Assembly (NCBI RefSeq): GCF_011174775.1 | Contig: NZ_JAANHS010000005.1 | Coordinates: 62,001 to 126,000 of the forward strand | DNA length: 64,000 nt | Reading direction: 5' to 3' | DNA from: Rhodobacter calidifons | Lineage (GTDB): Bacteria; Pseudomonadota; Alphaproteobacteria; Rhodobacterales; Rhodobacteraceae | In this document: one piece after another, positions 1 to 64,000 of the stretch | Position numbering within the stretch: the stretch's first letter is position 1 | Layout: each line of letters begins with the position of its first letter | Notes under the pieces: model-generated | Database searches by the model: none | What the model saw: only the letters and a program-made list of their open reading frames with translations | Told to the model about the DNA's origin: nothing | Position numbers and translations under genes: made by a program

Positions 1-1
1 G

Positions 2-979
2 ACCGAGGGGGCGGAGGCCCTGCCCGCCGCCCCGGGCGGGGCGCGCGAGGATCGGTCTTCGACGCGTGCGGCCTATGTCGCCCATGTGGCCGCGCTGGTC
101 GGGCAGGGGATCGGGCCCTTGCGGCTTGTGGTGAACGCGGGGAACGGCGCGGCGGGGCCGACGCTGGATGCGCTGGCCGAGGGGCTGGCGCAACGGGGGG
201 CGCGGCTGGACCTTGTGCGGATGCACCATGCGCCCGACGGGACCTTCCCGAACGGCATCCCGAACCCGCTTCTGCCCGAGAACCGCCCGGTGACGGCCCA
301 AGCGGTCAGGGCAGCCGGGGCCGACATGGGCGTCGCTTTCGACGGCGATTTCGACCGGTGTTTCCTGTTCGATGGGGCCGGGGGCTTTGTCGATGGCGAG
401 CATGTCGTGGCGCTGCTTGCCGCGGCCCATCTGGCGTCGGAACCGGGAGCCACGATCATCCACGATCCGCGCGTGATCTGGGCGGTGCAGGATGCGGTGC
501 GGCGCGGTGGCGGGCGGTCGGTGCTGGCGCCCACGGGGCACATCTTCCTCAAGGCCGCAATGCGCCGCGAGGGCGCGGTCTATGGCGGCGAGATGAGCGC
601 ACACCACTATTTCCGCGGCTTCATGGCCTGCGATTCCGGCATGATCCCCTGGCTGCTGGTGGCCCGCCTTGTCAGCCACTCGGGGCGCAGCCTGACCGAT
701 CTGGTGGGCGCGATGCGGCGCGACTTCCCCTCTTCGGGCGAGATCAACTTCCGCGTCGCAGAGGTGCCGGCGGTCGTGGCCCGTGTTCAGGCGGCGCTTG
801 CACCAAAGGCACGGTCGGCCGACCACACGGACGGCCTGAGCCTGGATTTCGGGGACTGGCGGATGAACCTGCGCGCCTCGAACACCGAGCCGCTTCTGCG
901 GCTGAACGTCGAGGCGCGGGGGGACGCGGGCCTTGTGGCCGCAGGCGTGGCCCGCGTCAGGGCCCTGATCGAGGGCTGA
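2..979 (+). CDS. Phosphomannomutase/phosphoglucomutase, 3' part (5' end outside window)
   Basis: This enzyme of the alpha-D-phosphohexomutase family interconverts hexose 6- and 1-phosphates in the cytoplasm and supplies sugar nucleotides for surface polysaccharides. The frame is open from base 2, so the gene begins before the window; about 325 C-terminal residues are visible, against roughly 450-500 in the family. Three of the four signature loops are present: the metal-binding loop FDGDFDRC, the sugar-binding loop GGEMSAHHYF and the phosphate-binding loop RASNTEPLLR near the C-terminus. The phosphoserine loop must lie upstream. The family is clear. Whether mannose or glucose is preferred cannot be read from the sequence, so I give no symbol. 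Confidence 0.93.
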   Translation, partial: TEGAEALPAAPGGAREDRSSTRAAYVAHVAALVGQGIGPLRLVVNAGNGAAGPTLDALAEGLAQRGARLDLVRMHHAPDGTFPNGIPNPLLPENRPVTAQAVRAAGADMGVAFDGDFDRCFLFDGAGGFVDGEHVVALLAAAHLASEPGATIIHDPRVIWAVQDAVRRGGGRSVLAPTGHIFLKAAMRREGAVYGGEMSAHHYFRGFMACDSGMIPWLLVARLVSHSGRSLTDLVGAMRRDFPSSGEINFRVAEVPAVVARVQAALAPKARSADHTDGLSLDFGDWRMNLRASNTEPLLRLNVEARGDAGLVAAGVARVRALIEG

Positions 980-984
980 GCCCC

Positions 985-1167
985 TCAGGCCGAAACGGTG
1001 GATGCTGCCGGTTGCTTGCGCAGGATCGGCCAGCCGCGGCGGAAGACCGGTATCCGCGGCAGGTCGTCGGCAAGGCGCTGCAACGAGGCCTCGCGCCGTT
1101 GCAGACGTTCGATCTCGGCGCGGATTTCCAAAAGTTCGTCGGCAAGGGTCAGTCGGGAAGCGGCCAT
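985..1167 (-). CDS. Small coiled-coil protein of unknown function (60 aa)
   Basis: The reading frame is short but has a strong ribosome binding site: AAAGGAGG lies about 5 bases before the ATG. The protein is charged and largely helical. A heptad-like stretch around residues 13-33 (EIRAEIERLQRREASLQRL) suggests a short coiled coil, and the C-terminal third is basic. There is no signal peptide or membrane segment. It is convergent with the phosphomannomutase gene, leaving 5 bases between the two stops. I do not recognise a family. The ribosome binding site is the main reason to accept it as real. Confidence 0.6.
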   Translation of the reverse strand: MAASRLTLADELLEIRAEIERLQRREASLQRLADDLPRIPVFRRGWPILRKQPAASTVSA

Positions 1168-1316
1168 CTGGTCCTCCTTTGTTCTTCATCGCCAGCATCG
1201 ACTCGAAGTCTGAAGACTTTGCTAAGTGCCGGAACGTTTGCAGTCTGTTTCCAGCCGGGCCGCTTGTCTCGCGGCTGTTCGGCGGGCATCCTGCGGGAAA
1301 AACCGGACCTGCTTGC

Positions 1317-2252
1317 ATGTGGACATTCAGCCTGCTCAAGGCCCTGGCCCTCTGGGTCAGGCTTGCGCCGCTTCTGGCGGTTCGCCTTGCGGTATTTGCA
1401 AGCCTCGCCCTTGGCGCAGGCCTGGCAGCCTGGACGGGTGCCTGGGCCGCCTTCGTCATGGGCCCGGCCCACGGCCAGGGCGGGCTGGCTCTTGACCCGG
1501 TGTCCGGCGCCCTGACCGGCGGGGTGATCGCCGCCGTTGTCCTGGCGATCTGGCAGGCGCGCAGGCTTGCCGTGCAGCAGGCCCTGCTGATCGCGCTGAT
1601 CTCTGACCTGCATGACGGCCTCCGGTTGCCCCTCGGCCCCGGTCAGATCGGCCATGCCCGATCCGCCGTGGCCGCCCGCTTCGGATCGGTTGCGGACCTT
1701 CAGGCGCTGGCACGCCATGTGCGCAGCGTCACGGGTGTCATCCCCGCGCTGGCCGAGGGGGGCGGACTGCTTGCGCTGCCTTTTCTGGGTCGCCTTGCAC
1801 AGGGCGGGCTTGTGGATCGGGTCGTGCTGGCCCATGCCTATCGCGCCCGCCCGGAAAACGCCTGGGAGGCCGCGCATGACGCTCTGGTGCTGGCGACCCA
1901 GAACGGGCGCGACCTCCTGGCGACCGCCGCAAGGCTGACGGCGGCGGGCTGGGCGGTGACGGCGGCACTGGTCCTTCTGCTGGCGCAGCCGCTGGCAGGA
2001 CTGTCCGCGACATGGCCCGGCAACGGGCCGGTCGGCGCCCATGTCGGCGCGGCGCTGCTGGCCCTGGCCCTGCGCGCGGCGCTGGTGCAGCCGTTCCTTG
2101 CGGCCTGCCTGTGGCAGATGTTCCAGGGTCTTGTCGCCGGGCAGGCGCCCCTCGGCGAATGGCGCGGGCGTCTGACCCGAGTTTCCGTCCCCTTCCGGAC
2201 GCTTGGAGAGAAGGCCCTTTCCTGGGCGCCGGACGGGCGCGGCGCGGCCTGA
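1317..2252 (+). CDS. Multi-pass membrane protein of unknown function (311 aa)
   Basis: The start chosen is ATG 1317 (MWTFSLLKALALW); the frame stays open further upstream, but that would run over the antisense 60-aa gene. The protein has a long hydrophobic N-terminus (about residues 5-45), a second segment near 63-77 and two strongly hydrophobic segments in the last third. Between them is a soluble region of about 110 residues rich in Ala and Leu. No catalytic motif is visible. The ribosome binding site is weak, so the exact start is uncertain. It is probably a lineage-restricted inner-membrane protein; I do not recognise a family. Confidence 0.6.
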   Translation: MWTFSLLKALALWVRLAPLLAVRLAVFASLALGAGLAAWTGAWAAFVMGPAHGQGGLALDPVSGALTGGVIAAVVLAIWQARRLAVQQALLIALISDLHDGLRLPLGPGQIGHARSAVAARFGSVADLQALARHVRSVTGVIPALAEGGGLLALPFLGRLAQGGLVDRVVLAHAYRARPENAWEAAHDALVLATQNGRDLLATAARLTAAGWAVTAALVLLLAQPLAGLSATWPGNGPVGAHVGAALLALALRAALVQPFLAACLWQMFQGLVAGQAPLGEWRGRLTRVSVPFRTLGEKALSWAPDGRGAA

Positions 2253-2368
2253 CCGGGCGCGCCCTCTGCAACATCCACCCGCATGAAACGGCTGCGATGG
2301 CCGGTTGCGGCAACGCGGCAACTGTGGCAAGACTCGACGCAGCCGCAAACAAGACCGATGAGTTCAGA

Positions 2369-3022
2369 ATGAGCGAATTCGCCAGCCGACGCATGATGAT
2401 GGTGGATACGCAGGTCCGCCCCTCGGACGTGACCAAGCTCCCGATCATCGATGCGATGCTGACCGTCCCGCGTGAGACCTTCGTGCCCGATGCCCTGCGC
2501 GAGGCCGCCTATGTCGGCGAGAACCTGCCGCTGGCGCCCGACCGGGTGGTGCTCGAGGCGCGGACCCTGGCCAAGCTGCTGGACGCGCTGGACATCCAGC
2601 CTGGCGAACTTGTGCTCGATATCGGCTGCGGTCTTGGCTATTCGGCCGCCGTCATCGCACGGCTGGCCGAGACGGTCGTTGCGGTCGAAGAGGACGAGAC
2701 CCTGGCCGCCGAGGCACAGCGGATCCTGTCGGAAGAGGGCGTGGACAATGCCGTGGTGGTGACGGGCCGGCTGGCCGAAGGCTCGGCCAAATGCGCGCCC
2801 TATGACGTGATCACGGTCGAGGGCGGTGTCGAGCAGATGCCGCAGGCGATCCTGGACCAGGTGAAGGACGGCGGCCGGATCGGGGCCGTGTTCATGGAAG
2901 GTGCCGTGGGCACGGCGCGGATCGGCTACAAGGTCGCCGGTCGCGTGACCTGGCGGCCGATGTTCAACGCCTCGGCCCCGGTCCTGCCGGGCTTCCGGAA
3001 GGAAAGGGCCTTCACGCTCTAG
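2369..3022 (+). CDS. Protein-L-isoaspartate O-methyltransferase family protein (PIMT)
   Basis: The 217-aa protein resembles PIMT, which uses S-adenosylmethionine to methylate isoaspartyl residues in damaged proteins in the cytosol. SAM-binding motif I is VLDIGCGLGYSAA at residues 82-94, and the N-terminal region MVDTQVRP is typical of the shortened alphaproteobacterial version. The start ATG 2369 is preferred because that N-terminus is the conserved one, although the frame is open upstream. It lies 89 bases before tolC in the same direction; the two genes are often adjacent in alphaproteobacteria. Alphaproteobacterial members diverge from E. coli Pcm, so substrate specificity is inferred from the family. 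Confidence 0.88.
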   Translation: MSEFASRRMMMVDTQVRPSDVTKLPIIDAMLTVPRETFVPDALREAAYVGENLPLAPDRVVLEARTLAKLLDALDIQPGELVLDIGCGLGYSAAVIARLAETVVAVEEDETLAAEAQRILSEEGVDNAVVVTGRLAEGSAKCAPYDVITVEGGVEQMPQAILDQVKDGGRIGAVFMEGAVGTARIGYKVAGRVTWRPMFNASAPVLPGFRKERAFTL

Positions 3023-3111
3023 GTCTGTGCGACCCTGTCCGGCACCGGCGAACGGTCCGGACGCGAACGAAATGCCTGGCGATCAACGCGGGCCTCAGGA
3101 AAGCGAAAAAC

Positions 3112-4485
3112 ATGCGTGGATGGCTTCTGTCGATGGTCGTGGCTCTGGCCGGGGCCTTGGCTTTGCCGGCGGCGCAGGCGGAAACCCTGACGGACGCGCT
3201 GATCGCCGCCTACAGGAACTCGAACCTGCTGGACCAGAACCGCGCCGTGCTGCGCGCCGCCGACGAGGATGTGGCCGTCGCGGTGTCGTCCCTGCGTCCG
3301 GTCGTCTCCTACACCCTCCAGGGCGCCTGGCAGCGCGCCGACATCACCACGCCCAGCGGACCCGCCGTGTCAGAGGGCCTCTCGGCCGCACTGACCCTCA
3401 GCGCGGAACTCATGCTTCTGGACTTCGGTCGCCGCCAGATCGGGATCGAGATCGCCCGCGAAAGCGTGCTGGCCACCCGGGCCGCGCTGGTCGATGTCGA
3501 GCAGAACGTGCTTCTGGCCGCCGTGCGCGCCTATGTCGATGTGCGGCTGGCGCAAGAGGTGGTGGCGCTGCGCCAGTCGAACCTGCGCCTGATCACCCAG
3601 GAACTGCGCGCCGCGCGCGACCGGTTCGACGTGGGCGAGATCACCCGCACCGATGTCTCGATCGCCGAGGCGCGGCTGGCGGCCTCGCGCGCGGCGCTGG
3701 CGGCGGCCGAGGGGCAACTGAAGATCGCGCGCGAGGCCTACAAGGCCGCGACCGGCGCCTATCCGCACGGGCTGGCGGCCTTGCCACGGGCGCCGGCCCT
3801 GCCGCGCACGATGGAAGAGGCGCAGGCCGTGGCCCGGGCGACGCATCCGCTGCTTCGGCAGGCGCAGCACCAGGTGACGATTGCCGATCTTCAGGTCGAA
3901 CTGGCCAAGGCGAACCGCCGGCCGACGGTCGGGGCAGGGGTCACGCTGCGCACCGATGACAACGACCGGCAGGCGCAGTCCTTCGGGCTGACGCTGAACC
4001 AGACGCTTTATGCCGGCGGGCGGCTTTCGGCGTTGCAGCGCAAGGCCCTTGCCGGAAAGGATGCCGCCCGCGCCGGCCTGCAACAGGTCGCCGTCGGGAT
4101 CGTGCAGAACGTGGGCGTCGCCTGGGCGAACCTTGCCGTCGCCTCCGCCTCGATCGAGGCCTCGGACCTCCAGATCCGCGCCGCGCAGGCCGCTTTCGAC
4201 GGTGTGCGCGAAGAGGCGGCGGCGGGCACCCGCACCACGCTGGACGTGCTGGATGCCGAACAGGAACTGCTTGACGCCCGCAACGCCCGGCTCGAGGCCG
4301 AGGCGCAGCGCTATGTCGCGGTCTATCAGGTGCTGGCGACGATGGGCCTGCTGACGGTCGATCACCTGAAACTTGGCATCCCGACCTACGACCCCGAGGC
4401 CTATTACGGCGCGGTCAGGAAGGCACCCGCGCACAGCGCGCAGGGCAAGAAGCTGGACCGAATTCTGGAAAAGATCGGGAACTGA
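3112..4485 (+). CDS. tolC: TolC family outer-membrane efflux protein
   Basis: This 457-aa outer-membrane channel of the TolC family would form the exit duct for type I secretion or tripartite efflux pumps. A signal peptide is visible (cleavage after ALALPAAQA, about residue 23). Two repeated halves rich in Ala, Arg and Glu follow, consistent with the alpha-helical barrel; examples are AVRAYVDVRLAQEVVALRQS and NQTLYAGGRLSALQRKALAG. The length is normal for the family. AGGAAA lies about 10 bases before the ATG. The gene sits between PIMT and the PopZ-like gene; no pump genes are adjacent, so partners must be encoded elsewhere. Confidence 0.93.
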   Translation: MRGWLLSMVVALAGALALPAAQAETLTDALIAAYRNSNLLDQNRAVLRAADEDVAVAVSSLRPVVSYTLQGAWQRADITTPSGPAVSEGLSAALTLSAELMLLDFGRRQIGIEIARESVLATRAALVDVEQNVLLAAVRAYVDVRLAQEVVALRQSNLRLITQELRAARDRFDVGEITRTDVSIAEARLAASRAALAAAEGQLKIAREAYKAATGAYPHGLAALPRAPALPRTMEEAQAVARATHPLLRQAQHQVTIADLQVELAKANRRPTVGAGVTLRTDDNDRQAQSFGLTLNQTLYAGGRLSALQRKALAGKDAARAGLQQVAVGIVQNVGVAWANLAVASASIEASDLQIRAAQAAFDGVREEAAAGTRTTLDVLDAEQELLDARNARLEAEAQRYVAVYQVLATMGLLTVDHLKLGIPTYDPEAYYGAVRKAPAHSAQGKKLDRILEKIGN

Positions 4486-4574
4486 GGGCCACAACTTCGC
4501 GACAATCGGCGGTTTCTGTTGCTATTCGGGGGCTTGTGGCGCTAAGTTAAGACCAGTTCCACGCCAGCGAGCGG

Positions 4575-5576
4575 ATGATCCCGATGGTCGGCCCCTTAAG
4601 CTCGGAAGAGATCGAGGATGTCGTGTCCTCTGTGCGTCGGCTGGTGTCGAACGAACTGCTTCCGCGCAGCCCGAGCCGTGACCTGACCTCCGAACGCCTG
4701 CTCCTGACGCCGGCGCTGCGCGTCGTGACCGAGCCTGTCCCCCTGGCGCCGCTGGTGCTTGACGCTCCGGTTGTCGAGGCCGCCCCGGGGCGTGATGCCG
4801 ACCATGGCGCGGATGCCGCCCCGGACGAGGCGCTCGCCGAACTTGTCCCGCCAGAGCCTGCCTTCCGCGCCGAGGACGCCGCAGAGGACCCTGGTCCCGC
4901 GCAGCCGCTGGGCGCTGATCCGGCCCTGGATCTCGAGCCGGATCTGACGCCGGTTTACCTGGCCCCCGCGGACGATGTCGCTCCGGTCGGCGAGTCCCCC
5001 GCCGCGCCCGTCGAACGCGACGTTGTGGCCGGGCAACCCGAGGCTGACGACATGGCTTATCAGATCATGGCCGAACCGGTCGAAGCCGCCTGGCAGGACG
5101 CCCTCTGGGTCGAACCGCGGCCCGTGTCGCTGGGCGAGGTTGCGCTGGCCTCGGAAGAGGCCGAGGTTCTTGCCGATCCGGCTGTGGCAAGGCCGACAGC
5201 TGACGATCCCTCCGAGGCAGCGATGTCCGAAGCCGGGGATCTGGCCGGGCCGGTCGGGTCGGATAGCGATGATCCGGTGCCCTTCGTTCCCTTCCGGCGC
5301 CGGACCGAGCAGCTTTCGGCACAGCCGGCTTCGGGCGAGGTGCCCGCCGCGCCGGCGGCTGACAGCGCGGCCGAGGCCGAAAGGGCGGCCACCGAATTCG
5401 TGGATGCCGATGGCATGCCGCTTGCGGTGCTGGACGAGCTGGCCTTGCAAGAGATCGTGCGCCAGACCCTGCGGGCCGAGCTGCAAGGCGAGCTGGGCGA
5501 ACGGATCACCCGCAACATCCGCAAGTTGGTGCGGGCCGAGATCAACCGCGCCTTCGTGGCACGCGATCTGGACTGA
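4575..5576 (+). CDS. PopZ-like (DUF2497-type) polar scaffold protein candidate
   Basis: The 333-aa protein has the three-part design of PopZ, the alphaproteobacterial cell-pole organiser. A short N-terminal helix (residues 10-28, EEIEDVVSSVRRLVSNE) resembles the PopZ partner-binding helix. It is followed by about 250 residues rich in Pro, Glu, Asp and Ala that should be disordered. A conserved C-terminal helical module (about 285-333, with EIVRQTLRAELQGEL and IRKLVRAEINRAF) resembles the PopZ oligomerisation region. The neighbour is tolC, as recalled for Caulobacter popZ beside rsaFa. The match rests on short motifs, so a divergent DUF2497 member with another role is possible. A second in-frame ATG lies at codon 4. 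Confidence 0.62.
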   Translation: MIPMVGPLSSEEIEDVVSSVRRLVSNELLPRSPSRDLTSERLLLTPALRVVTEPVPLAPLVLDAPVVEAAPGRDADHGADAAPDEALAELVPPEPAFRAEDAAEDPGPAQPLGADPALDLEPDLTPVYLAPADDVAPVGESPAAPVERDVVAGQPEADDMAYQIMAEPVEAAWQDALWVEPRPVSLGEVALASEEAEVLADPAVARPTADDPSEAAMSEAGDLAGPVGSDSDDPVPFVPFRRRTEQLSAQPASGEVPAAPAADSAAEAERAATEFVDADGMPLAVLDELALQEIVRQTLRAELQGELGERITRNIRKLVRAEINRAFVARDLD

Positions 5577-5598
5577 CCTTACCGACCTGAGCCGCATG

Positions 5599-5627
5599 AA
5601 AAAACGCGCGCCCTTGCGGACGCGCGT
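5599..5627 (-). terminator. Rho-independent terminator for the DUF6280-type gene
   Basis: A perfect 7-bp stem (5604-5610 with 5621-5627) and a 10-base loop are followed, on the minus strand, by a run of six T (5604-5599, overlapping the first stem pair). It lies 28 bases past the stop of the minus-strand gene at 5656 and also separates it from the convergent PopZ-like gene. Confidence 0.75.
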
Positions 5628-5655
5628 CGGACCTTGATTGCCGGTCAGATCAGGG

Positions 5656-5982
5656 TCAGGCGGCTTCGGCCTGTTCCAGTTCCAGGGCATGACGGCGCTC
5701 GGATTCTTCGCGGCTCAGCGCGACCGAGGTGCGCACGCCCTTGGCGACGAATTCCATCAGCCCCTTGACCACGCGCTCGTTCGGGTCGATCCCGGCGCAG
5801 GACAGAACTTCGCGACCGTCGCGCGAACGCGCCCAGCGGGCGATCTGTTCCGGGCCGTTGCCGTATTTCTTGTCGTCGGCAATGGCATCGTCCAGCGCCG
5901 CCAGAACCACGGCGGCGAAAAGCTTGCGTGCACGTTGACCCTGCTCGAAGTTGAAGGCCGTGCTGTCGATGGTGTCACGCAT
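5656..5982 (-). CDS. DUF6280-type small conserved protein (108 aa)
   Basis: This soluble 108-aa protein matches a family I recall as DUF6280, highly conserved among Rhodobacterales. The recognised core is YGNGPEQIARWARSRDGREV followed by LSCAGIDPNERVVKGLMEF. No enzymatic motif, signal peptide or membrane segment is visible. AAAGGA precedes the ATG at good spacing. It has its own terminator downstream and a roughly 200-base upstream region containing a small palindrome, so it is probably monocistronic. Such strong conservation in a small basic protein suggests a housekeeping or regulatory role, but the function is not known to me. Confidence 0.8.
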   Translation of the reverse strand: MRDTIDSTAFNFEQGQRARKLFAAVVLAALDDAIADDKKYGNGPEQIARWARSRDGREVLSCAGIDPNERVVKGLMEFVAKGVRTSVALSREESERRHALELEQAEAA

Positions 5983-6077
5983 GGTGGATTCCTTTGTTCT
6001 TGCTCTTGTCTTTCGCGGTATCCGCGGTTTCTAACGGTTTGAACACGATTCGGGGGCTTCCGGTTTGGAATGACGGG

Positions 6078-6094
6078 CATGCAGAAATTGCATG
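6078..6094. promoter_or_regulatory. Small palindrome upstream of the DUF6280-type gene
   Basis: Perfect 6-bp arms, CATGCA (6078-6083) and TGCATG (6089-6094), flank GAAAT. It lies about 95 bases upstream of the minus-strand ATG at 5982, in a promoter-sized gap, and could be an operator. No regulator can be assigned. Confidence 0.3.
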
Positions 6095-6217
6095 GCTTGC
6101 ATCAGCCGGAACAGCATCTAGTCGGTCCGTTGCCGGGCCAGTAACGACATTTAGGGACCGGGTGCAGCATTTCAACCTTTGGTAAGGATTTTCTTGCATG
6201 ACCGCACGGTGCCGGGG

Positions 6218-6985
6218 TCAGGCCAGCCTGACCCGTGCATCGCCTGCCGCAAGGTCACCCTCGGCCCGGTCAAGGCGCAGATGCGCGATGCCCGCGCCGC
6301 CGGCCTGGGTGAACAGGCGGCCCACCGGCCGGCCGTCGGGATCGGTGATCTCGGTCCCCACCGGGGCGGCGCCTTCGACGCTGACCCGCACCAGACCCTT
6401 GCGCAGTTCGGTCTTGTGCTTCATCCGCGCGGTGACTTCCTGGCCGACATAGCAGCCCTTGCGGAAATCCACCCCGTGCAGCCGCTCGAAGCCGGCTTCC
6501 AGGATATAGCTGTCCTCCGGCACCAGCTCGATCCCGCTTTCCGGGATGACGTGCTCCACCCGGATCCGGTCCCAGTCGATGGCCGGATCGGGGCCGGCGG
6601 TCTCGGACCAGGCCCGCCAGCCCAGCGCGGGATGGCGGGGATCGGGCAGGGCACCCTCGGGCGGCGCGTCCAGCCCGCGCAGCACATGCAGCCCGGACGG
6701 GGCGATCTGCACATCCGAGCGCAGCCGGTACATCGTCAGCCGCCGCAGCGTGTCGTCGGCAAGGCGCGAGGCGATGTCGATCAGCAGCGTCCCGTCCGGC
6801 CGGCGCACGACGAAGAAATCGGCCAGATACTTGCCCTGCGGCGTCAGAAGTGCCGCCCAGACGATGCCGGGCGCCTGCTCCAGCGGGCGCAGGTCATTCG
6901 TCACCAGGCCTTGCAGGAAGCCCAGGGCATCCCTGCCGGTCAGGGTCCAGACGGTGCGGTCGGGGGCGGCCTCGCCTTGCATCAT
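6218..6985 (-). CDS. ygfZ: YgfZ/GcvT-domain folate-binding protein
   Basis: The 255-aa protein belongs to the COG0354 YgfZ family, tetrahydrofolate-binding proteins that support assembly or repair of iron-sulfur enzymes, including radical-SAM proteins such as MiaB. The family signature K-G-C-Y-x-G-Q-E is present at residues 176-183 (FRKGCYVGQEV), with the redox-relevant Cys intact. The N-terminal GcvT-like fold is seen in LTGRDALGFLQGLVTNDL. It lies 39 bases downstream of the ABC exporter gene in the same direction and is probably cotranscribed with it. The start at 6985 is the first Met of a double Met-Met. Confidence 0.9.
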   Translation of the reverse strand: MMQGEAAPDRTVWTLTGRDALGFLQGLVTNDLRPLEQAPGIVWAALLTPQGKYLADFFVVRRPDGTLLIDIASRLADDTLRRLTMYRLRSDVQIAPSGLHVLRGLDAPPEGALPDPRHPALGWRAWSETAGPDPAIDWDRIRVEHVIPESGIELVPEDSYILEAGFERLHGVDFRKGCYVGQEVTARMKHKTELRKGLVRVSVEGAAPVGTEITDPDGRPVGRLFTQAGGAGIAHLRLDRAEGDLAAGDARVRLA

Positions 6986-7024
6986 GGGGCCAAGCCTAGG
7001 GCGGCCGCGGGTCGGACGGAAGGG

Positions 7025-8776
7025 TCAGTCACGCAGTTGTGCCTCTTGCAGCTGCGCATAGGCCCCGCCCCGCGCCATCAGGCTGTCATGCGTGCCTTCC
7101 TCGACCAGACGGCCGCGATCCAGCACCAGGATCCGGTCCGCGCCCTTCACCGTGGACAGCCGGTGCGCGATGACCAGCGTCGTCCGCCCGGTCCGGGCCC
7201 GCGCCAGCGCCTGCGACACCGCCGCCTCGGTGCGGGTATCCAGCGCCGAGGTTGCCTCGTCCAGAAGCAGGACCGGCGCATCGGCCAGAAGCGCCCGCGC
7301 AATCGCGATCCGCTGCCGCTGCCCGCCCGAGAGGGCCGAACCGCGTGTCCCCGCCGGCGTCTCCAGACCCTGCGGCAGCGCGGCGGCAAAGCCCGTGACC
7401 TCGGCATCGGCCAGCGCCTGCTCCAGCTGGGCCGGGTCGATGCCCTGGCGGCCCAGAAGCAGGTTCTCGCGCAGGGTCTCGTCGAACAGCGCCGCATCCT
7501 GGCTGACCGAGGCCAGAAGCGCGCGCTGGTCGAACAGGCTCATCTCCTGCACATCGACGCCGCCGATCAGGATGCGGCCCGCCTGCGGCTCGATCAGGGC
7601 CGAGATCAGCTGGAACACAGTGGACTTGCCCGCGCCCGAGGCGCCCACCAGCGCGGTGACCTTCCCGGCCTCGGCGGTGAAGCTGAGCTCGTGCAGCACC
7701 GGGCGGTCGGGGTAGGCGAAGCTGACGCCCTCGAAGCGGATCTCCGGCGCGCCCGGCGCGGGCAGGGCGCGGCTGACGGCGGGGCGGCGGGTGTCGGGCC
7801 GGGTGTCGAACAGGGTATAGATGCGCGCCAGGCTGGCCTCGGCCACCTGCCATTGCCCGGCCAGGTCGCTCAGCCGCCGGATCGGCTGGAAGGTCAGCGC
7901 CATGGCGGTGAAGAAGGACATGAACTCTCCGGTGGTGCGGTTGCCTGCCGCAACTTCGCTGCCGCCCAGCATCAGCACGGCGAAGAAGCCGATCCCGGTG
8001 ACGACATCGACCAGCGCCGGCATGGCCGCCCGGCCAAGCGCGGTCTTGACCTCGGCGCGGCGGATCGTGTCGACGATCCGCTGGAAGCGGCCGGCCTGAT
8101 AGGCCTCCATCCGGTTCAGCTTCACCGCCTGGATGCCGTGGAAGATCTCGTCCAGCCGGGTTGCGCGCAGGCCGGCCTGCTGGCGCGTCAGCATCGCCTT
8201 GCGCCAGAGATAGCGGCGCAGCACCAGCGCCGGCAGCAGCAGCATCGGCGCCCCGACCAGCGCCGCCAGCGTCCAGAGCGGATCGATCAGGATGGCGACG
8301 GTGAACAGCCCGATCAGCGAGACGACATCGCGCCCCACGCCGCCGATCACCAGCACCGCCGCGCCTTGTGCGGCCAGCGTGTCGCCCTGCACCCGCTCGA
8401 TCAGCATGCCCGGCGCATGGCGCTGGTAGAAGCCCGCGTCCAGCGTCAGCAGGTGCCGCACCAGATCGGCCTGCATCGCCCCCGCCGCCGCCTGGTTTAC
8501 CCGCGCCAGCAGCCAGCGCCCCATGACCGAGGTCACGGCCCTTACCAGAAACAGCCCCAGGATCGCCCCGCCGACCCAAAGCAGCAGCCCCGACCCGCCG
8601 GGGGCGAAGACCTGGTCGAACAGCGGATTCAGCATGTAGGACAGAAGGCCCAGCGTCGAGCCCTCGATCATCATCACCAGGAAGGCCAGCGCCATCAGCG
8701 GCAGATGCGGCCGCAGGTAGCCGCTCCAGAACCGGCCGAACAGCTGGCGAGAGGTATAGGCGCGTTCGGGTTGCAA
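7025..8776 (-). CDS. ABC transporter, fused permease and ATPase (MsbA/multidrug type)
   Basis: This exporter half-transporter has an N-terminal six-helix membrane domain and a C-terminal nucleotide-binding domain, and should work as a homodimer in the inner membrane. Walker A (VGASGAGKST) is at about 377-386, the signature LSGGQRQR at 482 and Walker B (LLLDEATSALD) at 503-513. No ATG is available at the N-terminus; I chose TTG 8776 (LQPERAYTSRQLFGRFW), which keeps the usual family length of about 583 aa and has AAGGAAGG 11 bases upstream. The frame is open to 8878. The substrate could be lipid A-like lipids or drugs; MsbA-type is inferred from architecture alone. Confidence 0.87.
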   Translation of the reverse strand: MQPERAYTSRQLFGRFWSGYLRPHLPLMALAFLVMMIEGSTLGLLSYMLNPLFDQVFAPGGSGLLLWVGGAILGLFLVRAVTSVMGRWLLARVNQAAAGAMQADLVRHLLTLDAGFYQRHAPGMLIERVQGDTLAAQGAAVLVIGGVGRDVVSLIGLFTVAILIDPLWTLAALVGAPMLLLPALVLRRYLWRKAMLTRQQAGLRATRLDEIFHGIQAVKLNRMEAYQAGRFQRIVDTIRRAEVKTALGRAAMPALVDVVTGIGFFAVLMLGGSEVAAGNRTTGEFMSFFTAMALTFQPIRRLSDLAGQWQVAEASLARIYTLFDTRPDTRRPAVSRALPAPGAPEIRFEGVSFAYPDRPVLHELSFTAEAGKVTALVGASGAGKSTVFQLISALIEPQAGRILIGGVDVQEMSLFDQRALLASVSQDAALFDETLRENLLLGRQGIDPAQLEQALADAEVTGFAAALPQGLETPAGTRGSALSGGQRQRIAIARALLADAPVLLLDEATSALDTRTEAAVSQALARARTGRTTLVIAHRLSTVKGADRILVLDRGRLVEEGTHDSLMARGGAYAQLQEAQLRD

Positions 8777-8858
8777 GGGCGGGACAGCCTTCCTTCGGAT
8801 CAGCCGGGGTGTAGCCGGAAAGCCCGCCCCTCGCAACGTGCCCCGCGCTCCCTGCCGC

Positions 8859-8894
8859 GCGCAAGGCGGGTCGCGCAAGGCGGGTCGCGCAGGG
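8859..8894. repeat. Short tandem repeat, 14-bp unit
   Basis: Two perfect copies of a 14-bp unit (GCGCAAGGCGGGTC at 8859-8872 and 8873-8886) and a partial third copy (to 8894) lie in the divergent gap between the ABC exporter and the aminotransferase. It is probably slippage-prone, and no function is evident. Confidence 0.55.
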
Positions 8895-8970
8895 CGCCCG
8901 ACCGCGGCAAGCCCGGTTGACGCTGGCGGCGCGCGGGCCTAGCCATGGCGCAGCCGCTCAGGAGACCCTC

Positions 8971-10173
8971 ATGACCCTCGCCGCCGGCCGTCCCTATCTG
9001 GCCATTCCCGGACCTTCGGTGATCCCCGACCGCGTGTTGCGCGCGATGCATCGCGGCTCGCCCAACATCTACGAAGGCCCGCTGATCGAACTGGTGGCCG
9101 GCCTGATGCCCGATCTGCGGCTGGTCGCCGGGACAACGGGCCATGTTGCGATCTACATCGGCAACGGCCATGCGGGATGGGAGGCGGCGAATGCCAACCT
9201 CTTCAACCGGGGCGACAGGGCGCTGGTGCTGGCGGTGGGGCAGTTCGGCCTGTCCTGGGCCAATTCCGCCCGCGCGATGGGGGTGGAGGTCGAGGTCATG
9301 GACTTCGGCAAGTCCTCCCCCGTGGACATGGGGCGCGTCGAGGCCGCCCTGCGCGCCGACACCGGGCACCGGATCAAGGCGGTGCTCACGACGCAGGTCG
9401 ATACCGCCAGTTCGATCAAGACCGACATCCCTTCCTTGCGCGCCGCGATGGATGCCGCGGGGCACCCCGCGCTTCTGGCGGTGGACTGCATCGCCTCGCT
9501 TGGCTGCGACGAGTTCCGGATGGACGACTGGGGCGTCGATGTGATGGTCTCGGCCTGCCAGAAGGGCCTGATGACCCCGCCCGGCCTGGCCTTCGTCTGG
9601 TTCTCGGAAGCCGCCCGCCTGCGCTGCGGCCGATCCGACCTTGCGACGCCCTATTGGGCCTGGGGCCCCCGCGCCGAGCCCGAGGAGTTCTGGCAGCTCT
9701 GGGACGGGACCGCGCCGACGAGCCACCTTTACGGCCTGCGCGAGGCGCTGGACATGATCGCCGAAGAGGGTCTGCCCCAGGTCTGGGCGCGTCACCACAC
9801 GCTGGCCCGCACGGTCTGGGCCGCCTTCGACGCCTGGGGCGCGGGCAACCCGGCCATCGCGATGAACGTGGCCGACCCTGCGCATCGCGGCTGGTCGGTG
9901 ACGGCGGCCCGGCTGGGGGCGCCGCACGCCACGCGCCTGCGCGACTGGTGCGAGAAACAGGCCGGCGTCACTCTGGGCATCGGCCTTGGGATGGCACCCT
10001 CGACCGACCCGGCCTATCACGGCTTTCTGCGGGTGGGCCACATGGGGCATGTGAACGCGCACATGACCCTGGGCGCGCTTGCGGTGATGGAGGCGGGGAT
10101 GATCGCGCTGGACATTCCCCACGGGGAAGGGGCGCTGTCCGCCGCCGTCCGGGTCATCGGCACCGGGGCCTGA
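8971..10173 (+). CDS. Class V PLP aminotransferase (alanine/serine-glyoxylate aminotransferase family)
   Basis: The 400-aa enzyme belongs to the pyridoxal-phosphate class V aminotransferases that use glyoxylate as amino acceptor. The PLP-binding lysine is K198 in VMVSACQKGLMTPPG, preceded by the cofactor-contact Asp in LLAVDCIASLG (about 172). The N-terminal substrate loop GPSVIPDRVLRAM is typical. AGGAGA sits 7 bases before ATG 8971, which decides this start over an upstream in-frame one. Donor specificity (serine, alanine or ureidoglycine) cannot be assigned. It stands alone, followed by a strong hairpin. Confidence 0.88.
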   Translation: MTLAAGRPYLAIPGPSVIPDRVLRAMHRGSPNIYEGPLIELVAGLMPDLRLVAGTTGHVAIYIGNGHAGWEAANANLFNRGDRALVLAVGQFGLSWANSARAMGVEVEVMDFGKSSPVDMGRVEAALRADTGHRIKAVLTTQVDTASSIKTDIPSLRAAMDAAGHPALLAVDCIASLGCDEFRMDDWGVDVMVSACQKGLMTPPGLAFVWFSEAARLRCGRSDLATPYWAWGPRAEPEEFWQLWDGTAPTSHLYGLREALDMIAEEGLPQVWARHHTLARTVWAAFDAWGAGNPAIAMNVADPAHRGWSVTAARLGAPHATRLRDWCEKQAGVTLGIGLGMAPSTDPAYHGFLRVGHMGHVNAHMTLGALAVMEAGMIALDIPHGEGALSAAVRVIGTGA

Positions 10174-10194
10174 CCGGCGCGCCCCTGGCCGGCC

Positions 10195-10217
10195 CCGGAG
10201 GGTTTCACACCCTCCGG
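10195..10217 (+). terminator. Hairpin terminator after the aminotransferase gene
   Basis: A perfect 9-bp stem (10195-10203 with 10209-10217) has a TTCAC loop, 21 bases past the stop at 10173. It is followed by GGAGTATTTG but not by a pure T run. Hairpins of this kind are common between genes in Rhodobacteraceae, so it may be a dispersed extragenic element acting as a terminator. Confidence 0.6.
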
Positions 10218-10252
10218 ACCTCCCGTGGAGTATTTGTCCATGGGCAAGCCAT

Positions 10253-11194
10253 TCACGCTGTCCGGTGGCACGGGTTTTCGTCGTGCACAGAGATGCGGAT
10301 GATCTCGTCACAGCCGCTCTCGGCGATGAACCCCAGCGACCGGGCGGTCTTCGCGCCGCAGGCCTGGGCCCAGGAAGTGACGACACCGGGTCGGGCTGGT
10401 GGCGGATCAGGTCCATCGCCGCTTGCCCTGCCACGCGCCGCAGCGTCCTGATCATCTCGGCGCTGCGGGCCGACAAGCCGGGCATCGACAGCGCGCGGCT
10501 GGGGCCAAGCCGGCCGGTTTCCAGCGTCGCTGCGCAGAAGGAACCCGGTCGCGGCGCGGGGGCTGGCGAACCAGTGCCGCAAGCTGTCGCGGACGGGCAG
10601 GGTGGCGGGCAACCCGCTCAGGGGCTCGCGCAGGATCGAGGAATAGAAGCCCGAGGCCGCCCGGTTCGGCGCGCCGGGGCGGATGCAGATCGTGGGCAAC
10701 CGCAGCGCGACCCCGTTCAGCCCCCGGCGCGAACAGTCGGACAGCAGCAGCGCGGTCATCGCCTTCTGCGTGCCATGGCTCGTGCGCGGGGTCAGGTGGA
10801 AATCGTCCGGGATGACCTTCGGAAAGGGCGCGCCGAAGACCGCGAGCGAGGAGGCGAAGACCACGCGCGGGCAGTAATCTGGGATCGCGGCGATGGCGTC
10901 GAACAGGGCGCGCGAGGCGTCGAGGTTGACCGCATAGCCCCTGGCCAGGTCCGCCTCGGCCTCGCCCGAGACCACGGCGGCCAGATGGAAGATCAGCCCC
11001 GGCCGGTCCTTGACCAGGATCGCCGCCGCACCTGGATCGGCCAGGTTCAGCGCCAGTGTGACCGCCCCGTCCACCGGCGGCGGGGCCACCACATCGGCCA
11101 GCGTCAGCCGCGAGAAGGGCAGGGCGCCGCCCATGATCGCCGCGGTCAGCTTGCGGCCCAGCATCCCCGCCGCGCCCAGGATCAGGATCGGCAT
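10253..11194 (-). pseudogene. DenD-like D-erythronate dehydrogenase (SDR), internally frameshifted and lacking the catalytic Tyr
   Basis: The protein is a Rossmann-fold NAD-dependent sugar-acid dehydrogenase of the DenD type. It starts at ATG 11194 with GGAGGGG upstream, has the nucleotide-binding GAAGMLGRK and continues normally to GFLLR. From about 10537 down to 10381 the family sequence (AATLETGRLGPSRAL, then LRRVAGQAAMDLIRHQPDP) continues in another frame. It then returns to the first frame for ARSLGFIAESGCDEIIR. Two compensating shifts thus scramble about 50 codons without creating a stop. In addition, the SDR Y-x-x-x-K motif reads HGTQK, losing the catalytic Tyr. I call it a decaying gene; sequencing error is the alternative. 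It lies 54 bases downstream of the DUF305 gene on the same strand. Confidence 0.72.
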
Positions 11195-11248
11195 GGCCCC
11201 CTCCGTTTGCCGGAAGGGGACCACATCAGCCGCGACAAGCCAAGCGGA

Positions 11249-11617
11249 TCAGCCGCCGTTCCTGGCCAGCCAATCCTTCATCCATTTGATCTCGGCCTCC
11301 TGCGCCGCGATGATGCCTTCGGCCAGCTTGCGCACCTCGGGGTCCTTGCCGTGTTCCAGCACGATCTTCGCCATCTCCACCGCGCCCTGATGGTGCGGGA
11401 TCATGCCGCGGATGAAATCGACATCGGCATTGCCGGTGAACTCGATCGCCATCCCCTCGTGCATGCGGGTGTTGGCCGCCATGAAGGCCATCGCGGCGGG
11501 TCCCATGTCGCCCATCATCGCGTGGCCTTCGTGGCCGGTTGCGGCCTCTTGCGCAAGGGCCGTCGCAGCCGCTGCGGCGGCTGCGATACCCAGGGCCAGG
11601 GTCACAGGTTTCAGCAT
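11249..11617 (-). CDS. DUF305 family secreted protein, possible copper binder
   Basis: This 122-aa exported protein has a signal peptide (residues 1-22, ending ATALA) and a ferritin-like helical DUF305 domain. The family signature FIRGMIPHHQGAVEMAK is present at about residues 68-84, and the helix-forming C-terminus (AAQEAEIKWMKDWL) is normal. A His/Met-rich stretch GHEGHAMMGDMG lies after the signal peptide. DUF305 proteins such as CopM bind copper in the periplasm; that role here is inferred. AAGGAGA precedes the ATG at good spacing. The gene is divergent from the amidotransferase gene. Confidence 0.88.
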   Translation of the reverse strand: MLKPVTLALGIAAAAAAATALAQEAATGHEGHAMMGDMGPAAMAFMAANTRMHEGMAIEFTGNADVDFIRGMIPHHQGAVEMAKIVLEHGKDPEVRKLAEGIIAAQEAEIKWMKDWLARNGG

Positions 11618-11799
11618 GGCAGGTCTCCTTCGTTCGCGTTCCGCCTCTTTTCCGACCTTACCCCATGGGAAGGAAACTCATTTCGGCGTGACCGGGAATT
11701 GTGCCGCGGCTGTGCACGACCTCAGCCGATCTGTGCGCAGCGCCCCCCTTTCCGCCGCCCCTGCACCGGCGTATCCTGTGCGACAGGTGGACATCGCAA

Positions 11800-12606
11800 G
11801 TGGTGACAAGAGTGCAGCGCAAGGGGCAGAGGCCCGTCGTCGGGATCATCGGCAACAGCTACCTCATCAACGGCAGCTATCCGTCGCATTCCGCCGGGAC
11901 GATGAACACCGCCGCCGTGGCCGAGGTTGCGGGCTGCGTGCCGCTCATCATCCCGTCCGACCCGCGCTACATCAGCGTCGAGGAGCTTCTGGAGCTCTGC
12001 GACGGCTTCCTCTTGACCGGCGGGCGCCCGAACGTCCATCCCAGCGAATATGGCGAGGAAGAGACCCCCGCCCACGGCGCCTTCGACCGGGGGCGCGATG
12101 CGATCACGCTCCCGCTGATCCGGGCCTGCGTGGACCGGGGCCAGCCTTTCCTGGGGATATGCCGGGGCTTTCAGGAGGTGAACGTGGCGCTTGGCGGTAC
12201 GCTGCACCCGGAGATCCGCGATCTGCCGGGCCGGATGAACCACCGCATGCCGCCGGACGGCACGCTGGAGGAATGTTTCGCACTGCGCCATGTCGTGACC
12301 TTCACCGAAGGCGGGGTGTTCCACCGCCTGCTGGGCGCGCGTGAGGTGATGACCAACACCCTGCACGGCCAGGGCATCGCCCGCCCCGGCTGCCGCATCG
12401 TGATCGACGGCCACGCCCCGGACGGCACGCCCGAGGCGATCTATGTCAAGGACGCGCCCGGCTTCACCCTGTCGGTCCAGTGGCACCCGGAATGGAACGC
12501 GGCCAGCGACCCGGTCTCGCGTCCGCTGTTCCAGGCCTTCGGGGCGGCGGCGACGGCCTGGGCTGCGGGCGAGCGGCCGGGGGTCGCCAGGCGCCGCTCG
12601 GCCTAG
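11800..12606 (+). CDS. Class I glutamine amidotransferase-like peptidase (gamma-glutamyl-GABA hydrolase, PuuD type)
   Basis: This peptidase C26 family protein hydrolyses gamma-glutamyl bonds, as PuuD does in putrescine breakdown. The catalytic triad is visible: Cys121 in FLGICRGFQEVN, and His229 and Glu231 in VQWHPEWN. No ATG lies near the conserved N-terminus (RPVVGIIGNSYLI). GTG 11800 has AGGTGG 9 bases upstream; GTG 11803 is an equal alternative. The length of about 268 aa is normal. No putrescine genes are adjacent, so the physiological substrate is open. Confidence 0.85.
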   Translation: MVTRVQRKGQRPVVGIIGNSYLINGSYPSHSAGTMNTAAVAEVAGCVPLIIPSDPRYISVEELLELCDGFLLTGGRPNVHPSEYGEEETPAHGAFDRGRDAITLPLIRACVDRGQPFLGICRGFQEVNVALGGTLHPEIRDLPGRMNHRMPPDGTLEECFALRHVVTFTEGGVFHRLLGAREVMTNTLHGQGIARPGCRIVIDGHAPDGTPEAIYVKDAPGFTLSVQWHPEWNAASDPVSRPLFQAFGAAATAWAAGERPGVARRRSA

Positions 12607-12686
12607 GCGGGCGGAATTGCGCCAGATCAGGGTGACCCTGACTGAGGTCGGATAGGCTTGGTGCGTCCACAGGAAAGGGATGCGCC

Positions 12687-13253
12687 ATGTATCTGCTGAT
12701 CGCCTATGCCACGACCGACGGCCAGACCCGCAAGATCGCCCGCTTTGCCGCTGACCGGATGGCGGGGCAGGGCCAGGCCGTCGAACTTCTGAATGTCGAG
12801 GATGCCGAGGGGCTGGACCTGTCCCGCTTTGACGCGGCGATCCTGGCCGGTTCGCTGCATGCCGGGGGGTTCCAGAAGGCGCTCGCCCGGTTCTGCGCCT
12901 CGGCCAGGACCGAACTTGCGCAGATGCCCACGCTGTTCCTGGCCGTGTCGCTCTCTGCTGCCGGGCAGGATCCGGACGACTGGTCGGGCCTGCACAAATG
13001 CCTTGCGGCCTTCCAAGCGGATACCGGCTGGACCCCGGGAGAGGTGGAACATGTCGCGGGGGCCTTCAGGTTCTCGGAATACGACTTCTTCCGCGCCTGG
13101 GCGATGCGCCGGATCGCCGATCAGAAAGGCGAGAAGGTCGAGCCCGGCAAGGACAAGGAATACACCGACTGGGCGGCGCTTGGACGGCGGCTTGACGCCT
13201 GGCTCGCCGGCCTTTCCTCACGCGTCACAGCGGGCGCAGCTTCAGCTTCGTGA
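12687..13253 (+). CDS. Flavodoxin-domain protein resembling HemG protoporphyrinogen oxidase
   Basis: The 188-aa protein has an N-terminal flavodoxin fold with the FMN phosphate loop ATTDGQTRK (residues 8-16) and a second FMN loop LAGSLHAGGF. The C-terminal part, with EYDFFRAWAMRRIADQ and KEYTDW, matches the HemG group of menaquinone-dependent protoporphyrinogen oxidases. Many Rhodobacterales use other enzymes at this heme step, so the HemG function is inferred from the fold and C-terminal motif only. Its 3' end overlaps the convergent CorC/HlyC family gene by 29 bases. Confidence 0.72.
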   Translation: MYLLIAYATTDGQTRKIARFAADRMAGQGQAVELLNVEDAEGLDLSRFDAAILAGSLHAGGFQKALARFCASARTELAQMPTLFLAVSLSAAGQDPDDWSGLHKCLAAFQADTGWTPGEVEHVAGAFRFSEYDFFRAWAMRRIADQKGEKVEPGKDKEYTDWAALGRRLDAWLAGLSSRVTAGAASAS

Positions 13254-14523
13254 TCCGGTTCTCGCGCCGCTGCATCACCGTGAAGCGGAACCCGTGGAAA
13301 CTGAAGACCTGGCCCTCGTTCGGGATCATCTGCGCCTCGTGGATGACCAGGCCCGCGATGGTGTTCGCCTCGTCATCCGGCAGGCGCCAGTCCATCGCCC
13401 GGTTCAGGTCGCGGATCGTCATCGACCCATCGACCAGCCAGGAGCCGTCCTCGGTCTGCACCAGACCCGCATCCTTGCGCACCACGTCGAATTCGTCGGT
13501 GATGTCGCCGACGATTTCCTCAAGGATGTCCTCCAGCGTGATCAGCCCCTGCAAGGCGCCGTATTCGTCCACGACCAGCGCGAAATGCGTCCGCCGCGCC
13601 AGGAACTCGCGCATCTGTTCGTCCAGCGTGGTGGTGTCGGGGATGAAATAGGGTTTCATCGCCACCTTCACGATGTCCAGCGCCTCGATCCCCGGCGCGT
13701 CCGGGCCGCGGACCAGCCGGTCCACCTCGCGCAGAAGGTCCTTGGCATGGACCACGCCCAGGATGTTGTCGTCGCTGTCGCGAAAGATCGGCAGCCGGGT
13801 ATGGGGCGAGGCCAGGACGCGGGTGATGATCTCTCCCGGCGGCAGGTCGGCGTCGATCATCTCGATCTGGCGGCGGTGGCGCATGATCTCGTCCACCGTG
13901 CGGTGCGCCAGGTCCAGCGCTCCCAGCAGGCGGTCGCGGTCCTCCTTCTCCACCGCGCCCTCGGAATGACCCAGCGCAATGGCCCCGGCGATCTCCTCGC
14001 GCAGCGCCAGAAGCGGGTCCGAGGCATCGGCGCGCATCCCGAACAGACGCAGGATCGCGTTGACCAGCGTCCGCACGACCACGATGACCGGGGAAAAGAC
14101 CAGCGTCACCAGGCGGATGGCCGGCGCCACACGGGTTGCCACGGCCTCGGGATAGGTGATCGCCACGGTCTTCGGCATGACCTCGCCGAAGATCAGGACC
14201 AGCACGGTCATCACCAGCGTGGCCAGCGCCACGCCGCTGTCGCCGAACAGCCGGGTCAGCAGCGCGGTGGCAAGTGCGGCCGACAGGATGTTGACGATGT
14301 TGTTGCCCAGAAGGATCGCGCCGATCATCCGCTCGCGGTCGTCGGTCACCCGCAACGCGGCCTGTGCCCCGCGTGATCCGCGATCGGCCTGCGCCTTCAG
14401 CTTTGCACGCGACGAGGCCGTCAGCGAGGTCTCGGACCCGGAGAAGAAGGCGGACAGCATCAGCAGCGCCAGGATGGCGGCAGTGGTCAGCCAGAAGGCA
14501 GTATCAAAGGTCTCGGGTGTCAT
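13225..14523 (-). CDS. CNNM/CBS-domain protein of the HlyC/CorC family
   Basis: The 432-aa integral membrane protein has an N-terminal DUF21/CNNM domain (hydrophobic segments at about 10-30, 65-90, 95-115 and 130-150, with LIFGEVMPKTVA). Two CBS domains follow (about 205-330) and then a C-terminal CorC/HlyC transporter-associated domain (GSMTIRDLNRAMDWRLP to the end). The family is linked to Mg2+/Co2+ efflux or homeostasis; the hemolysin name is historical. It lies 15 bases downstream of xerD in what looks like an operon, and overlaps the HemG-like gene at the 3' end. Confidence 0.9.
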   Translation of the reverse strand: MTPETFDTAFWLTTAAILALLMLSAFFSGSETSLTASSRAKLKAQADRGSRGAQAALRVTDDRERMIGAILLGNNIVNILSAALATALLTRLFGDSGVALATLVMTVLVLIFGEVMPKTVAITYPEAVATRVAPAIRLVTLVFSPVIVVVRTLVNAILRLFGMRADASDPLLALREEIAGAIALGHSEGAVEKEDRDRLLGALDLAHRTVDEIMRHRRQIEMIDADLPPGEIITRVLASPHTRLPIFRDSDDNILGVVHAKDLLREVDRLVRGPDAPGIEALDIVKVAMKPYFIPDTTTLDEQMREFLARRTHFALVVDEYGALQGLITLEDILEEIVGDITDEFDVVRKDAGLVQTEDGSWLVDGSMTIRDLNRAMDWRLPDDEANTIAGLVIHEAQMIPNEGQVFSFHGFRFTVMQRRENRITKLKLRPL

Positions 14524-14538
14524 CGTCTCGTTCCGGGT

Positions 14539-15477
14539 TCAGCCCTTGCGGGCCAGGGGATGCCTGGTCAGGACAAGGTCCTTCAGATGGTCGTCCAGCA
14601 CATGGGTGTAGATTTCCGTCGTGGCGACATCGGCATGGCCAAGCAGGGTCTGGATCACCCGCAGATCGGCGCCGTTGGCCAGAAGATGGGTGGCGAAGGC
14701 ATGGCGCAGCACATGCGGCGTCACCCGCGCCGGCGACAGGCCCGCCCGCACCGCGACATCCTTGACCAGCGCATGAAAATACTGACGCGTCAGATGGCCC
14801 TCCCGCCCCTCGCCGGGAAAGAGAAAGCGCGAGGCCGGGCGTCCGGCCTGCCGCGCGGCCTCTTCCGCGCGGTCGCGCTCGGCCAGCCAGGCCGCCAGCG
14901 CCGCGCGGGCGGGGGTGGAAAGCGGCACCATCCGCTCCTTGTCGCCCTTGCCCTTGACCAGGATCATGCGCGGATCGCCCCGGACGGCGGCGACCGGCAG
15001 GCCGACCAGCTCGCTGACGCGCAGGCCCGTGGCATAAAGCAGCTCGAACAGCGCCGCGTCGCGCAGCCGGTCGGCTTCCGTCCGGCCCCGGCTCCGCGCC
15101 GCCTCCATCAGCCGCGCGACCTCGGCCTCGCTCAGCGTCCTGGGCAGGCCCTGCGCCTTTCCCGGCCCGGTCAGCCGCAGCGCGGGGTTGTCGCCGCGCC
15201 AGCCTTCCTCGAAGGCAAAGCGGTAAAGCTGTCGGATCGAGGACAGCCGCCGCGCCCGGGTGGCCTTCGACAGGCCCTGCGCATCGCAGGCCACAAGATA
15301 GTCCTCCACCGCCGCGCGGTCGGCCCCGGCCAGCCCCGCCCCGCGCCGGTTCAGCCAGTCGGCGAAATCCACCAGGTCCCGGCCATAGGCCAGCTGCGTG
15401 TTGCGCGCAGCCCCCAGATCGGCGGCCCTGGCGTCCAGGAAGGTCGAGATCCAGCGGCTCGACTCGGGGTCGGGCAT
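14539..15477 (-). CDS. xerD: Tyrosine recombinase XerD
   Basis: XerD acts with XerC at dif to resolve chromosome dimers. All catalytic residues of the tyrosine recombinase fold are visible in the 312-aa protein: R153 (ATGLRVSEL), K177 (KGKGDKER), H255 and R258 (HVLRHAFATH), H281 (LLGHADV) and nucleophile Y290 (IYTHV). The N-terminal SAM-like core-binding domain is present. GGAGGGG overlaps the stop of the upstream gene, 6 bases away, so translation is likely coupled. XerC versus XerD was decided on overall resemblance; no phage or integron context suggests a mobile integrase. Confidence 0.9.
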   Translation of the reverse strand: MPDPESSRWISTFLDARAADLGAARNTQLAYGRDLVDFADWLNRRGAGLAGADRAAVEDYLVACDAQGLSKATRARRLSSIRQLYRFAFEEGWRGDNPALRLTGPGKAQGLPRTLSEAEVARLMEAARSRGRTEADRLRDAALFELLYATGLRVSELVGLPVAAVRGDPRMILVKGKGDKERMVPLSTPARAALAAWLAERDRAEEAARQAGRPASRFLFPGEGREGHLTRQYFHALVKDVAVRAGLSPARVTPHVLRHAFATHLLANGADLRVIQTLLGHADVATTEIYTHVLDDHLKDLVLTRHPLARKG

Positions 15478-15483
15478 GGCCGG

Positions 15484-17052
15484 CTAGCCCCTCCGTTCCA
15501 GGATCATCAGCTCCAGCGCCGTGCGCCGGGCCACCGCGTCCAGCCCCGCCAGGCGCAGGATCGACAGGCCCTCCGTCACCCCGCGCAGGTCGCCCTTGAC
15601 GCCCCGCCCGATGCTGTCGATCGCAACGATGACCGCCTCGCCGGTGCGGTTGCCGTCCAGCAGCCGCTGCCCCTCGACCGAAGGCGTCGGGATGCGAAAG
15701 GCGGCCGAGATCGCGCGGGCCATGCTGTCTGGGGGCAGGGCCTCGGCCCCGCGGCCAAGCGCGATCGCGGTCAGGAAGGCCTCTTCCGGCGTGGTCGGGC
15801 TCGCCCGCCGGGCCCAGGTCTCGGCATGGGGCGACAGAAGGCCCACCCGGAAGGCGATGTCGGCCGCCGCGCCGGTCAGCGGCAGGTCAAGCAGCGCCTT
15901 GGCGTAAAGCGTGGCGAAGGGCACTTCCAGCTCGGCCTCCTGCATCCGGTTCCAGACGGCGGGCAGGGTGGCGGCGACGCGCGCGGGATCGCCCGCCGCC
16001 ATGGCCGCGTCGAAGGCCTGGAAGGCGGCCGCCCGGTCCCAGACCCCGCCCGAGGCCGCGGGCGTGTTCTCGGTGTAAAGGCCAAGGATGACATTCGGCG
16101 GGATCGTCCCGGCCCGGGTCAGCCGCTCGGCCGCCTCGATCCGGGCCTTCCAGCCCGAGCGGGGCCGCAGTTCGGCGTAGGAAAAGGCGATGGGCAGGCC
16201 GTCGGTCGGCAGGGGCTCGCCGATCGCGGCATAGATCATCCAGTCCAGCGGCGTCACCGGGCTGGGCGGCGGTGGGACCGGCTCGCCCTCGTAAAGGTCG
16301 GGATCCAGGAACCGCGACAGAAGCTGCTCCTGATCCGCGCTGATCTGGCCAAGCGCGCTGGCGGTCCGGATCGTCAGCGCGGCGGTGTTCCAGTCGCCCG
16401 ACCGCGCCAGGCAGAAGATGCGCGCGGGCAGGGTCGGCGCCAGATGCGGCGCGTTGGCCATGCCGTCGCAGGCCCGGTCCTCCGCCCCGGTCAGCAGCGC
16501 CACGTCGAAGGCCCGGCGGAACAGTTCGGGCGAGGTCACGCCCGCCGCCTCGATCAGGGCTGCCGCCTGCTCCAGCGCGCCCAGCGCCAGAAGCTTGTCG
16601 ATCCGCACCAGCAAAAGCTCGCCCCGGCCCCCGGCGTCGATCGGCGGGTTCAGTTCCGCCAGCAGGATGGTCAGGAACAGCTGGCGCAGCGCCGGCAGCG
16701 CGTCGTCGGGATGCGAGACCAGGCTTTCCGCGATCTCGCGCGTCAGCCCCGCCCCCCAGAAGCCGCGCGGCAGGCCCGAGACCGAGGGCGAGATGAGGCC
16801 GACCCCGTCGGGCGCCGGTCCGTCGAGCGACGAGGTGGTCACGTCGGCGGGCAGCGTGGTTCCGGCAGCGGCCACGGGGGGTTCGTCCGGCAGCACAAGG
16901 CCCGCATCGGGTGCTGCGGCGGCCGGTGTGGCCACCGATTGCGACAGCCAGTCGATGGCCGACAGCGGGCCGCCGGTCGTGCCGGCCTCCTGCGCTGCGG
17001 CGGGCTGGATGGCAAGGATCAGGAACAGGACACCGGCTGCACTAGTCCGCAT
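15484..17052 (-). CDS. Secreted protein of unknown function (522 aa)
   Basis: The protein starts with a clear Sec signal peptide (cleavage after QPAAA, about residue 20). An Ala/Pro-rich low-complexity stretch to about residue 85 is followed by a long, mostly helical Ala/Leu/Arg-rich body that looks like TPR-type solenoid repeats (for example KLLALGALEQAAALIEAAG). No catalytic motif stands out. It lies between the 44-aa membrane peptide, whose stop overlaps its start by 11 bases, and xerD, so it is the second gene of a four-gene operon. I do not recognise a family; a periplasmic helical-repeat protein is the best description. Confidence 0.75.
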   Translation of the reverse strand: MRTSAAGVLFLILAIQPAAAQEAGTTGGPLSAIDWLSQSVATPAAAAPDAGLVLPDEPPVAAAGTTLPADVTTSSLDGPAPDGVGLISPSVSGLPRGFWGAGLTREIAESLVSHPDDALPALRQLFLTILLAELNPPIDAGGRGELLLVRIDKLLALGALEQAAALIEAAGVTSPELFRRAFDVALLTGAEDRACDGMANAPHLAPTLPARIFCLARSGDWNTAALTIRTASALGQISADQEQLLSRFLDPDLYEGEPVPPPPSPVTPLDWMIYAAIGEPLPTDGLPIAFSYAELRPRSGWKARIEAAERLTRAGTIPPNVILGLYTENTPAASGGVWDRAAAFQAFDAAMAAGDPARVAATLPAVWNRMQEAELEVPFATLYAKALLDLPLTGAAADIAFRVGLLSPHAETWARRASPTTPEEAFLTAIALGRGAEALPPDSMARAISAAFRIPTPSVEGQRLLDGNRTGEAVIVAIDSIGRGVKGDLRGVTEGLSILRLAGLDAVARRTALELMILERRG

Positions 17053-17176
17053 TCAACACCACTGGCTTCTTCACCTCGCCCTGCACCGGGGACAGGTCGC
17101 CCAGATAGGCATAGACGGTCAGCCCGAGGAAGCCAAGAATCACCAGCAAGAGGAACGCCTTGATGATCCGACCCAT
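17042..17176 (-). CDS. 44-aa single-pass membrane peptide
   Basis: This very short gene begins at ATG 17176 with AGGAAGGG about 8 bases upstream and ends at 17042, overlapping the start of the 522-aa gene by 11 bases. Residues 4-26 (from IIKAFLLLVILGFLGLTVYA) form one transmembrane helix, followed by a short polar tail ending in VVLNAD. The overlap suggests translational coupling, and the gene heads the xerD operon. I know no function for it. The good ribosome binding site, membrane helix and coupling together support a real gene. Confidence 0.66.
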   Translation of the reverse strand: MGRIIKAFLLLVILGFLGLTVYAYLGDLSPVQGEVKKPVVLNAD

Positions 17177-17200
17177 GATGTAGCCCTTCCTCGACTTCTG

Positions 17201-17220
17201 CCATGGGCTTCATCCCATGG
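17201..17220. promoter_or_regulatory. Inverted repeat in the aroK / xerD-operon divergent region
   Basis: Perfect 7-bp arms CCATGGG (17201-17207) and CCCATGG (17214-17220) lie around CTTCAT, 25 bases upstream of the 44-aa gene. It is a candidate operator or 5' leader hairpin of the minus-strand operon. Confidence 0.4.
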
Positions 17221-17274
17221 GCGTTTCTTGCCGCTCGTCGCCGCCCGATCGGCGGTGCGTCGCGGGTATCCGTT

Positions 17275-17293
17275 CGAATGTATATAGCATTCG
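17275..17293. promoter_or_regulatory. Palindrome around a TATATA core, likely promoter/operator
   Basis: Perfect 6-bp arms CGAATG (17275-17280) and CATTCG (17288-17293) flank TATATAG, which resembles a -10 element. It lies about 90 bases upstream of aroK and 100 bases upstream of the divergent 44-aa gene, so either promoter could be covered. No convincing -35 is visible. Confidence 0.4.
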
Positions 17294-17379
17294 CCAGGAC
17301 TTCACGCCATTGAGGGTGGAAGTTTTCCCGTCGGCAAGTCCTTGCCCGGGATCGGCAGGGCCAGGGGAACCGGAGGGAC

Positions 17380-17925
17380 ATGACGAGGCTGGCAAAGACT
17401 GTGGTGCTGGTGGGGATGATGGGCGCGGGCAAGACGGCCGTCGGCACCGCGCTTGCCCGCCAGCTTGGCGTCGAATTCCGCGACAGCGACGAAGAGATCG
17501 TCCGCGCCGCCAACCGCACCATTGCCGAGATCTTCGAACGCGACGGCGAGGCCTTCTTCCGCGCCCGCGAGACCGAGGTCATTGCCCGCCTCCTGCGCGG
17601 CACGCCCTGCATCCTGTCCACCGGCGGCGGCGCCTTCCTGTCGGGGCCGAACCGCCGGCTGATCCACGATGTCGGCGTGTCGGTCTGGCTGAAGGCGGAT
17701 CTCGACCTGTTGTGGCAGCGCGTGCGGCACAAGACGACGCGACCGCTGCTGCGCACGCCGAACCCGCGCGAGACGCTGCGCGCGCTTTACGAGGCGCGCC
17801 AGCCGTTCTATGCCCTGGCCGACATCACGGTCGAAAGCCAGCCCGACAAGACCGTGGAGGACATGGCCCGGCGGGTGCGCGAGGCGCTGAGATCGCGGCC
17901 CGATGTGCTGGAGGAGGCGACGTGA
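17380..17925 (+). CDS. aroK: Shikimate kinase
   Basis: The enzyme phosphorylates shikimate at the 3-hydroxyl with ATP, step 5 of the chorismate pathway, in the cytosol. The 181-aa protein has the P-loop GMMGAGKTAVG (residues 12-22), the shikimate-binding DSDEEI (35-40) and STGGGAFLS (about 80-88), and the lid-region arginine in TTRPLLRTPN. GGAGGG lies just before the ATG. Its stop overlaps the aroB start by 4 bases, the usual aroK-aroB arrangement. Confidence 0.95.
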   Translation: MTRLAKTVVLVGMMGAGKTAVGTALARQLGVEFRDSDEEIVRAANRTIAEIFERDGEAFFRARETEVIARLLRGTPCILSTGGGAFLSGPNRRLIHDVGVSVWLKADLDLLWQRVRHKTTRPLLRTPNPRETLRALYEARQPFYALADITVESQPDKTVEDMARRVREALRSRPDVLEEAT

Positions 17926-19043
17926 ACAGGGTTGCGGTGGATCTGGGCGACAGGTCCTACGAGGTGCGCATCGGTCCCGGCCTGATCGCGCGCGCAGGCG
18001 CCGAGATCGCGCCCCTCCTGCGCCGGCCGCGCGTGGCCATCGTCACCGAGGAAACGGTGGCCGCCCGCCATCTTCCCGCCTTGCAAGCGGCGCTCGCGGC
18101 CGAGGGCATCGCCGCCTCCGCGCTGGCGCTGCCGCCGGGCGAGGCGACGAAGAACTGGGACAACCTCGCCCGCTGCACCGAATGGCTGCTGGAGCAGAAG
18201 GTCGAACGCCGCGATCTGGTGCTGGCCTTCGGCGGCGGGGTGATCGGCGATCTGGTGGGCTTTTCCGCCGCCATCCTGCGCCGCGGCGTGCGCTTCGTGC
18301 AGCTGCCCACCACGCTTCTGGCCCAGGTGGACAGTTCGGTCGGCGGCAAGACCGGGATCAACACCGCGCAAGGCAAGAACCTGGTCGGCGCCTTCCACCA
18401 GCCCAGTCTGGTGCTGGCCGACATCGACGTCCTGTCCACGCTGCCCGATCGCGACTTCCTGTCGGGCTATGGCGAGGTGGTGAAATACGGCCTTCTGGGC
18501 GATGCCGCCTTCTTCGACTGGCTGGAACGCGAAGGCCCCGCGATCCGCGCAGGCGATGCGGCGGCCCGGCTGCGCGCGGTCACGCGCTCGGTCGAGATGA
18601 AGGCCGGGATCGTCAGCCGCGACGAGACCGAAGAGGGCGAACGCGCGCTTCTGAACCTGGGCCATACCTTCTGTCATGCGCTGGAGAAGGCGACCGGCTA
18701 TTCCGACCGCCTTCTGCACGGCGAGGGCGTGGCGATCGGCTGCGCGCTGGCCTTCCAGCTTTCGGCGCGGCTGGGCCTGTGCAGCCAGGAGGAACCCTCG
18801 CGCCTGCGGGCGCATCTGGCGGCGATGGGGATGAAGGTCGATCTGGCCGACATCCCGGGCGACCTGCCGGGGGCCGAGACGCTGATCGCGCTGATGGGGC
18901 AGGACAAGAAGGTGGTGGACGGCCGCCTGCGCTTCATCCTGGCGCGCGGGATCGGCCAGGCCTTCGTGGCCGAGGATGTCCCGGACGAGGCCGTGCGCGC
19001 CGTGCTGGACGACGCGCTTGCCGGGGCGCTTGCCGGGCGCTGA
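17922..19043 (+). CDS. aroB: 3-dehydroquinate synthase
   Basis: The NAD+- and Zn2+/Co2+-dependent enzyme converts DAHP to 3-dehydroquinate, step 2 of the shikimate pathway. The 373-aa protein shows the NAD-binding GGGVIGDLVGF, the active-site PTTLLAQVDSSVGGKTGINT, and metal ligands in LSGYGEVVKYG (Glu), LNLGHTFCHALE (His) and LLHGEGVAIG (His). The start is GTG 17922 inside the 3' end of aroK (GTGA overlap), which gives the normal family N-terminus MNRVAVDLGDRSYEV. Its stop codon directly abuts the stop of the convergent lipoprotein gene. Confidence 0.96.
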   Translation: MNRVAVDLGDRSYEVRIGPGLIARAGAEIAPLLRRPRVAIVTEETVAARHLPALQAALAAEGIAASALALPPGEATKNWDNLARCTEWLLEQKVERRDLVLAFGGGVIGDLVGFSAAILRRGVRFVQLPTTLLAQVDSSVGGKTGINTAQGKNLVGAFHQPSLVLADIDVLSTLPDRDFLSGYGEVVKYGLLGDAAFFDWLEREGPAIRAGDAAARLRAVTRSVEMKAGIVSRDETEEGERALLNLGHTFCHALEKATGYSDRLLHGEGVAIGCALAFQLSARLGLCSQEEPSRLRAHLAAMGMKVDLADIPGDLPGAETLIALMGQDKKVVDGRLRFILARGIGQAFVAEDVPDEAVRAVLDDALAGALAGR

Positions 19044-19550
19044 TCAGAACAGAAGCTTGTAGACGTTGCCGTTGGTGTCGCTGGCCTGGCCGGTGCCGCT
19101 GGCGGTGCCCGAGCCCACCACGAAGGTGCCCTGCACCCGCGTGCCGTCGTCGCAGACCGCGTAGATCTCGCCGTTGTTCACCCCGGCGACCGTCTCGCGC
19201 TTGCTGCCGACCTCGCCGCCGGTCTTCTTCAGCGTCAGCGCCAGCCCCTGCGAGTTCGACACCACCCGCGGCGTCAGCGAGGTCCAGGTGCCGGTGCACT
19301 TGCCGCGCTTCGGCAGACGGAAGCTCAGCGGACCCGAGGTGCTGTTGGTGTTCTTCGCCACCGCCCGGATCACCAGCGTCGGATCGGCCTCGGCGATCTC
19401 GCCCGACAGCGGATAAAGCTGCATCGTGCTGGTGGTATCGGCGCAGGCGGCCAAGGGCAGGATCAGGGCCAGGGCCAGGCGGCGGGTCGTCTTGCGGCTC
19501 CCGCCGGGAACGGCCGGGCGCGGGCGCGACAGGTTCGGGTCAGGGGTCAT
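19044..19550 (-). CDS. Putative lipoprotein of unknown function
   Basis: The 168-aa protein has a lipoprotein signal: a basic N-region (KTTRRLALALILPLAAC), a lipobox LAAC and the Cys at about residue 35. It should therefore be lipid-anchored in the cell envelope. The mature part contains beta-rich repeats (GTWTSLTPRVV, GEIYAVCDDGTRVQGTF) and a Gly/Thr/Ser-rich C-terminus. Two later Cys could form a disulfide. ATG 19550 gives a long N-region and a weak ribosome binding site, so a later start is possible. I do not recognise a family. Confidence 0.62.
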   Translation of the reverse strand: MTPDPNLSRPRPAVPGGSRKTTRRLALALILPLAACADTTSTMQLYPLSGEIAEADPTLVIRAVAKNTNSTSGPLSFRLPKRGKCTGTWTSLTPRVVSNSQGLALTLKKTGGEVGSKRETVAGVNNGEIYAVCDDGTRVQGTFVVGSGTASGTGQASDTNGNVYKLLF

Positions 19551-19730
19551 GGGCGGGACGTCTCTGCTCGGCCGTAAGGGGCGCACCGTCGTTCGGGCAC
19601 GGCCCCCGCGGGGCACGCGGCCGGGACAGGCGCGGTGCGACCCGCCCGACAGGCGCGTCTATGAAGCGAAACGGCCCCTCTGTCCAGTGCATTGCCCGGT
19701 CTATCACGCCGGCGCGATGCCGCTGCGCGA

Positions 19731-21383
19731 TCAGCTTGCGGCAAAGCGCAGCAAGGACCGCAGCGAGGTCAGCGCGCGCCTGCCCGGGCCTTTCAGCGGG
19801 CTCTGGCGCGGATGCCAGCCGCCGCCCGCATGGTTCAAAAGCGACTGCGGCATGTGCCGCATCAGCCCGGTGATCGTGTCGGCGATGATCTCGCTGGCCA
19901 GGGGGCCCAGACGCTCGCCCCGGCCATGGTGGCGCGCCTCGGCCAGCACGTACAGCCAGGGCGGGGTCTCGGCCAGCATGCCCAGCCCTTCCGCCAGCTC
20001 GCGCAGGCCCTGCTTGCCCGGGGCGCTTTCGGGCAGGGCGGCGCGCAGCTGATCCGCGTCCAGCGGCACCAGCCCGCAGGCCCGGGCCAGCACCTGGCCA
20101 AAGGGGATCCGACGCTGAAAGCCCCGCATCAGGTTGCGGAACAGGATCGAGCCATGCGCCGCCACTTCGGAATCGCCCATCGCGCTCAGCATCCCTTCCG
20201 CGAAGGTCAGGTCGATCTGCTCGGCCCCGCCCGGACCGGGCCCGGGTTTCGGACGCCGGGTCATCCGGTCCCAGTCGATGACCCAGTGGTCGGGCAGTTG
20301 CAGCGTCTCGGCCAGTTCCGGGTGCCCCATGTTGCCATGGGTGGTGAAGGCGAACAGGTCCTGCAACCTTGCCCCCGCGCGGTCGATGCGCCCGCCGCGG
20401 CCGAAATTGGCGTTGAAGTCGTAGGTGGCGCCGACCATCGAATGTCCGAAACGGAAGGCCGCGGTGGTGAATTCCAGCGGCACGGCGCGCGGGGCGGGCA
20501 GCTTCTGCGGGCGCTCGGCAAAGGGGGCGCGCAGGGTCAGGGGGGACAGCAGCTCTGCCAGGAAATCGTGCAGGATCAGCCAGTGGTAATGCAGCGTGAC
20601 CAGTTGCCTTGCCCTGGCGAAACAGGCGGCCCGATCCGGCGTCTCGCCCTCCAGCGCTGCCACCGCCTTGTTGTGGAACAGCAGAAGCGCCAGGTGCAGC
20701 TGGCTGACGATCAGGTTCTCGTCATTGCGCCGGTCGGCGATCAGGGGCTTTCCGTCCAGCCGCAGGATGTCGGGCGCGCCCCGGTCGTGGTGGATGCGCG
20801 CGGGGTCGCGGCCCCTGGCCCGGAAGACCTGCGCCGCTTCGGTTCGGGTCTTGCCCAGGCGGAACCGCTTGCCGTCCGGCGCATAAAGCGCCCGGATCTC
20901 CGGGTCGGCGCTGTCCGGCCCGTCGCCGTACAGGCTGTCCAGCGCCAGAGGCTCGGCCTGTTCGTTGACGAAGTTCGCCAGGATCACCGGCACCGGGGCC
21001 CGCTGCCACCTGTCCAGCCCCGGCGGAAGCCCGGTGTCGATGACCCCCATGCCCGCCGGGGGCGCGGCCAGCGTGACCACATCACCCACCGGGGCCGAGA
21101 TGTCATGGTTCACGAACTGGCCGAAATAGGTGTAGACCGGCGCCAGCCGCATCGGCAGCACCTGCGGCGCGGACAGGATGGAGCGGCTGTCCTTCTCGAA
21201 GGACTGCAAGCGCCGGAAGCTTTCGGCCGGCGTGGTGCCCTGGAAGCAGCCCACATCGGCCCGGCGGGCGAGGTCGGGGAACAGATAGCAGAAGCCGGAC
21301 TGCGACGGCCTGGCCGTCTCTCGGCGCGGCGCGGCGGCTCGGGCGGGTCCGAACAGGCTGTGCGGGGTCGAGATCGGCGGCAT
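19731..21383 (-). CDS. Animal-type heme peroxidase
   Basis: The 550-aa protein belongs to the peroxidase-cyclooxygenase superfamily (animal heme peroxidase). Visible hallmarks are the distal His93 in YFGQFVNHDIS, the catalytic Arg/Glu region RRNDENLIVSQLH (218-230) and the proximal His314 in FRFGHSMVGATYDFN. It would oxidise a donor with H2O2. No signal peptide is visible, so it is probably cytosolic or exported by an unrecognised route. It starts 21 bases after the YcaO gene on the same strand, with GAAAGG upstream, so the two should share a transcript. The pairing with YcaO suggests a modification pathway; the substrate is unknown. Confidence 0.86.
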   Translation of the reverse strand: MPPISTPHSLFGPARAAAPRRETARPSQSGFCYLFPDLARRADVGCFQGTTPAESFRRLQSFEKDSRSILSAPQVLPMRLAPVYTYFGQFVNHDISAPVGDVVTLAAPPAGMGVIDTGLPPGLDRWQRAPVPVILANFVNEQAEPLALDSLYGDGPDSADPEIRALYAPDGKRFRLGKTRTEAAQVFRARGRDPARIHHDRGAPDILRLDGKPLIADRRNDENLIVSQLHLALLLFHNKAVAALEGETPDRAACFARARQLVTLHYHWLILHDFLAELLSPLTLRAPFAERPQKLPAPRAVPLEFTTAAFRFGHSMVGATYDFNANFGRGGRIDRAGARLQDLFAFTTHGNMGHPELAETLQLPDHWVIDWDRMTRRPKPGPGPGGAEQIDLTFAEGMLSAMGDSEVAAHGSILFRNLMRGFQRRIPFGQVLARACGLVPLDADQLRAALPESAPGKQGLRELAEGLGMLAETPPWLYVLAEARHHGRGERLGPLASEIIADTITGLMRHMPQSLLNHAGGGWHPRQSPLKGPGRRALTSLRSLLRFAAS

Positions 21384-21404
21384 GGCGGCCTTTCGGCAAC
21401 GGGA

Positions 21405-22463
21405 TCAGAAGGGTTCGGGCAGGGTCGGCCGGGGCTGGTCCGGACAAAGCCGGGCATAGCGCGGGCAGTCGATCCGCCCCCGCATCGCGCAGAGACCGGG
21501 CACCAGCACCCGGACCGCAGGCAGGGGGTCGCCGGGCAGGGTCATGTCGATGCCCAGAGCCCGGTGCCCAAGCCGGTCCAGCCGTTCCAGAAGGGCAGGC
21601 ATCTCCATCGGCCGGGCCGGCCGTTCCGGCCCCGGCTGGAACTGCGGCTGCCCGATCAGCGAGGCCGCGGCCAGCCAGGCGGCCGCTTCCGGATCCCCGG
21701 CCTCGCGGGCGTGTTCCAGACTGACCTCGGTCTGCACCATTTCCGTGACCGCGGCGAGGGCGGCATCCTCCAGCACGGGCCGCGCAGCCGCGCCCATGGC
21801 GACGGTCCGCCCGTCGGGATCGGCCGAGGCGGCCACCACGACCGGCAGGCCGATGTCGCTGGTGATCTCGATCAGCCGGGTCTGCCGGGCGCGCTGGTGC
21901 AGCCACCAGTAGAGGCGCGGCTGGTGGGCGTCGATGATCTCGGTCTCCACCCGGCCGCCCGGCAGCCGGCCATGCCACCACAGGGCCAGCGCATCGCGCT
22001 CGACGCATTCCCACAGCCCCCGGGCCAGCGCGCTGTCGCGGTCCGGCCCGACCGCGCATCCTGTGGAATTGGCATCCTCGCGCAGGGGCTCGCCGAGGAT
22101 CGCCGCGCAATCCAGATAGACCTCCTGCGCCGGCACCTCGACCGTCGCCCCGCTGACCAGATCGCTTGTCGCGACCATGGCGATGCCGTCCCGGCGCGGC
22201 AGTCGGCGCAGGTCGGACAGGTGCCGCTGCGCCAGGCTCGCGCGCAGCTCCAGCGCCTCGGCACCGGCCGCCAGCATCGCCTGCTGCGGCGTCATGCCCC
22301 GTCCGGCCGGCAGCCGCGGCTTCAGCCCGGTCACCCCGTCATCCGTCGGCAGGGCGACGGCCAGGAACAGCGGCGCATCGGGTTCGTCCAGGGCGAGGAT
22401 GCGGAAATCGTCGTCCAGGGCGCGCGCCAGTTTCGCGATCAGCTCGGCCGGATTTTGCTTCAT
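21405..22463 (-). CDS. Stand-alone YcaO-domain protein
   Basis: The 352-aa protein has the YcaO ATP-using fold known from azoline- and thioamide-forming RiPP enzymes. Recognisable elements are AEALELRAS (about 68-76), DANSTGCAVG (130-139), LWECVERDALALWW (150-163, ATP/Mg-binding Glu) and AVTEMVQTE (238-246). In the last, the Arg usual after Gln is not obvious. The C-terminus is Pro-rich (QPRPTLPEPF), recalling the PxPxP tail of cyclodehydratases. No ThiF/E1-like or TfuA partner is adjacent. ATG 22463 is chosen; a TTG lies 4 codons upstream. It is the first gene of the YcaO-peroxidase operon, and its substrate is unknown. Confidence 0.85.
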   Translation of the reverse strand: MKQNPAELIAKLARALDDDFRILALDEPDAPLFLAVALPTDDGVTGLKPRLPAGRGMTPQQAMLAAGAEALELRASLAQRHLSDLRRLPRRDGIAMVATSDLVSGATVEVPAQEVYLDCAAILGEPLREDANSTGCAVGPDRDSALARGLWECVERDALALWWHGRLPGGRVETEIIDAHQPRLYWWLHQRARQTRLIEITSDIGLPVVVAASADPDGRTVAMGAAARPVLEDAALAAVTEMVQTEVSLEHAREAGDPEAAAWLAAASLIGQPQFQPGPERPARPMEMPALLERLDRLGHRALGIDMTLPGDPLPAVRVLVPGLCAMRGRIDCPRYARLCPDQPRPTLPEPF

Positions 22464-22471
22464 TCCCGCAT

Positions 22472-22500
22472 TCAAGGCAGGATGACCCGCGGGATCAAGG
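22472..22500. promoter_or_regulatory. Direct repeat in the YcaO / 126-aa divergent promoter region
   Basis: TCAAGG occurs at 22472-22477 and 22495-22500, 23 bases apart. The similarity extends outward (TCAAGGCAGGA versus TCAAGGACGGA). SARP-type regulators bind short direct repeats spaced about two helical turns apart, and such a regulator is encoded next door, so this is a candidate site. Confidence 0.25.
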
Positions 22501-22608
22501 ACGGAATCGGTCGCCGCCGGCGCATTTCACGCTGGCATCACGAACCGGCCGGATACTGGTTCCGGGCGGAAGAGCGGCAACAGCCAGGGCAAGGGGAGAG
22601 ACGGCGGA

Positions 22609-22989
22609 ATGGTGGGATTCTTCAATCTGAAAAGCAATGTGCTCGCCGATCAGGTCGATACGGGCGAGGCGATCATGCGGGTCAGCAGAAGCGTGTTCAA
22701 GGACTCGCCGAATTCGGAATGGAAGAAGTTCGAGGACGACACCCGCGGCTGGCTGCATGCGAACGGCTACCGCTATGACGGGCCGGGCGCCGGGCCGAAC
22801 GGCGAGATCCCGGACAGCGTGCAGATCGTGCCGGTCTATGACACGGCGAACCGGATGCATGTCCGCATCCCCTGGGCCGGCCTGCTGAAGAACCCGCCCG
22901 CCGTGGTGGACGAACCGACCTACGGCAATACCCAGTCGATCCGCTTCAAGGTGCTGCTCGCGCGCTATTTCATGCGGCACTGCCGCTAG
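22609..22989 (+). CDS. Orphan 126-aa protein beside the YcaO operon
   Basis: I do not recognise this protein. It has AAGGGGAGAG upstream of the ATG, so translation is likely. It is soluble and mixed alpha/beta, with a single Cys near the end (FMRHCR). It is rich in Trp, Tyr, Pro and Asn (WKKFEDDTRGWLHANGYRYD, DGPGAGPNGE, VVDEPTYGNTQ), with no signal peptide or membrane helix. It is divergent from YcaO, with 145 bases between the starts, and convergent with the BTAD regulator. It could be a partner, a carrier or an unusually large substrate of the YcaO/peroxidase pair, or an unrelated gene. It looks globular, unlike a classical precursor peptide. Confidence 0.68.
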   Translation: MVGFFNLKSNVLADQVDTGEAIMRVSRSVFKDSPNSEWKKFEDDTRGWLHANGYRYDGPGAGPNGEIPDSVQIVPVYDTANRMHVRIPWAGLLKNPPAVVDEPTYGNTQSIRFKVLLARYFMRHCR

Positions 22990-23004
22990 GGCAGGCCGCC
23001 CCGG

Positions 23005-23020
23005 GCCCGGGCGTCCGGGC
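23005..23020. terminator. GC-rich hairpin between convergent genes
   Basis: Perfect 6-bp arms (23005-23010 with 23015-23020) with a GCGT loop fill the 31-base gap between the 126-aa gene and the regulator. There is no T run, so its termination strength is uncertain. Confidence 0.4.
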
Positions 23021-25039
23021 CTAGGCGTTCTCGGCTGCCATGGCCCGGGCCAGCCGGATGCCCCTTTGCAGGGACAGGCGGCCTTCGGGCCAGTTGATCG
23101 GCAGCGTGTCCAGCACCCAGGCCTCCAGATCCTCGTCGGTCGGGGGGGTGCTGCCTTCCCACATCTGCGTCGCGATCCGGCGGAAGGTCGCATAGGCGCG
23201 GGCGGCCTCGCGCGTCTGGCCCAGATGCGCGTAAGAGGCCACCGCCCAGACGCCCAGGTCGGGAAAGCCGTCGGGGCATTTCTCGACCGTGGCGATGGTG
23301 GTCTCGTGGTCGCCGGCCATGAAGTGGATCCCGGCGAGATAGGCGATGTAATACTCGGGATAGATCGGGTTCAGCCGCAGCGCCTGCTGCGCCAGGTCCC
23401 TGGCCAGATCGACATGTCCCAGGAAGCCCAGCCCGCTGGCCGCCGCGATCAGCGTCTCGGCATCGTTCGGGTTCATGTCCACCGCCAGCCGGAAATGCGA
23501 ATTGGCCCGTTCCGGCGACCGCGCAATGGCCCAGTTCCAGGCCATGCTGATGTGGCAGCGCGGGTCATAGGGGTCCAGCGCGATCGCCTCGCGCGCATGG
23601 CGGAAGGCGGCGGCGCAGTCGGCCTTGCGGTTGGCGTAACCGGGCCGGACCATGCAGCGCGTGCTCAGCACCTGCGCGAGGCTCGCGTGGCTGCCGGCAA
23701 GGCCGGGGTCCAGCTCGATCGCCTTCAGGAACAGGGCTTCGGCCTGGGCATCCGCCTCGGCCGACCAGAGCCGCGACAGCTGATGCCCCTTCAGCCACAG
23801 GTCATAGGCCACCGGATTGCCGGGCGTGGACCGCGCATGGCGCAGCAGCGTGATGTGGTTCACCTGACTGGCCAGATGCGCCGCCACCGCCCCCGCGACC
23901 GAGGAACTGACCTCCTGCAACTCGTGCTCGGCCACCGGGTAAAGCTGGGACCAGACCTCGCTGCCGTCGCGGCAATCGATCAGCGTGACGAACAGCTTGC
24001 CCTGGCCCGTGCGCCAGTCCAGCACGCAGTCCACCGCGAAATCGGCGTCGATCACCTGGCCGACGGCGGTGAAATCGACGGCCGTCGTCGAATTGAAGCC
24101 GCTCGACGGCCAGGGGATCACGATCCAGCAGCGAAAGCGCGACAGGCAGGACTTGGCCAGAAAGGCGAACCCCTCGCCGAGATAGTCCTTGCTGTCATCG
24201 ACATAGCGGGTCAGGGGCGGGCGGATGGTGATCCGCGGCGGGCCGTTGCGCGTCAGGGGCGCTGGCGCTGCCAGGGGCGCCGCGGCGGAGCGCTGCAACG
24301 AGACCTCGCCGCTCTTGATCGCGACCAGAAGCGCATTCGTGGCCTCGCTCGGCTCGCTGTCCAGTTCTTCCGCAAGCGCCTGTTCCAGCAGCCCGTATTG
24401 CCGCAGCGCCGCCGACTGGTCGCCGCGCTGGGCGTGAAAGCGCATGATGAACTGATGCGCAAGCTCGTGGCTGGGTTCGACCCGGACCAACTCTTCGGCG
24501 ATGCGGGTGTCGGCGAAGCTGTTGGCCGCGATCAGCCTTTCCAGCTGGTCGGTCAGCGCGCCGGTCAGGATCGAGCGCAGCTGCGTCCGTTCGATCTGCA
24601 ACCAGGCCTCGAAGACCGGCGCGCTGGGCTGGGCCGGGCCGAACAGTTCGCCCTGCCAGAGCGCCGCCGCCGCCAGAAGCGCGCTCTGGTCGTGGGTCGC
24701 TGTCGCGATCAGCTCGCGGAACCGCCGCACGTCCAGATCGAACGCCGCCGACTTCAGGCCCACCGAAAAGCGGTCGGCCTCGATCACGTCCGCGTCCTGC
24801 GGGCCCAGCACTTCCTTCAGCTCGCGCAGCGCCTGGCGCAGGCTGGACCGCGCCAGCGTCTCGGGTGCCGGGTCCCACAACAGCGAGGCCAGCTGCTCGC
24901 GGTTTATCCGCTGGCCGGGGGACAGCAGCAGAAGGCCCAGCAGAAGCCGCGTCTTGCGCGTGCGGAACGCCAGGTCCTCTCCGGTCGCGATGCGCGCGAC
25001 CCGGCAGGCACCGAGAAGATCGACCTGGAAGCGGAACAT
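23021..25039 (-). CDS. SARP-like transcriptional regulator: winged helix + BTAD + TPR
   Basis: The 672-aa protein has an OmpR-type winged-helix domain at the N-terminus (FRTRKTRLLLGLLLLSPGQ, INREQLASLLWD). A bacterial transcriptional activation domain follows to about residue 240 (RVEPSHELAHQFIMRFHAQR). Next come a TolB-like stretch (VGQVIDADFAVDCVLDWRTG, DGSEVWSQLY) and several TPR repeats (AEALFLKAIELDPGLAGSHA, RHAREAIALDPYDPR). This build resembles SARP/adenylate-cyclase-like regulators that control secondary metabolism or virulence. ATG 25039 fits the family N-terminus; a TTG start at 25084 is possible. It probably controls the adjacent YcaO-peroxidase operon or its 126-aa neighbour, by position only. 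Confidence 0.83.
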   Translation of the reverse strand: MFRFQVDLLGACRVARIATGEDLAFRTRKTRLLLGLLLLSPGQRINREQLASLLWDPAPETLARSSLRQALRELKEVLGPQDADVIEADRFSVGLKSAAFDLDVRRFRELIATATHDQSALLAAAALWQGELFGPAQPSAPVFEAWLQIERTQLRSILTGALTDQLERLIAANSFADTRIAEELVRVEPSHELAHQFIMRFHAQRGDQSAALRQYGLLEQALAEELDSEPSEATNALLVAIKSGEVSLQRSAAAPLAAPAPLTRNGPPRITIRPPLTRYVDDSKDYLGEGFAFLAKSCLSRFRCWIVIPWPSSGFNSTTAVDFTAVGQVIDADFAVDCVLDWRTGQGKLFVTLIDCRDGSEVWSQLYPVAEHELQEVSSSVAGAVAAHLASQVNHITLLRHARSTPGNPVAYDLWLKGHQLSRLWSAEADAQAEALFLKAIELDPGLAGSHASLAQVLSTRCMVRPGYANRKADCAAAFRHAREAIALDPYDPRCHISMAWNWAIARSPERANSHFRLAVDMNPNDAETLIAAASGLGFLGHVDLARDLAQQALRLNPIYPEYYIAYLAGIHFMAGDHETTIATVEKCPDGFPDLGVWAVASYAHLGQTREAARAYATFRRIATQMWEGSTPPTDEDLEAWVLDTLPINWPEGRLSLQRGIRLARAMAAENA

Positions 25040-25373
25040 GCGAACTGGCCCGGGATCAGAGAGTTCAACGATGCACCGAAGCAAGGCGGCCTTTCAACAG
25101 ACCACGGCCAGGAAATCCACCAGAGTCCGGCGCTGTGGCTCTGCGGTTGCCCCGCGGCGCGGATTTGGCGCTGAGGTCGCGGGAAAATCACGCAGGCCCG
25201 GCTTGTCTGACCTTGCTCTGCACACATCGTCGCGGGGCGGGAAATGCGATTTCGAAACATGACTTCGCCAATACGCGAGATCGGGATGAAGGCCGTCCTT
25301 GCCATGTCGCCTGTGCCGCCGAGGTGCGGACGACCCTGGGCCTGCCTGCGAACTAGGTCGCCCCGGCCGCGCC
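25040..25373. other. Non-coding stretch upstream of the BTAD regulator (334 bases)
   Basis: No convincing gene was found on either strand. It holds a small perfect hairpin, GAAAT (25241-25245) and ATTTC (25249-25253) around GCG, next to TTTCGAAA. The promoter of the regulator must lie here, but I cannot assign -35 and -10 elements with confidence. Confidence 0.5.
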
Positions 25374-26207
25374 TCAGCCTTTCAGGAAGGGCGCGGCCGT
25401 CATCGTGGCGGGGACCGGCACGCCCAGGCGCGTCAGGATCGACGGGGCCAGCGCCAGCTGGTGCAGCACCTCGTCCTCGGGCGGCAGCGGGCTGTCGCCG
25501 AAATAATAGAAGGCAAAGTCGCGCTGGTCCTCGCCGGTCCCGCCATGATGGCCGCGCGCGTCCTGGCCGTGGTCGGCGGTGACGATGACCTCGTATCCCG
25601 CCTGCCGCCAGCGGTGCAGGAAGGGGGCAAGCACCGCATCCAGGTGGCCGCAGGCATGGTCCATCTCGGCGCAATCGTGGAAGAAACGGTGGCCCATGCT
25701 GTCCAGCGTGCAGCTGTGCAGGATGCCGTAGTCGATGCCCTTGACCTCGCAAAGGCGTGTCAGCGTGCCGAAGAGGTCGTAGTCCGAGGGCGTCATCTGG
25801 TTGGCCTGCCCATAGCCGTGCATGGTGTGGAACCGGCCATGGGTGATCGGGCCGCCGGGTTCGTCATATTCGATGTCGCGCACCACATCGAAGGGCGCGC
25901 GGTTGAAGAACTCCGACCAGTAGCTGTGCGTGACGGCACCGGTCCTGCGGCCTGCCTTCGTCAGTTCGCTGAACACATCGGGAAACTCCAGCCGCCGGAT
26001 GTCGGCATTGTCCCAGATCCGGTGCACCTGCGGCGGCAGGCCGGTGTGGATCGAGGCATAGCACGAGGCCGAAGTCGAGGGCAGCACCGACCGCATCCGC
26101 CGGACCCGCGCCTCGCCCTGTTCGACCCAGCCTTCGAGGTTGCCGAACAGCCGGCGCCAGTTGCGCCAGGGCACCCCGTCCAGGATGATGAGCAGAAGCT
26201 TCGTCAC
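25374..26207 (-). CDS. Alkaline phosphatase-fold phosphodiesterase (type I PDE/nucleotide pyrophosphatase family)
   Basis: The 277-aa protein has the metal-binding pattern of type I phosphodiesterases: LLIILDGVPW at the N-terminus (Asp), the nucleophile region STSASCYASIHTG, DSMGHRFFHD, TADHGQDARGHHGG (Asp-His and His) and the cap in between. Two metal ions and a phosphodiester or phosphate monoester substrate are expected. GTG 26207 is preferred over TTG 26225 because GGGAAG lies 8 bases before it and it gives MTKLLLIILDG. It is the last gene of the importer operon, after a tandem hairpin. No signal peptide is visible, so it probably acts on imported substrate. Confidence 0.83.
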   Translation of the reverse strand: MTKLLLIILDGVPWRNWRRLFGNLEGWVEQGEARVRRMRSVLPSTSASCYASIHTGLPPQVHRIWDNADIRRLEFPDVFSELTKAGRRTGAVTHSYWSEFFNRAPFDVVRDIEYDEPGGPITHGRFHTMHGYGQANQMTPSDYDLFGTLTRLCEVKGIDYGILHSCTLDSMGHRFFHDCAEMDHACGHLDAVLAPFLHRWRQAGYEVIVTADHGQDARGHHGGTGEDQRDFAFYYFGDSPLPPEDEVLHQLALAPSILTRLGVPVPATMTAAPFLKG

Positions 26208-26239
26208 GTCACAGTCTTCCCGCAAACACCCGGCGCGCC

Positions 26240-26281
26240 CCGAAATTCCGCGAATTTCGGTCCGATTTCCGCAGGAAATCG
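26240..26281 (-). repeat. Tandem perfect hairpins inside the importer operon
   Basis: Two hairpins stand back to back. The first has 9-bp arms (26240-26248 with 26252-26260, loop CGC); the second has 8-bp arms (26263-26270 with 26274-26281, loop GCA). They lie in the 84-base gap between the ATPase stop and the phosphodiesterase start. Arms are AT-rich (GAAATTC, GATTTCC) in a GC-rich genome. They could stabilise upstream mRNA or attenuate the last gene. A similar pair occurs at 52735-52780. Confidence 0.7.
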
Positions 26282-26291
26282 CGCCCCCGGT

Positions 26292-27926
26292 TCAATTCCC
26301 CGCGCTCTCCATCTTCCGGTGCGCGATCACCTGCTCCAGCCAGCCCTGTTCCATCTCGGGCACCGAGGACAAGAGCAGGTCGGTGTAATCGTCGAAGGGC
26401 GGGGTCAGCACATCCGACTTCTGCCCATAGCGCACCACCGCCCCCTTGAACATCACCGCGATCTTGTCGGAAATCGCCTTCACCGTTGCCAGGTCATGGG
26501 TGATGAACAGATAGGCCACCCCCGCCTCGGCCTGCAACGCCAGCAGAAGCTTCAGGATCCCGTCCGCCACCAGCGGGTCCAGCGCGCTGGTCACCTCGTC
26601 GCAGATGATGAGCCGTGGCTTCGCCGCCAGCGCGCGCGCAATGCAGACGCGCTGCTTCTGCCCCCCCGACAGTTCGGCCGGATAGCGCTGAGCAAAACCC
26701 TTGCCCATCTCGATCTGGTCCAAGAGCTCCTGCACCCGGCGGTCCCTCTCGGCCCCGCGCAGCCCGAAGTAGAACTCCAGCGGCCGCCCGATGATCGTGC
26801 CCACCGTCTGGCGCGGATTCATCGCGGTGTCGGCCATCTGGTAGATCATCTGGATCTCGCGCAGGTCGTCCTTCGTGCGCCCCGCCAGATCCGCCGACAA
26901 CTGCCGCCCGGCAAAGGTGATCCGCCCCTGGCTCGGCGGCAACAACCCGGTGATCGCGCGGGCCAGCGTCGATTTGCCCGAGCCCGACTCCCCCACCACC
27001 GCCAGCGTCTGCCCGGCGGGAAGTTCGACCGAGACATTCTTCAGCACGTCGAAATTCGTCCCCCGATACCGCGCCGTCAGGTTCTGCACCTGCAACACCG
27101 GCGGGGCAGGGGGCTTTTCCTCGTGCTCCAGCCCGCGGACCGACACCAGCGCCCGGGTATAGTCCTCGCGCGGGGCGTGGATGATCTGCCCGGTCTCGCC
27201 CAGTTCGACCATCCGGCCATGGCGCAGCACCATGATCTCGTCGGCCACCTGCGCCACCACCGCCAGATCATGCGTGATGTACAGGGCCGCCACCCCGGTA
27301 TCCCGGATCGCCTCCTTGATCGCCGCCAGCACGTCGATCTGCGTCGTCACGTCCAGCGCCGTCGTCGGTTCGTCGAAGATCACCAGATCGGGCTTCGGAC
27401 ACAGGGCCATCGCCGTCATGCAGCGCTGCAACTGCCCGCCCGAGACCTGATGCGGATAGCGCAACCCTATCGTCTCCGGGTTGGGCAGGCCCAGCTTGCG
27501 GAACAGCCCCACCGCGCGCGCCTCGGCCTCGGCCTTGCCGCAGAGCCCATGGTTCAGACAGGTCTCGATGACCTGCTCCATGATCTGCCGGGCCGGGTTG
27601 AAACTCGCCGCCGCCGATTGCGAGACGTAAGTCACCTCGCGCCCCCGCAGAGCGCGCAAGGTCCTGGCATCGGCCAGCCGGATCTCGCGCCCGTTCAGGT
27701 GGATCGTCCCCCCGGTCAGCCGCACCCCGCCGCGGCCATAGGCCATGGCCGACAGGCCGATGGTGGATTTGCCCGCCCCCGACTCGCCGATCAGCCCCAG
27801 CACCCTGCCGCGCTCAAGCGTCAGGTCCACGCCATGGACCAGCGTGACCTCCCTCGGCGGCTCGCCCGGCGGATAGGACGTCGCCTCGATCACCAGGCCC
27901 CTGATCTGCAACAACGGCTCAGCCAC
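26292..27926 (-). CDS. Dipeptide/oligopeptide-type ABC importer, fused double ATPase (DppD-DppF type)
   Basis: The 544-aa protein joins two nucleotide-binding domains in one chain. The first has Walker A GESGAGKST (about 49) and signature VSGGQLQR; the second has Walker A GESGSGKST and signature LSGGQKQR, each with Walker B (DLVIFDEPTTALD, RLIICDEVTSALD). It powers the Dpp-type importer with the permeases upstream, whose last gene it overlaps by 8 bases. Substrates of such systems include peptides, nickel, glutathione and opines; nothing here decides among them. Confidence 0.93.
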   Translation of the reverse strand: MAEPLLQIRGLVIEATSYPPGEPPREVTLVHGVDLTLERGRVLGLIGESGAGKSTIGLSAMAYGRGGVRLTGGTIHLNGREIRLADARTLRALRGREVTYVSQSAAASFNPARQIMEQVIETCLNHGLCGKAEAEARAVGLFRKLGLPNPETIGLRYPHQVSGGQLQRCMTAMALCPKPDLVIFDEPTTALDVTTQIDVLAAIKEAIRDTGVAALYITHDLAVVAQVADEIMVLRHGRMVELGETGQIIHAPREDYTRALVSVRGLEHEEKPPAPPVLQVQNLTARYRGTNFDVLKNVSVELPAGQTLAVVGESGSGKSTLARAITGLLPPSQGRITFAGRQLSADLAGRTKDDLREIQMIYQMADTAMNPRQTVGTIIGRPLEFYFGLRGAERDRRVQELLDQIEMGKGFAQRYPAELSGGQKQRVCIARALAAKPRLIICDEVTSALDPLVADGILKLLLALQAEAGVAYLFITHDLATVKAISDKIAVMFKGAVVRYGQKSDVLTPPFDDYTDLLLSSVPEMEQGWLEQVIAHRKMESAGN

Positions 27927-28734
27927 CGCGCCCTCCTTTCAGGCTGGAGGTCCGGGTCAGGATCCAGTCCGCGACGAGGTTCACGGAAATCGCCAGCGCG
28001 GCAATCGCGGCGGCGGGCAGCAGGGCGGCGGACTTGCCGTAGATCAGCCCGTCCTTGTTCTCTTTCACCATCCCGCCCCAGTCGGCCAGCGGCGGCTGGA
28101 TGCCAAGGCCCAGGAAGGACAGGGTCGAGATGAACAGGACCGCGAAGATGAAGCGCAGCCCGAACTCGGCCACCAGCGGCGACAGGGCATTGGGCAGGAT
28201 CTCGCGGAAGATCACCCAGCCGCCTTTCTCGCCCCGCAGCCGGGCGGCCTCGACAAAGTCCATCACCGCGATGTCGGCGGCGACGGCGCGCGACAGGCGG
28301 AAGACGCGGGTGCTGTCCAGGACCCCGATCACCAGGATCAGCACCGTCAGGTTCAGCGGCAGGACCGACAGCATCACCAGCGCCACGATCAGCGAGGGGA
28401 TCGCCATCATCAGATCGACCATGCGCGACAGCAGCTGGTCGATCCAGCCGCCCTTCACCGCCGCCAGGAAGCCGAAGAACGCCCCCAGCGAGAAGGCCAG
28501 CAGCGACGAGGCCAGCGCCACGAAGATGGTGATCTGCGCGCCGTAGATCAGGCGGCTCAGGATGTCGCGGCCGATGGTATCGGTGCCCAGCCAGTGCCGG
28601 GCCGACATGCCCTCCCACTGGCCGCCGGAACTGTCCGAGATCGGATAGGGCGCGATCCACTGCGCGAAGATCGCGACGAAGAGGAAGGTGCCGGTCAGGA
28701 TCAGGCCGATGAGGGCAGAGAGCGGGATCCTCAT
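27919..28734 (-). CDS. ABC importer permease, DppC type
   Basis: The 271-aa inner-membrane permease has an N-terminal anchor (LSALIGLILTGTFLFVAIFAQ), the periplasmic segment HWLGTDTIGRDILSRLIYGA typical of the DppC/OppC group, and a binding-protein-dependent transport domain of five further helices. The cytoplasmic coupling loop (ARLRGEKGGWVIFREILPNA) is the EAA motif. It overlaps DppB by 4 bases and the ATPase gene by 8, so the operon is translationally coupled. Confidence 0.93.
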   Translation of the reverse strand: MRIPLSALIGLILTGTFLFVAIFAQWIAPYPISDSSGGQWEGMSARHWLGTDTIGRDILSRLIYGAQITIFVALASSLLAFSLGAFFGFLAAVKGGWIDQLLSRMVDLMMAIPSLIVALVMLSVLPLNLTVLILVIGVLDSTRVFRLSRAVAADIAVMDFVEAARLRGEKGGWVIFREILPNALSPLVAEFGLRFIFAVLFISTLSFLGLGIQPPLADWGGMVKENKDGLIYGKSAALLPAAAIAALAISVNLVADWILTRTSSLKGGRGG

Positions 28735-29687
28735 TTGGGGTGCCTCAGCCGCGGATTGGCCAGGATGCCGATGATGTCGGCCAGCATGTTCAGGAAGATG
28801 TAGACGGCCGCAAAGATCAGCCCCACCGCCTGCACCACCGGCAGGTCGCGCTTGGTCACATGATCGACAAGGTATTGGCCCAGGGCGTTGTAGCCGAAGA
28901 CCACCTCCACCACGACGACGCCGACGACCAGATAGGCCAGGTTCAGCATGACCACGCTGACCACCGGGGCGATGGCGTTCGGGAAGGCATGGCGCCAGAT
29001 CACCGTCATCGGCGACAGGCCCTTGAGTTCTGCGGTCTCGATATAGGCCGACTGCATCACGTTCAGGATCGCGGCGCGGGTCATCCGCATCATGTGGGCC
29101 AGGACCACCAGCACCAGCACGATGACGGGCAGCGCGACGGCGTGCAGCTTGGCCCAGAAGCTCATGCCCGGAAAGACCATGGCCACGGGCTGGAAGATCG
29201 GAATCAGCTGGGTGAAGAGGAAGATCACGAAATAGGCCGCGACGAATTCGGGCAGGCTGATCGTGGTCAGCGTGATGCCCGAGATCAGCTTGTCCGGCCA
29301 GCGCCCGGCATGGCGCGCGGCGATCAGGCCCAGCAGGATCGCCAGCGGCACGGCGATGACGGCGGCGCAGCCGGCCAGGAACAGCGTGTTCCCCAGCCTT
29401 TGGCCGATAGCCTGCGCGATATCGACGCCATTGGTCAGCGAGGTGCCCAGGTCTCCGGTCAGCACGCCGCCCAGCCAGGCGAAATAGCGCGTCAGCGGCG
29501 GGTCGTTCAGGCCCAGCTTCTCGCGCAGGTTCTCCAGCGCCTGCGGCGTGGCGGACTGGCCCAGGATGGCTTGCGCGGTATCGCCCGGCAGCGCCTCGAC
29601 GCCGAGGAAGATCACGGCCGAAACGGCCAGCAGCAGCAGGAGGCCCAGCGCAATGCGCTGGACCACCAGTTTCAGGATCGGATGCAC
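28731..29687 (-). CDS. ABC importer permease, DppB type
   Basis: The 318-aa inner-membrane permease starts with KLVVQRIALGLLLLLAVSAV, followed by the conserved periplasmic segment PGDTAQAILGQSATPQ of the DppB group, then the transport domain with EAA loop TAELKGLSPMTVIWRHAFPN. Six membrane helices are expected. It starts 10 bases after the substrate-binding protein and overlaps DppC by 4 bases. Confidence 0.93.
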   Translation of the reverse strand: MHPILKLVVQRIALGLLLLLAVSAVIFLGVEALPGDTAQAILGQSATPQALENLREKLGLNDPPLTRYFAWLGGVLTGDLGTSLTNGVDIAQAIGQRLGNTLFLAGCAAVIAVPLAILLGLIAARHAGRWPDKLISGITLTTISLPEFVAAYFVIFLFTQLIPIFQPVAMVFPGMSFWAKLHAVALPVIVLVLVVLAHMMRMTRAAILNVMQSAYIETAELKGLSPMTVIWRHAFPNAIAPVVSVVMLNLAYLVVGVVVVEVVFGYNALGQYLVDHVTKRDLPVVQAVGLIFAAVYIFLNMLADIIGILANPRLRHPK

Positions 29688-29697
29688 GGGCGAAGCC

Positions 29698-31293
29698 TCA
29701 GGCCAGCCAGCACTTGATCAGCGCCCTGCCGTTCATCAGCTCGCCGTTGGGGTCCGGCTCCCAGCCCGCGACCTCGTTGCGCCGGGCCTCGACCCAGTCG
29801 TTGAACATCGGCAGGATCAGCCCGCCCTCGTCGCGCAGGATATGGGCCATTTCCGAATACAGGGCTTTCCGCTTGTCCTGATCCAGCTCGGCGCGGGCGG
29901 CGATCAGAAGCTCGTCGAACTTCGCGTTCCGGAACTTGGTGTCGTTCCACTCTGCGGTGGACAGATAGGCGGTGGAATACATCTGGTCCTGCACCGGACG
30001 CCCGCCCCAGTAGCTGGCGCAGAAGGGCTCGACGTTCCAGACGTTCGACCAGTAGCCGTCATCGGGCTCCAGCTTCACCTGCAACGGAATGCCCGCCGCA
30101 TTGGCGCTGGCGGCGAAGAGGTTGGCGGCATCCACCGCGCCCGGGAAGGCCCCCGGCGCCGTGCGCAGGATGATCGGGCTGCCGTCGTGCCCGGACTTCC
30201 GGTAATACTCGGCCGCCGCCGCCGCGTCGTATTCGCGCTGCGGGATCGTGTCGTCGAACAGCGGATAGGCCGCGTTGATCGGGAAGTCGTTGCCGACCGA
30301 GCCGAGCCCGCCGAGGATCTTCTCCACCTGCTCCTTGCGGTTGATCGCCAGCTTCAGCGCCATCCGCAGGTCATTGTTGTCGAAGGGCGGCTTGTCGCAA
30401 TGCATGATGAAGACGTAATGCCCCCGGCCCGGAGCATGTTCGATGGTGATGCCCGGCGCGCCCTTCAGAAGCTCGACGATCTTCGGATCGACCCGGTTCA
30501 TCATGTGGATCTGGCCCGACTGCAAGGCCGCCGTCCGCGCGGTGTTGTCGTTGATCACGATGATCTCGACCTGATCGGCATGGGCGCCGTTCGCCGCATC
30601 CCAGTAGTTCGCATGCCGCTCGAACACATGGCGCACGCCGGGCTCGTTGACGGCAACCTTGTAGGCCCCCGCGCCGATCCCCGCCGCCGGATTGTCGAAA
30701 CCGCCGCCCGGCTGGATCACCAGGTGATAGTCGGCCATCAGGTAAGGCAGGTCGGCATTGCCCGCGGCCAGCGTCAGCGTCACCATGTCGCCCTCGGCCT
30801 TCATCTCCGCAATGCCCTGCACGATCCCCAGAGCCCCCGACTGCGACTTCTCGTCGGTGTGCCGCTTCAGCGTCGCCACCACATCCTCGGCGGTCACGGT
30901 CTTGCCGTCGTGGAACTCCACCCCCTGACGGATCTTGAACTTCCACTCCGTCGCATCGGCGTTGGACGAGATCTCCTCGGCGATGCGATGCTCGATGGAA
31001 CCGTCCGGGGCCACATCCACCAGCATCTCGCCCCAGGTCATGTTGACCGCAAAGGGCACCTCGGAGGCCGCCAGCGCCGGGTCAAGGCTGTTGGTGGATT
31101 CCCCGCCCTGCATCCCGGCGCGCAAGATGCCGCCCTTCTTGGGCTCGGCCCGGGCCGCCTTGCCGAACAGCGCCGAGGCCAGCCCCGCCGACACACCCAG
31201 CGCCGTGGTGCGGCCCACGAACTCGCGCCGCGTCATCCGCCCGGCCTTCGCCTGCGCCACCATCCAGTCAAGCTGTCTGTGCTTGTCGTCCAT
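29698..31293 (-). CDS. ABC importer substrate-binding protein (SBP family 5), Tat-exported
   Basis: The 531-aa periplasmic binding protein carries a twin-arginine signal (RMTRREFVGRTTALG, hydrophobic core to about residue 48, AARAEPKKGG after it). The body shows family-5 features: FKIRQGVEFHDGKTVTAEDV and LRMALKLAINRKEQVEKIL. Tat export implies folding before export. GGGAGA precedes the ATG. It follows the CocE-type hydrolase gene after 102 bases and is 10 bases from DppB. Ligand identity cannot be deduced. Confidence 0.92.
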   Translation of the reverse strand: MDDKHRQLDWMVAQAKAGRMTRREFVGRTTALGVSAGLASALFGKAARAEPKKGGILRAGMQGGESTNSLDPALAASEVPFAVNMTWGEMLVDVAPDGSIEHRIAEEISSNADATEWKFKIRQGVEFHDGKTVTAEDVVATLKRHTDEKSQSGALGIVQGIAEMKAEGDMVTLTLAAGNADLPYLMADYHLVIQPGGGFDNPAAGIGAGAYKVAVNEPGVRHVFERHANYWDAANGAHADQVEIIVINDNTARTAALQSGQIHMMNRVDPKIVELLKGAPGITIEHAPGRGHYVFIMHCDKPPFDNNDLRMALKLAINRKEQVEKILGGLGSVGNDFPINAAYPLFDDTIPQREYDAAAAAEYYRKSGHDGSPIILRTAPGAFPGAVDAANLFAASANAAGIPLQVKLEPDDGYWSNVWNVEPFCASYWGGRPVQDQMYSTAYLSTAEWNDTKFRNAKFDELLIAARAELDQDKRKALYSEMAHILRDEGGLILPMFNDWVEARRNEVAGWEPDPNGELMNGRALIKCWLA

Positions 31294-31395
31294 TGTCGTC
31301 TCCCTGTTTGGCCCCCGTTACGGGGAGTCTTTTGTTGACTTGAGAATCAATAAACTGCGAACCGCGCCGTGCGACAAACCTTTTCTTGCCCCGGC

Positions 31396-33384
31396 TCACA
31401 CAAAGTGGCGTGCGACCTCCTCGTCCCAGTCGCGCCGGAAAACGACCTGATCGCCCTCCCAGGCGGTCAGCGTCGCCTGCATCCGCAGATGCGTGGCCGA
31501 AGCCGTCATCACCGTCTCCGCCCGCGTCCGCACCCGCCAGTCGCCGCGCGACAGCCGCTGCTCCCAGGTGATCGCGGCCCGGGCCGACAAAGGATCGGCG
31601 CCGATCTCCCAGCGCTCGGTCGTCGTCTCGCCCGTGACCAGGCCGTGGCCCAGGTTCTCCGTGTCGCCCGTATCCTCCTCGACGACCAGCGCATGGGTCC
31701 CCGCGATCAGGTCGCTCTCGATCCGGCGGCCGGATTTCCCCTCGCGCAGCACCCGGTGCGCCCAGGGCGTCGCCGTCTCGGCCTGCGGGGGAGTCCACTC
31801 CTCCTCCGATCCTCGATGCACCGGCAGATCCAGGCTCGCCTGCATGAGGGTCAGCACCGCCGCCTCGGGGCTGGGCCAGACGAAGGGCCAGTAGGTCGTG
31901 GACAGGGCCAGCCGCAACCGGTGCCCCGCCGCCAGCCGATAGCCCATCTGGTCCAGCACCACGACCACATCCTCCGCCACGCCGGGCCGCATCGGCTGCG
32001 GGCTTTCCGCGCTGTGGCGATGGCAGAGATTCAGGATGCCATGCGCGATCCTGGTGGAGGACCCGTCCGGCGCCACATCGCACAGCCGGGCCACGACAAA
32101 GGCCAGAGGCTTGTCCGAGGCCAGCCGCAGCGTCAGCCGCGCCGCCCCCAGCAGCTCCAGCGGCCCGGTCAGAGGGGGCCCGTCGAAACAGACCGACAGC
32201 GCGTCATCCGCCCGCTGGTCGCCCGCCATTTCCGCATTCAGCCCCATCGGAAAGAACTCGCCCGCCGCCATCCCCAGATGCTGCGGCGTGCAGACCCGGG
32301 ACGACAGCGGCCCCGCCAGCCCCAGCCCCGCATCCGACACCGGCAAGACCCGGCGACTGACGCGGCGCGAAGGCCATTCCGCCTCGGCGATCCAGTGGCC
32401 GTCCCGATGGGCAGCACTCGGGTCCGGGGGCGCGGAATGCAGCATGTAGGCCCGCAGGGCTGGGTCATCCTCGGCGCCGTTCGGGATCCCCTTCAGCCAG
32501 CGGTCCCACCAGCGGATCGCCAGTTGCAGAAACCCGATCCGCGGCCCCGGCACCGCCGTATGCGGATACTGGTGCACCCAGGGGCCGATGATCCCCTTCA
32601 CCGGGCCCTTGGCGCCTTCCAGCAGCTTGGCGACCGTGTTCATGTAATTGTCGTTCCAGCCGCCGATCGACAGGATCGGCACGGTCATCCGGTCCCAGTC
32701 CTCGCAGATCGAGCCGTGCTTCCAGTAGGCATCCCGCGTCTGGTGCGCCGCCCAGCGCGGGGCAAGGAAGGGCTCTGCGACAAGCCGCTTCAGCCAGTCT
32801 TCGCGCCAGCCGTTCCGCAGCATGGGATCGGCCGGACGCGAGGAGTAGGACAGCATGACCGAGCCCCAGCCGAAATTCTCGCCCAGCAGCGCGCCGCCCT
32901 TGAAGTGGATGTCATCGGCAAAGCGGTCGGTGGTGGAATAGACGCTGATCACGGCCTTAAGCGCGGGCGGTTGCAGGAAGGCCGTCTGCAAGCAGTTGAA
33001 CCCGCCCCAGCTCTTTCCCATCATTCCCACCGCGCCGCTGCACCAGTCCTGTCTGGCCAGCCAGCCGATCACATCGCAGGCGTCCTGCAACTCCTGCGCC
33101 GAGTATTCGTCCTCCATCAGCCCGTCGCTGTCGCCGTTGCCCCGGATGTCCACCCGGATACAGGCATAGCCATGACCCGCGACGTAAGGGTGCATCAGCT
33201 CATCCCGGGGCAGGGTCCCGTCACGCTTGCGGTAGGGGATGTATTCCAGCACGGCCGGGACGGGTTTCGCCTTGGCGCTCTGCGGCATCCAGACCCGCGC
33301 CGACAGGCGGGTGCCATCGGGCATCGGGATGGGCAGGTCCTCGATTTCGGTGACCGTTTCCGGAAAACTGCTGCGGATCGTCAC
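31396..33384 (-). CDS. CocE/NonD family hydrolase (X-Pro dipeptidyl-peptidase S15 fold)
   Basis: The 662-aa alpha/beta-hydrolase has nucleophile Ser125 in MMGKSWGGFNCLQ, an acid/base region with SIGGWNDNYMN and the catalytic His probably in GPWVHQYPH. A C-terminal jelly-roll domain (LRLASDKPLAFVVARLCDVAP) is typical of CocE and X-prolyl dipeptidyl-peptidases. It hydrolyses esters, amides or X-Pro peptides. GTG 33384 is preferred over ATG 33411 because GGAGGGG lies 5 bases before it. No signal peptide is visible. It is the first gene of the importer operon, so it may open up the imported compound. Confidence 0.88.
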   Translation of the reverse strand: MTIRSSFPETVTEIEDLPIPMPDGTRLSARVWMPQSAKAKPVPAVLEYIPYRKRDGTLPRDELMHPYVAGHGYACIRVDIRGNGDSDGLMEDEYSAQELQDACDVIGWLARQDWCSGAVGMMGKSWGGFNCLQTAFLQPPALKAVISVYSTTDRFADDIHFKGGALLGENFGWGSVMLSYSSRPADPMLRNGWREDWLKRLVAEPFLAPRWAAHQTRDAYWKHGSICEDWDRMTVPILSIGGWNDNYMNTVAKLLEGAKGPVKGIIGPWVHQYPHTAVPGPRIGFLQLAIRWWDRWLKGIPNGAEDDPALRAYMLHSAPPDPSAAHRDGHWIAEAEWPSRRVSRRVLPVSDAGLGLAGPLSSRVCTPQHLGMAAGEFFPMGLNAEMAGDQRADDALSVCFDGPPLTGPLELLGAARLTLRLASDKPLAFVVARLCDVAPDGSSTRIAHGILNLCHRHSAESPQPMRPGVAEDVVVVLDQMGYRLAAGHRLRLALSTTYWPFVWPSPEAAVLTLMQASLDLPVHRGSEEEWTPPQAETATPWAHRVLREGKSGRRIESDLIAGTHALVVEEDTGDTENLGHGLVTGETTTERWEIGADPLSARAAITWEQRLSRGDWRVRTRAETVMTASATHLRMQATLTAWEGDQVVFRRDWDEEVARHFV

Positions 33385-33450
33385 GAGACCCCTCCGATTC
33401 TCTGCCTCCATCGGATATTATCCGTTCGTACAATTCAAGCCTCGCGTGAG

Positions 33451-33549
33451 CCTTCTCCTGCGCCTTCGGCTTCTCGTCGGAGCGCCATGCGCGATCTCCT
33501 CCCCCGCGAGGAGCAGCGAAGTCCCCGACGAGCGGCCTCGAGAGAAGCC
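33451..33549. repeat. Structured intergenic repeat
   Basis: Bases 33451-33485 match 41501-41535 in 29 of 35 positions (shared core CTTCTCGTC). Within the stretch, GGCTTCTC (33468-33475) can pair with GAGAAGCC (33542-33549), and CTCCTC with GAGGAG around CCCGC, giving a long branched fold. It is probably a dispersed extragenic element of this genome. Confidence 0.4.
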
Positions 33550-33573
33550 CTAACCAAACGTAAATACCCGCAC

Positions 33574-33589
33574 GCAACCCATTGATTTC
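33574..33589. repeat. Left arm of a 16-bp inverted repeat flanking pirin and tRNA-Asp
   Basis: GCAACCCATTGATTTC here is the exact reverse complement of 34860-34875. Similarity extends a few bases on each side of both arms. The pair encloses pirin and the first tRNA-Asp gene. Confidence 0.5.
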
Positions 33590-33716
33590 CTTGGTCCCGA
33601 AAAAGCCGCCGCGCGCGGCGCACCCGCCTGTTCACCCCCGCACAGCCCCCGCGCGCCGGGATCGGGATGAAATTCCGCCCCCTCGGGTCTACCTTCCCTT
33701 CCAAAGGAGACCGCCC

Positions 33717-34652
33717 ATGTGGAACCCGCTTCTCGACCCCTCGATCCCGATCGGCACCCAGGTCGACCAGATCGAGACCGTGATCGTCCCCCGCGCCCGC
33801 GACCTCGGCGGCTTCGAGGTCCGCCGCGCCCTTCCCTCCGCCCAGCGGCAGATGGTCGGCCCTTTCATCTTCTTCGATCAGATGGGCCCGGCCGAGTTCC
33901 TGACCGGGCAGGGCATCGACGTCCGCCCCCACCCCCACATCGGGCTCGGGACGGTCACCTACCTGATGAAAGGCCGCCTCCACCACCGCGATTCCTTGGG
34001 CACCGACGCCTGGATCGAACCGGGAGCGGTCAACTGGATGCTGGCGGGGCAGGGGATCACCCATTCCGAACGGACCGACGGCGCGGCCCGCAAGGCCCCC
34101 CTCTCGATGTTCGGCCTCCAGACCTGGCTCGCCCTGCCGAAGGATCGCGAAGAGGACGCCGCCGGGTTCGCCCACCTCGGGCGCGACCAGCTTCCCGAAC
34201 TCGAAGGCGAGGGCAAACAGGTCCGCCTCATCCTCGGCCATGCCTGGGGGGAGACCGTCCCCCTCCGGATGCCCTCCGAGGTCTTCTACGCCGACGCCCT
34301 CCTCCAGCCAGGCGCTTCCATCCCCCTCCCCGACGACCAAGAGGACCGGGGGGTCTATGTCCTGCAAGGTGAGGTCACCTGCGCCGGGCAGACCTTCGAG
34401 GCGGGCCGGATGCTGGTCTTCCGCCCCGGCGACCGGGTCTCGGTCCAGGCCGGCCCGCAGGGTGCCCGGGTGATGCTTTTGGGCGGGGCCACGATGGACG
34501 GTCCCCGCTTCATCTGGTGGAACTTCGTCGCCTCCTCCCGCGAGAAGATCGAGGCGGCCAAGGAGGCCTGGCGGGCGGGCGACTGGATGCACGGCCGCTT
34601 CTCGCTGCCACCGGGGGATGACAGGGAATTCATCCCCGCCCCGGAAAGGTAG
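33717..34652 (+). CDS. Pirin family protein
   Basis: The 311-aa bicupin protein has the Fe-binding N-terminal cupin with HPHIGLGTVTYLMKG and HSE (in QGITHSERTDG). Bacterial pirins include quercetin 2,3-dioxygenases and regulators of pyruvate dehydrogenase or redox sensors. AAAGGAGA lies before ATG 33717, which decides the start, although the frame is open upstream. It is followed by tRNA-Asp. Function beyond the family is not assigned. Confidence 0.9.
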   Translation: MWNPLLDPSIPIGTQVDQIETVIVPRARDLGGFEVRRALPSAQRQMVGPFIFFDQMGPAEFLTGQGIDVRPHPHIGLGTVTYLMKGRLHHRDSLGTDAWIEPGAVNWMLAGQGITHSERTDGAARKAPLSMFGLQTWLALPKDREEDAAGFAHLGRDQLPELEGEGKQVRLILGHAWGETVPLRMPSEVFYADALLQPGASIPLPDDQEDRGVYVLQGEVTCAGQTFEAGRMLVFRPGDRVSVQAGPQGARVMLLGGATMDGPRFIWWNFVASSREKIEAAKEAWRAGDWMHGRFSLPPGDDREFIPAPER

Positions 34653-34723
34653 GAATGGCCGCTGAAAAACCTGTGCCACCCCATTGACGCCCCCGGGGGA
34701 AGCGTCTATCCCGCCTGCCACGC

Positions 34724-34800
34724 GCGGTGGTAGCTCAGTTGGTTAGAGTACCGGCCTGTCACGCCGGGGGTCGCGGGTTCGAGCCCCGTCCACCGCGCCA
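34724..34800 (+). tRNA. tRNA-Asp (GTC), first copy
   Basis: A 77-base cloverleaf including the encoded CCA: acceptor arms GCGGTGG (34724-34730) and CCACCGC (34790-34796), discriminator G, CCA 34798-34800. The anticodon stem CCGGC/GCCGG encloses loop CTGTCAC with anticodon GTC at 34758-34760. The TPsiC loop GGTTCGAGCC is intact. It is identical to the copy at 35059-35135. Confidence 0.97.
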
Positions 34801-34859
34801 GCCTTTCCCGTCACAAGCCCATAAGGGCGGCCACGCGTGGGCAGCCTTTATAACACAAT

Positions 34860-34875
34860 GAAATCAATGGGTTGC
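34860..34875. repeat. Right arm of the 16-bp inverted repeat, between the tRNA-Asp genes
   Basis: The exact reverse complement of 33574-33589, in a locally AT-rich patch (about 34848-34870) between two identical tRNA genes. This setting is typical of integration scars, but no integrase remains. Confidence 0.45.
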
Positions 34876-35058
34876 TTGCGGGCGTCAACCATCGGTCAAC
34901 GATGTTTCGGGTCATTTCCGCAGCATTCGCCGACGCAGGGGCAGGGCGTCCTTGGGCAGGTGGGGCGACTGCATCGCGGCTGAGGGCAGCTGCACCGGAT
35001 CCTGCCGCTTTTCCCGCTTGACGCCCCCCGACCAACCCCTTATCTGGCCCCTCAGCGC

Positions 35059-35135
35059 GCGGTGGTAGCTCAGTTGGTTAGAGTACCGGCCTGTCACGCC
35101 GGGGGTCGCGGGTTCGAGCCCCGTCCACCGCGCCA
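35059..35135 (+). tRNA. tRNA-Asp (GTC), second copy
   Basis: Base-for-base identical to the tRNA at 34724-34800, with encoded CCA at 35133-35135 and a run of T (GTTTTTTCTT) directly after, which may end transcription. The two copies are 258 bases apart; the spacer holds no convincing gene. Confidence 0.97.
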
Positions 35136-35238
35136 GTTTTTTCTTCCGAAGGGCATGTCTATTGGCCTCGTCAGACGGGCGGGTCAGGGATGTCGGTCAG
35201 CCCGTCAGACCAGACAGCCGAACCGCGTCGAGGCAACG

Positions 35239-35364
35239 ATGCTGAACCAGGGCGGCGGTAGAGACTGGGAGGATTGCGCAATCCTGACCCCGGCCGAGGA
35301 CGGAACGACGCTGCGGTTCGACCATCCCGACGGGACCTCGGTGGTTCGGAGCCGCTGCCCGTGA
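35239..35364 (+). CDS. Possible 41-aa small protein
   Basis: A short frame starts at ATG 35239, with GAGG about 6 bases upstream, and ends at 35364. The peptide is acidic to neutral (DWEDCAILTPAEDGTTLRFD, ending RSRCP) with two Cys and no membrane segment. It sits alone between tRNA-Asp and the 73-aa membrane protein. The composition looks protein-like, but no family is recognised and the length makes chance plausible. Confidence 0.33.
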   Translation: MLNQGGGRDWEDCAILTPAEDGTTLRFDHPDGTSVVRSRCP

Positions 35365-35444
35365 TCGCCTGCGGCATCGGCAAGGCTTGACCTTGCGCAT
35401 GGGGCGGATCAAGCCTTCGCGCGACGTTCAACCGGAGCTGACGG

Positions 35445-35666
35445 ATGCACTTTCTGGACAAGCTGCCCCTGTCGGTTCTGGTGATCGCCGCGCTGACGCT
35501 GGGCCTGGCGCCGTTCTTCCCCGAGCCGCATATCTGGGAAAAGCTGAAGATGCTGGTCGCCGGGCAACTGGTGAAGCCGGTGGACATCTTCGATCTGGCG
35601 ATGCACGCGGCACCCTGGGTTCTGCTGGCGGCCAAGCTGGCGCGGATGGCGGTGGCGCGGGGGTAG
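35445..35666 (+). CDS. Small two-helix membrane protein (73 aa)
   Basis: The protein has two hydrophobic segments: residues 8-27 (LPLSVLVIAALTLGLAPF) and 51-69 (AMHAAPWVLLAAKLARM). A conserved-looking linker with EPHIWEKLKMLVAGQL and KPVDIFDL joins them. I recall similar short proteins in Rhodobacteraceae, sometimes labelled as RND-associated, but no function is established. CGGAG lies upstream of the ATG. A strong hairpin follows the stop, shared with the convergent GNAT gene. Confidence 0.68.
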   Translation: MHFLDKLPLSVLVIAALTLGLAPFFPEPHIWEKLKMLVAGQLVKPVDIFDLAMHAAPWVLLAAKLARMAVARG

Positions 35667-35670
35667 CGGA

Positions 35671-35688
35671 GTCGGGGCAAGCCCCGAC
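35671..35688. terminator. Bidirectional hairpin between convergent genes
   Basis: Perfect 8-bp arms GTCGGGGC (35671-35678) and GCCCCGAC (35681-35688) around AA lie between the stops at 35666 and 35689. They fill almost the whole gap and could end both transcripts, despite lacking a T run. Confidence 0.6.
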
Positions 35689-36129
35689 CTACAGCGTCAT
35701 GCGATAGCGGATGTGGCCGTCGTTGTCGCAGAACCGGTCATACAGGCGGCGGGCGGTGGTGTTGGTGATCTCGGTCAGCCAGTAGAGCCGCCGCCAGCCG
35801 TTCGCGCGGGCGATGGCGATCAGGTCCTCGATCAGCGCGCGGCCCAGGCCCTGGCCGCGGGCTTCGGGGGCGACGAAAAGATCCTCCAGATAGCCGTCAT
35901 CGCCCATCACCCAGGTCGAGGGGTGGTGCTGGTGGATCGCAAAGCCCTGCGGCACCCCGTCCAGCACGGCCAGACGGACGGTCAGAGGGCAGGCGGGGTC
36001 CATCAGGCGGGTCCAGGTGAAGGCGGTGACTTCAGGCGGCAGGGCCATGCCGTAGCCGTCGCAGAACCCTTGCCAGAGCCGCAGGAAATCCGTTTCGTCC
36101 GAGGAGGTTGCATTGCGCAGTTCAAGCAT
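35689..36129 (-). CDS. GNAT family N-acetyltransferase
   Basis: The 146-aa protein has the acetyl-CoA pyrophosphate-binding loop ARGQGLGRALIEDLI (motif A, about 88-102) preceded by strand DGYLEDLFVAP, and motif B near WRRLYWLTEITNTTARRLYD. It transfers an acetyl group to an unknown amine. The gene starts 13 bases after the stop of the M20 peptidase gene, so the two form an operon. Confidence 0.87.
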   Translation of the reverse strand: MLELRNATSSDETDFLRLWQGFCDGYGMALPPEVTAFTWTRLMDPACPLTVRLAVLDGVPQGFAIHQHHPSTWVMGDDGYLEDLFVAPEARGQGLGRALIEDLIAIARANGWRRLYWLTEITNTTARRLYDRFCDNDGHIRYRMTL

Positions 36130-36142
36130 CTTGCGAAGCCGG

Positions 36143-37526
36143 TCACGCGATGCGCGCCAGAATGCGCGCCCAGGAGCGGATGCCCTTGTGGAAGGATTCC
36201 AGGTCGTATTTCTCGTTCGGGGAATGGATCTGGTCGTCGTCGCGGCCGAAGCCGATCAGCATCGCGTCCATGCCGAGGATCGACTTGAAGTAGCCCGCCA
36301 CGGGGATCGACCCGCCCGCCCCCACGAAGGCGGCGGGGCGGCCCCATTCCTCGGTCAGCGCCTGGCGGGCGGCCTCGAAGGCGGGGTCGGAGATTTCCAT
36401 CACCGAAGCCGGGGCGCCGTCGCTGCCGCCGTGCCAGATGATCTTGCAATCGGCGGGCATCCGGGCCTCGGCCCAGGCCTTGAAGGCGGCGATGATCTTG
36501 TCGGGGTCCTGGCGCGAGACAAGGCGGAACGAGACCTTGGCATGGGCTTCGGCCGGCAGCACGGTCTTGAACCCGGCGCCGGTGTAGCCGCCCCACATGC
36601 CGTTCACCTCGGCGGTCGGGCGCGACCAGATCTTCTCCAAAGGCGTGCGGTCCTGTTCCCCGGCAGGGACCGACAGGCCCACGTCGGCAAGGTAGCGGGC
36701 ATGGTCGAAGGCCAGCGCCTGCCATTGCTGGCGAAGCGTATCGGGCAGTTCGTCCACATCGTCGTAGAAGCCCGGCACCTGCACCCGGCCCTGCGAATCG
36801 TGCAGGTCCGCCAGAAGGCGCGCCATGAGGTGCAAGGGGTTCTGCGCCAGCCCGCCATACATGCCGGAATGCAGGTCGCGGCTGGCGGCGCGGATGGTGA
36901 ATTCCGCCTTGCAAAGCCCGCGCAGCATGGTGGTGATGGCTGGCGTCGCGCCCTCGAACAGCCCGGTGTCGCAGATCAGCGCGAGGTCGCAGGACAGTTC
37001 GTCCCGGTGCGCTTCAAGGAAGGGGATCAGCGAGGGGGAACCCGACTCCTCCTCGCCCTCGAGGAAGATCGTGAGCTTGCCGGGCAGGGTGCCGTGGACG
37101 TCCTTCCAGGCCCGGCAGGCCTCGATGAAGGTCATGAGCTGGCCCTTGTCGTCCGAGGCGCCGCGCGCGCGGATGACGCGGCCCCTGGGGGTGTCCTGCA
37201 CCTCGGGGTCGAAGGGCGGTCGGTCCCAAAGTTCAATCGGATCAACGGGTTGCACGTCATAGTGACCGTAGAACAACAGATGCCTGCGCGCCCTCTCCGC
37301 CATGGGCCACGACCATCGGATGCCCCGGGGTCCGCGCCGCGCGGGCGTCGAAACCCAGCGCGGCAAGGTCGGCGGCGATCAGCTCGGCCGCGCGGGCGCA
37401 ATCGGCCTTGTAGGCGGGGTCGGTCGAGATCGAGGGGATGCGCAGCAGGTCCATCAGCCGGTCCAGCGACTGCGGCAGGGTTTCGTCGATGCGGGCAAGG
37501 ACGGCGTCCAGCGACGGGGGGGGCAT
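36143..37526 (-). pseudogene. M20 family dipeptidase, frameshifted near the N-terminus
   Basis: A cytosolic two-zinc peptidase of the M20/ArgE family. The N-terminal frame begins at ATG 37526 with GGAGA upstream (MPPPSLDAVLARIDETLPQS) and runs to MVVAHGG. The family sequence then continues in the next frame as RRHLLFYGHYDVQPVDP, with zinc ligands in GHYD, GASDDKGQL and EGEEESGSPS. The break lies at about 37280-37300, and no in-frame start downstream would restore the first domain. Removing or adding one base joins the halves into a normal-length protein of about 460 aa. It may be real inactivation or a base-calling error. Confidence 0.8.
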
Positions 37527-37649
37527 GGCGGTCTCCGGAATTTGATCGCGACGCAGCCTAGCAGGCGGCTTGGCACTGTCCAGAGCGCGCGGGCTGCGGT
37601 AAGGAAGGCTGTCGGGGCGACAATTCGTCGGATTGGCAGGCCCCGTTGC

Positions 37650-37663
37650 TTGACCGAAATCAA
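37650..37663. promoter_or_regulatory. FnrL/FNR-type box upstream of hemA
   Basis: TTGACCGAAATCAA matches the FNR consensus TTGAT-N4-ATCAA with one mismatch. It lies 52 bases before the hemA ATG. FnrL control of hemA is established in Rhodobacter sphaeroides, so oxygen-dependent regulation of heme synthesis is likely here. Confidence 0.7.
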
Positions 37664-37714
37664 GGCAGCCAGGCGGAGGTTCGTCCAGAACCTGCGCAAA
37701 AGGAACCGGGACGC

Positions 37715-38947
37715 ATGACCAGATACGACGACGACATCGACGCCAGCCTGCAACGCCTGCACGACGAGGGGCGCTATCGCACCTTCATCGACATCGCCCG
37801 GGAACGGGGGCAGTTTCCGCATGCGGTCTGGACCCGGCCCGACGGGACGACGAAGGCGATCACCGTCTGGTGCGGCAACGACTATCTGGGCATGGGTCAG
37901 CACCCCGAGGTGCTGGGCGCGATGCATGCGGCGCTGGACGCGACCGGCGCAGGGTCGGGGGGCACCCGGAACATCAGCGGCACCACGGTCTGGCACAAGC
38001 AGCTGGAGGCAGAGCTGGCCGATCTGCACGGGAAAGAGGCGGCGCTGGTCTTCACCAGCGCCTACATCGCAAATGACGCGACGCTGTCCACGCTGCGGAC
38101 GATCTTTCCGGGGCTGATCATCTATTCCGACGCGCTGAACCATGCCTCGATGATCGAGGGCGTCCGGCGCGGCGGGGGCGAGAAGCGCATCTTCCGCCAC
38201 AACGATGTGGCGCATCTGCGCGAACTGCTGGCGGGGGACGATCCGGCAGCGCCGAAGCTGATCGCCTTCGAATCGATCTATTCGATGGATGGGGACTTCG
38301 GCCCGATCCGGGACATCTGCGATCTGGCCGCAGAGTTCGACGCGCTGACCTATCTGGACGAGGTGCATGCCGTGGGCATGTATGGCCCGCGCGGGGCGGG
38401 GGTGGCCGAACGCGACGGACTGATGCAGCGCATCGACATCATCAACGGCACGCTGGCCAAGGCCTATGGCGTCTTCGGCGGCTATATCGCGGCCTCGGCC
38501 CGGATGGTGGATGCGGTGCGGTCCTATGCGCCGGGGTTCATCTTCACCACCAGCCTGCCGCCGGCGGTGGCGGCGGGGGCGGCGGCCTCGGTCCGGTTCC
38601 TGAAGGGTGTGGGCGGGCAGGCGCTGCGGGCGCAGCATCAGACCCAGGCCCGGATACTGAAGACCCGGCTCAAGGCGCTGGGACTGCCGCTGATCGACCA
38701 CGGCAGCCACATCGTCCCGGTCCATGTCGGCAACCCGGTGCATTGCAAGATGCTGTCGGACATGCTGCTGGAGGACCACGGGATCTATGTCCAGCCGATC
38801 AACTTCCCCACCGTGCCGCGCGGCACCGAACGGCTGCGCTTCACCCCCTCGCCGGTCCACGGTCCGGACGAGATCGACCGGCTGGTGCGCGCGATGGATG
38901 CGCTTTGGGCGCGTTGTGCGCTGAATCGCGCCGAAGCGGTCGCCTGA
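37715..38947 (+). CDS. hemA: 5-aminolevulinate synthase
   Basis: The PLP enzyme condenses glycine and succinyl-CoA to 5-aminolevulinate, the first step of the Shemin (C4) pathway to heme and related tetrapyrroles. The 410-aa protein carries the PLP lysine at about K249 ([13 protein letters not shown]), the glycine-rich [16 protein letters not shown], and [12 protein letters not shown] with the cofactor Asp. AAAGGAA lies 11 bases before ATG 37715. An FNR-type box in front suggests induction at low oxygen. It is divergent from the M20-GNAT operon. Confidence 0.96.
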
Positions 38948-39067
38948 GGGGTTTGCCCGGTGGAAATGCCCTTGTCCTGTGCTACGGTTTGGCCAATAGA
39001 ACAAGGCGAGTGAGTCGCTGGGGAAGGCGACCGCGTAGAGTGGTGCACCGAAGGGGACAGGGCGCGC

Positions 39068-40291
39068 ATGATCGGTTGGAGGGCGAAACCTTCGACAACC
39101 GAAGAGGACAAGCCAAAGGGCTTTGACGACTTCGAGTTGCGTCTGGGCGACCTGATGCGCGGCGAGAGGGCCACGCTGGGCAAGTCGCTGCTTGACGTCC
39201 AGCGCGAGCTGAAGATCAAGGCCACCTACATCGCCGCCATCGAGAACGCCGACCTTTCCGCCTTCGAGACCCCAGGTTTCGTCGCGGGCTATGTCCGGTC
39301 CTATGCGCGCTATCTGTCGATGGACCCGGAATGGGCCTTCGAACGGTTCTGCGCCGAGGCCGGCTATTCTCCCTCGCACGGGTTGTCGGCCGCCGCCGCA
39401 CCGCAGCAGATCGTCAAGGCCCGGGCACGCCGCGATGTGGGCGATGCGCTGGCGGATCCGAACGCCAGCTTCATCCCGCGCGGCGAGGCCATCTGGAGCC
39501 GGATCGAACCCGGCGCCGTGGGCTCCGTCGCCGTGCTGGTCGTGCTGATCGGCGCCATCGGCTATGGCGGCTGGTCGCTGTTGCAGGAAGTGCAGCGGGT
39601 CCAGCTTGCTCCGGTGGACGAGGCGCCGACCGTGGTGGCCCAGATCGACCCGCTGTCCGATGTCGGTCCCGCCGCGACGCAGATCGTCGCCAGCCGCCCG
39701 GCCGAGCCGACCGCGCAGGCGGTGGCCAGCGTCGAAGGACAGGCCACGGCGGATGTGATGGACCGGCTCTATCGCCCGCAGGCGCTGGACGTGCCGGTGC
39801 TGACCTCGCGCGATGGTCCGATCGCCGCGATCAACCCGCGTCAGACCGGCGTCCTGGCCGAACTGGCCGAGGCCGGCAGCGTCGATGCCGCCATCGACGA
39901 GGCCCTTGGCGCCGAGGTGCAGGTGATCTCGGAGGCGAAGGAGGGGATCGAGGTGCTGGCTGTCCGTCCCTCATGGGTCCGGGTCAACGCCGCCGACGGC
40001 ACGGTGCTGTTCGAGAAGATCCTCGATGCCGGGGAACGCTATGCCGTGCCGCCCCTGGAAACCGCTCCGGTGTTCCGCACCGGCAATTCGGGGTCGATCT
40101 ACTTCGTCGTGGATGGCGTGCCCTATGGCCCGGCGGCTCCGGGGGCCAATGTGGTCAAGGACATCAAGCTGTCGCCCGAGGCGCTGACGCAGAACTATGC
40201 CCAGGCCGATCTGACCAAGGATCAGGACCTGGCCAATTTCGCCACCGCGGATGCGGCATCGCTGCTGGCGGCGCCCACGGTCAGCGAATAG
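39068..40291 (+). CDS. RodZ-like protein: cytoplasmic HTH, one membrane helix, DUF4115
   Basis: The 407-aa bitopic membrane protein has an N-terminal HTH_25 domain ([33 protein letters not shown], about 28-90), the usual MreB-binding part of RodZ. A single transmembrane helix follows (about 150-170, [17 protein letters not shown]), then a long linker and the periplasmic DUF4115 domain ([34 protein letters not shown]). It helps set cell shape with MreB. It lies 79 bases before ispG, an arrangement also found in E. coli. Confidence 0.88.
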
Positions 40292-40370
40292 GACTTCGGC
40301 CTCTTCCGCCCATTGCCGCAGGCCGCCGCGCGGCTTATGCTGCGCGCGCACTGCTAGGGAAGCCCGACCC

Positions 40371-41495
40371 ATGACCCACAACCCCGTCCGCCCCTGGCGC
40401 AACATTGCGCGACGGGTGTCGCGGCAGATCCGCGTGGGCAAGGTGCTGGTGGGCGGCGATGCGCCGATCTCGGTCCAGACGATGACCAACACGCTGACGA
40501 CCGACGTCGCGGCCACCATCGCGCAGATCCAGCGCTGTGCCGTGGCGGGGGCGGACATCGTTCGGGTCTCGACCCCCGATGAGGCCTCGACCAAGGCGCT
40601 GAAGGAGATCGTGGCCGAAAGCCCGGTGCCCATCGTCGCGGACATCCATTTCCACTATCGCCGGGCCATCGAGGCGGCCGAGGCGGGCGCGGCCTGCCTG
40701 CGGATCAACCCCGGCAACATCGGCGACGCGTCGCGGGTGGCCGAGGTGGTGCGGGCGGCCAAGGATCACGGGTGCAGCATCCGCATCGGGGTGAACGCGG
40801 GGAGCCTGGAAAAGCACCTGCTGGAAAAATACGGCGAGCCCTGTCCCGAAGCGATGGTGGAATCGGGCCTCGATCACATCAAGCTGTTGCAGGACAACGA
40901 TTTCCACGAATTCAAGATCAGCGTGAAGGCGTCGGACGTGTTCCTTGCGGCCGCAGCCTATCAGCAGCTGGCGGACGCCACCGACGCGCCGATCCATCTG
41001 GGGATCACCGAGGCCGGGGGACTGGTCAGCGGCACGGTGAAATCGGCCATCGGACTGGGCAACCTGTTGTGGATGGGGATCGGCGACACCATACGCGTCA
41101 GCCTCTCGGCGGATCCGGTGGAAGAGGTGAAGGTCGGCTTCGAGATCCTGAAGTCGCTGGGTCTGCGCCACCGGGGGGTGACGATCATCTCCTGCCCCTC
41201 CTGCGCGCGGCAGGGGTTCGATGTCATCAGGACCGTCGCGGTGCTGGAGGAACGGCTGGCCCATATCACGACCTCGATGAGCCTGTCGATCATCGGCTGC
41301 GTGGTGAACGGCCCGGGCGAGGCGCTGATGACCGACATCGGCTTCACCGGCGGGGGCGCGGGCAAGGGGATGGTCTATCTGGCCGGCAAGCAGGACCACA
41401 CCCTGTCGAACGACCGGATGATCGACCATATCGTGGAACTGGTCGAGAAGAAGGCTGCCGAGATCGAGGCGGCCGCGAAGCTGGCGGCAGAGTAG
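40371..41495 (+). CDS. ispG: 4-hydroxy-3-methylbut-2-enyl-diphosphate synthase (flavodoxin)
   Basis: This [4Fe-4S] enzyme of the MEP isoprenoid pathway reduces methylerythritol cyclodiphosphate to HMBPP. The 374-aa protein has the N-terminal TIM-barrel start ([20 protein letters not shown]) and the C-terminal cluster-binding part with [12 protein letters not shown] and [11 protein letters not shown]. The length matches the short bacterial (two-domain) type. ATG 40371 gives the usual N-terminus [17 protein letters not shown]. It follows the rodZ-like gene. Confidence 0.96.
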
Positions 41496-41500
41496 TCCCG

Positions 41501-41535
41501 CCTCCCCCTGCGGCTTCGCCTTCTCGTCAGTGCGC
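41501..41535. repeat. Second copy of the intergenic repeat seen at 33451
   Basis: It matches 33451-33485 in 29 of 35 positions and lies just after the ispG stop, in the 75-base gap before the convergent DsbA-like gene. Too short to classify. Confidence 0.35.
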
Positions 41536-41570
41536 GGGCGAGGAGGAACGCATGTTCCGAGATTTCACAG

Positions 41571-42326
41571 CTAGCCGTCGGTTCGGGCGTCGGCCACGAA
41601 ATCCTGCATGACCTCAAGCGGCGCATAGCCGCGCATCACCATGTCCTTCAATACGAAGGCCGGCGTGCCGGAGATCTGCATCTTGTCGGCCAGCGCGTGG
41701 TTGTCGCGGATCACCTGCATCACCTCGGGCGCCTGCATCCGGTCGAGAATCGGCTGCGCCGCAAGGCCAAGGTCACCCGCCAGCCGGCCCAGCGTTTCCG
41801 GGTTCGGCTCGCCCCGCAGCCGTATCAGCGCGTCATGCGCCTTCGCATAGGCCGCGTCGCCGTGCAGCTGGCGCACCGCGATGGCGAACTGCGCCGACAT
41901 GAGCGATGCCTCGCCCAGGATCGGGAATTCCTTGACCACAAAGCGGATGTTGCCGTCGGTCCGGATCAGTTTCTCGACCTCGTCATAGGCCTTGCGGCAA
42001 TAGCCGCAGCGGTAGTCCATGAACTCGACAAGGGTGATGTCGCCTTCCGGGTTGCCGCCGACCCAGTCGTTGGCATTGCGGAAGATCTCGTCGTGCAGCG
42101 AGGCGACCGTCTGCACGTCGCGCAGCGCATCGGCCGCTTCCTGACGCGACTGCAACACGTCCATCGCCTCGATCAGCAGCTCGGGGTTTTCCAGCAGATA
42201 GGCCCGGACTTCGGCGCGGAAGGCGGCGCGTTCGGCATCCGTCATGGTGGAGGGGGCGGCCGGGGTCTCGGCCAGCGCGGGCAGGCTGGCAAGGCCGACG
42301 ATCAGGCCAATGGCGAGGCGGGTCAT
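41571..42326 (-). CDS. DsbA-like periplasmic thiol-disulfide oxidoreductase
   Basis: The 251-aa exported protein has a signal peptide (MTRLAIGLIVGLASLPALA) and a helical N-terminal extension. The thioredoxin fold carries the active site C107-G-Y-C110 (DYRCGYCRKAYDE) and the cis-Pro loop SGTPAFVL. The group resembles BdbD/ScsC-type proteins that oxidise or isomerise disulfides. AGGAGA precedes ATG 42326, which decides this start over an upstream in-frame Met. It is convergent with ispG and divergent from amiC. Confidence 0.9.
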   Translation of the reverse strand: MTRLAIGLIVGLASLPALAETPAAPSTMTDAERAAFRAEVRAYLLENPELLIEAMDVLQSRQEAADALRDVQTVASLHDEIFRNANDWVGGNPEGDITLVEFMDYRCGYCRKAYDEVEKLIRTDGNIRFVVKEFPILGEASLMSAQFAIAVRQLHGDAAYAKAHDALIRLRGEPNPETLGRLAGDLGLAAQPILDRMQAPEVMQVIRDNHALADKMQISGTPAFVLKDMVMRGYAPLEVMQDFVADARTDG

Positions 42327-42511
42327 GGGGTCTCCTGCGATGGCCGGATGCGGCGGCAGGGAGGATAGGGGCGGGCCCTGGCCGAAGCAAGCCACTCGCC
42401 GCATTGTGATCCCCGTGATCCCCCTAACCGTTGTGATCCGGGGGCCACGCCGGCTCGCGCAGCCGTGCGGGTGGAATTTACTTCCCCCGTCCAGGCGGGG
42501 ATAAATCCGGC

Positions 42512-43714
42512 ATGCGACTGGTCCGCCCGCTTTTTGCTGTCCTGTTCATGCTTCTGTCCCTGCCGGCGGGGGCCGAGGCGCTGTCGGCGCTGGCGCGGGT
42601 CGATCCGATGCGCTCGGCGCTGGTGGCGACGGGGGAGGGGCTGGAACTGCGGCTGACGCTGAGCCAGCCGGTGCCCTGGCGGGTGCGCCTGTTGGACGGC
42701 CCGCCGCGGCTGGTCATCGACACGCGCGAGGTGGACTGGTCGGGGGCGCAGGTCCTGGCCATGGTCCGACCGGCGCTGGCGATGCGGGCGGGGTCGTTCC
42801 GGCCGGGCTGGTCGCGGCTGGTGCTGGAACTGGACGGGCCGCACCGGCTGGCCCGGGCCGAGATGGTGACGGGTGCGGCCACGCGCATCGACATCCGGCT
42901 GGAGCCGACCGATGCGGCAAGCTTTGCTGCCGAGGCCGCGCGCGCCGACCTGCCGGAATGGGGCCTGCCCGACGCCGCACGGCTGCCCCCGCAGCCCGCC
43001 GCGGGGCTCGGGCCGATCACGGTCGTGCTGGACCCCGGCCATGGCGGCATCGACCCGGGGGCGGAACGCGACGGCACCAGCGAGGCCGCGCTGATGCTGA
43101 CCTTCGCGCGCGAGCTGAAGGAGGCCCTTGTCCGCGACGGGCGCTTTCGCGTGGTGATGACGCGGGAGGACGATGTCTTCGTGCCGCTGGAAACCCGCAT
43201 ATCGATCGCGCGCGCGGCCGGGGCGGACCTGTTCCTGTCGCTGCACGCCGATGCGCTGGCCGAGGGCGATGCGCAGGGTGCCACGGTCTACACGCTGGCG
43301 CCCGAGGCCTCGGATGCCGCCTCGGCCGCGCTGGCCGAGCGGCATGACCGCGACGACCTTCTGGCCGGGGTGGACCTGAGCGATCAGGACGACCTCGTGG
43401 CCGAAGTGCTGATGGACATGGCCCGCACCGAGACGCGGCCGCGCAACGACCGGCTGGCCGAGGCCCTGGTCGGCGCGCTCAGGGCGGCCGAGATCCGCAT
43501 GCACCGCCATCCGCGCCAGACCGCCGGATTCTCGGTGCTGAAATCGCCCGACATCCCCTCGGTGCTGCTGGAGGTCGGCTTCCTGTCTTCGGACCGCGAC
43601 TACCGGCGGCTGGCCGATCCGACCTGGCGGGCCCGGCTGGCCGGGGCGGTGGTGCAGGGCATCGTTGCCTGGTCCGAAGAGGATCGGTCACTTCGGGCGC
43701 TGGCCGCGCCCTGA
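42512..43714 (+). CDS. amiC: N-acetylmuramoyl-L-alanine amidase with AMIN domain (AmiC type)
   Basis: This periplasmic zinc amidase cleaves septal peptidoglycan during daughter-cell separation. The 400-aa protein has a signal peptide (to GAEA, about residue 23), an AMIN targeting domain (about 25-125, with LVIDTREVDWSGAQV), then the Amidase_3 domain: zinc ligands in LDPGHGGIDPGA, Glu in SEAALML, His in LSLHADAL, and catalytic Glu in VLLEVGFLS. It lies 101 bases before mrcA in the same direction, an arrangement common in Rhodobacterales. Confidence 0.94.
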   Translation: MRLVRPLFAVLFMLLSLPAGAEALSALARVDPMRSALVATGEGLELRLTLSQPVPWRVRLLDGPPRLVIDTREVDWSGAQVLAMVRPALAMRAGSFRPGWSRLVLELDGPHRLARAEMVTGAATRIDIRLEPTDAASFAAEAARADLPEWGLPDAARLPPQPAAGLGPITVVLDPGHGGIDPGAERDGTSEAALMLTFARELKEALVRDGRFRVVMTREDDVFVPLETRISIARAAGADLFLSLHADALAEGDAQGATVYTLAPEASDAASAALAERHDRDDLLAGVDLSDQDDLVAEVLMDMARTETRPRNDRLAEALVGALRAAEIRMHRHPRQTAGFSVLKSPDIPSVLLEVGFLSSDRDYRRLADPTWRARLAGAVVQGIVAWSEEDRSLRALAAP

Positions 43715-43761
43715 CCCTTGCGAAACGCCGCCCGCGCCGCCACTTGTGACCGGCCAAGGTT

Positions 43762-43788
43762 TTGACGCGGGCGCGCGTCTGGTATACT
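43762..43788 (+). promoter_or_regulatory. Sigma-70-type promoter of mrcA
   Basis: TTGACG (43762-43767) and TATACT (43783-43788) are separated by 15 bases, short but with near-consensus hexamers. They lie about 28 bases upstream of the GTG start of mrcA, implying a short leader. Confidence 0.6.
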
Positions 43789-43815
43789 GCGGGTCCAGAT
43801 CAGCGGGAGTTCCGG

Positions 43816-46374
43816 GTGCTTCGATTTGTCGGCAATGTGTTGGGCGGCCTGTTCTCCCTGGTCACGCTGGGGCTGGTCTTTGCTGCGCTGACGCTGGGCG
43901 GGATCTTCTACATGTATTCCCGCGACCTGCCCAGCCATGAGAACCTGGCGCAGTACACCCCCGCGACGATCAGCCGGATCTATTCGGGCGAGGGGCGGAT
44001 CATCGACGAATTCGCTCAGGAGCGGCGGCTTTTCGTTGCCTCGGAGGACATTCCCGATCTGGTGAAGCAGGCCTTCATCAGCGCCGAGGACAAGAACTTC
44101 TACCGCCACCACGGCTATGACACCCGCGGCATGATCGCGGCCCTGATCGAGGCGGTGAAGTCGCGCGGCGAAAGCATGCGGGGGGCGTCCACCATCACCC
44201 AGCAGGTGATGAAGAACTTCCTCCTCGACGGCTCGCGCAGCGTCGAACGCAAGATCAAGGAGATCATCCTGGCCACGCGGCTGGAGCAGACGCTGTCCAA
44301 GGACAAGATCCTGGAACTCTATCTGAACGAGATCTTCCTGGGCCAGAATTCCTATGGGGTGGCGGCGGCGGCGCAGACCTATTTCAACAAGCCCCTGACC
44401 GAACTTGCCCCGCACGAAGCCGCGATGCTGGCCGCGATGCCGCAGGCGCCGGGCAAGTATCACCCGGTGACGGCCAGGGAACGGGTGACCGAACGGCGCA
44501 ACTATGTCCTGCGCGAGATGTGGCAGAACGGCTATATCGACGAGGCGACCTATCTGGCCGAGAAGGAGATGCCGCTGCGTTCGGTGCAGAACGGCGATTT
44601 CGAGGCCTTCCGCGACGCCCTGCCGCCGCGCGACTATTTCACCGACGAGATCCGCCGTCAGCTGTCGGGCGTCTTCGGCGAACAGGAGTTCTTCACCGGA
44701 GGTCTGACGATCCGCGCGACGGTGGACCCCGAATTGCAGGAAGCTGCCGCCGCTGCGCTGCGCAAGGGGCTTGAGGATTATGACCGCAGCCTGGGTGTCT
44801 GGCGGGGCACGGGGCTGAGGCTGCCGGCCGAGGTGCTGGGGTCCGAGGCCAGCTGGCGCGAGGCGCTGGCCGCGGTCGATGTGCCGCGCGACATTGCCAC
44901 CTGGTTCCCGGCCGTGGTGCTGGAGGTTGGCGAAAACGCAGCCCGGATCGGCATCGAAGGTGTGATGGATGACGAGGACGGCCATTTCATCCCGGCCGAG
45001 GACGTGAAATGGGCGCGCAAGCGGCTGCCGGACGGCCGGCTTGGCCCGAAGGCCAAGGTGCCGGGCGATCTGGTGTCGGTCGGCGATGTGGTCCTGGTGC
45101 GCACCGTCACCAACAAGGACGGTACCTTCAACCGCTGGTCGCTGCGCCAGGTGCCCGAGGTGCAGGGCGCCTTCATGGCGATGGACGTGAACTCGGGCCG
45201 GGTGCTGGCGATGCAGGGCGGGTTCTCCTACCAGTTCTCGGTGTTCAACCGCACCACCCAGGCCGCGCGCCAGCCGGGCTCGAGCTTCAAGCCCTTCGTC
45301 TATGCCGCCGCGCTGGACAGCGGGTTCACCCCCGCCACGATCGTCGTCGATGCCCCGATCGAGGTCGATACCGCCCAGGGCTTGTGGACGCCGAAAAACG
45401 CCTCGGGCAAGTTCTACGGCCCCACCCCCCTGCGCACCGGGATCGAGCAGTCGCGCAACCTGATGACGGTGCGGATCGCCCAGGAAATCGGGATGGAGAC
45501 CGTCGCGGGCTATGCCGAACGCTTCGGGGTCTACAACCGGATGGGGCCCTATCTGGCCAATGCGCTGGGCAGCCAGGAAACGACGCTGTTCAAGATGGTG
45601 GCCGCCTATGCGATGTTCGCCAATGGCGGCGAAAGGGTAGAGCCGACGCTGGTTGACCGGGTGCAGGACCGCTTCGGTCGCACGATCTATCGCCACGACA
45701 AGCGGGTCTGCGAGGATTGCAGCGCCCCCGAGCTGCCGCGCGGGCAGGGGGTGCGCATCTCCACCAACCGCGAGCGGGTGATGAACGCGATCACCGCCTA
45801 TCAGCTGACCAGCATGATGCAGGGCGTCGTCCAGCGCGGCACGGCGCGCGGCATCAACCTGCCGGTGCCGGTGGCCGGCAAGACCGGGACGACGAACGAC
45901 GCCAAAGATGTCTGGTTCATCGGCTATACCTCGAACATCGCTGCGGGCTGCTACATCGGCTTCGACCAGCCGCGCTCGTTGGGCGGCGGCGCCTCGGGCG
46001 GCGGCTTGTGCGGCCCGGTCTTCGAAAAGTTCATGAAGACGGCGATCAAGAAATATGGCGGCGGCCCGTTCAAGGTTCCGCCGGGCGGCTATTTCCGCAA
46101 GATCGACCGTTTCACCGGGATGCCGCTGCCCGACGATGCCACCGGCGACAATGTCGTTTCGGAATACTTCCGCGAAGGCGAGGACGCGCTGGTCGGGCTG
46201 GGCTATGTCGTGGACGGTGGTTTCGCCATGGGCGAGAACCTGCCGCTGTTCGCCTATGGCGAAGGCGAGGGCGTGGTCGACCAGGGCAAGACGGTGACCA
46301 ATTCCGAAGGCAAGAAGGTCGTGGTGCCGAAGAAGGCCGATTTCGGCACCGTGTCCTCCGGCGGGCTTTACTGA
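43816..46374 (+). CDS. mrcA: Penicillin-binding protein 1A (bifunctional transglycosylase/transpeptidase)
   Basis: The 852-aa class A PBP is anchored in the inner membrane by helix 12-35 (SLVTLGLVFAALTLGGIFYM). The glycosyltransferase domain has catalytic Glu in SAEDKNFYRHHG (about 92) and RGASTITQQVMKNF. The OB-like insert follows, then the transpeptidase with SSFK (S489-K492), SRN (EQSRNLMT) and KTGT (689-692). GTG 43816 is preferred: GGGAG lies 6 bases upstream, and the alternative in-frame start at 43762 would be inside the promoter. The family length is normal. Confidence 0.95.
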   Translation: MLRFVGNVLGGLFSLVTLGLVFAALTLGGIFYMYSRDLPSHENLAQYTPATISRIYSGEGRIIDEFAQERRLFVASEDIPDLVKQAFISAEDKNFYRHHGYDTRGMIAALIEAVKSRGESMRGASTITQQVMKNFLLDGSRSVERKIKEIILATRLEQTLSKDKILELYLNEIFLGQNSYGVAAAAQTYFNKPLTELAPHEAAMLAAMPQAPGKYHPVTARERVTERRNYVLREMWQNGYIDEATYLAEKEMPLRSVQNGDFEAFRDALPPRDYFTDEIRRQLSGVFGEQEFFTGGLTIRATVDPELQEAAAAALRKGLEDYDRSLGVWRGTGLRLPAEVLGSEASWREALAAVDVPRDIATWFPAVVLEVGENAARIGIEGVMDDEDGHFIPAEDVKWARKRLPDGRLGPKAKVPGDLVSVGDVVLVRTVTNKDGTFNRWSLRQVPEVQGAFMAMDVNSGRVLAMQGGFSYQFSVFNRTTQAARQPGSSFKPFVYAAALDSGFTPATIVVDAPIEVDTAQGLWTPKNASGKFYGPTPLRTGIEQSRNLMTVRIAQEIGMETVAGYAERFGVYNRMGPYLANALGSQETTLFKMVAAYAMFANGGERVEPTLVDRVQDRFGRTIYRHDKRVCEDCSAPELPRGQGVRISTNRERVMNAITAYQLTSMMQGVVQRGTARGINLPVPVAGKTGTTNDAKDVWFIGYTSNIAAGCYIGFDQPRSLGGGASGGGLCGPVFEKFMKTAIKKYGGGPFKVPPGGYFRKIDRFTGMPLPDDATGDNVVSEYFREGEDALVGLGYVVDGGFAMGENLPLFAYGEGEGVVDQGKTVTNSEGKKVVVPKKADFGTVSSGGLY

Positions 46375-46462
46375 CGGCTGCAAGCCACGAAGGCCGTGCC
46401 CTTGCCGGGGCGCGGTCAAACCCTTATGACCGCCTCCGCAAGACCAAAGGTGGACCCGACCC

Positions 46463-47590
46463 ATGCGCGCCGAAACCCAAGCGAATGTCGAAGCGATCGA
46501 GAAGACGCTGAAGCTTCTGGCCCAGCGGATGGACTGGGAAACCGCGCCGCACCGGCTGGAAGAATTCGACGCGATGATCGAGGCGCCGGACCTGTGGAAC
46601 GATCCGGCCAAGGCGCAGAAGCTGATGCGCGACCGTCAGGCACTTCTGGATGCGGTGGCCTCCTACAAGCTGATCGACAGCGGGCTGAAGGAGAATGTCG
46701 AGCTGATCGAACTGGGCGAGGCCGAGGGCGATGCCGAGATCGTGCGCGAGGCCGAGGCAGCCCTTGCCGATCTGGTCAAGGTCGCCGAGGCGAAGGAGCT
46801 TGAGGCGCTGCTGGACGGCGAGGCGGACGGCAACGACACCTTCCTGGAAATCAACGCCGGCGCGGGCGGCACCGAAAGCTGCGACTGGGCCGCGATGCTG
46901 GCGCGGATGTATGTCCGCTGGGCGGAAAAGCGCGGGTTCACCGTCGAACTTCAGTCGGAAAGCGAAGGCGACGGCGCGGGGATCAAGTCGGCCAGCTACA
47001 AGATTTCCGGCAAGAACGCCTATGGCTGGCTGAAGACCGAGGCCGGGGTGCACCGGCTGGTCCGCATCTCGCCCTATGACAGCGCGGCGCGGCGGCATAC
47101 CTCGTTCTGTTCGGTCTGGGTCTATCCGGTGGTCGATGACAACATCGAGATCGAGGTGCTGGACAAGGACATCCGCATCGACACCTTCCGCTCCTCGGGC
47201 GCGGGTGGGCAGCACGTCAACAAGACCGACTCGGCGGTGCGGATCACCCACTTCCCCACCGGGATCGTCGTCACCTCGTCCCTGAAGTCGCAGCACCAGA
47301 ACCGCGACATCGCGATGAAGGCGCTGAAAAGCCGCCTGTATCAGATGGAACTGGACAAGCGGAACGCCGCGATCAACGAGGCCTACGAGAACAAGGGCGA
47401 CGCCGGCTGGGGCAACCAGATCCGGTCCTATGTGCTGCAACCCTACCAGATGGTGAAGGACCTGCGCACGGGCTATGAGACCAGCGACACGCAGGGCGTG
47501 CTGGACGGGGACCTGGACGGGTTCATGCAGGCCACGCTGGCCCTGAAAGCCTCGGGCAAGAAGCGCGGCGACATCGAGGATGTCGACTGA
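46463..47590 (+). CDS. prfB: Peptide chain release factor 2
   Basis: RF2 recognises UGA and UAA and triggers peptidyl-tRNA hydrolysis. The 375-aa protein has the GGQ loop at 248-250 (SSGAGGQHVNKTDSAVR). The codon-recognition loop reads SPY (RISPYDSAARRHTSF) instead of the E. coli SPF, which I recall as usual in alphaproteobacteria. The reading frame is continuous from ATG 46463, so there is no programmed +1 frameshift. AAAGGTGG lies upstream. It follows mrcA after 88 bases. Confidence 0.96.
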   Translation: MRAETQANVEAIEKTLKLLAQRMDWETAPHRLEEFDAMIEAPDLWNDPAKAQKLMRDRQALLDAVASYKLIDSGLKENVELIELGEAEGDAEIVREAEAALADLVKVAEAKELEALLDGEADGNDTFLEINAGAGGTESCDWAAMLARMYVRWAEKRGFTVELQSESEGDGAGIKSASYKISGKNAYGWLKTEAGVHRLVRISPYDSAARRHTSFCSVWVYPVVDDNIEIEVLDKDIRIDTFRSSGAGGQHVNKTDSAVRITHFPTGIVVTSSLKSQHQNRDIAMKALKSRLYQMELDKRNAAINEAYENKGDAGWGNQIRSYVLQPYQMVKDLRTGYETSDTQGVLDGDLDGFMQATLALKASGKKRGDIEDVD

Positions 47591-47654
47591 TCGGCCCCCG
47601 GTCATGAGGGAATGCCCGCCCCGGACCTGATCCGGCTGTCCTGCGGCAAAATCC

Positions 47655-47683
47655 TTGCCTGACGCTTCGCCTCGCGCTTAATC
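47655..47683 (+). promoter_or_regulatory. Promoter placed for a leaderless mRNA (DUF2189 gene)
   Basis: TTGCCT (47655-47660), a 17-base spacer and TTAATC (47678-47683) end 7 bases before ATG 47691. Transcription would start at or next to the A of the ATG. No Shine-Dalgarno sequence is present. Confidence 0.45.
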
Positions 47684-47690
47684 TTCGGGC

Positions 47691-48458
47691 ATGAGCGTCA
47701 CACATCCGCCCGCCGTGCCCGAAGTGAACGAGGTCGATGTCTCCGACCTCCGGGCCAGCCTTGCGGCCGGATGGCAGGACTTCCGCCGCGCGCCGCTTCT
47801 GGGGCTTGCCTTCTCGGCGTTCTATGTGCTGGGCGGCTGGCTGATCCTCTGGGCGATGACGGCCAAGGGCCAGCTCTGGTGGACGCTGCCTGCCGGCGCC
47901 GGTTTCCCGATCCTCGGCCCCTTCATCGCCTGCGGGTTCTATGAAATCTCCCGCCGGCTGGAAGCAGGCGAGCCGCTGGTCGCAGGCGAGATCTTCGGCG
48001 TGATCTTCCGCCAGAAGGACCGGCAGATCCCGGCCATGGCGGCGGTGATCGTGGTCTATTTCCTGTTCTGGAACTTCCTTGCGCACATGATCTTCGCGCT
48101 GTTTCTGGGGAATGCCACGATGACCAACGTGTCCTCCTCGCTGGCGGTGTTCCTGACGCCGCCGGGGCTGATGATGCTGGCCTTCGGCACGCTGGTCGGC
48201 GCGGCCTTTGCGACGCTGCTGTTCTGCCTGACCGTTGTCAGCCTGCCGATGCTCTTGGACCGCGAGGTGGATTTCGTCACCGCGATGCTGACCAGTTTCG
48301 CCTTGGTGCGCGAGAACCCCGGCGTGATGCTGGGTTGGGGCGCGCTGATTGCGGTGTGCCTCTTCCTGGGGATGCTTCCGGGCTTCCTCGGGCTGTTCCT
48401 GGTCCTGCCGCTCTTCGGGCATGCCAGCTGGCACCTCTACCGCCGCGCGATCACCTGA
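47691..48458 (+). CDS. DUF2189 family membrane protein
   Basis: The 255-aa inner-membrane protein has six hydrophobic segments: about 37-58, 65-82, 108-128, 140-160, 165-190 and 210-240. A recognisable DUF2189 start is DLRASLAAGWQDFRRAPLLG, with GFYEISRRLEAGEP and LDREVDFVTAMLTSFALVRE. The function is unknown. A sigma-70-like promoter sits so close to the ATG that the mRNA may be leaderless. Its 3' end overlaps the convergent MFS gene by 8 bases. Confidence 0.85.
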   Translation: MSVTHPPAVPEVNEVDVSDLRASLAAGWQDFRRAPLLGLAFSAFYVLGGWLILWAMTAKGQLWWTLPAGAGFPILGPFIACGFYEISRRLEAGEPLVAGEIFGVIFRQKDRQIPAMAAVIVVYFLFWNFLAHMIFALFLGNATMTNVSSSLAVFLTPPGLMMLAFGTLVGAAFATLLFCLTVVSLPMLLDREVDFVTAMLTSFALVRENPGVMLGWGALIAVCLFLGMLPGFLGLFLVLPLFGHASWHLYRRAIT

Positions 48459-49857
48459 CCGGACGCCTGACCAGCAGCGCCAGCACCGCCGCCAGCGCGG
48501 CCATCCCGCTGGCCGTCAGCGCCACCGTGCCGAAGGCCGCCCCGGTCGCGGCCAGATGCGCCGCCGTGTCGCCCGTGACGCCGAACCCCGGGCCGCCCGG
48601 CCCATAGGCCGCCGCCGCCATCCGGCCCAATAGCGCCACCGCGATCAGCCCCGCGACCCGCGCCACCGCGTTGTTCACGCCCGAGGCCGCGCCCTGTTCG
48701 CCATCCTCGGCCCCCTGCATCGCTGCCGCCGTCAGGGGCGCCACGACCAGACCCAGACCGAAGCCCGCCAGCGCCGTGAAGGGCACGACATGGGCCCAGA
48801 ACTGCCCGTCCGGCGCAAAGTGCCACAGCGCCGCATAGGCCAGAGCCACCAGCGCGGACCCTGCCGCCATCAGCGGCCCCGCACCCCAGCGGTCGGCCAT
48901 CCGGCCCGCAGGCGCCGACATCACCCCGATCAGCACCGAGATCGGCAGAAAGGCCGCCGTGACCTCCAGCGCCGTCACGCCCCAGGCCGAAACGGCGGTC
49001 ATCGGCAGGTAGAACATCACCCCGTTCAGCGCGAAATACAGCGCGAAGGTCACCAGATTCGTCACCGCAAGCGTGCGGTTGCGAAACAGGCCCAGCCGCA
49101 GCATCGGGGCAGGGGCCACGGCCTCCCAGGCCACGAAGGCCGCAAGGCTGGCCAGGGCGGCCAGCGCCACCCGGACCGGAGCCGTGGCATCGGTCAGCGC
49201 CCAGGCCATCAGGCCAACGCCGAGCGTGGCCAGACCCGCTCCGACCAGATCGACGCGCACCCCCGGCCTGCCGACATCGCCCGGCGTGCGGCCCTGCACC
49301 AGCCAAAGCGCGGCAAGGCCGAGCGGCAGGTTCAGCGCGAAGATCAGCCGCCAGCCGATCTCGCCGCCCCAGGTGACGAACATGCCGCCCAGGACCGGCC
49401 CCAGCGCCGTCGTCAGTGTCGAGGCTGCCGCCCAGAGGCCAAGCGCCCGGCCCCGCTGGGCGCGTGGATAGGCGCGCGAGACCATGGCCATCGACCCCGG
49501 CACCATCAGCGCAGCACCCACCCCCTTCACGGCGCGGGCGGCGATCATCTGCTCTGGCGTCATCGCGACCGCACAGGCCAGCGACCCCGCCACGAAAACG
49601 AGGATCCCCAGCGAGAACACCCGCGCGGTCCCGAAGCGGTCGCCCATCGCGCCGCCGACCAGCACCAGCGAGGACACCGCCAGAAGATAGGCCGCATTGA
49701 TCCATTGCGCCTGCGCGAGGCTGGCCCCCAGCGCGGCGCGCATCGCGGGCATGGCGATCGAGGTCACGGAACTGTCGATGAAACCCATCGACGAGGCCAG
49801 GATCGCGGCCCAGAGGATGATCCTCCGGTCCCCCTCGGCACAGAAGGAAACGGGCAC
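48451..49857 (-). CDS. MFS exporter, EmrB/QacA (DHA2, 14-helix) type
   Basis: This major facilitator family drug exporter of about 468 aa has the motif A region GGAMGDRFGTARVF and motif C-like GPVLGGMFV, the latter typical of proton-coupled exporters. GTG 49857 (MPVSFCAEGDRRIILW) has GGAGGG upstream; ATG 49890 is an alternative with a weaker site. It lies downstream of bactofilin on the same strand and may share that transcript. The substrate is unknown. Its end overlaps the DUF2189 gene. Confidence 0.88.
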   Translation of the reverse strand: MPVSFCAEGDRRIILWAAILASSMGFIDSSVTSIAMPAMRAALGASLAQAQWINAAYLLAVSSLVLVGGAMGDRFGTARVFSLGILVFVAGSLACAVAMTPEQMIAARAVKGVGAALMVPGSMAMVSRAYPRAQRGRALGLWAAASTLTTALGPVLGGMFVTWGGEIGWRLIFALNLPLGLAALWLVQGRTPGDVGRPGVRVDLVGAGLATLGVGLMAWALTDATAPVRVALAALASLAAFVAWEAVAPAPMLRLGLFRNRTLAVTNLVTFALYFALNGVMFYLPMTAVSAWGVTALEVTAAFLPISVLIGVMSAPAGRMADRWGAGPLMAAGSALVALAYAALWHFAPDGQFWAHVVPFTALAGFGLGLVVAPLTAAAMQGAEDGEQGAASGVNNAVARVAGLIAVALLGRMAAAAYGPGGPGFGVTGDTAAHLAATGAAFGTVALTASGMAALAAVLALLVRRPVR

Positions 49858-49902
49858 CGGAGTGCCCTCCGATGCCCGCAAGACGGTCATGTCGGATGCG
49901 GC

Positions 49903-50409
49903 TTACTCGGGGTCTTTGGCGGCGGCAGCCGCGTCCAGCCGCACGGTGCCGGCACCGGGGCGGCCGTTGGACAGCGGGTCTTCCTGCCGCTGGACCGAGC
50001 CTTCGAAATGCGCGCCGGATTCGATGGCGATGGTCTTGTGGATGATGTCGCCCTCGACCCGCGCGGTGGAGGTGAGCCGGACCTTCAGGCCGCGGACGCG
50101 CCCGATCACCCGGCCGTTGACGACGATGTCGTCGGCCACGATCTCGCCGCGGATGGTGGCGCTTTCGCCCACTGTCAGAAGATGCGCGCGGATGTCGCCC
50201 TCTACCGTGCCCTCGACCTGGATGTCCCCGGTGGTCCGCAGGTTGCCCACCACCGTCAGGTCCGAGGACAGGACAGAGGCCCCCGCCTTGCCCTTCGGCG
50301 CCGAAGGCGTGAAATCCATGGACGGCTTGGTCATCGGGGTCTCCGGGGCTTTGGGCTTCTCGGCCTCGGCCTTGGGGCCCGGCTCGTTGATGCGGCTCTT
50401 AGAAAACAT
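49903..50409 (-). CDS. Bactofilin (polymer-forming cytoskeletal protein)
   Basis: The 168-aa protein has the bactofilin beta-helix core (SVLSSDLTVVGNLRTTGDIQ, VEGTVEGDIRAHLLTVGESA, RVRGLKVRLTSTARVEGDII) flanked by a Pro/Lys-rich N-terminal tail and an Ala-rich C-terminal tail, both likely disordered. Bactofilins polymerise without nucleotide and recruit peptidoglycan enzymes. The start overlaps the end of the M23 peptidase gene by 11 bases, which supports joint action in cell-wall shaping. Confidence 0.92.
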   Translation of the reverse strand: MFSKSRINEPGPKAEAEKPKAPETPMTKPSMDFTPSAPKGKAGASVLSSDLTVVGNLRTTGDIQVEGTVEGDIRAHLLTVGESATIRGEIVADDIVVNGRVIGRVRGLKVRLTSTARVEGDIIHKTIAIESGAHFEGSVQRQEDPLSNGRPGAGTVRLDAAAAAKDPE

Positions 50410-51736
50410 TCTTCGCTGCCTTTATGAAGGTCATCGGGTTTACGGGGGTGCCGCCAAGGCGGACCTCGTAGTGAAGGTGGGTGCCGGTGGACCGGCCTGA
50501 ATTGCCCATATCACCGATCCGGTCCCCGCGCGAGACCCTTTGGCCCACCTCGACCCGGATCTGGCTGAGATGCGCGTAGCGCGTCTCGACGCCGAAGTCA
50601 TGGCGGATCGTCACCAGCCGGCCATAGCCGTTGTCCCAGCCGGCATGGACCACCACACCGTCCGCGGTGGCATAGATCGGTGTGCCGTAGCTGCCCGCCA
50701 AGTCGGTGCCCTCGTGCATCCTTATGCCCGCACCCTTGGGGTCGCGGCGATAGCCGAATCCGCTGGTCCAGCGGAACGCGCTCTTGACCGGCATCGCGAA
50801 GGGCAGCTTGAAGGCGGCGATGCGGTACATGTTCATCCGGTCCAGCCCGTTCAGGATCGCGTTGGCCCGGATTTCCTCGGGTGTCACGATCCCGCCCGAG
50901 GTCGAGAACGAGATCGGCGTCAGCGGGCCGCCCTGGCCGGAATAGCCCTTGCGCACGGCCTCGATCAGGTCGTCGGGGGACATGCCGGCCTCGCGGAACA
51001 TCTTTTCCAGCGGCTCGACCGAAACGGTCAAGGCCTCTTCCAGTCGGGCGAAGATCGCCTCGTTACGCAGTTCCTGCGCCTCCTTCGCCTCGGCGATCAG
51101 GCGGGCTTCCTCGCGGGCGGCCTCGGCCTCGGCCAGTCCTTCGTTCCGCGCTTCGGCGGCGTCGCCCAGGGCGCCGGTCAGGAATTCCAGCGTGGCCATG
51201 GCATCCGCGACCCGTCCGGCCTCGGTCGCAACGCCGGACTGTTCGTTCAGCGCCAGCGTCACCCGCTCCACCTCGCCCCGGGCGATGTCGCGTTCCTTGA
51301 TGACGTGGCGCAGCGTGTCCTGGATGGCCTCGATGCCGGTCTCCAGCTCGCGCCGGCGGTCTTCGGAGGCAAGCAGCTTTTCCTGCATCTCGGAGATCTG
51401 CGTCAGGGCGATGTTGAAGCGTTCCTGTGCCCGAGCGGCCTCTTCGGCGCGCAGGTCGCGGTCGGCGGACAGCGCGTTCAGCCGCTGTTCGTACAGCGCC
51501 TGCCGGCGCGCCGACTGTTCGCGCGCCGAACCGGCGCCGATCGAATCCATCATGATCAGGGCGGTGGCAACGATGGTCCAGGCCAGGGCCAGCGTGCCGC
51601 CCACCAGCGCCATGATCTGGGTGGCGGGCCGCAGGCGGATGAAGCGCGTCTCGGTGTCGGACTTCAGGAAAAGCCGCTGTTCGGGGAAATGCCGCTCGAG
51701 GATCTGGTGATAGCGATAGGCGAGACGATTCAGCAC
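50399..51736 (-). CDS. M23 family metallopeptidase with membrane anchor and coiled coil
   Basis: The 445-aa protein has a cytoplasmic N-terminus, one membrane helix (about 42-65, MALVGGTLALAWTIVATALI), a periplasmic coiled coil (about 75-230) and a C-terminal LytM/M23 endopeptidase domain. The zinc site is in MHEGTDLAG (His, Asp) and GTHLHYEVR. It cuts or regulates cutting of peptidoglycan crosslinks. The start is GTG 51736; nearby ATG codons are out of frame. It overlaps the bactofilin gene by 11 bases, so the two are translationally coupled. Confidence 0.92.
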   Translation of the reverse strand: MLNRLAYRYHQILERHFPEQRLFLKSDTETRFIRLRPATQIMALVGGTLALAWTIVATALIMMDSIGAGSAREQSARRQALYEQRLNALSADRDLRAEEAARAQERFNIALTQISEMQEKLLASEDRRRELETGIEAIQDTLRHVIKERDIARGEVERVTLALNEQSGVATEAGRVADAMATLEFLTGALGDAAEARNEGLAEAEAAREEARLIAEAKEAQELRNEAIFARLEEALTVSVEPLEKMFREAGMSPDDLIEAVRKGYSGQGGPLTPISFSTSGGIVTPEEIRANAILNGLDRMNMYRIAAFKLPFAMPVKSAFRWTSGFGYRRDPKGAGIRMHEGTDLAGSYGTPIYATADGVVVHAGWDNGYGRLVTIRHDFGVETRYAHLSQIRVEVGQRVSRGDRIGDMGNSGRSTGTHLHYEVRLGGTPVNPMTFIKAAKNVF

Positions 51737-51906
51737 GTTGGGGTCATCCGTTCATAGCCCTGGCAGAGGCTTCGCTACGTTACCCCAAGGCGTAAAACCC
51801 CGGGCGTGGCCCTGCTTATCCACACCATTTCAGAGCCGCAACAATTTTGACCATATCACGGGACTTTCCGCGCGGGACAGGGTTTTCATCGGCAAGAAAC
51901 CGCCGA

Positions 51907-52722
51907 TCAGTCCGTCGCCTCGGCCAGGGGCCAGTAGAAGTCGGGCGGAAGCCCGGCATCGGCGCGCTTCTCCTCGTTGAACGGGGGTTTCAGGCTGCCG
52001 TGGAAATGCCGGCGGACAAGGGCGTGGAACACCTCCTTCGGGTCGGTCCCGTCGCGCCCGCACAGCCAGTTGAACCATTTGGAGCCATAGGCGACATGGG
52101 CGACTTCCTCGGCATAGATCACCTCCAGCGCGGCCAGCGCCCGGGTCTCGCCATGCTTGCGGAAGACCTCGATCATGCCCGGCGTCACATCCAGCCCGCG
52201 CGCCTCCAGCACCATAGGCACCACGGCCAGCCGGGCAAGCAGATCCCCGGCCGTGTCCTCGGCCGCGCGCCACATGCCGGCATGCGCGGGCAGGGCGCCG
52301 TAATGGCTGCCCATCGCCTCCAGACAGTCGCAGATCAGGTTGAAATGCCTGGCTTCCTCGTCGGCGGCCTTCACCCAGTCGTCGTAGAAGCCCAGCGGCA
52401 TCGGCCGGTCGGCGAAGCGGGCGATGATGTCCCAGTGCAGATCCACCGCGTTCAGCTCGATATGCGCGACGGCATGCAGCAGCGCGATCCGCCCCTCGCG
52501 CGTGCCCGGGCGGCGGCGGGGCACGTCCTTCGGCGCCAGAAGCGCGGGCCGGTCGGGACGCGCCGGACGCAGGGGCGGCGTTGCCTGGCCGATGGGCAGG
52601 GGCTGACCGGCCTCGCGCGCGGCGAACCACCGCGCGGCATGGGCGCGTCCCAGTGCAGTCTTGGCGCGGCCATCGGCGGTGGTCAGCACCTCGACCGCCA
52701 TTTCGGCAAGGGACAGGGGCAT
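51907..52722 (-). CDS. DUF455 ferritin-like domain protein
   Basis: The 271-aa soluble protein belongs to DUF455, a ferritin-like four-helix family. Candidate di-metal ligands are in AHIELNAVDLHWD (Glu/His), DEEARHFNLICDCLE and YAEEVAHVAYG. Function is not established; the fold suggests metal-dependent oxidation or iron handling. A tandem hairpin lies between its start and the upstream bcp gene, and GGAG lies shortly before the ATG. Both genes may relate to peroxide or iron stress, by inference from their neighbourhood. Confidence 0.87.
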   Translation of the reverse strand: MPLSLAEMAVEVLTTADGRAKTALGRAHAARWFAAREAGQPLPIGQATPPLRPARPDRPALLAPKDVPRRRPGTREGRIALLHAVAHIELNAVDLHWDIIARFADRPMPLGFYDDWVKAADEEARHFNLICDCLEAMGSHYGALPAHAGMWRAAEDTAGDLLARLAVVPMVLEARGLDVTPGMIEVFRKHGETRALAALEVIYAEEVAHVAYGSKWFNWLCGRDGTDPKEVFHALVRRHFHGSLKPPFNEEKRADAGLPPDFYWPLAEATD

Positions 52723-52734
52723 CAGGAGGCTCCC

Positions 52735-52780
52735 GCAAATCTTTTCGAAAAGATTTGCAAATTCCTTCGAAGGAATTTGC
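52735..52780 (-). repeat. Two overlapping perfect 24-bp palindromes between bcp and the DUF455 gene
   Basis: The palindrome at 52735-52758 (half GCAAATCTTTTC) and that at 52757-52780 (half GCAAATTCCTTC) share two bases, and both centre on TTCGAA. They lie in the 71-base gap between the bcp stop and the DUF455 start, on the same transcript. They are AT-rich in GC-rich surroundings. Likely roles are mRNA end formation, protection or attenuation. Confidence 0.8.
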
Positions 52781-52793
52781 GCCCGGACTTATG

Positions 52794-53255
52794 TCACAGC
52801 GCCCTCGCCGCCGCCAGCACCTCGTCGGCATGGCCCTTGACGCTGACCTTGGGCCAGACCCGCGCCACCTTGCCCTCGCCGTCGATCAGCACCGTCGTCC
52901 TTTCGATCCCCATGTAGGTCTTGCCATACATGCTTTTCTCGACCCAGACCCCGTAGTCCTCGCAGGTCCGGCCCGCCTCGTCCGAGGCCAGGATGATCGA
53001 CAGCCCGTGCTTCTTGCAGAACTTGTCGTGGCTTTTCACGCTGTCCTTCGACACCCCGATCACCGTGGTCCCGGCAGCGGCAAAATCCGCCAGGCGGGCG
53101 TTGAAATCCTGGGCCTCCAGCGTGCAGCCGGGGGTGTCGTCCTTGGGGTAGAAGTACAGCACCACCTTGCCCGGACGGAAGCCCGACAGCGTGACCGTGC
53201 CGCCGCCGTCGCGGGGCAGGGTGAAATCGGGGGCGGTCTGTCCTGCGGAAATCAT
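52794..53255 (-). CDS. bcp: Thioredoxin-dependent thiol peroxidase (Bcp/PrxQ type)
   Basis: The cytosolic peroxiredoxin reduces H2O2 and organic hydroperoxides. The 153-aa protein has peroxidatic Cys44 in KDDTPGCTLEAQDF. The second Cys found five residues later in E. coli Bcp is absent (Gln/Asp here). Cys80 in DKFCKKHG could be the resolving Cys, as in other PrxQ subtypes. AAGGAG precedes ATG 53255, and longer upstream frames lack a good site. It is divergent from the YhdP-like gene and followed by a tandem hairpin and the DUF455 gene. Confidence 0.93.
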   Translation of the reverse strand: MISAGQTAPDFTLPRDGGGTVTLSGFRPGKVVLYFYPKDDTPGCTLEAQDFNARLADFAAAGTTVIGVSKDSVKSHDKFCKKHGLSIILASDEAGRTCEDYGVWVEKSMYGKTYMGIERTTVLIDGEGKVARVWPKVSVKGHADEVLAAARAL

Positions 53256-53391
53256 GCGCTGCTCCTTGCCGAAAAGGAAAAGTGACTTCCCATCTAGTTG
53301 CCTTCGCGCAAAGATAAAGGCACCAGAGCAGCAATCGACAAGCCCCCGCACGGGGCGCGCGCACAGCACGGGCAGCGAGGCCCCAGCTCAG

Positions 53392-56300
53392 ATGAACGAC
53401 CAGAGGCCGGGACCGGAGGGCGGGACCATACCCGTCACCCCGCCCGAGCGCCAGAACCAGGCCACCCCCTCCCCCCGCCGCCCGCGGCGCGGGCGCGGAA
53501 GGTTCAGCCTGACCGTCGTGCTGAGCCTGGTCCTCATCGCGCTGGGCCTTGGCTATCTGACCCTGGCACACACGGGGCGGACGCTGCATCTGCCGACATG
53601 GGGGGTGGCCGAGATCGAGGCGCGGCTGAACAATAACCTGGCCGGGGCGCGGCTGCCGCCCGGGGCGGCGCTGTCGCTGGGCGAGGTCGAACTGGCGGTG
53701 GACCGCGATTTCTTTCCGCGCTTCCGGCTTAGGGACGTCCGGCTGATCGGAGCCAACGGCCGGTCCCTGCTGACCCTGCCCGAGGCCACGGTGGCCTTCG
53801 ATCCGGCGGCGCTTCTGTCCGGGAGGGTCCGGCCCAGCCATCTGCGGCTGACCGGTGCCCGGCTGGCGGTGCGGCGGGACATGACCGGGGCCATCGACCT
53901 GCAACTGGACGAGCGCGACGCGGGCCCGGCACCGCGCGACCCGTCCGACCTGCTGACGGCGGCGGAGTCGCTGTTCTCCAGCCCCGCGCTGGCCTCGCTT
54001 CGGGTGATCGAGGCCGAGGGGCTGAGCCTGTCGCTGATCGACGAACGCGCGGGACGCAGCTGGCAGGTCGGCGACGGGCGACTGGTGATCGAGAACGCCG
54101 AAACGACGCTTCAGGCAGAGCTGGGGCTGACGCTTCTGGACGGGACCGATCCGGCGCAGGCGGTGCTGACGCTTGTCTCGGACAAGACCGCCGAAACCGC
54201 CCGGCTCAGCGCGAAGGTCGACAACATCGCCGCGACCGACCTTGCCGTCATGGCCCCGCCGCTGGCCTTCCTGGGCTTCGTGGACGCGCCGATCTCGGGC
54301 CAGCTTGCGGCGCGGCTGGACGAAGGCGGGCGCTTTGCCGGGCTGTCGGCGCGGCTGAGCCTGGCCGCGGGCAGCCTGGCGCCGGGGCAGGGCGCGCGGC
54401 CGGTGGCCTTCGACCGGGCGGCGCTCTCGCTGGGCTATGACCCCGCAGCCGCGCGCATCCGGCTGGACGGGCTGACGGTCGAAAGCGCCTCGCTTCGGCT
54501 GAAGGCCACGGGTCACGGCGACCTTCTGGGCCGCGAAGGCCAGCCGCTTGCGCCCGGTGCGCTGCCGGAAAGCATCCAGGCCCAGATCGCCTTCGAGGAG
54601 GTGATGGTCGATCCCGAAGGCCTGTTCGAGGCCCCGGTGCGGTTCGGCAAGGGGGCGCTGGACCTGCGGCTGAAGCTTGAGCCGTTCCGCGCCGACATCG
54701 GGCAGCTGGTGCTGGTCGAGGGGGAGGAGCGGCTCTTGCTGTCCGGCTCGGTCTCGGCCGCGGCCGAGGGCTGGAGCGGGGCGCTGGACCTGCACCTGAA
54801 CCGGATCGCGACCGAACGGTTGTTGAAGGTCTGGCCGGTCTCGGCGGTGCCCAGAACCCGCGACTGGTTCGCCCGGAACGTCGGCGAGGGCCTGCTGACC
54901 GATGTGCAGGCGGCGCTGCGGCTGAAGCCGGGGGTGCAGCCGGTGTTCAACCTGGCCTACGAGTTCTCGGATACCGATGTCCGCTTTGTCCGCACCCTGC
55001 CGCCGATCCTGAACGGGCGCGGCCATGCCACGCTGGACAACCGCAGCTATGTCGTCGCGCTGGACCAGGGCCATGTCATCGCGCCCGAAGGCGGGCGGAT
55101 CGAGGCGGACGGCACGGTGTTCCGGATCCCCGACATCACCCAGCGCCCGGCGACCGCGCAGGTCGATCTGGTCACCCGCGCCAGCCTGACCGCCACGCTG
55201 TCGCTGCTGGATCAGGAGCCGTTCAGCTTCTTCTCCAAGGCCGGGCAGCCCTACAACCTGGGCGACGGGCGGGCCGAGCTTCGGGCGCGCGTGGTGATGC
55301 CGCTGAAGCCGCAGATTCCCTTCGAAGAGGTCAGCTTTGCCGTTGCCGGCCGGATTCTCGACTTCACCTCTCCGGCGCTGGTGCCCGGTCGCATCCTCGC
55401 CGCGCCCGAGGTCGAGGTCGCGGTGGATACCGAGGGGCTGCGGCTGTCGGCGCAGGGCCGGCTGGACCGGATGCCCGTCGATCTGACCTATGTGCAGGGC
55501 TTCGGCCCCGAACAGAACGGGCGGGCGCGGGTCAACGGCACGGTGCTGCTGTCCGACCGGGTGCTGCGCGATTTCGGGCTGGAACTGCCCGCCGGCGCGG
55601 TCAAGGGCGAGGGGCCGGCGGCGATCGATCTGGCGCTGGTCAAGGGCGCGGCCCCGGAACTGACGCTGACCTCGAACCTGACCGGCCTTGCGCTGCGGCT
55701 GGATGCGCTTGGCTGGTCCAAGCCGGCACAGACGCGGGCCGCGCTGGACCTTGATGCGACGCTGTCGCGCCAGCCGGTGGTGACCCGCCTGTCGCTGAAG
55801 GGGCCGGGCCTGGAGGCGCGCGGCAAGGTCACCACGCGGGAAGGCGGCGGGCTGGACAAGGCGGTGTTCGACCGGGTGATCGCGGGCAACTGGCTGGATG
55901 CGGGCATCACGCTGACCGGACGCGGGCGGAATGCGGCGCCCGACGTTGCGATCACGAAGGGGACGCTGGACCTGCGCCGGATGCCGGACAGCGGCAGCGA
56001 CACCGGGACCGGCGGGCCGGTGACGGTCCGGCTGGACGAACTGCGCATCTCGGACGGGATCCGGCTGACCGGCTTTCGCGGCGAATTCGCATCCAGGGGC
56101 GGGCTGAGCGGCCGCTTCACCGCCGGGGTGAACGGCGCGGCCGAGGTGGCGGGTACGGTCGGGCAGGTCAGGGGTGGCACCGCCGTCCGCATCACCTCGG
56201 AAAACGCGGGCGCGGTGATGGCGGCGGCGGGCATCTTCGACAAGGGGCGGGGCGGGTCGCTGGATCTGTCGCTGGTCCCGCGGGGGCCCAAGGGCGAATA

Positions 56301-56772
56301 CAACGGCAAGGCCACCTTCTCGCGTCTGCGCGTCCAGGGGGCGCCAGCCCTGGCCGAGCTTCTGTCGGCGATCTCGGTCGTGGGGCTGCTGGAGCAGATG
56401 AACGGCGCAGGCCTTGCCTTCAACACCGGCGAGGTGACCTTCGTGATGACGCCGAAAGGGGTGGAGATCACCCAGGGCTCTGCCGTCGGCGCCTCGCTTG
56501 GCATTTCCTTCGCCGGGCTCTATCTGACCGGCAGCGGCAGGATCGACCTTCAGGGGGTGATCTCGCCGATCTATCTGGTCAACGGGGTGGGACAGATCCT
56601 GACACGGCGCGGCGAAGGGCTTTTCGGCTTCAACTACCGGCTGACCGGCACCGCCGAGGCGCCGAACGTCTCGGTCAACCCGCTGTCGGTGCTGACGCCG
56701 GGGATGTTCCGCGAGATCTTCCGCCAGCGTCCGCCAAGCCTGCGCGGCACGGAAGGGGCATCGGGCGGATGA
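53392..56772 (+). CDS. Large AsmA/YhdP-like protein (DUF3971 type)
   Basis: The 1126-aa protein has a basic, Pro-rich cytoplasmic N-terminus, one membrane anchor (about 42-62, [18 protein letters not shown]) and a very long periplasmic beta-rich body. The body has repeated amphipathic strands, as in AsmA-like lipid-transport bridges (YhdP, TamB). The C-terminal segment with [17 protein letters not shown] and [19 protein letters not shown] is the recognisable AsmA_2-type end. It may move phospholipids to the outer membrane, by family inference. The start ATG 53392 avoids the divergent bcp start. It overlaps queA by 4 bases. Confidence 0.85.
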
Positions 56773-57812
56773 AACTGTCCGATTTCGACTTCGACCTGCC
56801 CGAGCGGCTGATCGCCACCCGGCCCGCCCGGCCCCGCACCTCGGCGCGGCTTCTCCTGGCCGAGGGCGACCGGATCGCCGACCGGCATGTCTTCGACCTG
56901 GTGGACATCCTGCGCCCCGGCGACCGGCTGGTGCTGAACAACACCAGGGTCCTGCCCGCGCGCCTCTTCGGCACCCGCCAGCGGGGCGATGCGGTGGCGA
57001 AGGTCGAGGTGACGCTGCTGGATCCCCGCGCCGGTGGCGGCTGGCGCGCGCTGGCCAAGCCCTTGCGCAAGGTGCAACCGGGCGAGGTGATCCGCTTTTC
57101 CGATCGCCTTTCCGCGACGGTGGCCGACAAGTCGGACGCCGACCTGACGCTTGCCTTCGACCTGACAGGAGAGGATTTCGACGCCGCCCTGGCCGAAGCG
57201 GGGGTGATGCCGCTGCCGCCCTACATCGCGGCGAAGCGCGCGGCGGACGATCAGGATCGCACCGATTACCAGACGGTCTTTGCCCGTCATGCCGGGGCCG
57301 TGGCCGCCCCGACCGCCTCGTTGCATTTCGACGAAGATCTCCTGCGGCGGCTGGCGGCGAAGGGCGTGGCCTTCACCGAAGTCACCCTGCACGTCGGCGC
57401 GGGCACCTTCCTGCCGGTCAAGGTCGAGGACGTGACCACGCACCGGATGCACGCCGAATGGGGCCGGGTTTCGGCGGCGGCGGCGGCAGAGATCAACGCG
57501 ACCAGACGGGCAGGGGGCCGGGTCATCCCCGTGGGCACCACGGCGCTGCGGCTGATCGAAAGTGCGGCCGATGCGGCGGGCGTCGTGCAGCCCTTCGAGG
57601 CCGAGACCGACATCTTCATCTACCCCGGCTATCGTTTCCGCGTCACCGATGCGCTGATGACCAATTTCCACCTGCCGAAATCGACGCTGATGATGCTGGT
57701 CGCTGCGCTGATGGGGCAGGACCGCATCCGCCGCATCTACGACCACGCGATCGACCGGGGCTACCGCTTCTTCTCTTACGGCGACAGCTCGCTGCTGGTG
57801 CCCGCGCCCTGA
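56769..57812 (+). CDS. queA: S-adenosylmethionine:tRNA ribosyltransferase-isomerase
   Basis: QueA transfers and isomerises the ribosyl part of SAM onto preQ1 in tRNA, giving epoxyqueuosine. The 347-aa protein starts [18 protein letters not shown] and has [34 protein letters not shown] and [19 protein letters not shown], all characteristic. It overlaps the upstream YhdP-like gene by 4 bases (ATGA). Its last 37 bases overlap the convergent GNAT gene. Confidence 0.96.
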
Positions 57813-58543
57813 TCCGCCCGGCGCAGGAAGCCCAGCCAACTGCCGTCGTCGCGTCCGCGCGGCGCAAGGCCAAGCTCGGCCCGGTCGCAGGCCCGGAACC
57901 CGCAGGCCTCCAGCAGCCGGACCGAGGCACGGTTCCCGGGGTGCACCCGCGCCGTGATCCGCCGGATCCCGGGCTGCTGCACGGCCAGCCGGTCCAGAAA
58001 GCGCCGCACCATCTGCCGCCCCAGCCCCCGGCCGCGCGCCGCAGCGCCCAGCCAATAGCTCAGCTCTCCCGCCGCGGGGTCGGCCCCGTACTCCAGCCGC
58101 ACCTGACCCACCGGCCGCCCGCCCAGCGTGGCCACACGCACCTTGTGGTGCGTGCCTTCGGTGGACAGCGCGATCAGCGCGCGGCAGGTGTCGTCGTCCA
58201 GCCGCGCGGGCCGGTCCTCCAGCATCCAGGTCCAGAGCGAGGGGTCGCACAGAAGCGCGCGGTAGATCGGCAGGTCGTCCTCGACCCAGACGCGCAGTGT
58301 CAGGCTTTCCGGCCGGGGATGCACGGGGCGGCCCGGCACCTGCTTGAACAGGGGCAGCCGACCCACATGCCAGGACAGCGGCGGCGCAAGGTCGCCTTCC
58401 TCATCGGCGGCAAGCGGCACCCAGCCCTGTTGCAACGGGCAATAGGCAAGCTCGGTGCCCGCCGCACGGGCACGGGCCAGTTCCGCCGCGTCCAGCACGC
58501 CGTCAAATCGCTTGCGCAGAATCGTGTCGTCCTGTCGCGCCAT
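57776..58543 (-). CDS. GNAT family N-acetyltransferase (RimJ/RimL-like)
   Basis: The 255-aa protein has an N-terminal part of about 85 residues with unknown role, then a GNAT domain with acetyl-CoA loop [17 protein letters not shown] and motif [20 protein letters not shown], as in RimJ/RimL-type acetyltransferases. GGAGAGG precedes ATG 58543, which decides the start over one 12 codons upstream. Target unknown. The 37-base tail overlap with queA means the two transcripts are antisense there. Confidence 0.86.
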
Positions 58544-58753
58544 GGCGTCCTCTCCGGAAAATGGTGAGGCAATCCTCAACAGATGGGGGCTGGGCGCCGG
58601 GATTCAACCGCCATTCAAGGAAACAATCCGTGCGCCCTCTCTGGGGGCGGTTCGTGGCCCGGCTCCGCGGTCCGGCTCTGGCGTCCGGCTTGCCTTGCGG
58701 GCGAAGTTCGGGCAGGCAGGGCGGGCAAGCGGCTGCGGAGATGCGAGGGGGCG

Positions 58754-59980
58754 ATGCTGAAGGTTCTGACCCAGTCCTGGCCGCTTCTGATGGGTGTGAT
58801 GCTGCTGATGGTCGGCAATGGCGTGCAGGGCACGCTTCTGGGCATCCGCGGCAATATCGAGGGCTTCTCGACCTATCAGCTGTCCTATGTGATGGCGGCC
58901 TATTTCCTGGGCTTCCTGTTCGGCTCCTGGGCCGCGCCCCGGATGATCCGGCGGGTCGGGCATGTGCGGGTCTTTGCCGCGCTCGGCTCGCTGATCTCGG
59001 CGGTGCTGGTGATCTACCCGGTCTATCCCGACTGGATGGCCTGGACGGCGCTGCGGGTGCTGGCGGGCTTCTGCTTTTCCGGCATCTACATCACCGCCGA
59101 AAGCTGGATCAACAACACCGCATCGAACGACACCCGGGGCCAGGCGCTGTCGGCCTACATGATCGTGCAGATGCTGGGCATCATCGCTAGCCAGGTGATC
59201 CTGAACCTGCCGGACCGCACGGGCTTTGCGCTGTTCATCATTCCCTCGGTGCTGGTCTCGCTGGCCTTCCTGCCGATCCTGCTGGCCCCCACGCCCGCCC
59301 CGGCCTTCGACGGCGCGCGCCGCCTTGCCTTCCGCGAACTGTTCCGCATCTCGCCGCTGGGCTGCGTGGGGATGCTGCTGACCGGCGGAGTCTTCTCCGC
59401 CATGTTCGGCATGGCGGCGGTCTGGGGCGCGCAGAAGGGGCTGTCGGTCGGGCAGATCTCGGTCTTTGTCGGCGCGATCTATGTCGGCGGCCTGGTCCTG
59501 CAATATCCGGTCGGCTGGGCTTCGGACCGGATGGACCGCCGCACGCTGATCATGGGCCTTTCGGCGGTTGCGGCGCTGGCCATGGCGGTGGCGGCCTTCG
59601 TATCCTTGCCCTTCCCGGCGCTGGTCGTGGTGGGCATGGTGCTGGGGGGCATCACCAACCCGGTCTATGCGCTGCTGATCGCCTATACCAACGACTTCCT
59701 CCCGCGCGAGCAGATGGCGGGCGCCTCTGCCGGCCTGATCTTCCTGAACGGCTTCGGCGCGGTCTTCGGCCCCACCGCGACCGGCTGGATGATGGAGACG
59801 ACCGGCCCCTCGGGCTTCTTCCTGTTCATCGGCCTGCTCTATGTCGCCCTTGTCGGCTATGCCGTCTTCCGCATGACCCGCCGCGCCGCCCCCGCCGTCA
59901 CCGGCGCCTACCGTTCGGTCACGCCGACCGCCTCGCCCCTGGCCGTCGAGGCAGTGCTGGACGAGGCCGCCAGGGACTGA
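58754..59980 (+). CDS. MFS transporter, YcaD-like
   Basis: The 408-aa, 12-helix major facilitator protein shows strong resemblance in layout to E. coli YcaD: MAAYFLGFLFGSWAAPRMI, then RVLAGFCFSGIYITAESWIN and DTRGQALSAYM. The second half has ASDRMDRRTLIM, the motif A repeat. GAGGGGGCG lies upstream of ATG 58754. The substrate is not known. It is divergent from the GNAT gene. Confidence 0.88.
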   Translation: MLKVLTQSWPLLMGVMLLMVGNGVQGTLLGIRGNIEGFSTYQLSYVMAAYFLGFLFGSWAAPRMIRRVGHVRVFAALGSLISAVLVIYPVYPDWMAWTALRVLAGFCFSGIYITAESWINNTASNDTRGQALSAYMIVQMLGIIASQVILNLPDRTGFALFIIPSVLVSLAFLPILLAPTPAPAFDGARRLAFRELFRISPLGCVGMLLTGGVFSAMFGMAAVWGAQKGLSVGQISVFVGAIYVGGLVLQYPVGWASDRMDRRTLIMGLSAVAALAMAVAAFVSLPFPALVVVGMVLGGITNPVYALLIAYTNDFLPREQMAGASAGLIFLNGFGAVFGPTATGWMMETTGPSGFFLFIGLLYVALVGYAVFRMTRRAAPAVTGAYRSVTPTASPLAVEAVLDEAARD

Positions 59981-60041
59981 CGATCAGCGGTTGCGATATC
60001 CGCCGATCCCTGCAAGTCTCTGACCCAGCAGGGAGGCCGCC

Positions 60042-60626
60042 ATGTCCGATCCGATCGCGCTTCTGGATTTCTGGCTGCACGAGGTCGGGCCGCAGGGCTG
60101 GTATGCGGGGGGCGACGAGATCGACACGCTCTGCCGCGACCGGTTCGCCGATCTCTGGCAGGCCGCGCAGGACGGCGGGCTGGATCACTGGGCCGAGGGC
60201 ACGGTCGGCACTCTGGCCTATCTGATCCTGACCGACCAGATCCCGCGCAACATCCACCGCGGCACCGCGCTGGCCTTCGCCACCGATGCCCGCGCCCGCG
60301 CCGCCGCCCGCAGGGCGCTCGATGCCGGCTGGGACATGGGCGCGCCGGAACCCGAACGCCAGTTCTTCTACATGCCCTTCGAACATTCCGAGGACCCCGC
60401 CGATCAGGCCCTGTCGGTGCAGCTGATGACCGAGCGTCTGGCCTCCGACCCCGACATGGCGCTGCACGCCCGCGCCCATCGCTGGGTGATCGACCGCTTC
60501 GGCCGCTTCCCCACCCGCAACGCGGCATTGGGTCGGACCAGCAGCCCGAAAGAGCAGGCCTGGCTTGACGAAGGCGGTTATGCGGCAGTGGTGAACCGGC
60601 TGAAAAGCCATGCGCCGGACGCATAG
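60042..60626 (+). CDS. DUF924 family protein
   Basis: The 194-aa soluble helical protein shows the DUF924 pattern: LLDFWLHEVGPQGWYAG at the N-terminus, then ILTDQIPRNIHRGTALAFAT, RQFFYMPFEHSED and RFGRFPTRNAALGR. Structures in this family are TPR-like helical bundles; function is unknown. It lies 75 bases before lpdA in the same direction, separated by a palindromic operator candidate, so it may be transcribed separately. Confidence 0.9.
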   Translation: MSDPIALLDFWLHEVGPQGWYAGGDEIDTLCRDRFADLWQAAQDGGLDHWAEGTVGTLAYLILTDQIPRNIHRGTALAFATDARARAAARRALDAGWDMGAPEPERQFFYMPFEHSEDPADQALSVQLMTERLASDPDMALHARAHRWVIDRFGRFPTRNAALGRTSSPKEQAWLDEGGYAAVVNRLKSHAPDA

Positions 60627-60663
60627 GGCCACGGCAGCCCCGGCGTTGCCTGGGGTTTCCGGA

Positions 60664-60681
60664 TAGTTTAATGGCAAACTA
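60664..60681. promoter_or_regulatory. Palindromic operator candidate upstream of lpdA
   Basis: Perfect 6-bp arms TAGTTT (60664-60669) and AAACTA (60676-60681) flank AATGGC, 20 bases before the lpdA ATG and close to GGGAGGG. The shape resembles MarR-type operators. The cognate regulator is not in the window. Confidence 0.45.
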
Positions 60682-60701
60682 CTTTTTCCAGGGAGGGAAG
60701 A

Positions 60702-62099
60702 ATGGCTGCCCAGAACTTCGACGTGATCGTGATCGGTGCCGGACCGGGGGGCTATGTCGCCGCCATCCGGGCCAGCCAGCTGGGCCTGAAGGTCGCCATC
60801 GTCGAACGTGAACATCTGGGCGGCATCTGCCTGAACTGGGGCTGCATCCCGACGAAGGCGCTTCTGCGCAGTGCCGAGGTCTTCCACCTGATGCACCGCG
60901 CCAAGGAATTCGGCCTGAAAGCGGACGGCATCGGCTATGACCTGCCCGCTGTCGTCGCCCGGTCCCGCGCGGTGGCGAAACAGCTTTCGGGCGGCATCGG
61001 CCATCTGATGAAGAAGAACAAGGTCACGGTGTTCATGGGCACGGCGACCCTGCCGAAGAAGGGCACCGTTTCGGTGAAAACCGACAAGGGCACGGAAGAG
61101 CTCACCGCGAAATCGATCATCCTTGCCACCGGCGCCCGCGCGCGGGAACTGCCGGGGCTGGAGGCCGACGGCGATCTGGTCTGGTCCTACAGGCACGCCC
61201 TTGTCGCCAGCCGTATGCCCAGGAAGCTCCTCGTCATCGGCTCGGGCGCGATCGGCATCGAATTCGCCAGCTTCTTCAACACGCTGGGCGCGGATACCAC
61301 CGTGGTCGAGGTGATGGACCGCATCCTGCCCGTCGAAGACGCCGAGATCAGCGCCTTCGCCAGGAAGCAATTCGTCAAGCAGGGGATGAAGATCCTGGAA
61401 AAGGCCGCGGTGAAGAAGCTGGACCGCAAGAAGGGCACAGGCGTCACCGCCCATATCGAACAGGCGGGCCAGGTCACCACGCAGGACTTCGACACCGTCA
61501 TCTCTGCCGTGGGGATCGTCGGCAACGTGGAAAACCTCGGGCTTGAAGCCCTGGGCGTGAAGATCGACCGCACCCATGTCGTGACCGACGAATACTGCCG
61601 CACCGGGGTCGAGGGGCTTTATGCCATCGGCGACATCGCAGGCGCCCCCTGGCTGGCGCACAAGGCCAGCCACGAAGGCGTGATAGTGGCCGAACTGATT
61701 GCGGGCGGGCATCCGCATCCGATCAAGCCGAACTCCATCGCGGGCTGCACCTATTGCCACCCGCAGGTCGCCTCTGTCGGCCTGACCGAACAGAAGGCCA
61801 AGGACGCGGGCTATCAGGTGAAGGTCGGCCGTTTCCCCTTCATCGGCAACGGCAAGGCCATCGCGCTGGGCGAACCGGAAGGCATGGTGAAAACCGTTTT
61901 CGACGCCAGGACGGGGGAACTTCTGGGCGCCCATATGGTCGGCGCGGAAGTGACCGAACTGATCCAGGGCTATGTCGTCGGCCGCACGCTCGAGACGACC
62001 GAGGAAGACCTGATGAACACCGTCTTCCCGCATCCGACCCTGTCGGAGATGATGCACGAAGCCGTGCTCGACGCCTATGGGCGGGCACTCCACATCTGA
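60702..62099 (+). CDS. lpdA: Dihydrolipoyl dehydrogenase (E3)
   Basis: The FAD enzyme reoxidises dihydrolipoamide in 2-oxoacid dehydrogenase or glycine cleavage complexes. The 465-aa protein has the FAD fold VIGAGPGGYVAAI (9-21), the redox disulfide C43-C48 (GGICLNWGCIPTKALL), the NAD fold VIGSGAIGIEFASFF, the FAD-binding GVEGLYAIGDIAG and the C-terminal dimer-interface active-site HPHPTLSEMMHEAV (the canonical His-Pro-His-Pro-Thr). A good ribosome binding site (GGGAGGGAAG) is upstream. No E1/E2 genes are adjacent. Confidence 0.95.
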   Translation: MAAQNFDVIVIGAGPGGYVAAIRASQLGLKVAIVEREHLGGICLNWGCIPTKALLRSAEVFHLMHRAKEFGLKADGIGYDLPAVVARSRAVAKQLSGGIGHLMKKNKVTVFMGTATLPKKGTVSVKTDKGTEELTAKSIILATGARARELPGLEADGDLVWSYRHALVASRMPRKLLVIGSGAIGIEFASFFNTLGADTTVVEVMDRILPVEDAEISAFARKQFVKQGMKILEKAAVKKLDRKKGTGVTAHIEQAGQVTTQDFDTVISAVGIVGNVENLGLEALGVKIDRTHVVTDEYCRTGVEGLYAIGDIAGAPWLAHKASHEGVIVAELIAGGHPHPIKPNSIAGCTYCHPQVASVGLTEQKAKDAGYQVKVGRFPFIGNGKAIALGEPEGMVKTVFDARTGELLGAHMVGAEVTELIQGYVVGRTLETTEEDLMNTVFPHPTLSEMMHEAVLDAYGRALHI

Positions 62100-62665
62100 T
62101 GGCCTCCCTCAACCGGGTCGTCATGCAAAGGGAAAGCCGGGACTGGATCACCAGTCTTGGCCCCGAGAAGCTGGATGTGCTGGAACTGTCGGGAAAATGG
62201 GGGCAGGGCTTTCCGTTCCGCAGCTACCTTGCGCTGAACCGCTGGAAATTCGACCCCTGCAAGGGCCCGATGCTGGATGACCGCGGCAAGGTCGTCCGCT
62301 TCGATCTCATCCTGGCCAACCAGGTGTGGGAGCATCTGGACCGCCCCTATGCCGCCACCCGCAACATCTACCGGATGCTGCGTCCGGGCGGCTGGTTCTG
62401 GGTCGCGGTGCCGTTCCTTGCGCCCTTCCACGGCGCGCCGGTGGACTGCTCGCGCTGGACTGCGCGGGGTCTGAAGAACCTGCTGGTCGAGGCCGGCTTC
62501 GACCCCGACCGCGTGCAAGGCCACCAGTGGGGCAACCGCCATGTCGCGGCGCGCAACCTCGAGCTGCCCTGGCCGCCCGAATTGCGCGAGGACGACGACC
62601 TGAGCAACGACCCGGACTTTCCGGTCGTCGCCTGGGCCATGGCGCAGAAGGATGGCTCTCAGTAG
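62099..62665 (+). CDS. Class I SAM-dependent methyltransferase-like protein
   Basis: The 188-aa protein resembles Methyltransf_11 proteins: LDVLELSGKWGQ replaces the usual glycine-rich motif I, FDLILANQVWEHLDRP is motif II/IV, and RMLRPGGWFWVAVPFLA is the post-II motif. The weak motif I and short length make SAM binding uncertain. It starts in the lpdA stop codon (TGATG, 1-base overlap), so it depends on lpdA translation. Its end overlaps the convergent HExxH gene by 7 bases. The substrate is unknown. Confidence 0.78.
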   Translation: MASLNRVVMQRESRDWITSLGPEKLDVLELSGKWGQGFPFRSYLALNRWKFDPCKGPMLDDRGKVVRFDLILANQVWEHLDRPYAATRNIYRMLRPGGWFWVAVPFLAPFHGAPVDCSRWTARGLKNLLVEAGFDPDRVQGHQWGNRHVAARNLELPWPPELREDDDLSNDPDFPVVAWAMAQKDGSQ

Positions 62666-63135
62666 TCGGTTGCCGCGCCGCAACGCCCCAACTGCTCGCC
62701 CAGCATCCGTGTGAACAGGGCATCCCGCGACAGTCCGGCAGCTTGAAGGAAGTCGGCCTGCACCCTGTAGGCTTCGGCCTCCAGCGCCGCCGGACAGCGC
62801 GCCGCCCGGTCCGCACCTTCGGCGAACTGTGCGGCATGGACCATCTCGTGCAGCAGGAAGCTCTGCCCATAGGCCGTGGTCAGGTCGAGGTCCGGGGCCA
62901 GCTCGATCCGGCCGCTGTCGGGGAAATAGGCCCCCGCCTGCGACCGCAGCCCCGGCTGGTCCTCCAGCAGCGCAAAGCCGATCTCGGGGCAGGCGACGGG
63001 CGCATGATCGGTGGTCCTGACCAGGGCAAGGTTGAGCTCGGCCACCAGCGGGCACAGGTCCCCGGCCTGCGCCGGGAGGGCACCGACAAACGCGGCAAGG
63101 GGCAGGGCGGCGCACAGGGCTTTCATGAAACCCAT
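62659..63135 (-). CDS. Secreted HExxH-motif protein, putative metallopeptidase
   Basis: The 158-aa protein has a signal peptide (MKALCAALPLAAFVGALPAQA) and a zincin-type HEMVH motif in SFLLHEMVHAAQFAEG (about residues 92-107). A third ligand may be the Glu in LEAEAYRVQADFL downstream, a gluzincin-like spacing. It also has four Cys in the mature part that could form disulfides. It is probably a small periplasmic metalloprotein of unknown function. The start may be ATG 63135 or 63126; neither has a clear ribosome binding site. Confidence 0.68.
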   Translation of the reverse strand: MGFMKALCAALPLAAFVGALPAQAGDLCPLVAELNLALVRTTDHAPVACPEIGFALLEDQPGLRSQAGAYFPDSGRIELAPDLDLTTAYGQSFLLHEMVHAAQFAEGADRAARCPAALEAEAYRVQADFLQAAGLSRDALFTRMLGEQLGRCGAATDY

Positions 63136-63343
63136 GCTGAACTGTCACGGAAAATTTGCAAGAGCGTCATGCACCTGTGACTGAAAGAGAAATCGCCCTC
63201 TGCTCCTTCGCGAATCGGAAGACGAGAGAGGTTAAGAAATCCTGAACGCCCGCAGCCAAGCCCTTGAAAACAAACGCCCCGCAAAACGCGCCACGCGCGG
63301 CGCCCCTCTGGCATCCCGCCGCCCTTCCCGCTACCACTGCCCC

Positions 63344-64000
63344 ATGCGCCCGCTTCCCCCCATGCTGCTCGTCCTCCTCCTCTGGGCCGCCGGCCTCGGC
63401 GCGGCCGCCCAGTTCGGCAAGATCTCGATCCTGTACGATTCCCTCCGGGCGACCTATGGCGGGAACGGCGAGGTCGCCCTCGGCCTCGTCGTCTCCATCG
63501 TCGGCATGGTCGGCCTGATCTTCGGCACGACCGCCGGCCTCCTCGTCGCCCGCATCGGCCCCCGCCGCGCCATCGTGGTGGCCCTGGCCGCCGGGGCGGC
63601 GATGTCGGCGCTCCAGTCGCTGATGCCCGCCTACCCGCTGATGCTGGCCAGCCGGATCATCGAGGGCGCAAGCCACCTGGCCATCGTGGTTGTCGGCCCC
63701 ACGATGATCGCCGCACTGGCGCCCGAACCGCGCAGGCCGCTGGCGATGACGCTGTGGTCCTCGTTCTTCGGCGTGACCTACACGATCCTGGCGCTGATCG
63801 GACCCCATGGCGGCCCGACCGCGCTGTTCCTGGGTCATGCCGCCTACATGGCCGCATTGGCCGCCGTCCTGGCGCTGACCCTGCCGCCCGATCCGCAAGG
63901 GCAGGCGCTGCCCCTCGGCAACCTTGCGCGCCAGCACGCCGACATCTACGCCTCACCACGCCTGGCCGCGCCGGCCATGGGGTTCTGCGGCTATACCTTC
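63344..64000 (+). CDS. MFS transporter, N-terminal part (runs off the window)
   Basis: The frame starts at ATG 63344 (MRPLPPMLLVLLLWAAGLGA) and stays open to the last base, giving 219 residues of a major facilitator protein. Six hydrophobic segments are visible (about 7-24, 45-68, 74-95, 98-122, 136-154 and 160-180), with ARIGPRRAIVVAL between the second and third as motif A. Many CTC/GTC codons near the start differ slightly from neighbouring genes. The substrate cannot be inferred. No clear ribosome binding site is visible, so a later Met (residue 7) could be the start. Confidence 0.78.
   Translation, partial: MRPLPPMLLVLLLWAAGLGAAAQFGKISILYDSLRATYGGNGEVALGLVVSIVGMVGLIFGTTAGLLVARIGPRRAIVVALAAGAAMSALQSLMPAYPLMLASRIIEGASHLAIVVVGPTMIAALAPEPRRPLAMTLWSSFFGVTYTILALIGPHGGPTALFLGHAAYMAALAAVLALTLPPDPQGQALPLGNLARQHADIYASPRLAAPAMGFCGYTF

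Follow-up and report, generated by a model that had tools for sequence, protein, structure and literature searches.

We found that, in the window analyzed here (the whole stretch of 64,000 nucleotides of Rhodobacter calidifons DNA), a stand-alone YcaO protein and an animal-type heme peroxidase belong to a four-gene unit together with a BTAD-TPR regulator and a protein of 126 residues, P126. The evidence supports a distinct YcaO-peroxidase unit conserved across several genera. We think it probable, if well short of certain, that this is a self-contained protein modification unit, in which the YcaO protein would act on a folded protein, cyclizing its penultimate Cys, and the peroxidase would oxidize the product. 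The original prediction had proposed an unrecognised modification pathway at this site; the unit is distinct and conserved, and such a pathway does seem to exist, although the substrate candidate had been overlooked.

Organization of the unit

The features are as follows, in coordinates of the window.

19617..25373, no strand: extent of the four-gene unit, bounded by a gene with a 190-aa ORF and a phosphodiesterase-like gene
19731..21383, minus strand: animal-type heme peroxidase, 550 aa (PF03098, 40.3 bits, cut-off 25)
21405..22475, minus strand: stand-alone YcaO, 352-356 aa (PF02624, 133.7 bits, cut-off 25.7), starting at ATG 22463 or TTG 22475
22527..22542, plus strand: direct repeat TCACG-N6-TCACG, candidate operator of the BTAD regulator, 66 bp upstream of the P126 ATG
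22552..22557, plus strand: GATACT, a tentative -10-like hexamer 9 bp 3' of the repeat, with a similar hexamer in 10/17 close loci
22609..22989, plus strand: P126, 126 aa, substrate candidate, with no family match in domain-profile scans and with counterparts that carry a penultimate Cys
23021..25084, minus strand: winged-helix/BTAD/TPR regulator (BTAD, 57.6 bits, cut-off 22.1), starting at ATG 25039 or TTG 25084, with a close match in the same 13/32 genomes

Re-prediction and domain scans bore out the gene coordinates, the families, and the 21 bases between peroxidase and YcaO that had been given earlier. P126 and YcaO are divergent and do not share an operon. The four genes include neither a protease nor a transporter, and the predicted absence of E1/ThiF, TfuA, and a transporter was confirmed among them. 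No PADLOC match pointing to a defence role was returned for any of the four proteins at E <= 0.01. No further gene, such as a separate short precursor, was predicted inside the unit, where P126 fills that place.

P126 and its counterparts share a penultimate cysteine

P126 terminates in LLARYFMRHCR, and its sole Cys is residue 125. An AF2 model predicts a folded protein (pLDDT 79, pTM 0.77), and Foldseek returned no fold for either small-protein model. The distant counterparts have diverged almost beyond recognition, save for the penultimate Cys; conservation across groups is lost nearly everywhere outside the last ten residues, which is what a substrate tail would predict, and when group 3 was compared with groups 1 and 2 in hhalign, no similarity was detected outside the tail.

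The fair count of the Cys tail is that over three-marker loci, as the 34 counterparts were selected partly by tail and their 34/34 Cys is circular. Gene calling that took no account of the tail found a penultimate Cys in 25 of the 31 three-marker loci, and ORF reading found it in 29; among the small genes of these loci the proportion was 25/35, compared with a background of 29/942 genes outside clusters (P value = 9e-27, uncorrected for kinship). Eight of the 31 loci, in the same genomes, were in hand before the tail test; the remaining 23 showed the Cys tail in 19 (gene caller) or 21 (reading). Within the 34 counterparts, a set picked partly by tail, 27 have no second Cys, and the Cys is the only residue common to all apart from Met1, with Tyr at -7 in 24, which disfavors the earlier suggestion of Tyr/Trp crosslinking as the general reaction. 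The small proteins of loci L056 and L076 terminate in CCSEC and CCAAC. In a search in the reciprocal direction, a profile of the group 2 small proteins matched 2 of 385 class genomes (G515 and G652), both with a YcaO match 2.2-2.3 kb from the small protein on the same contig; these two lie outside the 80 loci behind the profile, and their best DNA match was 77-82%, to short stretches of L068.

P126 is the best substrate candidate, since its counterparts have both the gene position and the penultimate Cys in common, and we infer from sequence that it is the probable substrate. The earlier statement that no classical precursor peptide is adjacent is incomplete in this respect: the 126-aa protein taken for an orphan is the candidate.

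Alternatively, P126 could be a diverged proteusin of the NHLP type, that is, a leader plus core from which a housekeeping protease frees a short peptide with a Cys heterocycle, a reading that we regard as possible though rather unlikely. According to PMC12455567, a YcaO recognises NHLP leaders, which are folded. In hhalign, the P126 profile and NHLP leaders taken from retrieved loci aligned at the signature DP..L...G...P..V...DT...P (E 9e-4, with a probability of only 22.6%), group 2 small proteins aligned at the same signature (E 0.017, probability 2.6%), and TIGR03793 scored the L076 small protein at E 0.06 (13.2 bits, cut-off 50.9). Against this, TIGR03793 matched none of 34 small proteins at E <= 1, nor that of L056; no GG-type site was seen; the unit lacks protease and transporter genes; and Foldseek returned no NHLP structure. 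The profile, HMM, and fold tests fail to establish NHLP membership.

The YcaO protein and the peroxidase

The YcaO match is the single one in the entire genome. The solved sequences best matched by its profile were TruD, LynD, and MusD (E 4e-52 to 5e-51), followed by weaker matches to MJ1094 (3e-19) and McbD (1.6e-4). Only six solved sequences reached E 0.01, none of which we take to be E. coli YcaO. Judged by these matches, the protein groups with the azoline formers, not with MJ1094 or McbD, and TruD, LynD, and MusD as top matches place it in the cyclodehydratase branch of TOMM/LAP systems. The same placement disfavors thioamidation and the E. coli type; orthology to the RimO-associated YcaO of E. 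coli, which the original prediction had named as a refutation, thus did not emerge. The N-terminal half of TruD/LynD/MusD is absent from this protein, which scored 115.7 bits with TIGR03604, under the cut-off of 219.25; E69, E72, E152, E155, and R156 were invariant in 12/12. No C-protein, E1-like, or RRE domain was reported in the four proteins at an HMM sensitivity below which a diverged RRE could fall, and no TfuA was present among the cassette proteins or the two scanned neighbours.

Catalytic residues of the peroxidase are likewise intact. PF03098 membership follows from the curated score together with the distal His, distal Arg, and proximal His, roles that we assume from myeloperoxidase; H93, R219, D221, and H314 were kept in 57/58 aligned rows, the remaining row being a gap, and the stretch 208-326 aligned with peroxinectin A (6erc, E 0.0016). 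By family, the peroxidase is a candidate for the oxidase acting after YcaO. Our search of the accessible literature found no description of a YcaO-heme peroxidase pairing; the one paper found there to mention YcaO, peroxidase, and precursor peptide together was PMC9867215.

In the DNA examined, loci L068, L102, L116, and L118 combine YcaO with the regulator and a Cys-tailed protein but show no peroxidase match, and L057 and L074 lack both that match and a Cys-tailed protein; the peroxidase is therefore not obligatory. Several loci are near copies, including 8 of Bradyrhizobium type. A broader plasmid search added four regions: the rhizobial L177 and L178, which have YcaO and regulator only (no peroxidase match and, by pattern search, no Cys-tailed ORF); L179, an annotated SagB-type cluster; and L180, with a single long YcaO ORF only.

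YcaO enzymes perform three chemistries, forming azolines, thioamides, or amidines. YcaO could thus modify the tail to a thioamide or amidine while the peroxidase acts elsewhere, for example in generating oxidant, and the loci that have this YcaO and tail but no peroxidase speak for such a reading. We consider it unlikely: the cassette proteins include no TfuA or sulfur donor, YcaO groups with azoline formers, and the common Cys, the sole one in most small proteins, is what cyclodehydration requires.

The unit is present or absent as a block

Strong YcaO, P126 profile, and close regulator matches each occurred in 13 genomes, an identical set among 32 of the same genus (Fisher's test, P value = 2.9e-9, uncorrected for kinship). 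A peroxidase match lay beside YcaO in 12 of these 13, the linkage that the original prediction had set as its test; in the 13th, G018, the contig stops within the first residues of the peroxidase. PF03098 is not restricted to the unit, as it was found in 17/32 genomes, 4 of them without this YcaO (G014, G019, G023, and G027). At four empty sites (L170, L171, L172, and L175) the whole unit is missing as a block, and the 190-aa-ORF and phosphodiesterase-like genes adjoin each other. The linkage of the genes exceeds chance.

Comparison with the empty sites indicated no fifth gene, which argues against P126 being a leader-like adaptor or regulator of YcaO with the true substrate elsewhere in the genome. 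A partner of this kind would fit the size of P126, which exceeds that usual for a precursor, its divergent transcription, and its predicted fold; the near confinement of cross-group conservation to the tail is again as expected of a substrate, and we find a partner role improbable. That the genes are chance neighbours is contradicted by the same-genome distribution, the tail statistics, the reciprocal search, and the empty sites, and we give it hardly any weight even though TPR regulators and PF03098 peroxidases occur also without this YcaO.

A direct repeat upstream of P126

The repeat TCACG-N6-TCACG, with a pitch of 11 bp, was found upstream of P126 in 17/17 close loci. A search of 80 loci gave 56 matches (reversed control, 0). 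By regulator type, the repeat occurred in 27/35 loci with a winged-helix-BTAD regulator and in 0/11 with a cyclase-BTAD regulator. The repeat is not significant in the window alone (1 found; 14/100 shuffles contain one), nor is it specific by itself (6 matches genome-wide; control, 2). Of the SARP/AfsR features, the BTAD is present, the N-terminal winged helix scored 22.3 bits, under its cut-off of 26.2, and a repeat that the regulator may bind was found.

Proposed mechanism and significance

The regulator would bind the direct repeat and switch on P126, whose body would dock on the stand-alone YcaO in place of the missing leader/RRE pair. With ATP, YcaO would form a thiazoline near the C terminus by cyclizing Cys125 onto the carbonyl of the peptide bond before it, and the peroxidase would oxidize this product, most simply to a thiazole. 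The unit has no protease or transporter, and therefore the modified P126 may itself be the product. We infer this chemistry, the order of its steps, and the biological role.

More tentatively, the unit could represent a new RiPP-like class. In such a class, YcaO would build a heterocycle on a folded carrier, at its penultimate position, and maturation would fall to a heme peroxidase in place of a flavin dehydrogenase; the whole protein with its C-terminal azol(in)e would be the product and would serve as a cofactor carried on the protein or as a signal, under the BTAD regulator. If the mechanism is true, heme peroxidases join the tailoring enzymes of YcaO pathways, and the substrate is of a type that precursor-based RiPP mining tends to miss (no short precursor, RRE, or transporter). 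It would also be a minimal four-gene system, testable in E. coli. Further cases could be sought simply by way of the penultimate-Cys tail and the TCACG repeat.

Comparison with known systems

The unit has the YcaO domain in common with the azol(in)e RiPPs (TOMM/LAP) and with TruD, LynD, and MusD (profile E about 1e-51). In contrast to TOMM/LAP systems, it has no fused or neighbouring C-protein/RRE, its protein tail has a single Cys where their core is rich in Cys/Ser/Thr (P126, with one Cys, has no core rich in heterocyclisable residues), and it has a heme peroxidase where they have a flavin dehydrogenase. Like the NHLP proteusins modified by YcaO (MprC with MprE), as presented in PMC12455567, it may involve a folded substrate body recognised by YcaO, and the signature similarity is weak; however, P126 is not matched by TIGR03793 and shows no boundary between leader and core, whereas in that paper MprC carries an RRE and MprD is flavin dependent. 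Bottromycin-like stand-alone D-protein TOMMs likewise have a YcaO without a C protein, according to PMC4603692; they differ in substrate and tailoring enzyme, and the unit here has no radical SAM or methyltransferase. As with MCR and uL16 for YcaO-TfuA thioamidation and the E. coli-type YcaO, the likely substrate here is a protein, not a short peptide; the unit has no TfuA, and its YcaO is placed elsewhere by sequence.

Four linked genes are present or absent as a block

Re-reading the window confirmed the positions that the original prediction had given for all four genes of the unit:

19731-21383, minus strand, heme peroxidase (PF03098)
21405-22475, minus strand, YcaO
22609-22989, plus strand, 126-aa ORF (P126)
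23021-25084, minus strand, BTAD/TPR regulator

The YcaO gene was the only match in the whole 3.6-Mb genome. We looked into how the four genes were distributed across 32 genomes of the same genus, and found that they are linked and are present or missing together. The YcaO query matched 15 genomes, 13 of them strongly (E ≤ 1.8e-83), one in diverged form (G004, 31% identity) and one as a trace that contains a stop (G013, E = 7e-4). The P126 profile matched the same 13 genomes and none besides, and the regulator had a close match in those 13, with distant TPR-protein matches in G004 and three other genomes. A peroxidase match adjoined YcaO in 12 of the 13, the last being truncated by a contig end; PF03098 occurred without this YcaO in 4 of the 32 genomes.

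In the window, two flanking genes enclose precisely the four cassette genes. The phosphodiesterase-like one was present in 19 genomes, 8 of which lacked the close unit, and we fetched the region for 7 of these 8. Both flanking genes were adjacent in four, with 90 to 241 bp separating the matched parts and with aroB and aroK further out. The stretches from the remaining three did not contain the second flanking gene and were uninformative. The flanking genes were not found within the 15 to 20 kb read around the unit in G011 and G021, indicating that it is located elsewhere too. Draft genomes also held in-frame interruptions, in the regulator of locus L032 (G021), in YcaO and the regulator of L033/L047 (L047 being from G011) and in YcaO of L048, reflecting either decay or sequencing error.

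A small protein with a penultimate cysteine accompanies the enzymes

A scan of genome contigs yielded distant loci, taken as the best 80 of 542 relatives, among which the closest named records were Rhodobacter sp. SY28-1 and Tabrizicola MAGs. Using profiles built in this analysis, we found YcaO, regulator and peroxidase together in 31 of the 80 loci. Reading of the ORFs showed that 29 of these 31 carry an in-cluster ORF of about 110 to 200 aa whose recognisable tail finishes in Cys-x; the exceptions end in CCSEC (L056) and CCAAC (L076).

Tail types of the small proteins
Group 1: ARYFMRxCR; Rhodobacter side
Group 2: R(I/V/C)xDYxxxxCx; Bradyrhizobium and others
Group 3: such as GTIxxRRCx; Rhizobium, Ruegeria, Shimia

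Because ORFs with a penultimate Cys also occur by chance in three-marker loci, we made a stricter count with a gene caller that takes no account of the tail. Penultimate Cys was found in 25 of the 31 loci and in 25 of 35 small genes; among genes lying outside the clusters, 29 of 942 had it (P = 9e-27, ignoring kinship, several of the 31 loci being near copies). The caller overlooked the Cys-tailed ORF in L047, L049, L052 and L054. Eight of the 31 loci had been collected from the same genomes before this count (L039, L040, L042, L044, L045, L047, L049 and L087); among the remaining 23, the caller gave 19 positives and ORF reading gave 21.

Across 34 counterparts, which were chosen partly by tail so that the tail figures are descriptive and not a test, only Met1 and the penultimate Cys were invariant. 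There was no second Cys in 27, Gly or Ala stood 7 residues ahead of the penultimate Cys in 33, and Tyr occupied position -7, counted from the C-terminus, in 24. The group 2 profile gave two matches over 385 class genomes, both with a YcaO match 2.2 to 2.3 kb off on the same contig, and neither genome had contributed to the profile. None of the 34 proteins had a significant match in NCBIfam or Pfam. Modelled with AlphaFold, P126 (pLDDT 79) and one group 3 protein (pLDDT 73), the latter from an alignment containing no group 1 rows, share a predicted opening order strand-helix-helix-strand; Foldseek found no solved relative for either. A diverged copy of the system (L036, G305:C2; cf. CP023455.1) seems to be carried by a 124-kb plasmid in a paddy-soil Rhodobacteraceae strain.

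A TCACG direct repeat accompanies regulators without a cyclase domain

Alignment of the divergent promoters of 14 loci revealed TTTCACG, a CTGGC-like spacer and TCACG, a direct repeat with an 11-bp pitch. With three more loci added, it lay 44 to 70 bp ahead of the ATG in all 17 close loci, with a -10-like hexamer 9 to 10 bp past it in 10. The window's single match is not significant alone (14 of 100 shuffles hold one); across the 80 loci, the repeat occurred 56 times and the reversed control 0 times. It was present in 27 of 35 winged helix-BTAD loci without a cyclase domain versus 0 of 11 with one (P = 6e-6). Ten of the 27 belong to group 1, where the pattern was found; leaving out group 1 gave 17 of 25 versus 0 of 11 (P = 1.5e-4). 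Six of the eight winged helix-BTAD loci without the repeat are actinobacterial, and two regulator-less loci had a match (L072, at a contig end, and L117). In group 2, the repeat stands either directly before the small-protein gene or before the peroxidase gene, with the small-protein gene next in line. SARP proteins bind 11-bp direct repeats.

The repeat also precedes two further Bradyrhizobium genes (L078:8040-8366, plus strand, and 8933-9487, minus strand; also L063, L100 and L072), encoding about 105 to 108 and 173 to 184 aa, which are possible extra regulon members. The window's own genome has five more TCACG-N6-TCACG sites (G000:C4:3330, C9:27009, C11:49678, C57:25414 and C58:23235); a control pattern matched twice there, and chance may explain some of the five.

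Enzyme families and proposed mechanism

The YcaO profile was nearest to TruD, LynD and MusD (4e-52 to 5e-51), followed by MJ1094 (3e-19), 6ci7 (2e-16) and McbD (1.6e-4). A quick tree built from 81 YcaO proteins grouped 38 rows without peroxidase into one branch (97%), most of them long ORFs whose length suggests the fused kind; the peroxidase-linked YcaO proteins fall outside it, with L056 and L076 adjoining. In the peroxidase family, H93, R219, D221 and H314, whose roles we presume from myeloperoxidase, were kept in 57 of 58 rows, the remaining row having a gap. Peroxinectin A aligns with a single peroxidase stretch holding two of these motifs.

The linkage, the presence or absence as a block, the tail, the enzyme families and the repeat are observed, while the unit's role in the cell and its working are inferred: the small Cys-tailed protein would be the substrate, its cysteine would become first a thiazoline and next a thiazole, the modified protein itself would be the product, and the regulator would bind the repeat as operator. 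Cys-tailed loci without peroxidase (L068, L102, L116, L118 and also L055), together with L057 and L074, which have neither peroxidase nor Cys tail, count against the proposed YcaO-peroxidase mechanism.

Several of these loci hold other genes. L055 (9471-15518) has no peroxidase match, but encodes YcaO, a cyclase-like TPR protein and a Cys-tailed ORF (ending IFKRCR); an M14 zinc carboxypeptidase encoded near the ORF could trim the last residue of its product. Small proteins, each roughly 80 aa and similar to one another on visual inspection (RQxWQ motif), are encoded near the peroxidase-less YcaO at L057:13481-13735, L102:14528-14761 and L118:15288-15536, the L057 gene having a TCACG repeat ahead. 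In the peroxidase's place beside the Cys-tailed gene, L118 encodes a 589-aa protein (13327-15096, minus strand) with no Pfam match at E 0.1, conceivably an alternative tailoring enzyme.

Among the literature listings searched, we found no YcaO-heme peroxidase pathway. Membership of the unit in the NHLP class is unproven, and it differs from TOMM systems in lacking defining features (neither a C protein nor an RRE was found, and the core is not a rich one), whereas its proposed working would be similar to that of azoline-forming YcaO pathways.
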